A program made the position numbers and the translations under genes. Positions 1 through 64,000 of a DNA stretch of 64,000 nucleotides are shown here, in pieces. The DNA lies in NCBI GenBank assembly GCA_037042915.1, contig CM073204.1, positions 620,001 to 684,000 on the forward strand, given 5' to 3'. The DNA comes from Auricularia sp. M13. Its lineage: Eukaryota > Basidiomycota > Agaricomycetes > Auriculariales > Auriculariaceae. The notes beneath the pieces are model-generated. The model did not search any database and had not been told where the DNA came from. It worked only from the letters and a program-made list of their open reading frames with translations. The stretch's first letter is position 1, and every line of letters begins with the position of its first letter.

Positions 1-330
1 CCTGGGATGATTAGAAGCCAACTGTCTGCATCCGATGCTTCGGACTCAAAACTCGGAAGCATCCGGAGCTCAGAGCCGAGGTTTTGTGTCCGGTGGCTAT
101 AATGCGCTTATATAAGCATTTATGCGCTCAGGCAGGGATCCTAGGATGTGGAGATAGTTTCCAGCTAGGATGAGGAAACTCAAGTCTAGGATGAACATGC
201 TTCTCATTTTGGATGACAGCGCCCGATTTGGGATGATGGGCGCTTATTTGGGATGACATCTGTCGCAGCTAGGATGACATTGAATTCTTGGATGAAACAG
301 TCTGAGAGTTGGGATGAAGGTCTCAAAGGG
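1..330. repeat. Cluster of TTGGGATGA-type short repeats
   Basis: A nonamer of the form TTGGGATGA or CTAGGATGA recurs about nine times, at base 3 and then at roughly 20-25-base spacing between 165 and 320. The spacing and imperfect copies resemble the subterminal binding-site arrays of DNA transposons, but no terminal inverted repeat is visible in the window, whose left edge may cut the element. No gene is seen here. Confidence 0.5.
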
Positions 331-447
331 TGGAGGAACTCGTTTTTTGGAGCTTTTTTTAAATGTGCACTTGGACTAGGATACCAGACGTAGCCCCAGA
401 CTCCCACGCAGCGTATTCTAGCGCATTCCCGGCAGACGCAGCGCTTG

Positions 448-586
448 GTGGGCTGGCGGCGTCGAAAGCAACTTCGGCGCGCGAGCGCCCAACACTCTCA
501 GTCAGTCATGATAATTCTATCAGGCCTGTAGCAACTGACTGAGGAGCCTCGCGCGTTTGTTCCAAGCAACGGGCGCGCTGCCGGGA
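448..586 (+). repeat. Dispersed repeat, copy 1 (second copy near 31.7 kb)
   Basis: The sequence from the GGCTGGCGGCGTCG stretch to GGGCGCGCTGCCGGGA closely matches 31,680-31,752. Relative to that copy this one carries an extra hairpin-forming segment (497-543) and, after its end, a further long insertion. Confidence 0.6.
497..543. repeat. Small hairpin insertion with 10-bp inverted ends
   Basis: CTCAGTCAGT at 497-506 is the exact inverse of ACTGACTGAG at 534-543. The segment and its flanks are missing from the matching repeat near 31.7 kb, so it looks like a miniature foldback insertion. No clear target duplication is seen. Confidence 0.45.
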
Positions 587-1208
587 AGGAAGGAAGGGTT
601 TCAGGCGGGGAGGTCCACCGTATTGCTGGTGGTCCGGACACCTATCTGCCGGACAGTTCGATCTTCCAGAGCTCAGCATAGTACCCCTGGACTAAGTCTA
701 CATTGGTGCAGATGGGCGCAAGTCTTTCATGCTAACGGATATGCGAGAGACGGCCCGAGGCGTGAGGCGTGAGATCTTGAGAGCTTGAGCCCGCAACGCA
801 AAAAATGACGAATACCAGGTCTGCCCGCGCAAAAGGCGTCAGCGCTGAACTGTAAGCATCTTTCTTTGGTGCACGTTACCCCACGAAGTCTGCAAGTGAT
901 AGCCTCTGGCAAACGAAGCTCCTGCCAGCAAATGAACCACAGCCTCCCGCCCGCAGGTAGTCGAAAGCCTGTCGCCCACAGGCACAGATGAGCTCCCGCT
1001 CGCAGGCAATGACAGTCTCCCGCCCGCAGGTGTTTACAGGCTCCCGCCTGCCGGAGACACGAGCTCCCGCTCGTTGGTAGTTGACAGGCTCCCGCCCGCA
1101 GGTAGTAATGAGCTCTCGCTCGCAGGTAATGCACAGGCTCCCGATCGGAGGTACAGACGGACTGTGTCCGCACAACGAAGGACAACTGGCGCCCTTCCCA
1201 ATTAGGAA
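587..1208. mobile_element. Probable ~620-bp insertion flanked by GCCGGGA direct repeats
   Basis: The dispersed repeat that ends at 586 appears to resume at 1209: GCCGGGA occurs at 580-586 and again at 1209-1215, and the bases after the second copy (TTCTCCGGCCGCGCTCT) resemble those that directly follow it in the 31.7-kb copy. The intervening DNA holds a minisatellite. No terminal inverted repeat or coding capacity is seen, so the type of element is unknown. Confidence 0.4.
917..1160. repeat. ~25-bp minisatellite, about ten imperfect units
   Basis: Units of the form GCTCCCGCCCGCAGGTAG plus 5-8 variable bases repeat about ten times. Open frames through it simply read the repeat and are not proposed as genes. 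Confidence 0.8.
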
Positions 1209-1429
1209 GCCGGGATTCTCCGGCCGCGCTCTGACTTTGTCGTGAGACTCGACCTAACCGTCACCACACCATACCGAAAACAGAGCATTTCCTATCTCCT
1301 CCGGTCCACCGGACCCCACGGCGACGATTTTCGCCCGCAATTGCCGGATCTCTCTATGATTCCGTGAGCGTGGCACTAAGGACAATGCTCGCGTCTTTAG
1401 GAACTCCGCCGCACTCTTGACCTTACAAC

Positions 1430-2518
1430 ATGTCCTTCAACGTCGAGCAGGACCTGCCGCCCATCGTGCTTGTTGGCATTCAAGATCCAAAACAGATCGC
1501 GAAGTATATCGAGGTAGCCAAAAAAAATTATCAAGGCCGCTCTTTGATATTTTTGCCATCATCTACACCGGCCGACGCGGCCATCCTCTTGGGAGGTTCA
1601 CAGCGCCTCCTTGCGGTCGACATACCCGATTGGGTACTCACCAAGGGACCGGAGTTGACGCCGTTCGTTTGCATGATTGCAGACATGCTGTGCCGCGCAT
1701 GGATCACGCGCTGGCACATGGTACGCAAGTCCGCAATCGTTGCTGGTGTGGACATCAACGGGTGGATGGAAGATTCCAAGACGCTCATCGTACGTCGCGA
1801 TAATTCTTGACGTTTCGCGCGATGACAATGTCTCCAGCGAATCGCGGCGAGCATATCCGCAAGTTGGCCTCCTGAATACCAAAATCGCATCTTTGCAGTT
1901 GGCAAACTCATCCAAGAGGTAGATGCTGATTGGAAGTTTCCGAGCGTTTTCTCGCTCCGGACTTGGTGTCTGGGTCAGATATATTTCCCCTGGTCTGGTC
2001 GCTTGCTCTCGGATTAACTTCCCGTAGGTGCGACTGGCTATACCACTGGCGCCATTCTCCGTTATGTGGATCCCAATGGCGCTCCCTATTATCCTCTCAA
2101 CAATCAGTGCGGCAACTGCGCTCGTGGTGCCTTGAAGACCTGTGCCGCGAAAGCACCTTATGGGAAGACAAGCCGGTGTTTTGCCTGTAACAAGCAGAGC
2201 AGGGGCTGCGAACGCGAGCGGGATGGCCCATTAGGGCCCGCTGGTACGCTCGACTCTCTGGAATCATTGACATTATCTAAAAATTCCGACACCACAGCGT
2301 CCCCGGAAGCTAGTCCCAAAAACAGGACGAAACCTGATAACGTTGAAAAGGTTGCAAACGTTGACGAGCAAAAGCGCCATCCATCGCCTGAGCCGGACAG
2401 AAGAGACTCGGTGAGCCAAACGCCCAGTCTATAGACTCAACTAATCATTATGCAGGACCGATCAAAATATCTCGTAGTCTTCGATATCGTTGCTGATGCG
2501 CTGAAAGAGTTGGAGTGA
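1430..2518 (+). CDS. Four-exon orphan protein with a Zn2Cys6-like cysteine cluster
   Basis: Exons 1430-1789, 1838-1973, 2028-2410 and 2456-2518 join in frame to 313 residues. Introns are 45-54 nt with good signals; the last has a GTGAGC donor, an ACTAATC branch site and a TGCAG acceptor. The N-terminal ~165 residues are unrecognised. Cysteines at 193, 196, 204, 216, 219 and 226 give C-x2-C-x7-C-x11-C-x2-C-x6-C, close to the fungal binuclear Zn2Cys6 pattern (C-x2-C-x6-C-x5-12-C-x2-C-x6-8-C) but with one extra residue in the first loop. A charged, Ser/Pro-rich tail follows. The cluster lies mid-protein, unlike most Zn2Cys6 regulators, so DNA binding is only a suggestion. The short last exon ends KELE-stop; a continuation through another intron cannot be excluded. 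The next gene downstream, on the same strand, is a small coiled-coil protein. Confidence 0.62.
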
Positions 2519-2847
2519 AGAGGCTTTATCGTACTGTAACATTTCCGCCCTCTGAAGCTGCCTTGAAAATGCCACCGAGTCTCATTGATTCTCATCGGGG
2601 TGTGTGAGACTTTCCTCCTTAGATGTCCTGGAAATACTGCTTCTCGGCATTCCTGCCAATGATGGCTTGCTGGAGTCCGCTGCTGCATGCCCTTTCGCAA
2701 CTTGCTGAACACTCGAGCGTAAGGTGGTGTCGTTCCGTCCCCGCCATCCCGCTCAGTTCGACCACATGATCAAAGATAGGTTCAATGGTTGGAGCCTGAT
2801 TTGATATTCCCGGTGTTATCCGCAACCGCCTGCCCCGACAACCCATT

Positions 2848-3208
2848 ATGCTGCAGAGTCTCGAGAAGTCACTGGCCGCCCTCGTCACAGCTTGTAACGG
2901 GCTGCAGGCACAGCTTGATCAGATTCAATCAGATTGGAAGGTCCTGGACGAGAAGCGTACGCTGGCAGTCGAGTCTGCATAAGCCTGTTGTTTAAGCAAA
3001 GCTCACAATCCCAACAGTGACAAGGAGGATTGATAGCCAATTGAACGAGAACAAGCATCTCCGGATGGCGCTTCTTGACCTTGAGGCACACCATGCGCAG
3101 GCGAGGACTCAGTATGAAAAAGAGCTCCGAATTCTTCAAGACGAGCTCGAGTCCCTTCGAAACGAGGCTGAAGGCTCTTCGACGAAGAATGGCTTTCCAT
3201 CGCGTTGA
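2848..3208 (+). CDS. Short coiled-coil protein, family member 1
   Basis: Two exons, 2848-2956 and 3018-3208, joined across a 61-nt GTACGC...CAACAG intron, give 99 residues. The first ATG of the frame is used; a stop lies upstream in the same frame. Almost the whole protein has a heptad-like pattern rich in Leu, Glu, Gln and Lys (for example LEKSLAALVTA and QYEKELRILQDELESLR), predicting a long coiled coil for self-association or partner binding. Two further genes, at 12.6-13.1 kb and 18.7-19.3 kb, share the plan: a short Leu-rich first exon that ends one base into a codon, then a long Glu/Lys-rich helix. No known domain is recognised. It could also be the 3' part of a longer gene that includes the cysteine-cluster gene upstream. 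Confidence 0.55.
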
Positions 3209-5120
3209 ATGTGATGGTATGTTTTGCTCAACTCAACGTTTTTTCATTAGTTTAGATGTTAATAGCCAGCGTCAGACGTAGTATCTGCTTTGACTGCGAT
3301 GCGGTGTTATTGTCTCCTCCAAGCTTTCGTTATGCGCTGTCCTCTTCGCTGATTGCTCCTTCCCCGGCTATGCCGTATCGTTTCCCTGTGTTAGATAACC
3401 TGATCGTCTTGTTTGTCTCAATGGTGTGGAGTGAGGAGGCCCGTCCTGGGGACATTGCCGAAAAGATAACATGCCCCGGGGAAATTTTTCATACAAGGTT
3501 CTAAGGGCTCAAGCAGTTTTACTTGCAGAACATACAAAAAAGTGAAGACAGTGAGAATTCGGCAAGTTGCAACCGAGCTGCCACGTGAGGCCGTGCAGCA
3601 TGTTTTGGCGTGCGCCCAAGGGCCCGGGCGGCTTCCCGATGCGCACTGTACGCCCCCGCAACGTCCAGCGCAACCTCCTCCGCCACCAACGTGCCACACC
3701 GCCGCGTTTTCCGCGGGCGACGTAAGAATGCATCGTCGAGAGCCGGAGCGCCTGCTTGTGCGAACGCAACGGCGGCAAACCCAGGGCACCGTCACGCCTG
3801 CGGTGCTGGTTGCAGAGCGGAGGGAAATGGGAAACGGGAAGAGCGCACGCGGAGGGCAGGGAGGAGGCCTACACGAGCGCAACGAAGGCCGCAATGGTAT
3901 GCGCGTCCGCCATCCACGTTGTCAGCACGCGCCGCCCACGGCCAGGCGTGTGCGCGAGCGCATCGAAGCACCGCGCGAGCACCCAGCGTGCGTCGAAGCA
4001 CCGCGCAAGCGCCCAGCGTGCGTAAAAGTACCGCGCAAGCACACAGTGTACGTTGGCACGTCCATCATGGTCGATGTCGCCGTCTAGCAGATGCCCGATG
4101 ACGAGCACGAGCTTCGCCTCGACGCGCAAAACCGGCTGTGCTGTCGTATGTCACCGCAACGAGCAGGTCGGCTACACAACACTATTGCTTTTTATGACAA
4201 GCATTTGGCAAACGCGGACGGTCTGACGGCCTTTCCGCCCATCTATCCGAGCACGCCCAACGCGCCGGAAAGCTCCAGCGTAAACAGTGGCGATGGCGCC
4301 GCCCACGCCCAGTTCATCAGCGGGCAGGCGATCGAGGACCGGGAGTTCCTGTCGCGCACTACGAGCAACGCGCTCGCAAGTTTTAGCTGGTCGTGGCAGC
4401 ATTCGGCGAAGGTGGATCACGCTGCCAGCTGTGAGGCGAGCGCGGCAATTTGATCCTTGCCGCAGCGGTTGGCCTTCCTGGCGGCGACCGAGTGAATGAC
4501 CACAGGCTGGAAGGAGAGATTGTTGGCGATTCGGACGTCCGCACGGGCGAAAAAACACTCCCACCCCTTCTTTGGGCGTCGGAACGGCACAGAAGTGCGA
4601 GAGGAATGTCGGCAGGTGGCGGGCGAGCGCGGCCACGTTCGGGTTATTGCATTGGTTCACCAGGAGCGTCACGAGAGGCGAAGCGGAGGCGTGCAAAGAC
4701 TGAAAAACATTGTACTTCGCGCATGAACAGGCCGACAGCAGACGGCGACCCGGACGTTGGCGGTGGGACTCTGCACCTCGGGGGCAGCTGACAATGATCG
4801 GCCCCTCGTAATCCTCATATCCTCTCGATTCCATCGCGGAGCCGGTGGGCTCACAATGGTGCACGTGTGACACGCGGACAACGTTACATGAACCGTGCCA
4901 TTGTTGTCCGCGGTGCAGAGTGCGCCGACGAGGCGCCGACGCAGCTCTGAGTAAAACTGTCAGGACCTGCGCAACGATGCGGGTTGGCAGGCGTACCGGA
5001 GCGCAAGGGCAGCGTTAAAAATGATAGCGCCAATCAAAGGCGTGTGGTAGCTGTGAGCGAGACCGCCAAATACTATGTACTGGGCGTGCCATGGGATATT
5101 GGGATGGTAGCTGCGAATGA
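3209..5120. other. GC-rich stretch without a supportable gene
   Basis: Overlapping open frames on both strands are Arg/Ala/Pro-rich and show no recognisable domain or convincing splice pattern; they look like by-products of high GC content. The only clear structure is the 30-bp repeat at 3961-4050. Confidence 0.5.
3961..4050. repeat. 30-bp tandem repeat, three units
   Basis: Three consecutive units built on CGTCGAAGCACCGCGCAAGC followed by RCCCAGCGTG, about 80-90% alike. A period of 30 keeps any reading frame. Confidence 0.8.
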
Positions 5121-6770
5121 TCAGCGCTCAGCGCAGATGCTGCCACAAGTATACGCACACAACTCCCGTGTAATATCGGAAGTTGGCTCCTGTGGTACGA
5201 TGATAGCTGGCACGTAATCTGGCACTATGAAGCGCTCGAAATCGGCGTCTGCAGGCGAAATTGTCAGAGGTCGCTGCAAACAACGATGTCGAGACTCGAA
5301 CCAGGTGCATTTCGCCATCCTGGCGGAGGGAGCTGTCGGACACGGTTCATGGGCACTCCTGCGCGGCGCAGGAGGCGGCGAGCAGAGCTTGGGGTCGAGG
5401 AGCGGAGAGCAGAGCGTCCGAGACCGTGTCGGCGGACGTTCATGGTTGCCAGGGTCGACTCGGTCAGGACGTTGACCGCGCCACCTGCGGCAGTGCGCGC
5501 GCGACGCCGCTTGCGATCGGCAGGGTCGTCGAAGGCGGCGGCGGGCACGGCGTGGGCGAGAAACAAGAGCCGTGGTCCGCCTGCAGCCGCGCCCGATTCC
5601 GGCATGCATTTCAGTAGCCTATGCGCCCGTACGATGGACGACGTCTCCGGGAGCCCGCCCGCACTCGTCATGCAAGAGACAAACACCATGTGCGAGTTTC
5701 TAAGGCTCTATTGTGACCGAGACCAGCACGATGCCAAGGCACGCCCATTGCTTGTGCAGCCAGCGCGCTCTTACACCTCGCAATAGATACAAAATCTCGA
5801 GCAGGCGCTGGTGGCGCTTCCGCTGAGATAGCGGGTGCGGGTGGTGCGAATACTGAGTAGGCGAGCCAGGTAAGTCGACCGGGGGGTGCTGTCACAGCGC
5901 TCGCCACCGCACGGGACCCAGCTGCGCGCGCAGAAACTTGAGCAGGGCGCATGGTGCGATCTTCCGTGACGCATATTATGTCGTTTTCAACCTTGGTTAA
6001 ATTTCTGAGGCCCGCAAACGATATTCCGACCTCGACGAACTTACTAGTCTTCAGAGTCTGGATCTGGCGCAGGTTTGCGCCGACGACCACGTCAGCTCTC
6101 GATCTTGGAGAAAGTGCGCGCCGCACTGCAGGAACGACCAGAGCAGACGGCGAGGGAGGTCGACGCGAGCGCGAGCGCGGCGCAATAGGCGCACACCATC
6201 CTCTCCTCCTAGCCAGCCGTCCAGTTCGCCAACCAGAACAAATCATCAACTTCCTGAGGTCTGCTCACGGTCGAATCGCTGGAGCAGCGGATCGCGCAGT
6301 CGTCCAAGCTGCAGGAAGCCATCACGGAGCGCCGGGCGCGTAGCGGACCTCGAGCGGCTGCTGCAGGCGGGACGGCGAGATCGCGCACGCCGGACACGCT
6401 CGGCGTGGAGAAGCACGAGATGACGGGCCAATTGCACCATCTAAACAGTAGCTCGGCCGTTCTGAAGAGAAGCTCGGCGAGGCTGCGCGTCTGGCCGTGG
6501 GAGAGCGCGAGCAGACGCAAACAGAATTCGTGGTGCGTGTCTCAGATTCGCGCTTCGCGCTTCATATTCTCATGTGTAGCTCTCTTAAGTCCGTCGCTGG
6601 TCAACGTGCGCGTCGGGGCGCTCGAAGGCGACGTCAAGGCCCCCGACGCCCGCGCTGCCGGTAGGGAGGAACGCGTGACGGCGCTCAAGGCTAACATGAC
6701 GACGCTCACGCCCTCGCCCAGGGCGCAGCGCGCAAGCGCAAGCGGCTGTACCACCATCGGTAAAAAATGC
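5121..6770. other. Decayed coding remnants on both strands
   Basis: On the minus strand around 5,130-5,690, protein-like stretches in different frames (for example ADFERFIVPDYVPAIIV and TAAGGAVNVLTEST) do not join into one frame. On the plus strand at about 6,020-6,180 and 6,460-6,520, helix-like pieces such as LSILEKVRAALQERPEQ and EKLGEAARLAVGEREQ also sit in different frames. I read these as remains of old genes, one with coiled coils, disrupted by frameshifts. No product can be named. Confidence 0.35.
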
Positions 6771-8030
6771 CCTTGCTCCGGAGCGCTCCAGAGAGACGGG
6801 AGCTCGGGAGCGAGGGTCCTGTCTTGAGACTCAGAGCGTCCGGAGGCAGCACCCTCGATCCGGATGCGCTCTGGAGCGCTCCGGAGACAGTCGGGAGCGT
6901 GTGGAGACAACGGAGATACGGGCCAAATGTACACGGCTTGCTAATTGCACTTTTTATTTCTTACTTCATCACACAGCAATATTATGAATGTGCCACAAAA
7001 CCACGTTTAATTATCAGGCTGCTACGATATATACAGGTACAGCGACGACCCTGTGCGACGCGCCGTCGGGGTTGTACACTAATAGGGCACTCCAGCCCAG
7101 CTAACACACCATGCTGCTCGGCGGGCTGCGGCGACGCGTTGCGTGAGCCTAGGTGGCTGCGAGAGCGCGTGGCGCGCGACGAGGATCCTGACCCAATTCA
7201 ACTCCCACAATGAGCGCGAGTGCGAGCGCGGCGTGGCGCCCCGTGACTGAGCTGCATCGTTATTGTATGGCCCAAGTCCTGCAAGATATGGCTATGAGTT
7301 AGCGGAAATGAAATCGTGCTGTAGCAACGCACCGGACACCAGTGTCCAACGAGAGGGATTGAGAGTGAAGTGTGCGCGTTGGCTGTCCTGTGGAAGCGTT
7401 AGCAAGTACGGTAGACATGGCAGAAACATACCAGTGTCGTGAGCCGCGCAAAGTGCCTGCAAGCCGTCGTTGCGCGAATGTCGAATCTGAAAGTAGTGCA
7501 CGTTTAGTAGCAGATGAAGGCCAGCCCAGGTAGCAGGTAACAGAACACGTCCAGACCCGCCAGCAGAACGAGACCCAGATACCCAGCGACGAGAACGGAG
7601 CACCCTATTAGTCCCAGTGACAAAGCCCAAGCCATGACCAGATGAAAATAAATCGAGCCTTGCAGAGGACCAGGCAGGGCTTGACGGCCCAGAGTTCAAG
7701 CAACGGCAAGAGCGCCGTAAAGCGCAAGGCCATCGACTCGCGCGGCTAGCGGGGACGCTGTGGGGTGCAAGGCAAAAATGGCCGCCGGTCGTTTAAGCTC
7801 CGATCCAACCTGGATCCCGTCGTTTTTTCTGCCAAGTCATGCAATTCGTGAGCGGAATTGCCCGTGTTTGGAGCGATGGAAGCGACGGGAATGAAGGGAG
7901 AATTTGTGTTGTTGCTGCCAAGTCGAGTCTCAGTCTCCGGGACCTTCCTTTGCTTCCTACGCTCCGGAGCGACGGGAGCGGGCGGGCGCTCCGGAGCTCT
8001 CAATAGCAGCTCCGGAGCCTGGAATTTTTA
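6770..8030. repeat. Segment bounded by CTCCGGAGC-rich ends
   Basis: GCTCCGGAGCG and related palindromic octamers cluster at 6,775-6,900 and again, inverted, at 7,960-8,020. The region between holds AT-richer DNA (6,940-7,050) and no supportable gene. It may be a non-autonomous element with CTCCGGAGC subterminal repeats, but exact ends and target duplication are not visible. Confidence 0.35.
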
Positions 8031-8145
8031 CAGATGTGATTATAAAGGGGGCGCCCTGAAAGACATTTATATATGTAGCTTGCAATCATTGTATCTCGAA
8101 TGTACATGTCCACATAGGCTACGCCTCATGGACAATAAGTATATG

Positions 8146-8164
8146 ATAATAATAATAATAATAA
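8146..8164. repeat. (ATA)n microsatellite
   Basis: An uninterrupted run of six to seven ATA units, directly after a low-GC stretch. Confidence 0.9.
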
Positions 8165-8348
8165 CAAACACCTCGGGGACGCGGTCGGTGGTGTTCCTCA
8201 CCGCGCGCCCGGCAGTTTCAACGTCGACTATAATAATGACGCTCCTAGGCCTAGTTCTAAATCTCACATCGCGGCAGGCGTACGCTTTGCGACGAAAGAA
8301 TGATTAGTCTTTCAGGGATACAGTATTCGCTAACGTCGCTCTCTGTCA

Positions 8349-9025
8349 ATGTCGAGCGTTCGCGCACCGGACGTGCAGCGCGAGCTGCACGTCGAGTTTC
8401 ACGGTGAGCAGACTCGTTTAGCTTGCTTCATTTTCCATTTGCTGACATTTCCTTCGACTTGCAGGTGCGACCCACGGTGCTCGTCACCAACACGGCGCTC
8501 GCCGCCGTGTGCATTCCCTCCGTACTAGCCCTCGTCACCCCGCCCCATGCTCGCGCTCTCAGCCTCAGTGCAGTACAAAGACGTCGGGGTGTTCGCATCG
8601 GTGAGTTCGCGCCGTCGAGCTTGGTGCTGCGGACGTCGCGCAATACGCGCCCGGCATCGAACTCCTCTTCGTAGCTGTACATCGTGAGTAACCTTTTGCC
8701 ACCGTATTAGTCGCTCTTGCTGACCCAGCTTCGAATTTTCTCACGCGTGCCGAGTTCCCCTCACCGCAGCCTGGAGAATTTCCTCTACGCCGTCTGTCGC
8801 GGCAACCACGCGTTTGACGTTCGCGGCGGCGCTGACGTCAAGGTCATGCCCTGGACGCCGTCCTCCCGGGCCTCGTCGCCACATGCACCATTCGTCGCCA
8901 GGACGCGCTGTGTGCCCAGCTCGACCGCAGCAGACTGCTGTCAGCGAGCGCCAAAGTCGGACGCCCCAACTTCAGAGCTTCCACGAATCTCGGCCGCTGC
9001 GTTTTGGTATCTATTCAACTGGTGA
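8349..9025 (+). pseudogene. Intron-containing gene remnant, product unknown
   Basis: Coding-like pieces are separated by excellent introns: one from a GTGAGC donor near 8,405 to TTGCAG near 8,465, another from GTGAGTAACC near 8,681 to GCTGACCCAG near 8,729. Exon text such as VLVTNTALAAVCIPSVLAL, LSASVQYKDVGVFAS, DVAQYAPGIELLFVAVH and LENFLYAVCRGNHAFDV looks like real protein. Successive pieces lie in different frames even inside an exon, so at least one frameshift separates them. I therefore call a decayed gene. The family was not recognised. Confidence 0.4.
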
Positions 9026-9125
9026 CATTGCGCAATTTTTTCAGATCGATTTTTAATTAACAAAGGCACAAGAAATGTCAGATAGCACGATTCTACAGTT
9101 CTGCTCAGGAAGACGAGTGCGAGTT

Positions 9126-10083
9126 TCACTTGTAGAGCGTCTCGTTCAACTTCTCGTATCTTTGCCCAAATGCAACCGGGTCTGCTTCGTACGCTTTCCT
9201 CATTTCTTCCAGTGATTCATGTGCCCGGCTCTTGAGATACTGGAGGAACGTTGCTTTTGGCACCCGTCCCTGGGACTGGGGACAAGTCAGCAAAACCATG
9301 ACAGCCTGCATGGATAGCACGAACAGCAATTTCGACCCTTGCTGCCATTTCATCCGGCGAAGCCACAGGACTGCTCAGTAAAAGCCATCGCCATACTTGG
9401 TGCATATATGCACGCCCGTCGTCCGTGAGCCGGCCCTTTTTGGCGCCATTTGTGAAGAACACGTCGATAGGAAGGCGAGGTGTGCTGATGGCGTCCTGTG
9501 ATGGATACAATATCAGTACCAAAAAGATCGTATATTCACAAGTCTTACCATTTTGTCTGGAGGCTGGCCCTCCTGTAAGAAGTGAGCTGGGTACAGTCAC
9601 GTGGGTATCTGCTCACCTCATTGGCCGATTCGACCTCAACCTCGACGGAGTCGATGGTCATCTCTCGGTCATCAGAGGGTAGTTGATTGCTGATTACACG
9701 ATTAGGGTTTGCTCAGATGATGATGCCCTTACGCACACTGAGATTAGATAAGTGGCGATGGAGACAGGACCCTCCTCCACAAAGCAATCTTCGGCGTAAT
9801 GAAATGATGCGATCACACCCCGAAGGCCCTCGAGCGCGACATCGCTCCTGGTGCGCGCAGGATGCACGAGAACAAGGTCAGCCTCGCTTTCTTCATAGCA
9901 AATCTGCCCAGCCATGAGCTGATGACGGTGAGTAGTGTTGGTAGCACGTAGAACAGCTGGTTAGCATACCGTGATCTTTTCTTTGAGCGACTTTCGCTGC
10001 TCAGCCTCGTTCGGCCTGCAAAAAACGTTCCTGTCAAGATGGACGAGCTTTTCTCTGAAATGGGGGTATGGGTCTCGCTTCAT
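9126..10083 (-). CDS. BRCT-like domain protein, copy A (six exons)
   Basis: Exons (minus) 10083-9970, 9918-9737, 9689-9617, 9572-9549, 9495-9325 and 9269-9126 join in frame to 235 residues; introns are 44-54 nt. The first two exons are 114 and 182 nt, exactly as in the paralogue at 46.9-48.0 kb, and the two proteins align there: RNVFCRPNEAEQR against RTVYCRRSEKDQR, ADLVLVHPART against ADVILVHPART, and FHYAEDCFVEE against YRYIEDCFEEQ. This N-terminal ~100 residues has the layout of a Rap1-type BRCT domain (an early hydrophobic strand, then an acidic-ADxxLV strand and a closing xxYxxDC helix). The C-terminal part also aligns (WRWLLLSSPVAS with LRWFTTYHPPSH; VPKATFLQYLK with LKPSTFRSVCQ). BRCT domains bind phosphopeptides or DNA-repair and telomere partners; the role here is inferred only. 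Intron 5 uses a weaker GTTCGT donor, placed by paralogue alignment. Confidence 0.72.
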
Positions 10084-10639
10084 TGACGCAAAGTCTATGG
10101 TTTGAGAGAAAGGAATGTTTTAAGGTTTCGAAGTCCGCAGGCGAGGATCCTAATAGCGGCCTGACTGCACAGGCAGAGCAGGTTAGCCCTCCTTCGCTCT
10201 GCTGTCTGTGCCATGCCTTAACCATAATCTTCCAGTCTACACAATGCACTGCGGGTCCGTTGCCCAGACCGGGCTCAGCTCTCCACGGCGACAATGATAC
10301 TGCTCGCCGAGCGTAAGGTCAGTACTGCGTGATCAGGGCCGGCCATCTGCTCACTTTGCGCCCTGAAGACTCTAGCGGCTCCCGTGGCGGGCTCCTTTAC
10401 CAGACCAGTTGTTCTTACCGACCTACATATAACTCGACCATGATATCCTTGTCAGTCGCTCCCCCCTAACATTGACTGCGGCGGGTTTGAGTAACACTCA
10501 CCGCAGGATCCAGTGGGACCCAGCCCAAACCGAAATCGTTGCTTCCACCCCAGTCTGAGTACTACCCAGTCCAGGCCGCCCCCGAACCCGTGCTCTCCGG
10601 GAAGGGCGGGAAGGGTACGCAGGACTCAATCGCCGTCGA

Positions 10640-11130
10640 AACTCTCCAGCGGCCTGGACGCCCCGCGCAACCTGACGACCAACCTTGAGTCCAAGATGGC
10701 GACGCTGGCCTCCAATCTGCATGCGGCGCGCGAGAAGATTGAGTAGGAGCGTCTCGCGCACCGGGAGAGCACGTCCTCGAGCTCAAGATCGCGGCGGACG
10801 ACACCCTGGAGCGCGTGGGCGAGCTGTAGACGAGCGACGAAGCTTGAAGCCGCCTGGCAACGCGTCGCGGAACTCGAGGCGCGCTTTGGCGAACTCGAGC
10901 CTGCTGTCGCGAAAGTCACCGGGCTCGAGGGCCGCATCGTCGAGCTGCGTGTTGTCGAGATGTGCGTTGCGGTGCTCGAGGGAGCCCTGATCCGCGTGGG
11001 AGAGCTCGAGTCCAAGAGCGACATGTTGGCCGTCGAGTTGATCACGCCAGTGGGCTGCTCGTCAAGTCCACTGCGGACGAAGTCGAGCTCGAGCAGGACG
11101 TGCGCGGGTTGCAGATTGAGCCGTGCGCTG
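10640..11130 (+). pseudogene. Coiled-coil gene remnant
   Basis: Translation shows long heptad-like stretches (AWQRVAELEARFGELEPAV, LEGRIVELRVVEM, VGELESKSDMLAVEL) interrupted by in-frame stops (for example after REKIE and after VGEL) and shifting between frames. It looks like the decayed central part of a large coiled-coil protein such as a motor or tether. No motor or other defining domain is visible. Confidence 0.4.
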
Positions 11131-12568
11131 TGCTGCTGAGCGCGGGGAGTCCGAGCAGCACCTTGGGCGAATGTGCATATGCGTTTGGGCAGACTTGGAC
11201 GATCTGAATGGCGAACGGCAGCTTAATCCGGAGCCGGCCACATCCACTCCGTCGAAGGCGTCACGCGATGCTGGACGGTACTGTGCTCGTCTCCTGTCTG
11301 TACCAAGCGGCTGACTTTTCGCTCGTAGGCAACCCCGCCTCGGCAGCCCCTCGCTCATCTGTATACCTTCAATACCCGCGCAGGAGTCATCCCGTTCAGC
11401 CAGATGCTAGGAGCTGCTGAAGAAGCGACTGCGCAATTCAGTCCAGCGTCGCCGCCGTCTTTGGCGGAGCGACGTACAAGGCGTTTGATTGGACCGAGCT
11501 CCGCGTGGACTATGGGCAACATCTTGTTCGCACGGCCGCGGCATCGGGAAGCCGCGGTTCTTGTAGAGGTTCAAAGCCAGGTCAGCCCTACCTCGTCGCG
11601 TCATACGCGCCCACTGACCTGCCTGCCCTCCAGTTAGCCCCAACTGGTCCTATTTCTGCGCTGTAGATATGGGGTGCTGGCGGTGACAGCGTGGTAGCCG
11701 GGACCTTACTCGCGCTGCTCGATATTAGCAGGCTCCTGTTGGAGGATATAACGGACTCCGCATCGCGGTGCCATCATGCACAACCACCTCTCGCATTGCG
11801 AAACCCGTATCCCTAGGTTAAAACAAGGAATGCCAGCACCGTTCAGCCGCCCTGTTAACGTCTGACCGCGACACCGTACCGAATGAAGCCGGTCTCTGTC
11901 CTAGGCTTTACCAATGCGTCATCCAAAGCTGACCAGCATCTGGTGAAGCTCTCCTATAGTCCCTGACTCACACTCCCGCCTTCAACCTAGTGTTTGAATT
12001 TTGTTCGACCGAGGGCAACGGAATGCTCTGCCCACACATTGCGGCCGAGCATTCCGTTGCCTCCTGCAGCATCTGCCTGAAAAGTGCGAGTTATGCTTCG
12101 TCTTGCCCACGGAGCCCCGGAGCGGTCGTTCCTGATCGGGACACCTCCCCGCCTGCTCCTTTCCTTTCCTTTCCCACACCAATATGCCTGGCATCCACGG
12201 GCATCGCTGATTTTGGTTGGCTTCCTTGAGTTCCAACTAGAAAGTAAGGCAATGGGAAAGCATAATAGCATTGTTGCGAGAGCGCAGAAACAGGAGCTTA
12301 AAGGAAAGCATTCGACACATCAGAACTAGAGAAAGCAATCGACGAGCGCGAGAGATAAAGAGTGGAATAAAGCAGGAAGGAAATCAAAAGCCAGCATTCA
12401 GTACGGCGGCAAGACCACCTTTCTGCAACAATTAGAATAGATACTCCAGCGTTGGTGATGAAGCGTGCCTACCTGGGAGCAATGTCACCTTATTCGCCCC
12501 GTAGCACATTCACCCGGGCAGCTGCTGGGTTGGGGCGGGGATAGACTACCATATCAATCAATGACATT
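11131..12568. other. Non-coding or unassigned stretch
   Basis: I see no supportable gene. Apart from a perfect hairpin at 12,014-12,061 the sequence has no repeats I can point to. Confidence 0.5.
12014..12061. repeat. Perfect 15-bp inverted repeat (hairpin)
   Basis: GGCAACGGAATGCTC at 12,014-12,028 is the exact inverse of GAGCATTCCGTTGCC at 12,047-12,061, with an 18-base loop. It does not end in a T-run, so it is not a bacterial-type terminator. It may be a foldback scar. Confidence 0.7.
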
Positions 12569-13068
12569 TTAAGCAAATACGCTGAGAGATAACTCGCCGA
12601 AGGGAGCAAGAACCCATGATGGTAGGTCATCACGCTTGGCGCCACTCTTGACGCCAGATGGAATAGACAGTCCCAGGCTGAGATTGTCTGAACTCGGGAT
12701 AGGGATGGACCTCGCAGTGAGCACCCGCTCACGTTCCAACACGCATGCACGGGCCTCCTTAAGCTCATCGCGAAGAGTAGCGAGCTCGTCCTCATACGAC
12801 TTCAGCTTGGCTGCATATGCGGCTTCTGTGGCCCGAATCTCCTCGCGAATTTGGTTGCGCTCAGACACTTGTCCGTCGACGTACGTGACCACTAAAACCC
12901 TCATAAGCAAGATACCGAGCTACAAATTCGCGATCTCGTACGATGCTCTTCTCGCTCTTTCCACTCACGATCCATATCCGCAATAATGCACTGTAGCGCC
13001 TCAAGGGCTTCAGCCATGCGGGAAGCTACGCCCACTATGGCCTCGAGTCTGCTTGGGGGCGTGGCCAT
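12569..13068 (-). CDS. Short coiled-coil protein, family member 2
   Basis: Exons (minus) 13068-12942 and 12891-12569 joined across a 50-nt GTACGA...TTTTAG intron encode 149 residues. The first exon leaves one base of a codon, as in the relatives at 2.8 kb and 19.3 kb. An N-terminal Leu/Ala-rich helix (residues about 8-40) is followed by a second long helix (about 50-100) with QIREEIRATEAAYAAKLKS and LATLRDELKEAR. The tail is Ser/Pro-rich and hydrophobic, without a known motif. A scaffold or dimerisation role is the only inference. Expression is unproven, but both exons are open and in phase. Confidence 0.58.
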
Positions 13069-13366
13069 GGTAGTATCGCAACGACAGGACACAGAAGATG
13101 GGCGGTAAACTCCGAGTTACTCGTAATGATTATATAGAAGTCGGCGGCCGGCGGCCAGGGGACACGGCCTTCCGTGATCACACCACGTGCAATATGTCCG
13201 CAGCCAGGGCACGACCAGTCGGAATAAGTAGTAGCCCCTTGCATTCTTGCCAGCGTTGGGCATCACCCAGTTACCCTTATATTAACCATATGACGAACAT
13301 TATAGTGATGCCACCGTCAACGTTGTCGATGACCGGCGTCAGGGTCAAGAAGAGGTCGGCAGGTTC

Positions 13367-13795
13367 ATGTCTGCTGTAGTCCTGCTCACGCTTAGCTTTC
13401 ACAGGCTCGTGCAGATCAAGCTGCTTCCACCACTCCGCCGGCTTCCGATTAAGGTGTTTCCCCGCCCAACGTCTGCGTCGTATCTACGGCCAACACTGCC
13501 TGCACGGTTCCGAGTTCCCGAGCAATCTCGACAACTGCACACTCTAACGCAGTCGCTCATCCTCAATGGATTACCCACAACATTATCCGTCGCATTTCTG
13601 GCTGCTCGTCAAGAGTTGCATATCCAGGCGCTCAAGGCAACGAGCAACTTGCCTGTGGCCTTCATAGCCATCGGGTCAGCTTTCCTCAATAGCTTCTCAC
13701 CTGCCGACAAGCTTATACCTCAACTACAGCGCCATGCCCTCGTCATCAATATCACCGTCGCAAACACAGTTGAAGCAGCTGAGCTAGGCGGATAG
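13367..13795 (+). CDS. Unassigned open frame, 142 residues
   Basis: An ATG-initiated frame of 142 codons with non-repetitive, protein-like composition; its second half is Leu/Ala-rich with hydrophobic helices (LPVAFIAIGSAFLNSF). The start is followed by a hydrophobic and then Arg-rich stretch that could act as a targeting sequence, but this is weak. No family is recognised and no intron is evident. It may be a chance frame. Confidence 0.3.
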   Translation: MSAVVLLTLSFHRLVQIKLLPPLRRLPIKVFPRPTSASYLRPTLPARFRVPEQSRQLHTLTQSLILNGLPTTLSVAFLAARQELHIQALKATSNLPVAFIAIGSAFLNSFSPADKLIPQLQRHALVINITVANTVEAAELGG

Positions 13796-14835
13796 GCACC
13801 ACGGGGAATTGGCTATGAATGTATGGTCCAGATTTAGACGGATTCTAGACATAGTTGAGCACAAATTAACGGGCCAGTCGAGACACTGCTTGCACTAGTG
13901 CGGGCTTGATCATTGGATGGGCGTCGTGGGCTGTCGTGTTCCATCCTATTAATTGCCCAACCGGCTGAGTGTAATGAGACCGCAATGATTCTGACGAGAC
14001 CAGAGACCGCGCTCCACACTACGTGACACTGCCCAGTCCTCCCGCGTCTTTCTCACCATTACAGTAACTGATATGTCTCAGAGAAATGTGATCGTGCTAG
14101 GCGAGACGTATCGTCCTGCCTTCACGCCTGGCCTAGTCTGTATCAAATCACACCTGCCTAATAGAGAGCCCCCAATTCGGCTGGGGCCGTGATGCACGTG
14201 ATCCAGACGCGTCGTGTCCAAGTCGCCAAAATAAAATCTCTCCTATATTTCAAATGGGAATTCGAGGGGAATTGCAACTCATCTCAGGTTGTGCTGTCCG
14301 CCTGCAGGATTGGGACTTCTCTACGAAGCACACGACCGTCCCAAAGAACTAAGCGCTGGTCACGGATCAGGGCGGATCAGCGATTGCCTCCGAATTGGGG
14401 GCTCCCTAGGGGGGCGCGTATTGATGCAGACTTTACTTCGAACGATTATCTTCGAACGTCAAAGTCTGCGAAGGAGACTACGCCTGGCCGCGTATGGCAA
14501 CGACGAACTCAATCCCCTCCGCAGTTGAAAAGAGGGACAGGTCAGTATAACTGCGTAACATCTCGCAGACTCGCTGACGGCTTCCATAAGCCTGTTACCG
14601 CGGCAAAAGCGACATTTTCGAATTGACCTTTAATCGCGCTGGAGAATTAGTTGCGGAGCCTGCGGCATCCGAAACATACTGTCCTCGTCTGCTGTTTCCG
14701 GAGGAAAGAGCTAGAGCTATAGCTACTGAGGACCAATCCATCGACGAACAGGAACTGCCTTGCTTTACGTGCGGTCTGATCCACGACCCAGTCGCCACCT
14801 GCGCACCACCACGCGCCTTAAGGTTCGAGAGGAAC
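13796..14835. other. Unassigned region left of the tandem duplication
   Basis: Two consecutive plus-strand frames (14,189-14,626 and 14,623-about 14,830) contain protein-like text, including CFTCGLIHDPVATC with three cysteines and a histidine, but they overlap in different frames and have no recognised domain. The second is cut by the edge of the 1.65-kb duplication. I do not promote either to a gene. Confidence 0.35.
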
Positions 14836-16484
14836 GTTGACGTCAGCTGCCATTCGGCGCCTGCGGACGCGAGGGCGCATCGAGTCCACGGACGATGCCG
14901 GTGCTCCCAAGGCGGCGCCAGCGTGTCATGGTTATGCTCTTACTCCTCGTTATCATCGTCAGTGAGCGCGGGGTAGGCGCAGACGTCTCGCGCTCCGTCC
15001 TCGCCAGTAGCAGGTGCGCCCCACCCGCGTGTTTCGCCTTGAGCTTCGTCCCTGAGGCAAACACAAACACCGGCTCTGCTGCCTCCGCTGGCAGTGCGCA
15101 GTCTCGACGTCGACACATTCGTATTAACGTTCCCACTGAGCAAGCCTTCTTCAGCGGCGGCGCCGGCACACAAGCAGCAATTGGGCGGGTGGCGAGGGCG
15201 GGAGCGTCGCTGCGAATTACTGAGCATGCGTCCTCGTTGCTGGCGTCATCGTTGGCGGCGCGTTGAGGTCGTAAGGCCGGTCGGAAGGTGGCTTCTCATG
15301 CCGCCTCGGCGCTCGTAAGTTCGAGCCAAAGAAGGCGATATCACCCACATCGACGCAGCACGACGGATTCTTGAATCTGCGCGCGAATCATCAGTGCGAA
15401 GATTCATCATGGGCATAGACGTGAACGCGTACCAGATACAGTTCGCAGGCGCTTCTGCTTGACGAGCAAGTTACCCTCCAACTCGCGTAGGACGGCAGCA
15501 AGAACGAGTTTGACGGTATCACGATTCATGTGTAGCATTTCCGCGCAACGTTCGGGAACTTCTGAATGACTGTGAGTAGACCGAGGTTGGGGTAGCTGCT
15601 CGATCTCACAATGGATTGCAAGATAATGCGGATTACGCCGTGCTGCGCGGGTCCTCGTGTGCGCTGGGCGCAAGCGCAGGTCAGCGTCTCCACACAGCAT
15701 TGGCAACGTGGGCCGGACGCATGACGCCGTGCGGTATACACATGCACCCCGCCGCTGCCGACAGGTCGTCATCCAGGCACAGTGAAAGTTCGTTCAGGCC
15801 GGTCAGAGCAGGAGTGACCTGTGTTCGAGCTCGGCGAGCGGAAAACTGCTTGAATTGGGCAACAGGCGTGCGGCGGCGGCAGAGCGACTGCTGCACGGAC
15901 GCGACGACCATGCTTTGCTCTAGCGGAGCGGTGCAAGAGCGCCCCGTCGGGCGACGACAAACGCGCTACGCGTCGATTCGGTGCGGTCGTTACTACGGAC
16001 GATATGATATGGGCTGCAGGTAGCGGACCTACGCTAAAATCAGCGACGAACGCATGCGCTACTTCTCGTGCACATACTGGGCCACAACTGCGCGCGACGA
16101 CCGCGGACCTCGGAAAGTGCGCCGCTGACCGCAAAGCCCGCGGGCAAAACGATGAACGCGCGGCTGTAGCGAGAGTGAGCGGAGGAAGCGAACAGCAGGT
16201 GGCGAGCATACTGCAAGTCGAAACGACTGAACGCTCTGAGCCCACAAATGCGGCCGCTTGGGCCTCGCGCGTGCTCGACCTGATGTGTTGGGCGGCATCC
16301 CTAGCACGCACCGCTCACGCGCGCGCCACGGACCGTCCTAGCATATGGGTGGGCGGTGTCCGGCACGCATGGCCATAAGTAGGCGCTGCAAACATCGGTA
16401 AGATATATTGGATCCTAGTAAGATTCGAGCAATCTCGCACATAAACTTAGCGGGTCCTGAGAGCGATGACAGTATATTGCCAAT
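14836..16484. repeat. 1.65-kb tandem direct duplication, unit 1
   Basis: The unit starts GTTGACGTCAGCTGCC and ends ATTGCCAAT. It is followed immediately by a second copy. Compared with unit 2 it is 6 bases shorter; the differences I could find are single- or two-base indels in short G, C or CG runs plus a substitution or two. The minus-strand frame that is open in unit 2 around 17,190 is shifted here by a one-base deletion near 15,542. Confidence 0.95.
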
Positions 16485-18139
16485 GTTGACGTCAGCTGCC
16501 ATTCGGCGCCTGCGGACGCGAGGGCGCATCGAGTCCACGGACGATGCCGGTGCTCCCAAGGCGGCGCCAGCGTGTCATGGTTATGCTCTTACTCCTCGTT
16601 ATCATCGTCAGTGAGCGCGGGGGTAGGCGCAGACGTCTCGCGCTCCGTCCTCGCCAGTAGCAGGTGCGCCCCACCCGCGTGTTTCGCCTTGAGCTTCGTC
16701 CCTGAGGCAAACACAAACACCGGCTCTGCTGCCTCCGCTGGCAGTGCGCAGTCTCGACGTCGACACATTCGTATTAACGTTCCCACTGAGCAAGCCTTCT
16801 TCAGCGGCGGCGCCGGCACACAAGCAGCAATTGGGCGGGTGGCGAGGGCGGGAGCGTCGCTGCGAATTACTGAGCATGCGTCCTCGTTGCTGGCGTCATC
16901 GTTGGCGGCGCGTTGAGGTCGTAAGGCCGGTCGGAAGGTGGCTTCTCATGCCGCCTCGGCGCTCGTAAGTTCGAGCCAAAGAAGGCGATATCACCCACAT
17001 CGACGCAGCACGACGGATTCTTGAATCTGCGCGCGAATCATCAGTGCGAAGATTCATCATGGGCATAGACGTGAACGCGTACCAGATACAGTTCGCAGGC
17101 GCTTCTGCTTGACGAGCAAGTTACCCTCCAACTCGCGTAGGACGGCAGCAAGAACGAGTTTGACGGTATCACGATTCATGTGTAGCATTTCCCGCGCAAC
17201 GTTCGGGAACTTCTGAATGACTGTGAGTAGACCGAGGTTGGGGTAGCTGCTCGATCTCACAATGGATTGCAAGATAATGCGGATTACGCCGTGCTGCGCG
17301 GGTCCTCGTGTGCGCTGGGCGCAAGCGCAGGTCAGCGTCTCCACACAGCATTGGCAACGTGGGCCGGACGCATGACGCCGTGCGGTATACACATGCACCC
17401 GCCGCCGCTGCCGACAGGTCGTCATCCAGGCACAGTGAAAGTTCGTTCAGGCCGGTCAGAGCAGGAGTGACCTGTGTTCGAGCTCGGCGAGCGGAAAACT
17501 GCTTGAATTGGGCAACAGGCGCGTGCGGCGGCGGCAGAGCGACTGCTGCACGGACGCGACGACCATGCTTTGCTCTAGCGGAGCGGTGCAAGCGCGCCCC
17601 GTCGGGCGACGACAAACGCGCTACGCGTCGATTCGGTGCGGTCGTTACTACGGACGATATGATATGGGCTGCAGGTAGCGGACCTACGCTAAAATCAGCG
17701 ACGAACGCATGCGCTACTTCTCGTGCACATACTGGGCCACAACTGCGCGCGACGACCGCGGACCTCGGAAAGTGCGCCGCTGACCGCAAAGCCCGCGGGC
17801 AAAACGATGAACGCGCGGCTGTAGCGAGAGTGAGCGGAGGAAGCGAACAGCAGGTGGCGAGCATACTGCAAGTCGAAACGACTGAACGCTCTGAGCCCAC
17901 AAATGCGGCCGCTTGGGCCTCGCGCGTGCTCGACCTGATGTGTTGGGCGGCATCCCTAGCACGCACCGCTCACGCGCGCGCCACGGACCGTCCTAGCATA
18001 TGGGTGGGCGGTGTCCGGCACGCATGGCCATAAGTAGGCGCTGCAAACATCGGTAAGATATATTGGATCCTAGTAAGATTCGAGCAATCTCGCACATAAA
18101 CTTAGCGGGTCCTGAGAGCGATGACAGTATATTGCCAAT
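16485..18139. repeat. 1.65-kb tandem direct duplication, unit 2
   Basis: Second copy of the preceding unit, starting GTTGACGTCAGC and ending ATTGCCAAT at 18,139, where the flank resumes with GTCGGGATGCC. The shared GT at unit start and right flank gives two bases of microhomology at the junction. Near-identity implies a recent event. Confidence 0.95.
17057..17425 (-). CDS. Unassigned frame inside duplication unit 2
   Basis: A 122-codon minus-strand frame whose C-terminal two thirds reads like real protein (SYPNLGLLTVIQKFPNV, RDTVKLVLAAVLRELEGN). It is probably the last exon of a gene whose upstream exons are not clear. In unit 1 the same frame is broken by a one-base indel, so at most one copy can be intact. 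A longer overlapping minus-strand frame (17,169-17,966) has low-complexity composition and I do not favour it. No family is recognised. Confidence 0.35.
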   Translation of the reverse strand: MTTCRQRRRVHVYTARRHASGPRCQCCVETLTCACAQRTRGPAQHGVIRIILQSIVRSSSYPNLGLLTVIQKFPNVAREMLHMNRDTVKLVLAAVLRELEGNLLVKQKRLRTVSGTRSRLCP

Positions 18140-18735
18140 GTCGGGATGCCTCTCGGAATATACCTTCCTTCCTTATTCAGGCGACTGACCCTCGGCCTTG
18201 TGCTGCACCAGAGCAGAGTAGTCGTGATGATTAAGCTGGGCATATGCGCTGGATTGAACTGGAATAATTTGTCACCGGCGAACAAATACTGTGTCCGACA
18301 TTAATCGTTCTGACGGATTGCGACAGCTCCGTTTTGCTCTCAGCAGGTCATCTCGGAAGAACTGGCTGGGGTTGTTGCGCTGGAGGTCAGACCCGTTCCC
18401 TCGGTGTACACGGGGGTAGAACTCCGAACTGAGCGGGGATCACCGCTCCGTCGCTCATATACACCGTGCGCTAAGCTGAGCATTCCTACTTATTCATTCT
18501 CCAACTGTTTCTTTGGAGACATGGTCGGCTTCCAGATGTTACACGAACTCTATGAATTACTCGGCAATTTGCCACCACGCGTACGTTGAACGTAACATCT
18601 GCCTGTGGGACTCAGAGCGGTCAATGTGTGAACGGGGGGCAACAAGAAATGGATTGGTCAAACTGTAAACTTGCAGTTCATCCGCTGGAAACATTACTTT
18701 CAGAACTACAATAGTATTACAGGCAAGGATGAGGT

Positions 18736-19320
18736 TCAGCCATTGACCGGATGGTCGCAACCGAGGGTAATTTCTATGACAAGACACTCAGTTCTAATGA
18801 TCTGAGAGAGAGAACAGATGGTCACCTCCTGGGCATCAGTGACAGCTTGCCTCTGAAACTGGTGGTCGGCCTTGCAGGATGAGTGTGCGATTGCAATAAC
18901 CTGTTCGAGTTCCTCCGCCGGCCCACCCTGCTGACCATCCTGCACAGGTTCCCGTACGGCCCCATTAACAGAGTTGTGAAGCTCCGCAAGATCGAGCTGT
19001 ACGATCCGCTCACGAGTCAGCTGGATCTGCTTGTGCATCTCCCGGACGGCTCGATCATGCAGTCTCTTTTGTTCGGCATACGCAACCAAGATGGCGGAGA
19101 GTTGATGGCGATAAGCGTCATGCTGGTTGATTTGGGAACACACTATCAAATAAGCTTAGTTACGGACTGGGCCTAGGACAGGTGCAACGGAGACTGGTGG
19201 CGTACAGCTTTTTTCATGCGATATCGCCTCGCATTTGATCTGCTCAGTAACCGTCTGAAGGGCCGCTAGTTGTTTGGATATAATGGAGACTATTGTAGAT
19301 AGCCGTGCCGTACTTTGCAT
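18736..19320 (-). CDS. Short coiled-coil protein, family member 3
   Basis: Exons (minus) 19320-19206 and 19142-18736 joined across a 63-nt GTACGC...TGATAG intron give 173 residues. As in the genes at 2.8 kb and 12.6 kb, exon 1 encodes a short helix (STIVSIISKQLAALQTVTEQ) and ends one base into a codon; exon 2 carries the long helix (YAEQKRLHDRAVREMHKQ, QLTRERIVQLDLAELHN). The acidic segment PAEELEQVIAIAHSS follows, then a tail without motif. The shared gene plan suggests descent from one ancestor despite low identity. Function is unknown. Confidence 0.6.
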
Positions 19321-19329
19321 GGTGATTAT

Positions 19330-20588
19330 ACGGATAGCAGGTTAAGAGCAGGCCGGCGAAATTCAAGCTCCGAGTCGGGGAGCCAATACTGACATGACCT
19401 AGCTATCCACCTATTCGGGAGGACACACCAATTCATTACCGTATTCACGGGCCTATCGTACACATTGATGTATTGCCTGTGCCCTCATAAAATTTCAAGA
19501 ATACTCAAGCACTAGTGCTGCTCTTCTTCCCGCAATTCAGCTGCATTCTCGATGAGTGGAGATTCCTGCGATAGCGAGAAGGATTAGGTCCGCTGAATTA
19601 TCATCAAAACAGCGAAGCCACCAAGCAAATACGACGATGTGTCAGATACTGCAGGATACAGATTCCACAATTTTAACTAACTGCGATTCAGCATGACAAG
19701 AGCTCCAAGTTTCACTTTCCGTGTGCGTCACTGACCCACAAAATGCAGGTCTGCAATTGTCGCAGAGCTGCGGCGCCGGCATCCATAATATTGGAGAGCA
19801 CTTGCAGGGCATGTTTTTGCGGGCAATGGTTATGACACGCGACACTTGCACCTCGCGTGCGGCGGCGGCGGCGGCGGCGCAGTGTACGGCAGACCTGGCG
19901 ACATCTACGCCGTGGGAAATTGGAGAATGTGTATACAGCAGACGCACATACTGCGCGATAAGTACCCGGCGTCGTGAACTGTGTTACAAGTCACGGCCCT
20001 TTCGGGGAGTGGGAGCGCTGGGCTCTGCGAAGGCGTGCCTGGAGGCCGAGGATGCCGTCTATGCGCACATTTTGTTTCGCACTGCCGAGGAGTGCGAGGC
20101 TGCCAGCGTTATGAACCATGAAGAATGCCCAGTATACACAAACAAACAACCATCCCACACTCTTCCATTAGAGGGACAGTCTGGCCGACAGCACAAATAC
20201 TGCAACGGTGCTCGCGCTACTGTCAATGGCGGCAAGCGTCGTCCCAGCGAACAGCCATCCATACGCAGAAAAGCTTTGTCGGGTCCCGCTGCACAATGCC
20301 ATCCGCCGCTGTCGGGCCCGTTGTCGACCAATTGATCGATTCCAAAGATATTTGGTATAAACCCATTTATGTGCGCAAGTCATGTCTGAACGGCCGCTTC
20401 AGTTCCGCGCGTCCCCTGGAGCCCCAAGTAGGCGCTAGGCGGATGATGGAGCACAAAGCAGAAAAACGAAACGAATGGACAGCGTTGCGGAAATGTCGTT
20501 GCGTCGCACAGTACATGTGCCTTTTCCAGACATTAGACCAGTGCGAGATTCAGATAAGCGCGGGTGGGCCCGAAGAACAGATCGAGAG
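19330..20588. other. Unassigned stretch with a GCG run
   Basis: Long plus-strand frames (19,721-20,335 and 20,125-21,063) overlap in different phases and lie partly antisense to the better-supported gene at 20.6-21.05 kb. A (GCG)n run at about 19,860-19,879 encodes an Ala tract in one of them. No domain is recognised. Confidence 0.35.
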
Positions 20589-21051
20589 TCAATGCGCGAT
20601 GCTAGAAGAGGGTGAGAAAGAGTCGTCGAGAAGATGCCAACGGTGCGGGCTCACGGGATATGCACCTCTAGCCTCCGACGAAGCCGTCGGGTCGTGGTCG
20701 CTGTCGGCGACGTCGGAGACGCGGACGTCCAGACAGCTGCCCGCAATGTTGAGCAGAATGCGACGCTGCGAAAGCGAAGCTTGGTCGGCAGGCTGGAACG
20801 GGCGTGAGGACGACCGTGCGTGTGCATGGGTGGGTGCGGCTTACATTGGCATCCTGATCGGTGGTGTGCGAGGGCTCGGACTGGGACGGTGTTGGTGGGT
20901 CCGCGTTGGTGACGCCGTTGACAGAAGGATCGGCGGACACGAGCTAGCAGGAGTCATACGGAGAGCGCGAGGGCGACACCAGGGATTGGCGTACCTGTCC
21001 GACGTTCTCGTCAACGCTGCAGTCGTGCTGGCCAGCCGGGTCGACATCCAT
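20589..21051 (-). CDS. Small three-exon acidic orphan protein
   Basis: Exons (minus) 21051-20995 (57 nt), 20943-20845 (99 nt) and 20765-20589 (177 nt) join in phase 0 to 110 residues. Intron 1 is 51 nt with GTACGCC, a TATGACTC branch region and TGCTAG; intron 2 is 79 nt with GTAAGCC and TTCGCAG. The start MDVDPAG is typical of fungal nuclear proteins. The middle is Ser/Thr/Pro/Asp-rich and probably disordered; the C-terminal part has SCLDVRVSDVADSDHD. A possible further intron after SSEAR would extend it in another frame. No known domain was recognised. Confidence 0.5.
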
Positions 21052-21059
21052 GGCGCTGT

Positions 21060-22240
21060 TTGACGACTGCTGTGAACGAGCGCCGGCGTGAGTTAATACG
21101 GCGTTGTTAAGTCAGAGGCCTCGCTGAACGCACGCGCTCGCCGCCATCGCAAACTCCAGCGCGGGGTCGATGGGCAGTCGGGTGCCTGGGGCCTGGTGGG
21201 AAGGGAATAGGTTAATATGATGCCTGCGGCAAGCGCTGGTAGCACCGAGCTCGTAGTCTTACTCAGACCAATCATCCTGCTGGCTGGCCGAGGGAATGGC
21301 AAGCGCTGGACCGACTTCAGAGCAAGCTCAAATGCCAAGGGTGGGCGTGGACGTGAAGGCCCAGGCGTAGGTACAAAGCGACGTGGTAGCGGCGCGCGCG
21401 GTGGAAGACATCCCCCCAGGGTTTATAACGGCAAGCGAGGGAGTGCAAACCGGACATGGGCGCAAACGGGAATGGGACTGTGGAACAGGAACAGCGCACG
21501 GGCATGAAGGCGCGGACACAGACGTGGACGCGAGCCCGCGCGCAGACGACGCCAGAGCGTGTGACGCACATGGAAGTGGAGCGTGGATGGAAACGGCGCA
21601 TGTAGGAAGGCGCTGGCGTGCCGCGTAGGCGGTGAAAAACGGGAACAGAATCGTAAACGGGAATGGAAAGGTGGAGAATAGGAAAGGGAATAGCAGGTAC
21701 CACCGGAACATCGCGCGCGGATATAAAGGCGAGCACGAAGGGGAAGGCGCACATGCATGGAAAGGCTGGGCGCGTGCGAGGAGCGTAGCAGGAAAGCGCG
21801 CGGCGACGCAAGGAGGGTGGAGAGAGGTCAAAAAAGCGCTCAGACGTGAAGGTACGAATGCGTACGCCGAGCAACATAGGACCGAATGAAGCCGTCGGGT
21901 ACGAAGGAGAACGACGGGCGCCAGGCGAAACAGCGAGGGCGGCGAGAGTTCAGAAAAGGGCGCGGACGCACAAAAGAATATGACGCACAGTGGCGCCAGC
22001 TGGTCCGTTCGACGTAAGCACACAGTACTTCCTTCCTTCCTTCCTTGCGTTTGACGTCGAGCAAAGGATAGGGAAGGTACCAATGCATGACGGCGCCGTA
22101 GGGGCCCGACGAGCCTACCGCGCGCCTGTAGCGCAGGTCTCGAGAATTGCTGAACTTGCGTTGCCGCGCAGTGAATCGATTCGGTCGGGAACAAACATCC
22201 GCGCCAGCGCCTAGTCATTCGGAAACAAACATCTACATAC
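21060..22240. other. Purine-biased low-complexity region
   Basis: The plus strand is rich in GGGAATGG, GGAAAGG and similar words from about 21,440 to 21,960, which opens very long minus-strand frames (to 296 codons) of Phe/Pro/Ser/Cys-rich composition. I regard these as composition artefacts. A (TTCC)n microsatellite lies near 22,028-22,047. Confidence 0.5.
22028..22047. repeat. (TTCC)n microsatellite
   Basis: Five consecutive tetranucleotide units. Confidence 0.9.
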
Positions 22241-22244
22241 GCCC

Positions 22245-22715
22245 TTAGTTCCTGTACCTACCTATACCTATCCATGTCGTTCCGGACAAAATCTGGGCGC
22301 CGGAAAAATCAGCACGAATGGGGAACTCAGTCAGGGTCCATTGCAAAAGCAGCTGACCAGTCAGCCGCTCTCGCGCTCTCTTGAAGCTGTAAAACATCTT
22401 GCGGCTCACCAAAAGGTTTGAGAGCTCTGAGAGGGCCAGAGATACGTATCTGGATGCGTCGTAGAGGGAGACTCTGTTGGCGTCGACAGCATGCAGTCGA
22501 GCGTTACATAGAGAGACTTGACGAGTGAAATATTTCGGTAGCATCCGGCGCTCTGCCGGAAAACGGTCATCGATTACTTTTAACTTTATAAATACATGCG
22601 CAGGTGCCATTCGCGAATTGTGTATAGTAAGGAGGTTGGTGAGATATAGCTGCTGGCACGAACGACACCGCAGCCCTGTTGAACTGTCTCCGGTAAGCGG
22701 CCGGTGTGCTCTCAA
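22245..22715 (-). CDS. Unassigned open frame, 156 residues
   Basis: A single frame of 156 codons, of normal amino-acid composition (for example YDASRYVSLALSELSNLL, FYSFKRARERLTGQ). It lacks low-complexity bias, which favours a real or recently real gene over its neighbours, but no family, intron or partner gene supports it. Confidence 0.3.
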   Translation of the reverse strand: MRAHRPLTGDSSTGLRCRSCQQLYLTNLLTIHNSRMAPAHVFIKLKVIDDRFPAERRMLPKYFTRQVSLCNARLHAVDANRVSLYDASRYVSLALSELSNLLVSRKMFYSFKRARERLTGQLLLQWTLTEFPIRADFSGAQILSGTTWIGIGRYRN

Positions 22716-22977
22716 AGCAGCAGCGCAGCCAACTCCGAACGGCCGCGGTGGTCAGGGTCTGCTCGACGTCGGCGGGCTTATCCTGGCCATATCCACACTG
22801 GCAGCAAAGCAATAAAGAACCGTGCACTGCGTCTATGCTCAGGGTTGCACAGAAAAGTTATCAACGCTGCAAAGAACTGAGATCTTTACTACTATTGAGA
22901 CATACATAGGATAATGGCAAAGAAAATGAACCGCAACTGCACAAATCCACACAAAAGCGAAAACGGACATCAATTAG

Positions 22978-23790
22978 TCAGCTGTTATCGACACTGGGCA
23001 CTCTCCTGTCCGCTCCCACTCTTGCAAGAACCTGTCGGTTATCGTCAGCCAGATCAAACGGGTACCAGAATGCCACTGACAGTAGCACGGCTGCGTCGGC
23101 CACTGCAGGCGTGCGCAACTGGCCAAACCTTGGCTGGGCAGCGTTTATATGACAAGAGACAACGAGCGCTTCGGCGTTGAATGTGTAGTCGAATTGCTGC
23201 AGGAACGAGAGATTGGGCGCAGAGCGGCTTGGCGTCTTCTTATAAAACAAGAGAACGCGGTGTCGTCGTTGGTTCCGTGAAAAAAGAATGTCGCACTGAT
23301 GAATGCGCCCGCAGCCCCGTCCGAGCACCTGCTCGGCACTGGCGAAAGTCGCGCTGCCTTGCAGCAGCACGGTGCGGCCGCGCCGTGCACTCGTGCCATA
23401 AAATTGCGCAATAAGGTTCTAGGGCCAGGATTAGCATAGCGAAAAGGTACTGCGGAGTAAAATCTGGAGCAAGACGCGCCTTTCTGCGAGCCATGTAATG
23501 CGAAACGGGGGTGAGGCGATGGAGTAAGATACTCTAGTGAGTTGGTCACGGATGGTTTGGGTGTCGCGGTCGGGTGAGACGTATTCGTGAGCTGTTTATC
23601 CCTATATAATCTACGTATACGCCACAGTGGCACTCTGCAATAAAGAAACGTTAACTTGCCGCCTCCCCGTGTCGCGCTGCACAATCTAACAGTGGCACGG
23701 TGATTTGTAGCCTTAATTGTCGGGCATATAATCACACTTGAAATTGAAGGCTGACCGGTCTGTTGCTGCGACTCCCACTTGAGCACGTGT
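22978..23790 (-). pseudogene. Decayed coding remnant
   Basis: Two overlapping minus-strand frames share protein-like pieces that alternate between phases (AFISATFFFHGTNDDTAF in one, NLSFLQQFDYTFNAEALVV in the other), as expected after frameshifts. The first piece faintly recalls the strand after the P-loop in fungal NACHT proteins, but no P-loop is seen, so the family is not assigned. Confidence 0.3.
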
Positions 23791-24379
23791 GTTTATCCAT
23801 AACACCCTCTCGCTGCGCGGCAGTGGCGACCTGACGCGGCGGCGTCACGGGCCGGTAATGTCGCTACTCGCCTTCGCGCTCGATAGTCGTAGCATTCGCG
23901 CGAGTCGTCGGTGCGCTGGCGCTTGTGGGACGTGCCACCACCGGCGTTGCTGCTCATCTCCTATGCATCCTCGGCGGCGCCATGCGCAGGCATGCGTCAC
24001 ATCTTCCACGTGCGCTCAAGCAGTCTCGAACCGCGGACCGGCGCCACCGGCACCCACGAAGCGGAACAGCAGCTCCGCGACGCCAGTTCTCACTGGGCCT
24101 GCTGTACGCCGCGAAGTTAGGGTTGCTATTGGCGGGCAACAGGCATTTCGGTAGCGCGACGTCGTCGAAAGGAGTGCCGCACTTGCGCACGTGTCTCCTG
24201 CGGCGCACTGCCTGCCTACGGGCGCACACGCTTTGCTGGTCGAGCGTCTTCCAGAATATCAGACGCTGCGATACGCGTCAGCAGGTATCGCGCTGTAAAG
24301 CAAGATCCTCACGCTAGAGCAGGTACTGTTACCTCTGTATCAGGAGGGAAAACCTCTCTTGCCACCGTCTCCACCTGCG

Positions 24380-25500
24380 CGGTCGACGATGCAACCTCAC
24401 AGGCGCCAGAGGGTGCTGGCATTGCGCGAGCATCGCCTTGATTGCCGGATGATCGTCTACGGACATCAGGACGTCGTCCCAGTCTTGTTGAGGGCCATCA
24501 TCGGCATCCGACAGCTGCTGATCGTCCGTCGCAGGCAATGGATCTGCCAGTCCACATGTATCGGCAATGGGAAGGGTTGCGCTTCAAGGACACCAAAAGG
24601 AACGCCAGGACACCGAGGAGGGATTCAGCACATGCTGCCGCGCTGAGCGTAGAACTTCGCGATATCGCCTAGCTCGGAGCGGCATTGCTGGAAGGTATTC
24701 CAGCCGCGCACTTCCTGCAGCGCGCGCTGGAACGCCGCGACGGGGTCGAGCAGCTCGAAACGCGACATCGCGTGACTCAAAAGCCGAGCACCTGTTTACC
24801 GCGCAGAAACTGCACGTGCGGTATCCCCGCTTGCACTCCACGAAATTTTCCCACGGAACGTACTCGTCGTGAGCATTCGTCTAGGCTTCCGTCAGTGCGT
24901 CATGGAGCACGCGCGACGCAGTAACGTGGCGTTTCTTGTCGTTCTCGTCGAGTGCGCGCTTGTTGTTCGTGCCAGCTTTGTCGTTTTTGTCCTTGTTTCC
25001 GAACTTGACGCAATGTTCGTCGAAGTCCACCTCGTACCAGACCATGTCGCCAGTGAGGGACCGGTGGTATAGGCGTTCCAGGCGGCCGTCCTTGCAGGCC
25101 GGAACGAACGCCATATGATATCACCTGACCTACTGCCACTGCTGCGCGAACCGCGACTCTTCGTGGTGTCCGAACCGACCGTCGACGTGGCGCGTCGGGT
25201 ATTCGTTCGGCGGGGAGTGCGGGATGTAGACGACGTTGGACGAAAATAGAACGTCGTTTGTCCATCCGTCCAGGACGTCGCCCTCGTAGATGAACGCGTA
25301 GCTGCGGATGAAGAGCCCGCGCGTAGGAGCGCGCTTCGACTTTGGGCCTGATCTTGACGTTGTCGATGACTGGACGTAGCGACCGTCTTCGTAGTCGTTG
25401 TTTGCACCAAGGATGACGATGCTGGCGTTCCACGTGCGGTCGCGTGTGCTGTCTGGCCTGGGCGCGCGAGTCAGCCATATCAAAGATGGGCTCGCCCAGA
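24380..25500 (-). pseudogene. Broken relative of the large gene at 54.9-59.5 kb
   Basis: Conceptual translation follows the middle of the 55-kb protein in order: VVYIPHSPPNEYPTRHVDGR matches VDYIPPLPAGKTPRRRTDGR; MAFVPACKDGRLE matches AAFIPMMRKDGMP; TGDMVWYEVDF matches EGDIAWYIPDF; VAAFQRALQEVRGWNTF matches LASFQRCILEVRGWNSY; an acidic tail follows in both. Two in-frame stops (25,130-25,132 and 25,121-25,123, plus-strand coordinates) fall between RFAQQWQ and YHMAFVP, where the intact copy has VGEW, and later blocks sit in other frames. It is therefore a pseudogene, old enough to be only about half alike at protein level. The N-terminal and C-terminal thirds of the family are not clear here. 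Confidence 0.75.
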
Positions 25501-25585
25501 AGCCTTACCTTGGAACGGGCGTGCTCGCTCGAACGCCTGACTCATTCATCGTGACTAGCAAGCACTTTCTGAAGAATAACCTGTC

Positions 25586-25745
25586 TTGCCTAGGTCAACG
25601 AGCTTGCTGGAATACAATGTCTGGCTTACGCTGGCGCCTTTGGAGATGTCGCCTGCCCTGTATCGCGACCTTTGGGCTACACGTATGCGCTACTTTCATG
25701 AACCGCTGCCGAGGTTCGATAGCCCGAATTTAAATTCGCAGAAGT
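25586..25745 (+). pseudogene. Possible C-terminal fragment of the same large family
   Basis: The plus-strand text SPALYRDLWATRMRYFHEPL resembles the C-terminus of the 55-kb protein (AFEKQVWHVYTQTYADYFFREP) in spacing and aromatic positions. If right, it lies head-to-head with the minus-strand pseudogene next to it, indicating a rearranged pair. The similarity is short and uncertain. Confidence 0.3.
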
Positions 25746-25965
25746 CGCCGCGTTTCTTTGCGAGTCATGCGTGCCGCTTTGCTTGCGTCTGGACCGGTTG
25801 CCTGCGCGCTGCTATACAGTGTATATTAAACTGCACTGAACAACAGACAATTGGATTGCATCGACTAACCAAGTTATAGCTTCTAATCTCCAACGAGCGG
25901 ACTTGCTTGGCCGCGGTCTGTCATACGGCTCTTGTCTGAGCATTGGACCTCGTCGCTTATTCGCT

Positions 25966-26499
25966 TCACAGATCGTACAAGCCCTTCAGCTTTTCGTAGG
26001 CATTGGAGATGGTCGACGCTGCGGCACACGGACTGTGCAGGCAGGCGCTAGCGTCGTTCAGACGCCGCGCGACTAGGTGTGAGAGCTCCGGCATTGATAG
26101 GCGCTGCATGGACACTGTGGCTCCGAAAACAGCATGAGTTTGCATGCTCAGAAACGGCATAAGTGAGTGTAATAACAGACCACTTGCAAGGCGCCGATAA
26201 TAAAGGTGCCTGCAAAGCCGCGGCTGCATCAAAGCTTGATGTTGGCCCGGGGGCGAACGAGCTTGAGTGGGACCGGCGCCTGCCTGGACGGCGACGCCGT
26301 CGGCGTGACGAATTTCTCCTTTTTTGACGTGCGGCTCGCTCGGTACATATGTAGGTAGGTAGATTTCAGGCGGGGATGTCCCAATCAGGGACGACCACTC
26401 CAGGCCACAGACGAGTAGCTCCGGCTTCGCCTGGTTTCGCGAGAATGTAAGTACAAGGGGCAGGATCGGGATAGCGCGCCGTGATATCACGTCCCCCAC
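25966..26499 (-). CDS. Unassigned open frame, 177 residues
   Basis: One continuous minus-strand frame with mixed composition; the end (LSMPELSHLVARRLNDASA and STISNAYEKLKGLYDL) looks helical and protein-like. No domain, intron or homologue is recognised. It might be the last exon of a longer gene or a chance frame. Confidence 0.28.
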   Translation of the reverse strand: MGDVISRRAIPILPLVLTFSRNQAKPELLVCGLEWSSLIGTSPPEIYLPTYVPSEPHVKKGEIRHADGVAVQAGAGPTQARSPPGQHQALMQPRLCRHLYYRRLASGLLLHSLMPFLSMQTHAVFGATVSMQRLSMPELSHLVARRLNDASACLHSPCAAASTISNAYEKLKGLYDL

Positions 26500-26767
26500 G
26501 TCGTGGGAAAATCAAATGTTTGGCTTCACCGCCACCGGGCGCTCCGAGTCTTCGAGTTCAACTGAGTCTCGGAAAGCTCAATTGAACCTGTTATTTTGCG
26601 CGGGATTACGCCACAAATGTCTGATAAAGTGTCCCAGTGGCTAGCAGCCCTAAAAATGATTTTGGAACAACTTTGGCATTGCCCATCTGGTTTGCATCGA
26701 TGCCGCGAAGCCGAAGGAACCAAACATTTGATCTTCCCACGACCGAGGTGGGGAATGTCAACTACTA

Positions 26768-27540
26768 TACCGGACCGGGGAGCGCGCACTTTCGCCTGCC
26801 GCCTCCCTCACTTGCGCGATGACTCTCGGCTCATCTCAGCAAGATTCTTCACCATTTAATACAGTAGAATTCGAGTGATTGAGATTTTTAGAGGGGACTC
26901 AACGGGAGAGCTAGGGATGCCGGCTACAGACGGGGAAGCGCGCACTTCCGGTGGGCGTGTGATGGGCCGCGTCCGAGATCGGCCAGCACCTCGAATGCTC
27001 GATCCCTCGATGCAGACAATATTTTGCCTCGGAACCTGCTCCAAAGTTTCTTTTGAGAGAAATATCTTCGATATAAGCAGAAATTGGAATATTTTCCACC
27101 GGTAGTATAATTTCATGTGAACCGTACTCGGAGCTATTGTGCATCACCGATGACGGATCGAACCCAACCGAGGCACGGCAATCCCCCCAAGTACCTTACC
27201 TTCGACGGTCTCACCGTAGAGCAAAGACAGCATCTCGGTAACGTGCATTATAGGTCAAGAACAGTTTCAAAACGCACCTTGGAGAATGCAGGATCTGAGG
27301 GGCTCTCCAACGGATGGGAATTAACACTTTTGACACATGGGTGTGCAACTGGCCGAAATGTCTGAATTCTTACCACTCTCTAAGTTGCCCGTTCAAAGCC
27401 GGGCTTGGCACACAAAATATAAAGAACCTGTAGCAGCGATTTACATTTTTTCTAAGAGCATTGCTCAACGGATACGACGGCGGGAAAGCGATTGCTGAAA
27501 GTGCGCGCTTCCCGGGGGGTGCGCGCTTCCCGGTCCGGTA
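26768..27540. mobile_element. MITE-like element with TACCGGACCGGG ends and TA duplication
   Basis: The left end TACCGGACCGGGGAGCGCGC (26,768) matches the inverted right end, which finishes at 27,540; each is flanked by TA (26,766-26,767 and 27,541-27,542). Sequence continuing inward (GCGCGCACTTTC) also matches, and the right end carries a tandem double of the GTGCGCGCTTCCCGG word. The 773-bp body holds a third internal copy near 26,927 and no transposase. TA target sites are typical of the Tc1/mariner superfamily, which is the best guess for the enzyme that moved it. Confidence 0.6.
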
Positions 27541-28031
27541 TATTAGTAATAGTATTCGGGAGGCCCCTTGTGTAAGTAGCCTCGATAATAGGCCCTCTGT
27601 TTGGCCGATGTTTGGTCGGATGTACGGCACGCACAGCTAGGAACCATGAATTTTCCAGCTCATGGGATATGTCAATGTTTGCAAGGCTCGGAAAACTCTG
27701 TTCAAATTTCCGTGTTTTGCAAAGCCACAACCATTTGGGTCCTTACAGTATCGTCGGGATCACAGTCAGCGACGGAGATTATGGTCAAAAGGGTGCGTCG
27801 GGATGCAACAGCATAGAGCCGCGCAAGTTTACACCTTCGCTAAGGCTCCCCCCCTCGGACGACCAGGAATAGGCGTCTTGATTCGTAAATCCCGTACGTA
27901 GCGGATGTGGCACATAGTAATAAACTCGAGCGACGAGACATTATCTTCCGGTGGCACCGGCTTTGAGGCTTCCCATTGTTTTTGCGATATAAGATACTAT
28001 CCCGCGCTTTCAGGCATTCTCTTTGCAAGCA

Positions 28032-28824
28032 ATGGCACCCGACGACATCCGCGTTACGACCTTCACTCCGCCTTACCCCCCAGAATACTTTGGATGGTGC
28101 CAACCCGGGCCTAGAGTCTTGAAGATTCCACAGTTCGTCTAATACCTGCCCATCGTTTCCGACTCTGACTAGCAGTATAGCCAGCAGGAGATTCCATCTC
28201 TACTACGCGATTCAGATGCCCTGAAAACGAAGGCGATTACGCCGACCGTTGAGGAATCTTCCGCGGACAAATCCTCGAGCACCATGGCGTGCAGCACGGA
28301 CAGCATTCGCGCAAATACGAAGAAAGAGGCGGGCAACCCCAAACCCGGCCGCGTTACAGCGACAGGACCATTGTATGTCCGATGTATACATTCGCCGAAT
28401 GAGATAACTCAGAGGTCGCAGAACATGGCAAACCCACATTCACGGAATGTCACAAGATCCTACCGCACACTACTGCGTTCGCCGGTCGGTGGGGCCACCG
28501 ATCGACAATGTAGATGACCAAGCTGGCCCGATTGCGAATCGACAGTGCTTGAACCCACCTCCTTTGACGATCTCAAATGCGTACGGAAACCTTCGCGTAA
28601 ACATCGTCAACAGCGGCGGCATGCAGCTTTGGGTGCTAACACCGTCGGCCCAAGGGCCAGCGTGGGTCGCAGTAGAGGTGGGCGCCGCTCACCCTGTGCG
28701 AAGCGGTTTTGTCCTGAGCTGCGCAACTACCGATCGCCCGGAATGGATTAAGGAGGCGTCGTACAGATCACAGTTCGCAGCCTCCAGGCAGCGGTTGCGC
28801 CAAGCAAAGCAGGAGATTATGTAG
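28032..28824 (+). CDS. Three-exon orphan protein, 234 residues
   Basis: Exons 28032-28132, 28181-28372 and 28413-28824 join in frame. Intron 1 is 48 nt (GTTCGT donor, CTCTGACTAG branch region, AGTATAG acceptor); intron 2 is 40 nt (GTATGTCC to AACTCAG). The protein starts MAPDDIRVTTFTPPYPPEYF, has a Ser/Thr/Lys-rich linker, then a strand-rich segment (LTISNAYGNLRVNIVNSGG, MQLWVLTPSAQGPAWVAVEV) and a basic helical tail (FAASRQRLRQAKQEI). No family is recognised. If intron 2 is not removed, the frame ends at 28,517, giving a shorter product, so splicing decides whether the C-terminal half exists. Confidence 0.5.
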
Positions 28825-29404
28825 TTCAGGTTTGGCGTCCAGTAGTCTAGTCTGGGGCCCGAACATTCTGTCGTACTTCGTGAGAATCCTGTTACTTTTT
28901 GATAACATGTCGCAAAGGATGGACCAAGATTTTCAAAAACGACCAGGAAAATAGATAGCAACGCGGGGATGACGGCGAATGACCGGGAGTCAGTCACTCG
29001 CCGCGGACTGGTAGACGCCTAATGCCGGGCCGGCGAACTATCGCCATAGATAGGATATGCGATCATACCAGGGCTGCCTGCATGGTGGGCGGTGAGTAAG
29101 ATGAATCGGGCAACATCACGGGCTGGTAGACTCAGGCAGGCTATATTCTTTACACAAGAAAAAAGCTGTGTGTTGTATTTACCAGAGAAAACAGCAGAGG
29201 CAAGAGAATGAACAAGATAATATGCGACCAACCCATATCAAGAAAGCGACAATGGATCAGGCTCTCCCTTGGTGCCCGAACGAGTCCAATGCGTGGAATG
29301 AATGGGAGAGAAAAGGTACGCAAATCCGGTTACTTTTTCTGAAAGGGCGACCCAGACATTCCACAGGGCGGGATGCACCAGGACGAAGGAAAGAGTGTAA
29401 TCGC

Positions 29405-29830
29405 CGATGACAGGCCGCGAAGACGCAAAGGGCGCAAAAACGCCTAGAGAGCGAACTTCTCGAAACCGAGCATCTGAAGGCGGCGCGCATGCACCAAGTC
29501 GATGTCCTGCACACGGTGAGGAAAGATCAGGCAACGCGATGACACGTATGAGCCACGCATGGTGAACATTTGACAACCAGCACCATCCGCGTCGTGTACG
29601 AAAACAGGCACATGAAATCTGTCGTCGTAGCACTGAAGACGCTTAATCCGTCAGTCGGGAGGAATTCTTCAAGGCGAAGCGGAACGTGCAGGTGAATACG
29701 ATGCCATAGCCCCAGCAGCTGAAATTGCAGTGCGCGCACAGGGCTGGCAGAACGAACTTGCCAAGCCCGAGCATTTGCAGGCATCGCACATGAATCAAAC
29801 CAATGGCCTGCACCCGGTGAGAAAAATCAA
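29405..29830 (+). repeat. Two homologous coiled-coil exons in tandem (decayed)
   Basis: The segments at about 29,415-29,525 and 29,710-29,820 encode related helices: LESELLETEHLKAARMHQVD and QNELAKPEHLQASHMNQTN, each followed by GTGAG(A/G). They look like a duplicated exon or half-gene. The intervening frames are disrupted, so no intact product is proposed. Confidence 0.4.
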
Positions 29831-30489
29831 TTGGCTGGATGATGCGCGCCTGGGAGGACGACTTGCGGGATTCCTTTTCGGCTCGGGCGGACACGTTTAA
29901 GCTTCATCTTCCTCCATCTTCCTCCTGTTCACTGGCGTCACCGGGGAGCTCGACGAGCATTCGTGTACCAATGCAGCCGTTTCCCGCGAGAGTCGATGAG
30001 CAGCATGCGCAAACCCGGAATAGAAGTGTAGTGCTAGCCAATCGCAACGTTCACGCGGTTTGGCGTTGTGAATCCACCCAGACGCCGATTCGAGTTGCAG
30101 GAATGCGCGCGGGTCAGTCGCTCGTCAAGCGGGCCGGGTTGGTTCTCGACTGCGCGCAACTGACAGTCCGTAGCGGCGCGGGTATCGTCGAGCGCGGGCG
30201 CGCAGTCCGCGCGTCGACGCTGTGCGAGAACGCTGGGCTGGCTGTCAACGCCGCCTGACTGGACGCGTTTCTCGCGCCTGCCGTCCAGCACCGGCATGGT
30301 GACGACGGCGCTGTAGATGGGCTGACGAGCCCCATCCGCTGGCAGACGGTCGGTGAGCACGCGGACCGGGTTGTCCTACGTAAACGAACCGCCTGCGCGT
30401 AGCGACGACCTCCTGACGCCCGGCTCGATCCATGTTGCGGGTGGCGCCCGACGTCAGTGCCTGTCCCCGCGGCGATGGAGACGGGCTTT

Positions 30490-30690
30490 TGGCCAACCTC
30501 GCCCGCACATTCGAACGCCGGTACGCCAACCGCGCAAAGACGGTCGACGTGCAAGCCCGTCTGGTGCTCGACGTCGATCGATGGACGGCACTCCTCGCGA
30601 CGAGTCGTGCTGAGAAGTCTCGCCCGCATATTCGAACGCCGGCGCACGGTTCGCGCGAAGACGGTCGACGACGTCCAGCGGCGGCGGGCC
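30490..30690. repeat. ~120-bp degenerate tandem repeat
   Basis: TCGCCCGCACATTCGAACGC with downstream AAGACGGTCGACG at 30,499-30,552 recurs with changes at 30,619-30,670. The period of about 120 bases would add 40 residues if coding. The surrounding frames on both strands are Arg/Ala-rich and not supported. Confidence 0.5.
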
Positions 30691-30969
30691 ATCCCCGTGC
30701 GCAAATCCGGCTCCAGATAACGTGTTTAGTGCTCGATAGCGTTCTTGGCAATTCCCTCCTGCTCGACCTGCGCTTTTCAGCGATGATGACTGGGCCGTCA
30801 CCACGACGCCGCCAGCAGCCGCCACCGCAAATAAGGCTTTGCGTCGCCCACCTCCACGTTGGCGAGCCATGCCTTTACCTCCGCCCCCAAGTTAGGAACT
30901 GTGCAGGCTCCAGCGCTGCGGCATAGAGCGAGATAGCGTCATGACCGAGACCCTAGCTCTTTGACGCGT

Positions 30970-31923
30970 TTAGCGTGACGGCGGATATAGCCAAGCCGCC
31001 GGATATTTGGCCGCCAACGACGCGCAGACCGCGGAGTAGGCTACCGGCGTGGGCCATCTAAGAGTCCGATGCTGGCTCGTCTGGTGAAAGCCCCTCGCCC
31101 TCTTTGTAAACAGGCGTAGTTCCATATTCGAGTTCAAGATTACGCAGAAAACCGGGAGGCCAGACTGATGCGCGACTGCGATCCGACAGAGAGCGGGGCA
31201 GAAGGAGCTGCGGCAACAGCGAGCGAGCTGACGCCGGAGAGTGCATGGCCAGAGCGGTATGCGTGCGGGGTGCCAGGCGGGCTGCCAGGCTGAGATAATT
31301 CGTGCGACGGATGAGGGGGATGGACAGCAAGCTGGGCGGATTCGAGGAATGGGGGACGTGTGGCCAGTCATTTTTACGCAGACAGAAACAGCCCCTGCGC
31401 ATTCGGGCGCGCGTAATCTTGCGCGCGGTCTTGCGCTCCGTCCTGGCGACCTGATCGTGTGGAATGAAGGCGCTTGAGTGCCCTGGAACATGGTAAGCTC
31501 GGTGCGACAAGCTCGTGCGGCATGGACTGACATTTCCTGGAAAGCTTTGGCGCTGTGCGGCTGGGTCTGCTCTGGCAACGGCAGCGGCTGCGGCTGCCAG
31601 TGACGATCCTGCGCAGGCGGAGGACGGACGGTTATACGGGGCGCATAGAACGGTTTGCGTCGGGCGCGGCGCTCGCGCGGGCCTGGCGGCGTCGCAAGCA
31701 GCGTCGGCGCGGGTGAGCGCCTGTTCCAAGCAACGGGCGCGCTGCCGGGATTTTCCGGCGCGCTCTCAAGCTCCTGCCTTGCGCCCGGACCCACCTCGCA
31801 GCCAGGCCGGGCGCTGCCTCTGGCGCTGCGTGCGCTGCATCTCCCGTTTGGCTCGCGCGCTGGCATTTCCTTCCATTTACACAGTATGACGGCCGCCGAC
31901 CGCATGTGCGGCCAGCTTCGCAA
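30970..31923 (-). other. Long unsupported frame in GC-rich DNA
   Basis: A 317-codon minus-strand frame without domain, rich in Pro, Arg, Ala and Cys and overlapping the dispersed repeat near 31.7 kb. I judge it to be a composition artefact or repeat-derived frame. Confidence 0.4.
31680..31775 (+). repeat. Dispersed repeat, copy 2 (first copy at 0.45-0.59 and 1.2 kb)
   Basis: Contiguous copy of the sequence that is split at the left end of the window by a hairpin insertion and a ~620-bp insertion; it serves as the empty-site reference for both. Confidence 0.6.
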
Positions 31924-32017
31924 GACGGCTGCGCGACGGGCTTGACCAACGAATTCGAGCGCAGAAGACGAAGAACCGCTGTGTCCGTCCGCTGGCTGGT
32001 TGCCTACGTATACACCA

Positions 32018-33212
32018 TGCGGAATCCTGACGCGTCAAGCACGCATGTCCCCGACGGCTTCCCAGCGTTCAGTCCAAGCAACGGTGGCAGCAACTCGCCC
32101 CTTCCCCGCCCGCCGTTTCTTGGGAATCTCCCCACTTCGGGACCCCACTTCGAGTCCTCCGCCCCCGTGAACAGGACATCATCTACCCAGCCTGATCATT
32201 TATGCACGAACTGTCGAACTGCAACATGAAGTATGTATCCAAGCTCCAGGATAAGTATCCAAACCTCATCTCACCCGTCTTACCCTTCTGCGCAGCACGC
32301 AGCACGTCACCTGAAAACAAATTCAAAGGAGCCGGTGAGCCGCGCGATGCTCACGCCTGACCAGCGAAGGTGAGCTCGGCGAGGACTCTACCCGCGTCGT
32401 CAGCGTCCTTACCTAGACGCGCAACTCAGTCTTCGTCTGGAAAGCGCAGGAGCGAGCGGCGCAGGCCCCTCAAAGCGTCGCCCGCGTTATTCCATGCGGA
32501 GGAGACGGCAGGAGAGATCGCAGCCGCCGCGGTCTTACACCCGCCAACGTAGGCGGTAGCCTCCCGGCCGTGATAAATAATCAGGAACTCTGCGGTGCAG
32601 CGCCAGTCATAACTCGAGTAGCGTACCTCTGGGGTTTATGATAGGGGTTTATACATGCCTGGAATCTTCGGCTTGGCAAAGGCTGAGCACAATGTTGGTC
32701 CGCCGGGACAAAGGGAAGGGCAGCTACATAAACAAAACAGTTCCGAGCCCCCCGCACCACACAACATCACTCCCGTGCTGCACGTCCATCGATTGTCCGC
32801 GCAAACGCAGAATCTTGGTTCGATGCACTCGGCCGTATACGATGGTCTCTGCCGTCGACAGGATGGTTGGGATGAGCGCCGCGTAAGCCTACATGAACTT
32901 CCCGAACACTCGCTTAGTCGGTGCAGAGCCAGGTCGTTGTTGGCCGAGGTCGATCGCGTACTCGCCGTCGACTGTATGAAAGCGAGAACCAAACAACAAA
33001 CAGTATCAATCTGCCAATGGCACAGTGCGACAATGTGTCTGCCCAAACGAGACTCAGAAACGTGTCTCTCCAACCTGTCTTTGCCATTGCCGGACTCGCT
33101 TCGCAATTTCGGCCGAGTTTCCCTCTTCCTAAACTCACAGTCGACTGCTTGGCAAGTAGAGAACTACTCCGCTATGTTGGCGGTCGGGCCTATCGCGTGG
33201 ATGAGTAGGTGA
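32018..33212. other. Unassigned frames, possible gene start
   Basis: An ATG at 32,018 opens a Pro/Ser-rich stretch (SSTHVPDGFPAFSP) ending DHLCTNCRTAT-stop, directly before a good 5' splice site (GTATGTATCC) with a TTCTGCGCAG acceptor about 60 bases on; the downstream frame does not continue it clearly. At 32,636-33,212 open frames exist on both strands (185 codons plus, 156 codons minus); neither shows a domain, so I cannot choose. Confidence 0.3.
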
Positions 33213-34920
33213 TCCCGCGTCTACTGTACCGCCGTCAACATCCTGACCATATCCTGTTAGATCGAATTCCCTCACAACGTCCTCGAGTCACCTTCGTGAT
33301 AGTCCCTATGACAGCGGAGAATGTTAGAGTATAAACCATCTTCTGGTTGACAGACGTTTGGGGTATGACAAGTGGCGCGCTTCGCTGACGATGTAGCCAG
33401 AGTATGACCTGAGACTTTGAGAAAAATGACGTTCAAAGATGGAAAACAATCAGTCTGCTGTGGAAGCGTCTGCTAAAGGTCATTTGCATCTATGGTGTGA
33501 CGCTGAGCTTCGTGCCGGCGGCCATCGTGAATAGCGTGTGCTAGTCCAGATAGCCATATGTCACAAGGCCTGTACACCACGCAGCGTTCCTTAACACCAA
33601 CTAGGTAGTATATAGGCAATTTGAAGCCAGAACGAACACGCTCACCGAACAGGATTGTCTTGACTGCTTGCGGGACTGCGTGATAGACACAGTCATGCGC
33701 AAGATATGACCTTATTGCTGCTCTGAGACAACGCCTGCGTAATTTCGCGCCCGCGCAGCCTCCATCCTACGCCGCGCGGCGCAGCCATTGTTCTCGCGCA
33801 CATGCATTGCCGATGACACCGGCGGATTGCGCCTCATCCTTTGCGCGCTCGATGATGCTCAATACCACAAGCAATCACGTCAAGCTCGAGTGGTTCATGA
33901 AGTGGGTAAGGCGGACGTCCGGCTTGGACTGCCTGGTCGGCGGGGGAGGTGGCGCGGAGAGCGCCTCGAGTTCGACAGGGGATTGAACGTGACGTGCGTG
34001 ATGCACGTGATGGACGCGTTGTCAGGCGTGGTGATGACGTTGGGCGCGCGCCCCATCAGCTGCTCGCTAACAATCGACAGCACGCCCCGGTCATGGTCCA
34101 TGCCCGGTTTCCTTTGGAATACGGGGAGCCCGATGGCTCATTGCACGGTGATCTTCAAATTTGCAAGGTATATGTAATCGGCGAGCGTCGATGTAGAGAA
34201 TGACGAGGGAGTTCCGCGGATTGTAACGCCAAAGTTGAAGGATAGAATATTAGTATACTGTATGGCCATGGTCGGTGCTAGATCTAGACGTCCGGAAAGC
34301 TAGCCTGTTCGGTGTACTGTTCGTGCATGTCAAGGGTATTTATAGGGTGTGCAGGCCATTTGGGTTCTTGGGCAATAGGCGAGTCCGATTGCATGTGCGA
34401 GTGGCGATTGCATGCGCGCGCTGCGGGTAGTCTACCTCAGAGTGACGTTAATACAGCGACCCCTCTTCCGGCGGTGCGGGCGGGGTCGCTGGATACGCCG
34501 CGGGAGCGCTGCAGCTGTCGGTTAACGAGCGGCAAGATCAGACAACGGACTTGTAATAAATACTTACTTACTCCTTGTCCCAATTGATTACACGGTAGCT
34601 TAGTCTCTTAGTAGGCGGAGGTGGAATTGAAAGTTAAAAGTCAGTAAATCATGTGACCGGAATGGACCGACCCGCCGCTTCGAAATCCGTCTTCGGCTGT
34701 CCCCCTCCGCCTATACGGTACCGTCGGTTCGTCACGACAGCCTGCCTACGCATTCAACGCAACAGTTACTTTCTGTCACGGGCAATGACGGTGCCGCAAC
34801 AGTGGAACCAACTGCGACCCGCGTACACAGCCACTGTAGCTGATAGAATGTGCCGTAGTGTCAATGTGTGCCGTTGCCTTGTCAGTCGGTCACTCGTTGC
34901 AATGAGAAGCTGGCGTCCTG
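33213..34920. other. No supportable gene
   Basis: A 129-codon plus-strand frame at 33,788-34,177 overlaps a 68-codon minus-strand frame of equally protein-like text, so neither is promoted. The remainder shows no repeats or genes I can support. Confidence 0.4.
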
Positions 34921-35216
34921 CGCCCTAGTTGGCCATCCAACCATGGATCATTATACTGGTGAGAAGAATCCGTGCCCTGATCCCCACAACACGGACGTAT
35001 ACCCCGCGTGTGCGCTGCAGCTTCGTACTCAGTTCCTCTTGGACGTCGATACTAACTCTTTTTATCTTGCGCCGTCGTCACCGTGCCTTTCGATCATATG
35101 CACTTGCATTCGTCCAATGCCATCATCGATCCTGCCAATGAAACAAAACTGGACGACGCAACGAAACTTCATACTCGGGCAATTGCAACTTGGCGAGCGC
35201 GGGCAAGACTTTCCGC

Positions 35217-35657
35217 GCATGTCTATGGCAGCACGACAGCTTGCGGATGTACATCAAGCTGCTGGCCGACCAGTGCTTCCAGGCCAGCGCGCTTGAGGCT
35301 ATCCTCGCCTGTCTGCAGGACGAGACCACGCGTGGAGGATGTGCTCATCCAGCCCGACGTGCTTGGCGCGATCCTCAAGTGCTTCATCACCGCCAACGCC
35401 GACTCGTTTGAGAACCTGCTCGGCCATCTGCTCAAGATGATCCAGTTGTCAACGAACATCGCGCAGGGCCTCGCGGAGGCCGAGTTCTTCGGGCGGCTTA
35501 TGGACAGGCTGGGCCATCACAAGGCGGTCGTGCGGCTAGCACTGTTGAGGATCCTGCGCGCGGTGTGTGACGTCCATGCTGAGCGCACAGACCTAATCGA
35601 GAATCTCGCGCGCAAGGGCGGCGCGGTGCTCGTGCGCAAGCTGGTGCGCGAGTCATG
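35217..35657 (+). pseudogene. Fragment of a Cdc7/SepH/MAP3K-epsilon-type septation kinase (C-terminal ARM region)
   Basis: Translation reads LRMYIKLLADQCFQASALEA, CLQDETTR in one frame, then after a shift RVEDVLIQPDVLGAILKCF, SFENLLGHLLKMIQLS, HHKAVVRLALLRILRAVCDV in the next. From family knowledge this order (LQDETxRVED, FENLL, KAVVRLxLLRILRAVC) is the hallmark of the C-terminal armadillo-like region of fungal SIN-pathway kinases (S. pombe Cdc7, A. nidulans SepH) and plant MAP3K-epsilon. The catalytic domain is not present nearby. The break between DETTR and RVEDV is explained by a two-base loss in a CG run near 35,332. After about 35,657 the similarity fades into a CTCGCA repeat. It is a captured or decayed gene piece, not a working kinase. 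Confidence 0.75.
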
Positions 35658-35723
35658 CCCACGCTCAGCCGCGCGCTGTCCCCCCGCGAAGCCGCCGAGC
35701 AGCGAGAGCGAGAGCGTGCAGTG

Positions 35724-35756
35724 CCCTCGCACTCGCACTCGCACTCGCACTCGCGG
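35724..35756. repeat. (CTCGCA)n hexanucleotide run
   Basis: Four to five uninterrupted units; encodes Arg-Thr in one plus-strand frame. Confidence 0.9.
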
Positions 35757-35959
35757 ACAAAGAGCGTGCGCCATTGGCGAGCGAGGCGAATGTTGTGCTG
35801 CCCTCCAGGACGGGGCCTGGCCCGCCTATACCGGTGCTTCTGGGAAGCGCGACGGCGCGGCACAAGCTCAGGCCGTCGCGCCACCGGCTTGAGGACGCGC
35901 GGGAGGAGCATTGAGGGTTCGCGAGCCTCCATGCCGTACGTTCTCATGATTTGCACGGT

Positions 35960-37440
35960 CACTTACAGATGCTGACGCTGGGTATCATGGTCCTTAGACT
36001 AATTGCCATCTACCAACGAATCCACGACGCCTTCCGCGAGAAGTCAGGCCAGAACGGTCCCTCAAACGGGAGTACATTTAACCGGAGCACGAGAGCGTGA
36101 TGGGCTGGTTACACCTTGCCCGTCCGGAGCTAGCCTCCATGGTTCCCGGCGTGGTGTTCACGCGGGCCCTCGGAGGCCTGGGGCTGCGCCGTGCTCGCCG
36201 GCCTGCAGGGCTCGCTCGACCAACTGCACACGTCAAGGGTCGCATTGAGGCTCACCGTGACATCCTGTGCGAGGCCGAGTCCTGGCTCACGCTCGAGTCT
36301 GACGTCGTCGCGCTGGTCACCGACGGCGCCAACGACCGCTCCGCGGATCGCCTTGCCAACCACGCACTGATCGATGCTCGTCTCCCCGAACAACACCCGA
36401 GCACGGGCCGCGCCCGTGGTCATGGTTTAGAGTCAGCTCGCGGCCGCCAGAAACAGCGCCCTGGTCGCAGCCACAACATACTCGGGCGTGTTATGGCGCT
36501 TATTCACGGGTTCCCTGGCCCACTGCGCGCTTGAGGTGCAGCTCGAAGCGTGCCCCGACTGCGCGCTGCTGCCAGCGTCCGCCACGTCGGCAGGGGCGTT
36601 CGCTGGCGAAGGCTTTGGCGCTACAGATCGACTCCAGCGACGAGGAGTGATGCGCGTTCCAGCTCGCGCTACATATACTTGAGACGTACCAGAACGTCGC
36701 AGTTTGTTTAACTCTGTTGAACGGCCGGCTGCGCAACGCCCTCGTCCAGGTCGCATCCGGGCCGGTGCAAAGGACGGCGCGGCAATGCATCTGCTGCAGG
36801 CGAGTGCGCTCGACTTTATGGAGTTGCAGATGTTGGATTCGGTGACTGTTGAGCCCACCGGCCCGCCACACACACGCATGCCCGACCCCCCAGAACAGCT
36901 TCTCCCATACACCGACAGCTCGACCGCGGTGAAGCGGAGCTGCTGGCCTGTGCGCGAGCTGCACTGTCGGCGTTCGCACGCGAGACGCAGGCGTTCCCGT
37001 AGCGCACGATGCTCGCACTCGTCGCGGCCTCCGCTACGCAGCCCGTCTGTCGGAGCCCGATGCGCGCGATGCAGTGCTTCGCAGATGGGCTATGTGGACG
37101 GACGCCCTGTGCTTCTCGCTCGCGACGCTGCCACACGGTATGGACGACGCGGACCACTTCTGGCGCGTGGCTCGCCAGCCTCACGCGCGTGCTCATTGCG
37201 CAGCGCGCGGACACCAAGCTCCCGCACGTTGCATCCACGAAAGGCACCTCGATCTTCGTCATCGTTACCATCTCGTCTCCCACTCAGGCCACTGGCTTGA
37301 CCACTCACTTGAACCGGGCGTGATTATCATTGCGACCGGCCTGCTTGTCCTTGCTCCCAACTACTATATCTTCTGGACATTTCACAGCTGCACCAATAAC
37401 CCCCGCGCTGTTGTTGTAGAACAGAGCATTGATTTATTCG
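35960..37440. other. Coding-like remnants, unassigned
   Basis: Plus-strand pieces in different frames read like protein (IEAHRDILCEAESWLTLES, LETYQNVAVCLTLLNGRL, TDALCFSLATLPHGMDDADH) but cannot be joined without frameshifts. They may be the rest of the segment that delivered the kinase fragment just upstream. Confidence 0.35.
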
Positions 37441-37558
37441 ACCTTTGGAAAGTGCAATCTTAGTACAGGCACAGCACAACGTCAAGAAGAGGGGAAGCAA
37501 CAGGCGAGAAAGGGAGTTGTGGAGTGATGAGCGCAGTCAAGAATATCCAGCCTCTAGC

Positions 37559-38220
37559 TCAGTCACCGCGTTGAGCCTTCAAGCCCTTTTGCACTTTTTT
37601 CCAGTAGGCTTTCCACGACTTGACGAACTCGGGTTTCAGCTGGAAAACCTCGACGCACTTGATGCACTGTATGAATTTGACCGACTGCATCTTCGGATAG
37701 CCAAGAACTTCACTACAGCCAGGAGTGAGATCGAAATGGCTCTGAGACAAGGCTAACTCACAATTCGGGGATATGATCGCCCAGATCCTTCCATTCATGA
37801 GAACAGTCTTGACAAAAAGCGGATGGGCATGTGCGACAGCTGACACGACAGCTTCTCAATGATAGCTCGCATCAAGGATGATAGTACATACCACATCAGC
37901 CTTAGTCCCTTGGCGTCTGCGGCACTTTTTCCACACTCCCTGCACTTGTGCTGCGGGCAACACCATTGAATGTCAGAGTCAATGATGCTCTTGTCCTTTC
38001 CAGCACATGTTGGATGGAAGACTGGAGAATCAGCCAATAGACACCATAGGCACAGATAATTAGCCTACTCACCGCGTGGGCAAAGTGCACATAGGACGAC
38101 TGTTCCGTCGTAATATCCTCGACAGACGATGCAGTAATTTTCCGTGGTATCCTCGGAGCTCGTCCACCTTGCGGGCTCCTCGATTATTTTCAGCGAGCTG
38201 ATCCTGACGACACGTGCCAT
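37559..38220 (-). CDS. Compact PHD finger plus C5HCH-like zinc module protein
   Basis: Exons (minus) 38220-38073, 38021-37892, 37851-37762 and 37712-37559 join in frame to 173 residues; introns are 40-51 nt. A PHD finger spans about residues 30-74 (C30, C33, C44, C47, H52, C55, C71, H74), with CPRVFHPTC and WCCPQHKC landmarks. A second zinc-binding segment follows at once (C76, C79, C93, C94, C98, C101, C106, C109) with CRTCPSAFCQDC, the arrangement of the tandem PHD-C5HCH module of NSD-type and fungal chromatin-remodelling proteins. IPEFEVLGY and a last CxxC (FIQCIKC) complete the pattern as I know it from basidiomycete remodellers, where it sits in a far larger protein. Here it stands alone: no helicase, SET or other enzymatic part is nearby. 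Likely role: reading histone tails in the nucleus. It could be a detached gene end, but every exon is open and in phase. Confidence 0.83.
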
Positions 38221-38639
38221 GTTGTATCAATGATTGTAGAAGAGAGAACAAGGAGCAGTCCCACAGAATAAGGTTTGGATCTCCGGCCCGCATTATGAAT
38301 GTGTCGGAGTCGGAGTTCCGGGAGCAACCATCCAAAACTCGAAGCACCACGCAGCTGCATGGCCTGAGATATCGTACCTAAAGGCTGAGATTCCAAAGCA
38401 TATTAGCCCTGGTTGTTGTAACAACTTATGTGGTACGCCGCTGCGTTCGCCATCCACTCCCAAGGACGAATGGTCGAACATATCATCTTGAATCAAGGCT
38501 GTCTTTCACCGATGATGCATTCTCCCTGAAGCTGAGCCGCTGTCTCACATACAGTATACGCCTCCCCTTAGGCTGAGGAATTCTTCAGACAAAATTGCTG
38601 TCGAACTGTACATGAACGATAGTCTGGGCGCACGGAAAC

Positions 38640-39810
38640 ACAAGAGAAAACGAATCCTAGTACTTGTCAGCGCTCCACTTGAAGCCGACGTCGTAATGCA
38701 AAGCTCTACAGCCACGCAGAGGGGGCGAGAAGGCAAACTTCTGCGCGAAAGGCCCGTTGCCCGCGAACCTCTCACGGAACTCGCGCACCTTGTGCTTCTT
38801 GCTCTCGTTCTTAGCATCGCTGTGCTGCGCCTTGCGCCTCGCCGCGCACTGCGGGTAAGTTGAAACCTAAGCAGGGAGATCATCCATCAGCCGTCGAGGC
38901 CCGATTTTGGGAGGATTGGGAGAACGCACGACGAGGCCGCGCCTCCTTGCGCTCGCGCCGCACGGCCATATCCTGGTGCAGCAGACGCGAGTAGACCTCC
39001 GGGAAAGCCGTCGTGCCGACCTTCTTCTATAAAAGATCCTGCACCTCCGAGGCAAGCGTCTTCAGTAGATCTGCGAAAGTATCTTAGCAGGGCTGCATAA
39101 CGAAACAAAACGGACGAACGCATACATCGACGCTTGCGCAAGGGTGTCCTCGTCGAGAACGCGCTACAAGGGCGCAGGGAAGTGCAGCAGGAAACGGACC
39201 GTCTGAGCAGGCTCCACGTGGCTCGCGACACAGTGACAGCATGCAACCTCTTGTGCATGGCCGACGATGCGTCGTGGTCATCGTCGTCGTCCTCGCTGAG
39301 CCTCAACAGCTCGAGCTCCCGCGCGGGTTCGAGCTCCTCCTCCTCGCGCTAGTCGTTGACCCACAGGTGCATGTTGAGCCAGGACTACGGTGTGTGGATG
39401 GGTCGGCCAGATCAAGGCCGTCCAACAGCGAGCGCGTCGACGTCAGCACGTCCATCCCGCCGACCTCCGCCGCGAAATTGTGGAAATCGCGGTCACAGTC
39501 GCGCAGCTCGCGCAGGTAGCCCTCCCGATCGCGTGTCGCATCGCGTCGCCGCTGGATTACGACGGCTGCGACGTCCGCGAGAGTCGCATTCACACCGCTC
39601 ACAGCAGCCCGCGCCGGACGACGCGCACTTGATGTCCAGGCGGAGCAGAGTGCCCAGGAGGCCGCTGTCCATCGTTAGCCACTCCAAGCGGTCCTCGTTG
39701 GGCTCCAGCGCCGCCGCTCGTCGACCGCGACGCCGCTGGTGGCCAAGAATGGACATTGTCGGGCTCTGGGTTGCGCTCGAGCCGGGTCGTCAGCCACATA
39801 TGTAAGCCTC
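38640..39810 (-). pseudogene. Multi-exon gene remnant beside the 5.5-kb element
   Basis: Minus-strand exon text RLEWLTMDSGLLGTLLRLD joins in frame through a 41-nt GTGAGC...CGCAG intron to VVIQRRRDATRDREGYLREL and MDVLTSTRSLLDGLDLADP. The next likely intron (GTAGTCC to CGACTAG) changes phase, and later pieces (EEEELEPARELELLRLSED, FPEVYSRLLHQDMAVRRERK, FAQKFAFSPPLRGCRALHYD) are not in one frame. I read a decayed gene of unknown family. Its sense strand and base composition match the minus-strand coding-like DNA on the other side of the element (45.3-45.7 kb), so the element may have split it. Confidence 0.4.
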
Positions 39811-40032
39811 CCTTCCTCTGGTATACTGGTCCCAAGTCCTCCAGTACTGAGAGTTGGGACCCAAATCCCAGCTTTCATTGGCACATAGGTCTCAACTTCT
39901 ACTGGAGGTCCCAACCTCAGGAGGTCCCAAGTTCCAGAGTCCCAGATTCAGTAGTCCCAACTTTCAGGGGGCTCACATGCGACTTAGGAGTGGATTCATC
40001 TCAATGCGCAAGTCAAAATGACTTCTGACCTG

Positions 40033-40103
40033 CAGGAGATTTGAACCCTCAACCAGTCGCCAGTGCCAAACCCATCCATGCTTTAACCACTAGACCAGGG
40101 AGG
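40033..40103 (-). ncRNA. tRNA-like pol III promoter (SINE-type head), left
   Basis: On the minus strand an A-box-like TGGTCTAGTGG and a B-box-like GGTTCAAATCT lie about 50 bases apart. No full cloverleaf can be drawn, so it is tRNA-derived, not a tRNA gene. It faces the left end of the 5.5-kb element. Confidence 0.55.
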
Positions 40104-40627
40104 AGATGATGGTGAGCTCCATTGCTGGCAATATATGGTAAGACTCAAGCACCTCTGTTCATAAGAATGCAAATAACATTGAAACCAAGAGGCCAAAAAT
40201 TATAAAGTATATATGATTATTGTAGCTCTCAATGGGCTCTATAATATTATGTCTTAGTGGAGATAATATATCTAAGCCAGAGAGGAAGAATGGATGTCCA
40301 AACATGATTTGGTATGCAACTGTCACAGCAAAGCACCTCACTCGTGCTCAGACAGGTTCAGGAGGATTCTGGAAGGAAAATATGAGCAGAACAACTGATT
40401 ATATCAAATTAGGGTACACTGAATACAATTCCAAGCAGATACATGTCACAGTACATGGCGATCATGCCCATATGCTCCCACTGGATCTGTTTTGCCACTG
40501 TGAACGCTTCTTCTTGTCATGGCAGAGTGCTCGTCACTCACCAAGACTGACACCCAAGAGAGGAGTTTGGTGCACTGTTTCCCCTTGGACTGAGACTTGG
40601 CCAGGGTTGCACGCCTCAGGCCATTTG

Positions 40628-41656
40628 TCAGTGTGCTGCATACAGGACTGACCAGGAGGCATAGTCGACCAGGAAGGGTACTCCGGAGGGAAAGGTCAAA
40701 CACATAATAGACCAGATCCAACCTAGGGTACATCCAAGGGCAATCGCCGGTATATATAGTCCGGTCAGAGGCCGACCGGATCTGAGCGCTCCGGATGACA
40801 GAGGAGCCAACCAACACCAAAGGGAGGTCCGGAAGCAATGGGGAAAGACATCGGGGAAGTCACAGAGGGTAATCGGGAGCCAGTGAAAGCAATGGGGGGT
40901 AAAGGGGGTCAAGGGAGGGTCAAGAAAGAGCGCAAGCATTGCACCAAAAGCGCAGAACGACTCCGGACAAAGGTGATAAAGGATGTCCGTGCCTATGGAG
41001 GGTATCGGGTGGGTATCCGAGACAGACCGAGGTGTCTTTGCATGTATGCACACACCGACACCGGGGGAGAAAGGGGGCCGACGCAATGGCGAGCGCAGCA
41101 GTGAGCACAACGCGTCAGCAAGCGCAGTACAAGTGCACCACCCAACAATCGAGACTCCCAATGTGTCCAGACGTCCTCTGGACCATGGACAGTGCCGAGC
41201 GCGGATTGAGGAGAGTGTGGCAGCTGAGGTCCGAGGTACCGGAGCAGTCAAGCATCCATGGGACAGAGGGTGAAGGATGGACGTCAGCATGATCGTTGCA
41301 GCTTTGCCTGTACTCCCCGCGTGCACCGGCAATGCAGGGCAATGCCCGAGGTGTGATGTGCGGCATATCTGAAGGTGTGGGCCGTAATGTGACACCAAGG
41401 AGATGGACCGACAAGCAGCTACATGCTGGTTGAAAACCAACGCAGCGGTGGTCAACGACAATGGCAATGGTGCGTCACATCCAAGGACCGAGGTTGACAA
41501 TCCGGTGACGCCGAGAGAAGGTATCCAAGGTGCCAGCGGTCTGGAGAGGCTTGCAGGACGGGTATATCGGTCAGACAGAGCAGGCGAAGCAGCAAAAGAG
41601 ATCCAACAGAAGCGGCGTATGGGCGCAATTGCCGCGCACCGTAACAGTCTGGTCAA
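40628..41656 (-). other. Long open frame inside the element, unsupported
   Basis: A 342-codon minus-strand frame, opened by a TTG codon, rich in Cys, Ser, Leu and Pro. Shorter ATG-started frames on the plus strand overlap it (for example 41,403-41,738). No domain is recognised, and I do not treat it as a gene. Confidence 0.4.
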
Positions 41657-41836
41657 TTGTACCCCTTGTCTGTTCTTCCTTGTCCCTCTCTCCTCTCTCA
41701 GGCATCAGTCTCAGCAAGTGATGAGCACTCTGCCGTGACACTATCACCCCCTAGTTGGATAGAGGACAGCAAGTAGATCATATTGAGAGCTGACCAGCCC
41801 AGGATGCACCCCTGGCACATGGTCTGAGGCAGGGAG

Positions 41837-41889
41837 ATACAGTGGGGAAACATGAGAATGCTGGTCCATAAATTGCATATACCACGTAA
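41837..41889 (-). repeat. 53-bp inverted partner of 44,598-44,650
   Basis: The reverse complement runs ATTACGTGGTATATGCAATT through TTCCCCACTGTA and matches 44,598-44,650 with one or so mismatch, marking repeated modules within the 5.5-kb element. Confidence 0.8.
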
Positions 41890-42136
41890 TTCAGCAGCGG
41901 CCGGCCTTGCCGGCAAACACCTTGCTTGAATGCAAGTATGTAGTCTGGCCAGTCCAAACCGAAGGGACCGGGAGTTCCCGATCCCCATTGTAGACAACCC
42001 TCCGGAACAGTGAATCGTGGATTGCGCCACCAGTTCCCAGCCAAACGCTCCCATTTCTACGTCAAACTGCTTCCTTTATTTTTCGGATTCAGAATATGAA
42101 GAAATTCTAGAGTCTGTAAACCCAACCTCTAAGCCT

Positions 42137-42862
42137 ATCCTCCTTATACTGTACAAAAATTATTTTATCCAAAATCGAGCCCTTATCCAAATTTTTGAGG
42201 TGTTTTCCAAGATCTTACCCTTCCATCCAAAATTTTGTGAGAGATCCAAGCTGCAGGACCTGTCATTCAGATCGATGTCACCGGATCCAAATCTGGTGCC
42301 GGCAATCCAAATCTGGGCACACCCCAGATCCAAGAAATACTTCCGGAGATCCAACTGCAATCCAACCCAATTCCAAGCATCTCTGAGCTCTGTTATGAGA
42401 AAAATCGAAGTCATTATCTATTTACTCAGGGACTGCCAGGGTCGGCCGATTTTCAGGCCCGAAGGTCGGCAGTGTCCGACTGACCCTCGGAGCAGCTCTA
42501 TGGCTGAGGATCCGGACCCTCCGGACACTGCCGACCTTGGGGCCTGAAAATCGGCCGACCCTGGCAGTCCCTGAGTAAATAGATAATGACTTCGATTTTT
42601 CTCATAACAGAGCTCAGAGATGCTTGGAATTGGGCTGGATTGCAGTTGGATCTCCGGCAGTATTTCTTGGATCTGGGGTGTGCCCAGTTTGGATTGCCGG
42701 CACCAGATTTGGATCCGGTGAGATCGATCTGAATGACAGGTCCTGCAGCTTGGATCTCTCACAAAATTTTGGATGGAAGGGTAAGATCTTGGAAAACACC
42801 TCAAAAAATTGGATAAGGGCTCGATTTTGGATAAAATAATTTTTGTACAGTATAAGGAGGAT
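42137..42862. repeat. Large palindrome, arms ~335 bp
   Basis: The left arm (42,137-42,478) and right arm (42,533-42,862) are inverse copies with few differences, from ATCCTCCTTATACTGTAC inward to CAGTGTCC, with a 54-base spacer. Arms contain frequent GGATCCAAAT-like words. Such arms could fold into one long hairpin RNA or cruciform. No coding capacity. Confidence 0.92.
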
Positions 42863-43774
42863 ATAAGCCTTTGCCCGTCCGGATGAGAGCTGAGAATGGC
42901 ATTCTGAGGCTCCAAACTGATAGGAAAGACACATGTACATGTCATATCATATTTGGAGTGCTTATACTGACGAAATTGCGCCTTTCGAGAGTTTTGGTGC
43001 GTGGGTGAGAGTTGGCCGGCAGACTTGATTCGGCCATAGAATTCCGAGGACGCGTCGGGGTGAGGTTTTGGGACCTAGAATAAATGATACATGCAGATAC
43101 AAGCAATTCTAGGTATATATGAGGACGGAAACTCAAGTGTGGGACTTATTATAAGATGCGGGAGACCCGTCTGCAGGAAGTTGCCGAAACCGTTTACATC
43201 CGATTGAATGGCGTTTGGAGTGGCCATGTAGTCAAACTTGATAATCGACCATAATTTGATGCTTCTTGCTTGTGTGACAAGAGAGAGCCTGAGAGAGCAT
43301 AGCCTGACCTCTCGTTGCGCCAGATGCACTTCCACAGTGAGCATTGAATGCGTGAGCTCGCATGGTTCATTCTTTCGGCAATTGGCCATCTGGCTCATTC
43401 AATCCAGAATGAACACAACGGACGAGCGGTATGTAGTGTCTACAAGCTTTGGATCCAGAGACTCAGCAAGCGCTGAGACTCGTTGAACTTGGACAATCGA
43501 TACAAATTAGATCTTGAATTTGCCGGTGTTGTAGGCCAAGCTCGTTAAAACACTTGTTTATGGCGACTCCCATGTTACGTTTGAGGGTACTGTATCTCCC
43601 TTGGGTGGAGCGTTGGTGTTGTTCATGCAGCATAAATGCGATTATCTTCGTAGATAGGACGGCAATAAGTATTGGAGAGTATCGTTTGACGGGATAACAG
43701 GGAGGGCGTATTCATACTTTAAATGCAGCTTTCATCCGTAGGAACCTCATTGGGGTGAGTGTGCTAGACAAGGC

Positions 43775-43850
43775 CGTAGCGGGAGTCGAACCCGGGGCCG
43801 CCAGGGGGCATGGTCAGACGCGTTAGCCAAGTAAGCCGGATCAGTGTGGA
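43775..43850 (-). ncRNA. tRNA-derived sequence (pseudogene)
   Basis: The minus strand has a canonical B box and T-loop (CCGGGTTCGACTCCCG) and an A-box-like TTGGCTAACGCG upstream. Acceptor ends do not pair and the anticodon stem is lost, so a working tRNA is unlikely. Confidence 0.5.
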
Positions 43851-43897
43851 AACGTTGGCGCCATTTTGACCCGGGAGAGACCTTTCAAGCAAGGTGA

Positions 43898-44599
43898 TCT
43901 ACTGCAGGGAGAACTATGGTGTTAATATGGGACTTGTAGCTCTCAAAGAGCTCTATCAGGTGGTATATAGGTACTGGCAAAGGGGTACAATCCGGGGGTG
44001 AGAGAGAGGATCCGATGAAGAGGTGGAAAATCACATCGCCAGAATCAGGTCCTCCGGATCATTTGAGGTTTCCCTCTCAATCTATACGTAATTCTGAGGT
44101 GAGTTTACTATTTCAGCCAAAGTGGTTGGATGTCCGATTCTGGAGCCAGTGGACCCACAATTTCTGCTTGCTCAACCTCTGAACGAGGCAATGGCCTACC
44201 TAACTGCATACCCCTGGACTGAGACATGGTCTAGAGTACATTATATGTAGTTTTATGCTCTGAGAAGGATTGTCTGACCCTTGGTTGGCCCTCAAGGTCA
44301 TTCAATTCCCGGATATAGAAAGCATGGAATCCAGGTTAATTGAGAAATTGCTCCAGAATGGGACATCCAACCACTTTGGCTGAAATAGTAAGCTCACCTC
44401 AGAATTACGTATAGATTGAGAGGGAAACCTCAAATGATCCGGAGGACCTGATTCTGGCGATGTGATTTTCCACCTCTTCATCCGATCCTCTCTCTCACCC
44501 CCGTATTGCACCTCTTTGCCAGTACCTATATACCACCTGATAGAGCTCTTTGAGAGCTACAAGTCCCATATATACACCATAGTTCTTCCTGCAGTAGAT
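43898..44599. repeat. Foldback with ~245-bp arms and ~205-bp loop
   Basis: The arms (43,898-44,144 and 44,350-44,599) are inverse copies, starting ATCTACTGCAGG and including GTAGCTCTCAAAGAGCTC and TTTCAGCCAAAGTGG. Small differences show some age. Nested in the 5.5-kb element. Confidence 0.9.
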
Positions 44600-45021
44600 T
44601 ACGTGGTATATGCAATTTATGGACCAGCATTCTCAAGTTTCCCCACTGTAGTGCCGAGATTCGCTACCCACCAAAGGTGAAGACCAAGGGGAAAGACGAA
44701 GCCCAAGGGCAAAAGGACATTGCTGAGGCACAGAGAATATGAGCCAGCGCACTAAAGGTGTGTAGCAGAGCCTGCAATAACTAGGATGACTGCAACAGAG
44801 TATTAATTTTTACACTCTCCATCGCATCCTTCCTGTCACCTTGAGCTGCACCTGTGCCTCTAGAAAAATATACTACATTATAGAGCCTAAAGAGGGCTTC
44901 CAGAATTATATATACACCATTATGTAATTCACATTTGGTGATACTTTATTTACAATTTATTCAACCAATCCTCGCTCACTGTAATTCTATGTATTGAACA
45001 ATAACAGCCTTGTCATCATTG

Positions 45022-45090
45022 GTATCCTGGCTTAGTGGTTAAGGTCCTGGTTGTAGAATAGTGGGTTGAGGGTTCAAGTCCTTGTCTATC
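45022..45090 (+). ncRNA. tRNA-like pol III promoter (SINE-type head), right
   Basis: A-box TGGCTTAGTGG (45,028-45,038) and B-box GGTTCAAGTCC (45,071-45,081) with 32 bases between. Mirror partner of the left copy; the sequence around both (GTTGAGGGTTCAA) is alike. It is oriented toward the right end of the element. Confidence 0.6.
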
Positions 45091-45303
45091 CATCAGTATT
45101 TCTGTTTTGGTTTCTCATGTGCCAAACTTGAATATCATATGGTATTGGTACACTAGTAGTAAACTTGGGACCTGCTAACAGACTTGGGACTGACCAGAAT
45201 CTGGGACCTCTAGCTATGGCACCCTAGCACATGTATGAATCTTGGGACCATGGAAACCTGGGACCACAAGTCCCAGGTTTCTATACTGAGCAACTTGGGA
45301 CCA

Positions 45304-45700
45304 TTATACCAGATAATGAACACTTAACATAGCCCTCGTCAGGATGCGCTGTGGTGGTACCGTTGGGCATTCGTTCGTCGTCCTCGCCGTCTCGGAGACG
45401 GCGTTGGTGAGGTCGGTGAGGTTGCTGATGGTGAATGATAGTGGCAGCGCTGCGGTCGGACGGCGACACGAAGAACTTGGCAAGCAAGCAATGTCTGAAA
45501 CTGCGTCAGCACCTGCAAAAACTGACGATGGGAGAGGGCGACTCACCGCGTGCACCAACGAGTAGGCGGTCCGGCGCGAGGAGCGCAGCGCAGCGCCGAA
45601 CTGCAGACGCTGACGGCGCGCCATGCCATGCAGATCGCCAAGATGTTTCCCGCGACGGCTTTGGACACAGGGTGAATCGGCGGTGAGCGGGATGGGAGTT
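45304..45700 (-). pseudogene. Exon pieces cut by the right end of the element
   Basis: Minus-strand text NILAICMARRQRLQFGAALR and SSRRTAYSLVHA precedes a clear intron (GTGAGTCGCC to TTTTTGCAG) followed by VLTQFQTLLACQVLRVAV. The frame then decays toward the element end. Family unknown. It may belong with the remnant on the other side of the element (38.6-39.8 kb). Confidence 0.35.
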
Positions 45701-46344
45701 AGGGGCAGGGAAGAGCAGAGCGAGACGTGGCCCGCGGGGAGAAAACACCACTCGGGCGCAGCGGTCGCAAGCGCCGAACAGCCTGCCGGGACCTTTTGGG
45801 CTACCTACTTTCGGGCCGTCTCGACTCTCGCTTATTACCCCATCGGTCCCAGCGTGTACGCAGATCACGTGGGGTTACCGCTGGGTTACCGCTGGGGTTA
45901 CCGCCTAATAGCCCGCGGAGGCAGTAACCCGTGTTACTTACACTCTATGCCATATACATAGCTATGTCACAAATTCCGCACGGCCGCCGCCAAATAAATT
46001 TCACCATCTTCCCGCTGCCTGTCACCCCCGCCCAGGACTTCTACAGCTCAGCCGTGTGCCATAGCCCACCCTGTCCTAGTACGCCCATCGCATGGCTTTA
46101 AGATCGCTAACTCTCATTCTTTTGGGTTAGTTGAGCGTGGCTGCGCCCTTCAAGGCTGCCCCTCTGCTCCTACCCGCAGCCCACACTCAGCGCACGCTCG
46201 CCCGCCGCAACGATGGAAGCAGCCCTTGTATGCCCGAGCATCATTTCCGTATGGCCTCGCTAACTCTCCATATGCAGCTCGAAGAACACACCGCTCATCG
46301 CCCGGACGCCAGCCTTGCTGGCCTGTCAGAGGCAGCGCTTGAAC

Positions 46345-46790
46345 GCTGCGAGGACTCCGAGGCGTCCTTCCACCTCTCGCCGCACATCGTGCTGCACTAG
46401 CCTGTTCCGCCGCACCTCGTCGACAAGTTTGACGAGTGATTCCTGCCAGGCGTCATCGCCGTCTCGACGAACACGCGCGGCGAGAAGGAGGCCGTCGTTG
46501 CGTCCCCGCGCCGCGACACCGTCAGCCGCGAGGTGCTGAGCCACGCCGAGTTCGAGGGCATCGTCTCGCTCAGCCGCATTCGTTGCTCTTCCTCTGTTTG
46601 TACTCTTCCTTCCCAAGTTTCAAGAGCTGACCGCGACCTCGATGCGTGTAGAGTCGAAATCCAGACGGAGTCGGCATACGCGCCGGAACCACTGTTCACC
46701 GAGTCGGTCGCTGTCTTCCGCGAAAAGGTCAAGCGCCTGGAAATCGCGGCACCCCAGCTGCACAGATCAAATTTGAATCAATTACAATTC
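46345..46790 (+). pseudogene. RPC40 (RNA polymerase I/III subunit AC40) pseudogene, C-terminal part
   Basis: The frame reads SFHLSPHIVLH-stop-PVPPHLVDKFDE-stop-FLPGVIAV, then SPRRDTVSREVLSHAEFEG, IVSLSRIR, and after an intron-like gap TESAYAPEPLFTESVAVFRE. From family knowledge the AC40 C-terminus has the same order: a YRLLPxIxL strand, xxPGVI, the invariant PRxDTxSREV motif, LxRVRDH, ESTGxxxPxxLxxEAV. Two in-frame stops (TAG 46,398-46,400; TGA 46,437-46,439) and loss of the RDHFIFSVE stretch at the intron edge show it is dead. The conserved N-terminal two thirds of the subunit is not visible upstream. A working copy must exist elsewhere because the subunit is essential. Confidence 0.82.
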
Positions 46791-46886
46791 ATGTTTCCCA
46801 CAATGCAAGGCTACAATTGCGCAGTACATCAATAGGTTACAATCATAGCCTGTAGCTTGCTGTAACACCCTCAGGCGCTGTTCTCA

Positions 46887-48036
46887 TTACGACGTCAGAC
46901 TTGCTCTATAGGCCGCCGCGGCTTTGGTGACCAAAGATTCCAAGTCCTCATCGCTCAGAGGACTGATACTATTACGATCAGCCAATACCTTGGCCTTGCG
47001 AATGACCTGCATGACACGGTCATTAAACGAGTCGTCTCTTTGGCAGACGGAGCGAAAGGTTGATGGTTTGAGCTGAGGGGCCTGCCAGTACAGATGTAGC
47101 TATGTCATTATGGGATGATCAGACTGGATCCTGGCTCACAATTGTTGCCATATGCATGGATGCACTTCTGAGGATCGATTTTTCGGTGTGAGAGGGCGGG
47201 TGATAAGTTGTGAACCATCGGAGAAATTGACAAGCCCAGCTGACAGCTTCATCCTTAGAGAAAGGCTTGGCTTCTGATATGCGAAAGGTGGGAACCGGAG
47301 GCTCTTTATCTGAGGGTGTGGGCGACATAGGATCACGGTCTGAGAGTGTCCCATTATGGTTGGCATGTTCAATCTGCATTGCAGACGTTGAATCAGCCCT
47401 CCAAAGCTATCAACTTGACGGTACGAGCCTACCCAGTCTGTTACTCTCGTGTCAGGAGCGGGCCGCGTGGCGAGGAGCTCGCCCTAACAAGGTGAGCATT
47501 GGCGTACCAAGCGAGACATCGTATATATGTAGCTCACCTGTTCTTCCTGTGCTGAGAAGTGTCCGTCGCCAGGAATCTCGTCTCGAACTTCCTGATCATG
47601 TGTCGGATTGAATTTAGCAGGCGAAGATTGTCGGCTACAGTCGTCAAGATCAAGTGTAAGACTACATAATCGTCGATAATGCTCACATTGTGATAATATA
47701 ATTGGAAATCGGTGGTGACTTTTGTTCCTCGAAACAATCTTCAATGTACCGGTACGACGCGATCACACCGTCGACATCGCCGAATGTATCGTCGAGCAAC
47801 GTGCGCGCAGGATGAACAAGAATAACATCTGCATCTAAGATTTCGTCGGAGATCTGTGCACCCAAGGACTTGGTGTGATGAGTCCACGGCCATCCGTGGT
47901 GGGTGATTGAGCGGTGGCTCACCAGGATGCGTGCTTTGAATTGCGTTCGTTGGTCTTTTTCACTTCTTCTACAGTAAACGGTCCTGTCCACATAGAAGAC
48001 TCTAGTGTCCATGTTGCGGTCGAACAAACGAGCCAT
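46887..48036 (-). CDS. BRCT-like domain protein, copy B (six exons)
   Basis: Exons (minus) 48036-47923, 47868-47687, 47634-47538, 47483-47433, 47373-47140 and 47081-46887 join in frame to 290 residues. Introns are 52-59 nt with GTGAGC or GTAGGC donors. Intron 1 is 54 nt and would read through in frame if retained, but comparison with the paralogue at 9.1-10.1 kb shows it must be removed. The N-terminal ~100 residues form a BRCT-like domain with VFYVDRTVYCRR, DADVILVHPART and ASYRYIEDCFEE, most like the Rap1-type BRCT. A Ser/Pro-rich linker follows (FNPTHDQEVRDEIPGDGHFS), then a helical domain shared with copy A (EAVSWACQFLRWFTTYHPP, KPSTFRSVCQRDDSFNDRVM) and an acidic C-terminal helix (PLSDEDLESLVTKAAAAYR). 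A nuclear protein-interaction role is inferred. It lies 3' to the RPC40 pseudogene on the other strand. Confidence 0.8.
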
Positions 48037-48039
48037 TCT

Positions 48040-49690
48040 TGGGGAGTCCTGACACGGTCGAATGTGGACAGACTAAGATGTGTGTGTGGCGTTTAGAGTT
48101 TGCACTTCGCGGATGATTGCCCCCGCCTCCTACTGTACGACACATGACGGCTGCAGCGCTCCGCGGATCCACCAGGTACTGTCAGAAGGTCCCGGCGCTC
48201 GCGGACAGTCGACCACAGTCCCACTCAATCGCCCGAGAACTCGCACGACACCCCGGCCCTCCTGGCAGCCTGGAGCGCTGGCGATCGAGCAACGGGAAGC
48301 CCATAAAACTCATCATTATCCTGGACGGCTACGATACCGTCCACCTGTCTCATGCCTGTTCTTGACGAGCTTCGTATCGTACGTCCTTATACTTCTTCTG
48401 CCGTTGCGTGCGTGCCCATACTTGCCGTCAGGTCCGCGCACGTTTGCTGAAGCGCTGATACCAGCACGGCAGGATGGACGTCGAGCGCCGGCCGCGCGGA
48501 CGTTTGGCTGTTGCGACGCGCGTGGGGTTGCCGAGCTGCGGGCGACCGAGCGAAGGCGTATGACGGCTATCCGGTGGAATGCATGGGGCAGCATGGGCGA
48601 CGGGGTGTGACCGCGAGCGCCGGAGAGCAGAGCCTGCTGTTCGGCGACAGTCACGACAACGGGCACGAGCGAATACTGGCAGACTTCGAACACCAGAAAT
48701 ATATCGTCGCGCAGGGTATTACGAGTGTTTCGTCGCGCTTGGAGCCCGCTGGTGATCATGACAAGAGCCGTGTCGTTCGCTGTCAAGGCAGCGTCACTCA
48801 AGAGCGCAGCGTCTGCGGCCAGCATTGGCGCCGTTTGGCCTCGGTGGAAGCACCCAGAACGTCATCATCCACGGCTGTGCTGAGCGGGAGGCCTTGAGCC
48901 AGGACATGCACGCGCGGCGCAAAGATTTGGCTGAGCGGGCAACGAGTAGACGTACGCCGAGGTTCTGACCGTCCGACCATCGAAAACCGTAACTGAATTA
49001 CGAATTGCGGCCTGTGTGATGCTATCAGTCGGCAGGGCCCTCGCGCCAACGACTAGGCAACATACCTCGCATTCGGAGCGTAGGGGCGCCTCCGCGCAGT
49101 AAGGAGAGGTGATTTAATATGCTGCTCTGCGTAAATGAGCGTGGAAATGGTGAGTAACTTTCCTATCCTAGCAGCAGGTCCAAATGCTCGGAGAGCACAC
49201 TCACCGAATTGTTGACCTCAACGGCGACGCTAGGCCGCGGACGGATGTGGGTTGAGGGATTATGGGCGTACAGGACATGAGATAGAATGAGAGAATTATC
49301 GCGTTGATGCGCGCGCGGACTCCATCTGCGTCCGGCATGGGTGGCAACGCGTATCCGGGTCATTGGGCTCGCAGGGCGTCAGGGGCGGGCGATTTGTTAA
49401 AATGGGCGACAGGACATGACAGTAGGCGTCCACCCCAGCCCGCGGTTGTGCGGTGCTGAGGGGGTGTTATGCCGATCGTGGGTCGTGTTGGCACGCCTTG
49501 CATCGACGACTGCTACAGTCGTTTCGCGTCTTGGACGCGTGATTGACGGCACGAGTGCGTCGCCGCACACGTTATGACCTTCCATGCATTGCCTTTTGCG
49601 GCGCTGGCGTATAGATAGCGCAAGCGCGGCTTCGGTCGCGTCCTGTACAGGAAATCAAACCGTGAGTCGCACATTTGTTGATTATATCTT
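48040..49690. other. No supportable gene
   Basis: Open frames on both strands (longest 176 codons plus at 48,080-48,610; 169 codons minus at 48,316-48,825) overlap one another, are Arg/Ala-rich and show no domain. Confidence 0.4.
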
Positions 49691-49699
49691 TAATGGCGC

Positions 49700-52600
49700 T
49701 CACGTATAGATAGCGCACATTAATGCGCGTCGAATGCGAGCTTGCTTCAATATAGTTAACAGCCGGAAAATGCGAATAGAAGTTCGAGCGCTAAGAGAAG
49801 TGTACTCACCGATAGCCATGATATGCGTGCGCACAGTGGTGTTGTTTGGATGGCAATTAGAAGAGCTCGTCGAGGTGGACGCGAGGCGCGTTGATGGCGG
49901 TCTCCGGGCGAACTTGGACGGCGTTCGCGGCGAGCCGCTTACCATGCTTCGTGCGGCCGCTCTCAACCGATGCAGGGCAATAGAGAATAACAGCGTGGCC
50001 GGGGGCGCAAGGAGTAACAGAGACGGCACTAGCGCGCAGCTGCTCGGCATGGTTCGTGCGTCGAGACTCGTGAGCGCGGATCGGTTGCGATTGCCGTGCG
50101 CGATGCACGCTGCAACGGAGAACCGGCGCACATTGAGCGCAAAGTCTGCTGCTGCTACGAGCTGGGATGATGAGCGCGAGCTGGACTTGCGCGGCGGGGT
50201 GCGAGGTCAAGTCCACAGGGGACAGGCCGGGCAACACAGGCGGGTCGTGAGCGCAGCTGAGAACCGGTCAACAGGCATGCGAGGCAGGTATAAATGGGAT
50301 GAGCTCACCGTGAACTCGTTGTCGGCTGCAACGATGAGCAGGGATTGGGGTAGATCGGCGCGAGCGCCAAGCTGTAATTTATCGGCTGGCGCGGGGCCGC
50401 GAGTGCCCCAAACGTGAGCTGCGGGCGCAGACGAGGATCGGGAGTGAAGCAACGAGACGAGCACATCAGGCGTCGACGCAAGCGCCGTTCCAGTGAGGCA
50501 GACGGCCCCGATCCGGAGTCTAAGATGAGCTGGTCGCACGGGCGTCAGCACGTGTACTGCGTGTATTGACAATGGTGGCTTCATCGGGGCGATGGTCGAG
50601 GATGTTGCGCTCGCGCTGCACGCCCGCGAGTGGTCGCGTCGGTAAGGTGCAGCTCGCCTGCTAGACATATCCACAGGAGAGGCAGCCTTTCTGTCGCGCC
50701 ATCGTGACTTCCGCAGAATCAACAAGTCCACTTCGTCAGCGTCCTACAGTGCGCTGGATTGTGATGCCGCTAACGTCGGGGCATTTCCTCCAAGGTCCAA
50801 GGTCTCTCGCGGCGCACGACGAGCGGATGAAGGCAGGAGTCGCGCAGCTGGTACGCGTTTGTGCCAGACACCGCGGGCTCGCGCGTGTCAGTTTCCCGAG
50901 GCAGCCTTCGGTAGCTTTACATGCCGGCGGTTGCGATAATCTCGTAGTCACGACGCGTCGCGCGCACCGACACGCTGGGATGGCCGGTACCGCGCTCAAT
51001 CTACATGCGCTATTATCCGCGCAAGTCAGCCTCTCTGACGCTTGCATTACTTTCAGATTACACACCTTATCACTAGGGGCGCCGGTAGATGTTGTCGGGC
51101 ACTTCAGTCAGGGAGATGATGCCTGCGACGGCACGGGCTTTGACGGCGCGGTCGTCAATGTACCGTCAGAGATGAACGTCTCCCGTGGAGCAGCAGCCCC
51201 AAGGAGCAAGGCCTCAGAGCAGTGAATCCGACCCGACTCAGCGCCAAACGCTGGGAATTGCTTCGTGGAGGGCCGAGAAGCGCAACATAAGACCCGGGCC
51301 CCGTATCGCTGGCAACGTCGGCACCTTCGGCGACATCTGGTATGGCCTTCGCGAACATGCCGGACTCGAGGCTCAACTCGTGCTACGACCACATCCCGTC
51401 GCGTGCGTTTCGCTGGGACGCACGGTGTAGGAGCTCGCTTTCCGGGCCCGTAAGGCGAAGATTGTCTTGCGACGCGGGGAGGAAATCACGCCAGGACGAA
51501 TGAGGCGGTAGTCGTCGGTGGGCACGGTGCTGGGCACAAGATTGATCGAGGAGGAGAGGAACGACTTGAGATGCTTGGCGTAGAAGACTGTGCTGCCTCT
51601 GGCAACTGCAACCGTTAGGTTGGTAAACGCGAGCTGTATTGCGGTCCGAAACAGAGCGTTCACTCACCAGCATCGCAGAGAGCGGATACTGGCCCCGCTG
51701 CGGCCAAGAGGCTTGCATGCAGCGCTCGGGGTCCGTGAGTAGCGCTAGATAAAACGTCAGTTGTTGTGTGGTAGGCCAGGCGCAACCGGAGAGTGTGAGC
51801 GTTGGACTTACCAAAAGACGACGGGGCCGTTGGCGACGGTTTCGACATGGCGCAGGAAAACGGTGGGCTGAAAATGATATATGAGGAAGCGCCAGGCGCA
51901 TCGCGAAGCCGAGCTCACCGGTGTATGCGATGGTCTCGAGCCGGTCATATGTGCGCGGCGCTGCTGACGCCGACGATTGCGGATTAGGCAGGTTGGACTG
52001 CAGCGTCTAGTTGCCACCTGCAAACGGCTATTCAGAAATCGCGGGGAGTGTCGCGTCCCCGAATCGAGTGCCTACGGGCGTATGCGATGCTGTCGGGCAT
52101 TGGTGGCTGCCGCCGACGTCGACGGAGGAGCGCTTCACGTCGGATTGGGTGTCGCCTGGGAGCATGCAGCGCTCTGCGAGCGCAAGAAACGGCTGAAAAT
52201 CAAATATCAGCACAGTCAATACGGCGCGCATGGCGAGCCCGAGCTTACGACCGTCGGCGATGCGGGACATGGCCAGCTGCTTGTGCACGCGCCCCTTCGC
52301 CTTCCGTTACGCGTCGTACAGCTTGGCGGGGTCTTGCGCAATATCCCAGGCCTCGCCCGCCTGGTGCTGCGAGGCGGTTGAGAGCGTTTCGCCGCTGTTC
52401 TGAGTCGGATGCGTACCTCAAGAAATCCGGCTTCTGTGTATTGGCAGCCAGGGCTGGTCGCAGGCAGCTGATAGAAAGATCAGCTGCTGAACGGCTCCCG
52501 GTATTTTGTGCTCACCAGGCGGCTGGCCAGCGCAGCCGTCTCCGCCGATGTCCTGCGCGCGCGACTCGCATTGAGCACCCTCGTCGCCAGCGTCGTCGGT

Positions 52601-52780
52601 ACGCGGCCCACGTGCCATGGCGACGTCGGCAGCCGTTGCACATCGTCCAACGAGTCCGCCGCGCGCCAGCAGCGCCGGTCTCGCCAATTGCGTACTGAAC
52701 TCGCCCTGCGCGACGCGGTCGGGATCAAGCGCCCGTCCCGTTCCGTTCACGCAACTTCGCCGACTCGCGCTAGCTCCGCA
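49700..52780 (-). pseudogene. Remains of an intron-rich gene, product unknown
   Basis: Reading the minus strand, coding-like exons are divided by strong splice signals: LAMRA then PFLALAERCMLPGDTQSD; GTGAGCTCGGC...ATCATTTTCAG before PTVFLRHVETVANGPVVFW; GTAAGTCC...TTTTATCTAG before LLTDPERCMQASWPQRGQYP; then AFTNLTVAVARGSTVFYAKHL with PSTVPTDDYRLIRPGVISS, SGMFAKAIPDVAEGADVAS, and DLPQSLLIVAADNEFT before a GTGAGC donor. Phase is not kept across all of them, so at least part is broken. The 5' piece (52,445-52,770) recurs at 62.6 kb with its GTGAGC-AAAATACCGGG intron start. I could not name the family. Confidence 0.4.
52445..52770 (-). repeat. Dispersed gene segment, copy 1 (inverted relative to 62.6 kb)
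   Basis: The minus strand matches the plus strand at 62,573-62,870 at roughly 70-75% by eye over about 300 bases, including CGCGCAGGGCGAGTT, CTGGCGCGCGGCGG, CACGTGGGCCGC or equivalent, and CAAAATACCGGGAGC followed by TCAGCTGCCTGCG. Confidence 0.7.
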
Positions 52781-53245
52781 GGATCACGCCCTCTCCCATT
52801 ACGTAATATTTTCTCTTCGCCCCGCGATTTTTATGACGTCAGGTGACCGTTTAGAACGATAGTTCTGAAATTGAACGAATTTACATTTGTTTCTGCTCGG
52901 TGCATATCTCTTCGCATCCGTCTGCATCAACCTCAGCATTGAACATGCCATGAAGAGACTGGCCTGAAACCTTTGCAGATTACATTGAGAATTTCATTTT
53001 CTCCTATACCATGTTCACGACTCGACGACTTTTTCAACGCAACCTCGCGACGAGGCGTTTCTCGTGGCTGTCAGCGATCCGCGCATCGGCCGGCTAGTTG
53101 AGCAACACTACTTAATATTTTCCAGGCCTGGGACCACTATGGTGTGAATGGGATCTGGTATTGTGCGAGTATGATGTGATCCCGCGATGATGTTCGGCGC
53201 CTGCGGATCCGTGGAGTCGGCGCATGGCATAGAAGCCTATACAAG

Positions 53246-53554
53246 CGTGTCGTCGATGTAGTTCAGAACTCCAACGATGCTAGAGGTACAACACAGTACC
53301 CCAGCGTCGAGACGCTCTCATTGACGCGCGGCACAATTCAGTGCGGGCGGGCTGGGACGTGGGCAAAGACAGGTTGTTTAAAGCGCCGAGCGCAGGCATA
53401 TCTGCGCCCGACGGTAAACGCCGCATCTTGCGCTCGCCCACGTCCCAGCCCGCTCGCACTGAGTTGTGCCGCGCGCCGACGAGAACTTCTCGACGCTGGT
53501 GTACTGTGTTGTACCTCTAGCATCGTTGGAGTTCTGAACTGCATCGACGACACG
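53246..53554. repeat. Foldback: 119-bp arms, 71-base loop
   Basis: The arm 53,246-53,364 (CGTGTCGTCGATG... GACGTGGGC) is the inverse of 53,436-53,554 with few mismatches. It sits just left of the 271-bp tandem array. No gene is predicted in it. Confidence 0.9.
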
Positions 53555-53727
53555 CGCCTACCGACAGTGGGAAGATCGACGGGCGCAACAGCCACGCAAG
53601 GCAAGGCCCTGAGTTGGACTCTACGAGCGGTACACCGTCTTGGGTGCTGCACGCAACCTCGTTGACGATGTCCAACAGACGTAGGCTTCAACGCGATTCC
53701 ATCTCGTATACGAGCGCGCAACTGCAA

Positions 53728-54689
53728 CAGTACGTACTTGTCCTGTGATTCCTCCCTCCTCCCACGACTTCCTCCTGGTCGACGGCGCGCTCTCGAGCTC
53801 CCGCGCGCTACGCACTGGTTGGTGCCGCGCGCTGGCGAGGACTCGGCGGAAGTCGGACTCGTACTGATTGGTACCTCTGACGGCGTTGTCGACTCGGCCG
53901 TCGATCTGCATCGTCCAGCGCCGCCGCCCGCGTGCGCCAACACCTTACTGACAATATCATAGGTCTCGAAACGCACTACCGGCGCGCACTGTCTGCAACG
54001 GTACGTACTTGTCCTGTGATTCCTCCCTCCTCCCACGACTTCCTCCTGGTCGACGGCGCGCTCTCGAGCTCCCGCGCGCTACGCACTGGTTGGTGCCGCG
54101 CGCTGGCGAGGACTCGGCGGAAGTCGGACTCGTACTGATTGGTACCTCTGACGGCGTTGTCGACTCGGCCGTCGATCTGCATCGTCCAGCGCCGCCGCCC
54201 GCGTGCGCCAACACCTTACTGACAATATCATAGGTCTCGAAACGCACTACCGGCGCGCACTGTCTGCAACGGTACGTACTTGTCCTGTGATTCCTCCCTC
54301 CTCCCACGACTTCCTCCTGGTCGACGGCGCGCTCTCGAGCTCCCGCGCGCTACGCACTGGTTGGTGCCGCGCGCTGGCGAGGACTCGGCGGAAGTCGGAC
54401 TCGTACTGATTGGTACCTCTGACGGCGTTGTCGACTCGGCCGTCGATCTGCATCGTCCAGCGCCGCCGCCCGCGTGCGCCAACACCTTACTGACAATATC
54501 ATAGGTCTCGAAACGCACTACCGGCGCGCACTGTCTGCAACGGTACGTACTTGTCCTGTGATTCCTCCCTCCTCCCACGACTTCCTCCTGGTCGACGGCG
54601 CGCTCTCGAGCTCCCGCGCGCTACGCACTGGTTGGTGCCGCGCGCTGGCGAGGACTCGGCGGAAGTCGGACTCGTACTGATTGGTACCT
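53728..54689. repeat. 271-bp tandem array, about 3.5 units
   Basis: Units repeat exactly every 271 bases (landmark CCTGTGATTCCTCCCTCC at 53,742, then +271, +542, +813). Internal units look identical; the left edge diverges. On the minus strand each unit holds a GTACGTACC...TTGTCAG stretch of 61 bases with intron signals, leaving 210 bases, exactly 70 codons. The last unit ends about 190 bases before the start codon of the large gene that follows. Confidence 0.95.
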
Positions 54690-54880
54690 TTGTGGTCTCT
54701 GTGGAGAGCGGCGGTCGTGCGTTCCACAGAGCAGGGTTACTCGAAACGCTCTACAAGTCACTGACAAAAAGCTAGGACTCTGAGGAACTCGCGAAGGAAA
54801 AAAATCTCGCCGACCCCAACGGCCACACCCTCCGGATTCGCAGTGTACGGCAGCAACCGCACTTCTTTGAATGCAGCTGA

Positions 54881-57800
54881 ATGTCGCTGGGGCCGACGGA
54901 CACAGAGCAACTCACGATGTCATCGCACGGGTGGCTAAGCAATACTCGCGACACAAGTTCTGAGGAGCGAGGTATTTGCTGCGCGCGTGTCATGCGAGCT
55001 GTCGTCGCGCCGACACGTACATCGAACAGCAACAGAATTTGCGGACCAGTTGGCACGGAGTAACTTGGAATGGGAACGACAGAAGTATGCCGCTGCGCAG
55101 AAGAAAGAAGCCGATGAGCGTGAGGCGGAGCGGCGGGAACGCGAGAGGACTCCGCCAATAGACAGGTATGGAGATAACTCGTCCGGCTCGCTTGCATGGA
55201 TTGATCACTGGCACAGAGGGGCGGGCATTCCGTCGGCCTTCATCTCGTCGACCGAAAAGGAGCTCAGATTGGCGAACTTGTCCACACTGGAGCGACCGAT
55301 GCGACTGGTGCAACCGGGGGGGGCGGTAGACCCGCTTACGGTTATGATGGGCTTTCTTAAATGCGTGAAAGTTGTCCAGAAGATCGAACGTCTCGAGAAA
55401 CGGCGCACGCGCAACGTCAACGACGCGCTCGTCAAGTTGGATACTCCATGGCGAGAGCCACCCAAGTTCCCGTTCGACCATGCGCCCTGGCACGAGTGGC
55501 TGCTTCAGTCTGCGCCAGAGGGCGTTGCGCTAGAAAGCAGTTTCGAACTCGGGCCTATGCCTTTACCGCCACCATGGCGCCTGGACCAGGCGGCGTTGAC
55601 GAGCCCGAAAGACCTGCTGCAGCATCTTGAGACGGACTGGCTTACGGAGGCGGACGAATGGGCGGAGAAAACCAGCCACGCAATCAAGGTGGCGGAACTG
55701 ATGACCGGTGCTCTGCGGGAGAAGGAATTGCGCGAGGAGCAGGAAGAAGAGTTTCGCCGGCGCCTGCCTCCGCCCCCTATACCGCTTTCTGCAGCTCCCT
55801 ATGTGCTGTGGAACTCGCTGCCGCGGGAAGTATACCGCAACGATCCCCTGGCGCCCACACTTCGGCGGCACGGCTACTTCGTAGCCTACACGGTGTTGCG
55901 TGCCCCAAGACCGAACCCCAACGGCAACCTGGTTTACATACGGACGAACGTAGACTACATCCCACCACTTCCGGCGGGCAAGACGCCGAGACGACGGACA
56001 GATGGACGCTTTGGCCCCGCTGAAATGTCTAGATACGCTCAGTGGCACCAGGTCGGGGAGTGGCATGCGGCGTTCATTCCGATGATGCGCAAGGACGGTA
56101 TGCCGCACAAGAACGAGCACAGCAGTCTGGAAGGGGACATTGCTTGGTACATCCCGGACTTCATGCGGCATTTTAGGCCGTGCGGGGATGACGCGTACTA
56201 CCTCTCTGCAGAACTCGTTCAAGCGCTCATCGCCGCATGGAAGATTGACTATGGGCGATTCCAGAACTTCATGAAGAAATACCCAAAGTTTGTCGGACAG
56301 CCGTTCAACGCGGTCGCCCAAGCCAAACTGTCGCTCGACCTGCTGAAGCGTTATCCACTGTCGCCGCGGGATATTATCGAGGTGCTGGCGAGCTTCCAGC
56401 GCTGTATACTCGAGGTGCGAGGGTGGAACTCGTACGTGCGCTGCCGTCTCTGGCTGCGCGGGTATGAAGAACGACTCAACAAGCCGCCGATGCTACCAGC
56501 AGCGGACGCTCGAGACCCCCACGTTCGGCGTTGGACGCGCGGCGTGTTCACGGACGACATCGAGGTCGCGCAGCGCTACGCGCAGTACGGCGTGCCCGTA
56601 TTTCATGTGGAAGTTGTCAACCCTGGGTTCAAGCCGCCTGCGGACGACTTTGTGCCGGAAGGACCAGTGTATATACCGCAGCTGCTGGAGCTGCGATACG
56701 TAAAGGAGGCGTGGAACGATATGCGCATGCTACCGCATGTGCGCGCGGTTCAAGAGGATATCGATCTGCGAGGCGGCCAGCAGAACCCCGCGCCGAACCC
56801 GATAGAAGTGGATCACCCAGCGCAGCTAGACTACGGGATGCAGCCCGCGGACAACGACGTGGGGATGAGAGACGATGTGCGACAACAGGACGACGACATC
56901 GTGATGGGCGACGATTTCCTGCCGCGGCCTTCGCCTCTGCCGCCACAAGTCACAGAGCCCGCTGCGCCCGCACCTCCCCCGCCGCCAGTCACAGAGCGCG
57001 CTCCGTCACCGGCGCTGCTGCCATTGACATCGGATCTCTCGTTGCCCATCAGCTCACAGCAGCCGATGAAGCGCAAAGGTATGTTTGCCGTGAGCATACT
57101 TAGTTTCGCATCTGATGGTCATGGAGTTGTTGATTACAGCGACATCGATATGACAAGCATTTGCGGAGCCGTCGGGAGGGCAGAGACCAGCGGGGGGGGC
57201 AAACGCAAGCGGGACGGTAAGCACAACTGCGCATAACAGTGCGAGACGAATATTTACACACGCGCGACTCAGTAGCGAAGGTCAGCAATCCGCGGGACAC
57301 GGGCGACAAGAAGCGCAAGACGAACAATCTGAACGCGAGCGAGCGGGATCCTTTGGTGCTACAGAAGAGGTTCCCTTACAATCGGCGCCACGACGGGCTT
57401 CCAGCTTTGCCGGAATGGTGGCCGCAGCCGTGGAATCCAGCGGCCGAGCAAGTTCGTTTGACCCTGGGTCGTGACGAAGAGCGTATGAAACTGCTCAAGG
57501 ACGCGCCCGACTTCCCCGTGGACCTGAGTGCAAATCCGGGACGAGAGCTACTGATACCCGTCATGGAGCACCTAGTCGGCTTCGCAGGAGAAGAGAGGAA
57601 ACGCTCAAACATGATTGCGTCGTGGATAAGGCTCCGTCCGCATCGCATGCGGGTGCTGGCGACGCAGCCGGTGCGCGAAGTCACAACGTACAACGCGAGG
57701 AATTGGCGGAACATTCTCCGGAAGGTAATTCCAGCGGCGAAGGATCTCGAGTGGGGACTTCAGCTTGGACTGCGCCAGGAGCAGGAGCCCGAGCGCATTG

Positions 57801-59537
57801 TTGTCGACGACGACGACGACGAACATGAGCGGCTCGAGGTCGAGATGGCGTGTGAAGCAGCGATCTCGGAGGCGTCATCTATCACAACCAGCGCGGCTTC
57901 ATCAACAACGGCTTCTGCACCACTCTCGACAGCGGCGACGACAGAGGCTTCGTCATCAGACAGCGAGCACGAGTACTGGGAGGACTTGGACGACAACGAC
58001 ATAGACATGACGCGCGTTAACCCTGACGGCTCCGCGATCGCCGAAGGCAGCCAGTACTTCGAGCCGCAGATCGGAGGGCAGCGCACGGACGACGGCGAAC
58101 TGCTGGCGGTGGAGGACGAGCGCTACTTGTACGAGCCATCGGGCTGGCGATGGAAGAAGTTGGGCAACCAGCGCGGCTTACGGGAGTTCACCTGGTACGC
58201 GGAGGACGGCGCGGGTGACGACGGCATCCTCGAGTTCAAGTTATTCGGCGCAGCCCAGCGCGAGGAGTACGAGGATTACGCGCAGTGGTGGGACTACATG
58301 GGTGGCAGGATCTTTTACTTCCTCGACCACGACGGCATTCGCAAAGGAGGTGACATCGCCGGCGAGCGATTGACGAGGCCGCTGCGCTTGTTCCACCTTG
58401 ATGGGGGTCGGAGGCCCGTGTATGACTTCAATACGAAGGTGAAGCCCGTGCGCATGCGTCTCTGGCCAGCGCAGTCATTCCGAGCACCGTGAGTACGCGA
58501 TCGCGCGAAAGAAGCATGCTAACTCCGGCTTGTCTAGGCTGAAGGTACCGCACGATGCGCTGGGTGCTGTTGGCTCGCGCACTCGCAACAAGAAGTTTGC
58601 TTTGCCGGACAGCGACTACGAGAAAGTGTACCCCAATGCACCGCGGCCGGGGAGCAATCCAAGGCCGCAAACTCAGGCGGCGCAGATCACTGCCTCTGCG
58701 CCGTCCGCGTCTTCCTCGTCGACCAGGGCATCGCAAGTACCGCTGCCCGCACCATCACCAGTGACGCCAACTTCCGCAGCGACTTCCTCTTCCTCGTCCA
58801 CGTCAGCAGCGGCATCGTCAGCGGTGCAGCCTGAGACGCTGAGCGCTACGCAAGCATCAGAGCCGTCCACAATTTCCTCGTGGTCGTGCGCGCCGCCAAC
58901 GTTGGCGACTGTGGTCTCTGCATCGCCGACAGCAACGTCTATGTCGTCTGCGGCGCCCCAAGCTGCGCAACCGGCTGCTGCTGCCGCCGTGAGCGCTCCC
59001 ACACCATTGTACGACTTGCTGCAGCCGAAGGGCCCGATGTACTACAATGATCGCGAGATACCCGCGTTCGCGGACACGCAGGACGCAAACTACTCCTGGC
59101 CGAGCGCAGCATGGAGGACACTCATTATCTGGGACATGGCGGAGCTCACATTCCGTACGGCGCTATTTGCGCTGGACGACTGTCTACGCAGGACGTATCC
59201 CTGGTGTAAGCAATTGAACGCGGAAACAGCGGTACAACGGCAGAGTATGTTGTGCGCGGTCTGGGGTGATTCGTCATTTGTCCCGGACGGGCCAAGCCCT
59301 CTCACAGCGACGGACTGGCGCGCGCGGCAAGACTCGATCAAAGCGTTTTACAGTGTAGTATCGACATGGCCACGTGCCGCCCTGCCGCCGCCGCCTGCTG
59401 CGTTCGACGATGAGGCGGACTTTGTCGCTTTCGAGAAGCAGGTCTGGCACGTATATACGCAGACGTACGCGGATTACTTCTTTCGAGAGCCACCTGTCCC
59501 GATGCAACACCCACGAGTAGTGCCGTGGTCGGAGTAG
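54881..59537 (+). CDS. Large four-exon orphan protein, 1,497 residues
   Basis: Exons 54881-54971, 55030-57216, 57273-58488 and 58538-59537 join in frame; introns are 58, 56 and 49 nt with good signals (third: GTGAGTACG, ATGCTAACTCC, TTGTCTAG). The ATG follows an in-frame stop. An N-terminal charged helix (residues about 40-75, Glu/Arg/Lys-rich) precedes a conserved-looking region with DGRFGPAEMSRYAQWHQVGE, LEGDIAWYIPDF, ILEVRGWNSYVRCRLWL and, near residue 530, TRGVFTDDIEVAQRYAQYGV followed by PVFHVEVVN. Then come Pro-rich and acidic linkers, basic KRKRDGK, a second globular region (WWPQPWNP, VREVTTYNARNWRNILRKV, EFKLFGAAQREEYEDYAQWW), a ~140-residue Ser/Ala/Thr/Pro linker, and a C-terminal domain ending near YADYFFREPPVP. 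No enzyme or nucleic-acid domain is recognised. A broken relative lies at 24.4-25.5 kb, so the family is multicopy. A GTATGT...TTACAG stretch at 57,079-57,139 looks intronic but removing it breaks the frame. Confidence 0.85.
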
Positions 59538-60808
59538 GTACTTGTATGGATTCTTTTTTTCTGGAAGCGTGCCGCAATGTATGTATCGTCCCTCAATGTA
59601 TGTATCATTCAAGTTGCGACGGGATTACAAGTCTTTATCACAGGGCGCGCAGGCATCGCGTCGTCGCGGGAAGGGAATGTGAAATGTCAGTCGTACTTTG
59701 GTGCGCTCCTGTATACTGGCCGCGCGTGCGCACCGAGTAGCCCATCTTTCATCCGATCGCACCGCTCTCATACCGCCATGCGCCAATGTGTAAGCAGTTC
59801 TACGTCTGCGATCAGGCGCATCCCGGGAAGTGACTCGGGACTGTGGCCCCCCGACCGCTCATTCTTCATTCTTCTTGGCAGGTTTTGACGGTACTTCACT
59901 CGTCCTCGCGAAAGACGTATCGACGCAGCCATTGCCGCAGCTACATTTTCTCGAATGCAGAAAGTACAAGACCCGGCTGGACGGAAAACAAAGCCATGAC
60001 GAGCAGCATCCGCAGAGACGGAAAGGATCCCCGGGGCTGTTGCCCCGCGGATGCGATGCTCATAGCCATTCGACGTGCCGTGGCAATGATCATGATGAGT
60101 CTGCTATTATGATTTTGGCCGGGACGAAGGACAGTACTAATCATTACGATGCTGTCTGTTGTTGATTCCCAACCCCTGTGGATTAGCATGTTCAAGTTTG
60201 CGGGCGTCGTTCTGAGGAGAAGTAGGCCTAGGATTTCCAGTGTGCCTTGTTGGTAAATTCCATCGGATGTAGGCTGCTATTGTTCTATATCTCCACTCCG
60301 TCACCCACATTGCTACAAGGGTTATAGTCCTGCCCTGGTATCTTAATAGGAAACATACGATGTGCATTGTAAATGCGGCAACGCAAGCGGGTTTCCCCGA
60401 CGGCGTCGCCGGATGCTTTCATGCCCGACGCATTGTTTCCTTTGTCGACAATGGCCTTACGCCAGCGCGTACTCGACAAGTTGGGAGCATTCAAAAAAGT
60501 ATGCGTTTCTCCTCGGGCATTTACTTTGGCTGATTGCAGAAAACCCCGCAGTATCAGCTACTGCGAAATCGACGGCCAGCTTGCTCTCAAGGGGCGCGTC
60601 GGGGTCGAATTGAAATCTCAATTTTATTGCACGCTTTATACGTGAGAATGAAACGGGATATTTGGCGAATATTGCGTTCAAGGTAGCTGGCCGTCGCTTT
60701 GCAATTGGTGCCGTGCAACTTGCTCATCGACGCAGGCAGAATACTTCCCCAGGCAGCCCTCAGCCCGCTGGCCTTCGCTCACTAGAACAATTTGAGGCAT
60801 CCCAGGAC
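59538..60808. other. Intergenic region between the large gene and the F-box gene
   Basis: It contains AATGTATGTATC repeated twice near 59,577-59,610, and short frames on both strands. An exon-like block at 60,420-60,660 with a GTATGCG...TTGCAG intron could be an upstream, possibly untranslated, part of the F-box gene; equally protein-like text on the minus strand there (FAKYPVSFSRIKRAIKLRFQ) prevents a decision. Confidence 0.4.
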
Positions 60809-62271
60809 ATGAAAAGGCCATCTGGTCAGATGCGCTTGGTCGTCGTCGAGTGCAGGGCTGACTATGTGAAATAGGTCCTTTCAACGAGCATTTGCCCTTC
60901 GAGATTCTCGCACACATATTTGGTATCCTTGGGTTCGTTGACCGGCTTTGGGCGTCACATGTTTGCCGCCACTGGCGCGCCACATTCACGGTTTTCGATG
61001 CACGTCTTTGTTCCGATATTCATTGGCGGGGCAGACGAGGCGACATTTTTGCCGCTATGCTAAGCCGTACCTCCGCTACGCCTATTCGCGTACAGATAGG
61101 GCTGCGACATCCCCAGTATCTGCATTCTCTTGCGTTTGCTTGTGTGATTCAGGCTCTTCGCGCCAACTTGCATCGGATTGACGTCCTCAGGATATCCTTC
61201 TGGGGATCGGTTTCTGACCTACGGATGGCGACCCTTTTGTCTGCGCTCTGTTGCCGTGCGCCGCTTCTTGCGCGTTTCTCATTTACCAACGTCCGGTCAT
61301 ATGATCACATCCAGCTCCCTGATAATATGTTCGGAGGTCATGCTCCGCAGCTACAACAAATGACACTCAATGGCGGGCTTGAATTGCGGCCTGGGCAGAA
61401 CATTAATGTTCTGCGCGGCATCAGAATCCTGGGCCTTAGAATCGACTCGGAGCCTCTGCAGTCTTCAGCCCTTCAGACGCTCGGCCAGCAGTTCCCCGCC
61501 CTGGACTCCCTATTCTTGATGGCAGTTACCGCGGACAGCCTCAACAATCTTCATGCGTCTTTCCCGATCGCCTTATCTCGTCTTTCCTTGGACATTTGTT
61601 CTGGCCGCGGCTCTGGGTTACTCCGTTATTTTGCTTGCTGGCAGATACAACATTTGCGCGTGGCATACTTTCCCGGTATCCTACATGATCTCTTTGGCAC
61701 AGAATACGACACATGGACGACCATGGCTATACGCCCATCGACCTTCCCAGGGTCGTGTGTTACTCTCCACTTCCTAGGGAGTGGCTGCCGCAGCATGACA
61801 ATCACCCAGGTATCGCTCTGGGGTGACCACAGTGCCGCGCCATTTCAACATATCACGCTCTTGACTATACACGAGGCTGCTCTGGCGTATAAAAGCCTTT
61901 CATTGCCTACGCTGCCTTCTGTCAAATCCATCGATCTTGTGCTGAAGCCTAAAACCTTCGTCGGCAACGTCCTGGCCACCAGGTTATTTGCGCTGTACCA
62001 CGCATCAGGAACGGTTATGGACTGTCCGCGGTTGCTCGCCATCAACGTGCTGAACACGCTGCCGGAGAAGAGTGTCCTAGTGGACGAGGCCGAGCTCGTT
62101 CGATTCGTTGTGCGAGGCGTCAGATTCGCCGACAGGAAACTTCGCTTGCTTAATCTTTTTGGGATCATTCTCGCTACTGATGCCACTTATGCCGGTGCAC
62201 TGGAGGACGTAGTGACGGAGGTACACCCTCCACTTCTGAGGAAGGTTGAGACAATCTCGAGCACGTTGTGA
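60809..62271 (+). CDS. F-box domain protein (basidiomycete type)
   Basis: A 16-nt first exon (60809-60824, MKRPS) joins across a 50-nt GTCAGA...GGCTGACT...AAATAG intron to exon 2 (60875-62271), giving 470 residues. The N-terminus reads PFNEHLPFEILAHIFGILGF, then ASHVCRHWRATF: the LPxEILxxIF and VCRxWR signatures of the F-box. The remaining ~420 residues have irregular Leu-rich repeats (for example LQQMTLNGGLELRPG, FPALDSLFLMAVTADSLNNL) as in the LRR-like C-termini of the expanded agaricomycete F-box family. F-box proteins bind Skp1 and bring substrates to SCF ubiquitin ligases in cytosol or nucleus; the substrate is unknown. The start exon is short, and the real start could be further upstream. 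Exon 2 is fully open. Confidence 0.85.
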
Positions 62272-62572
62272 GGCACGGTTCGCAGCACAGATATAGAATC
62301 AAAGGAGGGGAGGATACGGCCAGTTACGATAGTGTTGGGATCTTTCATAGCCCTTACGTTGTTGACGATAGTCTCCATCTTTCTGGCCTTTGGTAAGGGA
62401 TTGATATGGTAGATCACGTGCATAGTTCAAGAGAGAAATTCCGGAGAATCGTAATAGGTGCGATCTACAGTATTGAACGGGAGCACGTGCAAGGAGTAAG
62501 TCAAGCGGATGAGTTCAGAGGAGCTAGCTGAAAAGAGAGGCGCAAAGGCAGCAGCGAGTCATCCGGCGGAGC

Positions 62573-62870
62573 CAGCGCGACTAGGCGAAGTTGCGCGGGA
62601 ACAGCGCTTGTTCCGAGGCCTCGCGCAGGGCGAGTTGAGTACGCAGTCCTCCAGACCGGCGTAACTGGCGCGCGGCGGGCTTGTGAGCAACCTCCAGCTG
62701 CTGGCGCCGTCATGGTACGTGGGCCGCTACCGCCGCTGCTGGCGACGGGGATGCCAAATGCGAATCTCAGAGGACTGCGCCGCCTAGCCGCACGGTGAGC
62801 TCAAAATACCGGGAGCTGTCACCCAGCAGCTGATCGTTGTGTCAGCTGCCTGCGGCCACTCCTTGCTGCA
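62573..62870 (+). repeat. Dispersed gene segment, copy 2
   Basis: Inverted partner of 52,445-52,770. It includes the same donor context (GTGAGCTCAAAATACCGGG here). Stops in every frame mark it as decayed. Confidence 0.7.
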
Positions 62871-64000
62871 ACGTCACAGAGTCTCTCGTAGACGGGCCCG
62901 TCCACGCAGAGCAAAGCTACAGCGAAGCGTTCGCGAGCTAGCGAACGTGGTAGTTGAACGCGTGATTGGGACTGCTTTACACCATTGGGCTTGCATACGC
63001 CAGTGTACTCTGACGTCGGCATCATGCCCCCGGGTTGGTCACCATCTACGAAGAAATCCACGACGCCGAAGTCTGGCAGGAATACGCCTCAGAGGCTTTA
63101 TAGCAGCGTCGGCGCGTATTCATTACGGCTTGAAGCTTGGTCTCTACAGCGATCGGCGCGAAAACCGCGTCTGGCGGGAGAAGGGTTGAGTACGCTGTAC
63201 AGCACGCAATGCTGACAAAGGCCTCGGGCGCGATGAATCCCTGACAGAACCCGCACCGGCGGCGCCCTCGAACCGCCAGCCTCGACCGGCACGACCCGAT
63301 GTTCACGCGCAGACGAGCACCCACCCGAGCAAGCCGCCCAGGACTTCGGAGATCACGTCTTTGTGAACCTACTTCCGCCCGGCGAACAAACTGGCGCTCG
63401 ACCAGGTTTTCGGGCTGGCGCACGAAATGCACGAAAGATGTGGGACAGGTGCGCTCACTGGACTATTTCATATAATTGTGGAGGAGGAGTCCGACGTAGA
63501 CGACGCTGAACGAGATCCACGTCGCCCGGAAGATGGGTGGGTATTCGACACGGTCGCGGCGGTAAACAGAAACGTACACCGGTCAACCAAACGTGAGTGG
63601 CTGGTCGAGATTCTTGGTGTTGAATTTGACGGCTCAAGTCTCTCGCTGGGCTATGACCCCTCAGCCGGGTAGGGGTGCGTACTCAGTGCCCGCAACTGGC
63701 TCGTGCTCGAGCCCAACGTATCCGCAGTCGTCTCTCCATGACATCGAGATGTCCCGCTCAAAAGCGACGCGAGTAGAAAGAGCGTCGCGCAGACGAGCAG
63801 CCTCGGGCTGAGGAGGGACATCGGGTTGAGGAGCAACGTCTCGCAAACGAGCAGCGTCTGGTCGTTCCTCCACCCAGTCATCGCGCGGTCGCCGTTGCTT
63901 CTGCCGTCTTAGTCTCCTTAAAGCAGGCCACTACTTACAGCGCGTCCTTGAACCGGCGAGCGGGCGGACGCGCTGTGTACTGCCGTCTTGCCCAACGCCA
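62871..64000 (+). pseudogene. Decayed continuation and unassigned frames at the right edge
   Basis: Plus-strand pieces VEYAVQHAMLTKASGAMNP (63,190-63,245, then a stop) and, at 63,427-63,672, an open 81-codon frame with FHIIVEEESDVDDAERDP and STKREWLVEILGVEFDGSSL look like real protein. A ~54-base degenerate repeat with CGCAGACGAGCAGC and CGCAAACGAGCAGC lies at 63,785-63,865. The first pieces may continue the gene whose other copy is at 50-52.8 kb. No family is named. Confidence 0.35.

Follow-up and report, generated by a model that had tools for sequence, protein, structure and literature searches.

A two-ended transposon family in Auricularia sp. M13 with inverted terminal modules and a probable affiliation to the KDZ superfamily

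The stretch of Auricularia sp. M13 DNA analysed here, hereafter the window (64 kb), contains a region with inverted repeats, clusters of a short word and tRNA-like promoter boxes near both of its ends. Such a combination raises the question of whether the region is a single mobile element and, if so, which transposase moves it and what the boxes contribute. A preliminary description of the locus had considered a DNA element that captured SINEs, two joined SINE-tailed modules or a chance nest of repeats.

Ends, copies and terminal modules

The element is real. It spans 39795-45335 (5541 bp), which moves both boundaries outward by 23 bp from those first proposed (39818..45312). The window copy opens with CACATATGTAAGCC and closes with ACATAGCCC, and the same terminal words begin and end 12 full copies. 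The window element and its relatives are referred to as family-1; searches of the 52.1-Mb genome with the ends found both of them in 12/12 full copies. A chance nest of repeats, suggested for the case that the ends occurred separately or that no copy shared both, is ruled out by these two-ended copies, and the window element is a genuine transposable element, one of 12 full copies.

Alignment of the copies, as had been proposed for defining the ends and the target duplication, gave fixed ends and an 8-bp target duplication that is exact in nine of the 12 copies and lacking in two. In the window copy, the left duplication (TCGTCAGC, 39787..39794) agrees with the right one (TCGTCAGG, 45336..45343) in 7/8 bases. 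An internally deleted copy of 69 bp (C7:3609258), in which 62 bp of the left end are joined to the terminal 7 bp of the right one, is flanked by the exact 8-bp duplication AAGCAAAC. Two full copies, C3s and C3big, are separated by two substitutions, one 1-bp indel and one 8-bp indel across ~3.7 kb, compared without the nested insert of C3big and its cut edge; this near-identity, combined with different target duplications, suggests recent movement.

By sequence comparison, a single ~450-bp module stands at both ends (39795..40250 and 44870..45335) in opposite orientations and has diverged, the left version being 67-69% identical to the reverse-complemented right one in the three copies aligned. 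Each module comprises an imperfect terminal inverted repeat, a TTGGGACC array and outward-facing A and B boxes, then T4. The terminal inverted repeats, correctly recognized at both ends in the preliminary description, lie inside the larger inverted module, the left one (CACATATGTAAG...TCTGGTATACTGGTCCCAAGT) at 39795..39837 on the plus strand and the right one (reading inward, GGGCTATGTTAAG...TCTGGTATAATGGTCCCAAGT) at 45293..45335 on the minus strand. The opposed word clusters noted at the ends were also recovered, as a left subterminal GGTCCCAA/GTCCCA array (39828..39959, +) and a right TTGGGACC/TGGGAC array (45165..45302, +). Together, the terminal 230 bp at the two ends of the window copy hold 13 instances of GTCCCA/TGGGAC; first-order randomization of this sequence (2000 versions) gave a mean of 0.59 and a maximum of 4, and the density of the word outside the element is 0.51 per kb. 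The reported drop in GC content holds against the nearest flanks (0.465-0.523 inside, 0.539-0.573 outside, in 2-kb windows) and the right half of the element is the lowest point of the 64 kb, whereas the left half (0.513-0.523) is not a minimum because windows elsewhere reach 0.510.

Core, nested insert and coding potential

The 5.5 kb first taken as the size of the unit has to be reduced, as the window copy consists of a core of ~3.5 kb and a secondary, nested insertion of 2.0 kb (41891..43893). This insertion is flanked by the short imperfect repeat GTAAT/GTGAT and has no match of at least 60 bp in the 11 other full copies. It interrupts the first arm of a central foldback of the core (41838..44650; arms 41838-41890 plus 43894-44146 and 44350-44650, loop ~203 bp) and contains an inner foldback of its own (42136-42863). 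Rfam matches to mir-3199 at 42429-42571, under the gathering score, fall inside this inner foldback and are taken as a foldback artefact.

The coding potential was assessed by comparing four open reading frames of the window copy with the 11 other full copies; a Pfam search of the four gave no match at E 0.1. In each of the 11, the frames of 357, 129 and 116 aa are broken, frame-shifted, matched in part or missing, and the fourth (40226-40648, +, 141 aa) is stop-free near its full length in six of them. Four of these six carry a frame-shifting 2-bp insertion, and in the two unshifted copies the codon changes are mostly amino-acid-changing (silent to changing, 1:4 and 1:3). The comparison speaks against a coding element and leaves a core without a convincing gene, although it may hold a small one. 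The two long copies, C3big (13.9 kb) and C7big (14.6 kb), owe their length to nested insertions, with an aspartyl-protease frame in the former and a frame with a sub-cut-off Transposase_21 match in the latter, and were rejected as autonomous copies. Within family-1, the search for an autonomous copy advised in the preliminary description yielded these two nested long copies; matches to a KDZ-type transposase lie in much larger elements with similar ends.

Giant elements with similar ends

A second set of ends, family-2, comprises seven left ends (GGGCTATCTCAAG...TCTGGTATATTGGTCCCAAC) and six right ends (reading inward, CAGGTATATAAGC...GTATAATGGTCCCAAG). Four left-right pairs delimit giant elements of 28.7, 30.9, 35.5 and 42.3 kb, all four with exact 8-bp duplications (CTGAGAAT, CGGCGGCC, CACTCAAT and GTCTCGGG) and flanked by subterminal arrays like those of family-1; the sequence covered was the first 8.9 kb of one giant, the first ~1.5 kb of others and 221 bp of the right ends. 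CxC4 and KDZ-type transposase matches lie inside all four. The giant on C9 has a CxC4 reading frame over the cut-off (E=5e-40), and the KDZ domain of its protein scores 23.7 bits, under the Pfam cut-off of 26.6 bits. The next-best KDZ-domain matches by E-value (73, 77 and 85% identity) fall in the other three giants, and the next two CxC4 matches (80 and 81%) are found in two of these, with a broken one (61%, ~200 aa) in the third; the KDZ match on C2 contains one stop and the CxC4 match on C1 several. A Tet_JBP match is present in each giant, over the cut-off in one.

The likeness between the two families is concentrated at the tips. In BLAST comparisons, the family-1 right tip matches the family-2 left tip over 41-42 bp (80-83%, E about 1e-4), and positions 23-82 of the family-1 left end match the family-2 left end over 61 bp (79-80%, E down to 6e-8). 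The family-1 left tip and the family-2 right tip are alike in 10 of 13 bases by alignment count, with no BLAST match of their own, and the sole BLAST match of the family-2 right ends to family-1 is one of 21 bp at the family-1 right end. The sequence common to both families is short, amounting to ~40-60 bp at the tips and the array word.

Fixed ends, 8-bp duplications in most copies, a core without a convincing gene and the giant-like termini and subterminal word make it quite probable that family-1 belongs to the KDZ (Kyakuja-Dileera-Zisupton) superfamily as a non-autonomous cut-and-paste DNA transposon, putatively mobilised in trans by the giants. The idea of a DNA element with subterminal arrays is supported by the 12 two-ended copies, the 8-bp duplications and the likeness of the termini to those of the giants. 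The 8-bp target duplication and the terminal inverted repeats are both KDZ traits, and family-1 appears most like those branches with 8-bp duplications. A transposase made by the giants would bind the TTGGGACC array, pair CACATATG-type with GGGCTAT-type ends, excise the element and insert it with an 8-bp stagger. As the genome holds many KDZ genes besides those in the giants, another of them could be the mobiliser.

Described KDZ elements offer partial parallels. In Cryptococcus neoformans, KDZ1-KDZ3 are described as ~9-11-kb coding elements with CxC1, terminal inverted repeats of 139-241 bp, a cysteine-cluster plus KDZ transposase, and duplications of 8 bp (KDZ1) or 4-8 bp (KDZ2, KDZ3) (PMC12810828). 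Judged by this description, family-1 resembles them in its inverted repeats, in duplications of the 8-bp range and, through its putative partners, in matches to a cysteine-cluster plus KDZ-type transposase, but differs in its ~3.5-kb size, the lack of a convincing gene, its A/B boxes, and putative partners of 29-42 kb with CxC4 instead of CxC1. Fungal Dileera, Kyakuja and Zisupton transposons are described as combining a KDZ transposase and a TET/JBP-like gene in one element, with 8-bp duplications made by Zisupton and one Dileera family, and with 7-bp duplications, CA..TG ends and no terminal inverted repeat in two Laccaria Kyakuja families (PMC12730594). The giants, which pair a KDZ-type with a Tet_JBP match and have 8-bp duplications, are like these TET/JBP-carrying transposons; family-1, having 8-bp duplications and inverted repeats, is unlike the Laccaria families. 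The part of that account drawn on here contains no mention of A/B-box partners or 29-42-kb elements (PMC12730594).

Promoter boxes and alternative readings

The outward A/B pairs noted by both ends were confirmed at 40097-40038 on the minus strand and 45028-45080 on the plus strand; they are the only pairs in the 64-kb window that fit the pattern, against a mean of 0.1 and a maximum of 1 in 60 Markov windows. TTTT follows 19 nt past the left B box (40015..40018, -) and 24 nt past the right one (45105..45108, +). Among the copies, the full pattern is present in ten of 12 left modules, all ten with TTTT at 19 nt, and is absent from the left end of C1; TTTT at 24 nt is found in all 12 right modules. 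An A/B pair was not seen in the family-2 stretches examined, so that, within the sequence covered, the boxes are not common to the proposed partner.

Two boxes and a T4 past the B box also characterize tRNA-derived SINEs, and the wording of both boxes is tRNA-like, as would be expected of a DNA transposon with two captured SINE heads. We nevertheless regard such a capture as highly improbable. All 23 genome-wide matches to the exact pattern, a search that misses diverged SINEs, fall in family-1 (reversed-pattern control, 0), so capture is not supported; the two pairs moreover occupy matching places in inverted homologous modules, and the end searches gave no separate dispersed copies. In contrast to tRNA-derived SINEs, the family-1 boxes form an inverted pair inside an element with terminal inverted repeats and 8-bp duplications, and neither a SINE body nor a tail nor any separate dispersal was observed. 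Of the two SINE-based suggestions, joined SINE-tailed modules came closer than captured SINEs, because the ends are indeed two inverted copies of one module. It is likewise improbable that the element belongs to hAT or some other non-KDZ superfamily that makes 8-bp duplications, with a transposase encoded elsewhere and ends resembling those of the KDZ giants by convergence. Duplications of 8 bp are described as usual for hAT, subterminal repeats are common there, and the shared sequence is short, but convergence would have to account for tip words, an array word and 8-bp duplications common to four giants with CxC4 and KDZ-type matches.

Within the favoured KDZ reading, the role of the boxes is a separate matter. 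The chances seem about even that they are functionless relics, the match between the ends reflecting chance and shared module descent. Rfam found no tRNA match up to E=5 and ARAGORN none, and RNAs predicted from the boxes are no stabler than shuffles (z -1.4 to 1.2; 12 units, 6 copies); the Rfam and shuffling results thus gave no sign of a structured RNA from the boxes. The relic reading is also in line with the C1 left end and with the left-module boxes, whose deficit of variation is not significant (2/22 versus 69/423 columns, p=0.29). Against it, the strict boxes match between modules in 19/22 columns versus 57% overall (p=0.003, inflated by relatedness), and extended blocks, picked after looking, match in 31/35 (p=5e-5, likewise inflated), a conservation equal to that of the terminal inverted repeat. 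In the 12 right modules, 0/22 box columns vary versus 146/443 (p=2e-4, again inflated by relatedness). Tentatively, and with the odds against it in our estimate, a Pol III type-2 promoter may be built into both terminal modules and kept under selection, TFIIIC or short outward transcription marking or opening the ends for the transposase of the 29-42-kb TET/JBP-carrying KDZ elements. The boxes would then be TFIIIC or Pol III sites retained for aiding the ends; they might, for example, hold the ends in open chromatin or yield a short RNA ending at T4 ahead of the array.

The similar, asymmetric ends link the non-autonomous family-1 with a candidate autonomous partner, and TTGGGACC emerges as a short candidate transposase-binding word. 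Next to the KDZ elements of 9-11 kb described (PMC12810828), the partners, with a Tet_JBP match in each, would be of large size. If the boxes work, family-1 would be a DNA transposon whose own ends make use of the Pol III machinery, an arrangement for which narrow searches of the open-access literature found no report among the matches listed.

Copies and anatomy of family 1

The 52.1-Mb genome that contains the window (G000, 14 contigs) carries the probably non-autonomous transposon family 1 in 12 full copies, named here by contig, which were obtained by pairing genome-search matches to the two ends of the element that the preliminary description had placed at 39818..45312. The left 443 bp matched at least 13 places, the remaining one being an internally deleted copy of 69 bp (C7:3609258), and the right 453 bp at least 20 pieces, including an end standing alone (C1:8078811), two pieces of the C7big end split by an insertion, and six further self-inverse pieces of 32-34 bp. 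The observation of an element carrying both ends is confirmed by this search, but comparison of the 12 copies moves the ends 23 bp further out, to 39795-45335; the accompanying interpretation is partly supported, for a DNA element with subterminal arrays but not for captured SINEs. The left 640-bp stretches share a mean pairwise identity of 96.8% (95.0-100%). An exact 8-bp target duplication flanks nine of the 12 full copies and also the 69-bp deleted copy, the duplication of the window copy matches at 7 of 8 bases, and none was found at the flanks of the C8b and C9 copies.

The three shortest full copies measure 3516 bp (C1), 3518 bp (C12b) and 3542 bp (C8b), and the core holds a central foldback with arms of ~300 bp. 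Comparison with the other full copies delimits an insert of 2003 bp in the window copy (41891-43893), which has no match of at least 60 bp in any of them; in the C2 copy, the stretch left of the insert site is also missing. Within this nested insert, a tRNA-like stretch can be seen by eye on the minus strand (43776-43835), without an ARAGORN match. None of four tested ORFs has a Pfam match. In every one of the 11 other copies, three of them are either interrupted, shifted, matched only in part or missing; the fourth, of 141 aa, is stop-free in 6 of the 11 and shows no sign of constraint at the protein level. In the three copies tested (of 12), the left 470 bp and the reverse-complemented right 490 bp are 67-69% identical when aligned, scoring 49.5-52.5, whereas the best score among 200 mononucleotide shuffles per copy was -29, and each end can therefore be regarded as one module. 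From the tip, a module comprises an imperfect TIR, a GTCCCA array, then TTTT (T4), a B box and an A box, the tRNA-promoter-like boxes pointing outward.

Promoter-like boxes at the ends

The two A/B pairs that the pattern used finds in the window both lie in the family-1 element, as first described, against a mean of 0.1 in Markov windows. Genome-wide, the exact inner pattern occurs 23 times, always within the 12 full copies, the C1 left end being the only one of 24 ends without it, and a reversed-pattern control gave 0. T4 follows the B box by 24 nt in 12/12 right modules and by 19 nt in 10/10 left modules that fit the full pattern (of 12; those of C1 and C7big do not fit).

Alignment of the 24 modules places the box blocks and the TIR among the best-conserved 17-mers. 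The strict boxes match between modules at 19/22 columns vs 57% overall (p=0.003; A box p=0.08, B box p=0.02, separately), and extended blocks, picked after looking, at 31/35 (p=5e-5); the right-module boxes are invariant (0/22 variable columns vs 146/443, p=2e-4) and the left-module deficit is non-significant (2/22 vs 69/423, p=0.29), all these tests being inflated by kinship among copies. ARAGORN found no tRNA in the window, and Rfam gave none for ten copies, the window copy among them, with E allowed up to 5. For 12 units, taken from six copies, the predicted RNAs have no unusual stability. The boxes resemble retained sites for proteins more than a retained RNA. Among the papers listed by narrow open-access searches, none matched for DNA transposons whose ends carry Pol III boxes.

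Family 2, its large elements and a candidate mobiliser

A pattern search with the family-1 TIR revealed seven left ends of a second family (GGGCTATCTCAAG...TGGTATATTGGTCCCAAC), whose right end (reading inward, CAGGTATATAAGC...GTATAATGGTCCCAAG) occurs six times. Four facing pairs bound large elements of 28.7 kb (C9), 30.9 kb (C1), 35.5 kb (C2) and 42.3 kb (C10), all flanked by exact 8-bp duplications; three left and two right ends are unpaired, and the family-1 copy on C9 is found 2.4 kb downstream of one of these left ends. By BLAST, the family-2 left tip resembles the family-1 right tip (41-42 bp, 80-83%); the family-2 left end is also similar to positions 23-82 of the family-1 left end (61 bp, 79-80%). 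The outermost bases of family-1 left and family-2 right ends are alike by alignment only (CACATATGTAAGC, CAGGTATATAAGC). GTCCCA occurs 8-9 times in 179-180 bp at two family-2 right ends, 9 times in 450 bp at one left end, and 5-6 times in 450 bp at each end of one family-1 copy. No A/B pair was found at nine family-2 loci.

Elsewhere in the window, inverted repeats ~10 kb apart (52433-52787 / 62558-62880; 358 aligned columns, 72% identical) enclose three long ORFs, an F-box one of 469 aa and two of 765 and 423 aa that lack a Pfam match at E 0.1; the stretch is possibly another large element. About four 271-bp units are arrayed in tandem at 53722-54834, three of them identical across a 300-nt reference and the fourth 69%, and a direct duplication at 14833-17820 (spacing ~1650 bp) is 99-100% identical among the pieces listed.

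The first 8.9 kb of the C9 large element contain a CxC4 ORF (E=5e-40) and a KDZ ORF under Pfam's cut-off; a protein kinase-like ORF, cargo or nested, lies between its left end and these transposase ORFs (piece L079:1155-1796, minus strand). By E-value, the next three matches of the KDZ ORF fall within the C2, C1 and C10 pairs (73, 77 and 85%) and the fourth on C3, away from the pairs (71%); all others score lower. For the CxC4 ORF, the next two fall within the C2 and C10 pairs (80 and 81%); the C1 match is broken and holds stops, at 61% and lower rank, and C3 carries a further piece, at 77%, that belongs to none of the pairs. Each pair holds one of the 19 Tet_JBP matches in the genome, only that of C10 exceeding Pfam's cut-off.

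Among published elements, in the portions of the papers available, Cryptococcus KDZ1 is ~11 kb long, has TIRs of 241 bp and makes 8-bp duplications (PMC12810828). TET/JBP genes are reported in KDZ elements, as are 8-bp duplications for Zisupton and a Dileera family, and 7-bp duplications without TIRs for two Kyakuja families (Kojima, 2025; PMC12730594). Intact Pleurotus KDZ elements are, in the available part of the report, preceded by CxC2, not CxC5/CxC6 (PMC7641404). The papers listed by similarly narrow open-access searches included no match for giant basidiomycete transposons.

The C3big copy, lengthened by nested insertions (G000:C3:116764-131243), appears inserted in a KDZ gene: KDZ matches border it on either side, and the one on the right shares ~40 bp with the end of the element. 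At least 149 KDZ matches occur genome-wide (150 of 163 candidates scored). We infer that a KDZ protein of the large elements may mobilise family 1, and that the boxes may serve as sites bound by proteins; because of the many other KDZ genes in the genome, the mobiliser could be a different KDZ protein.
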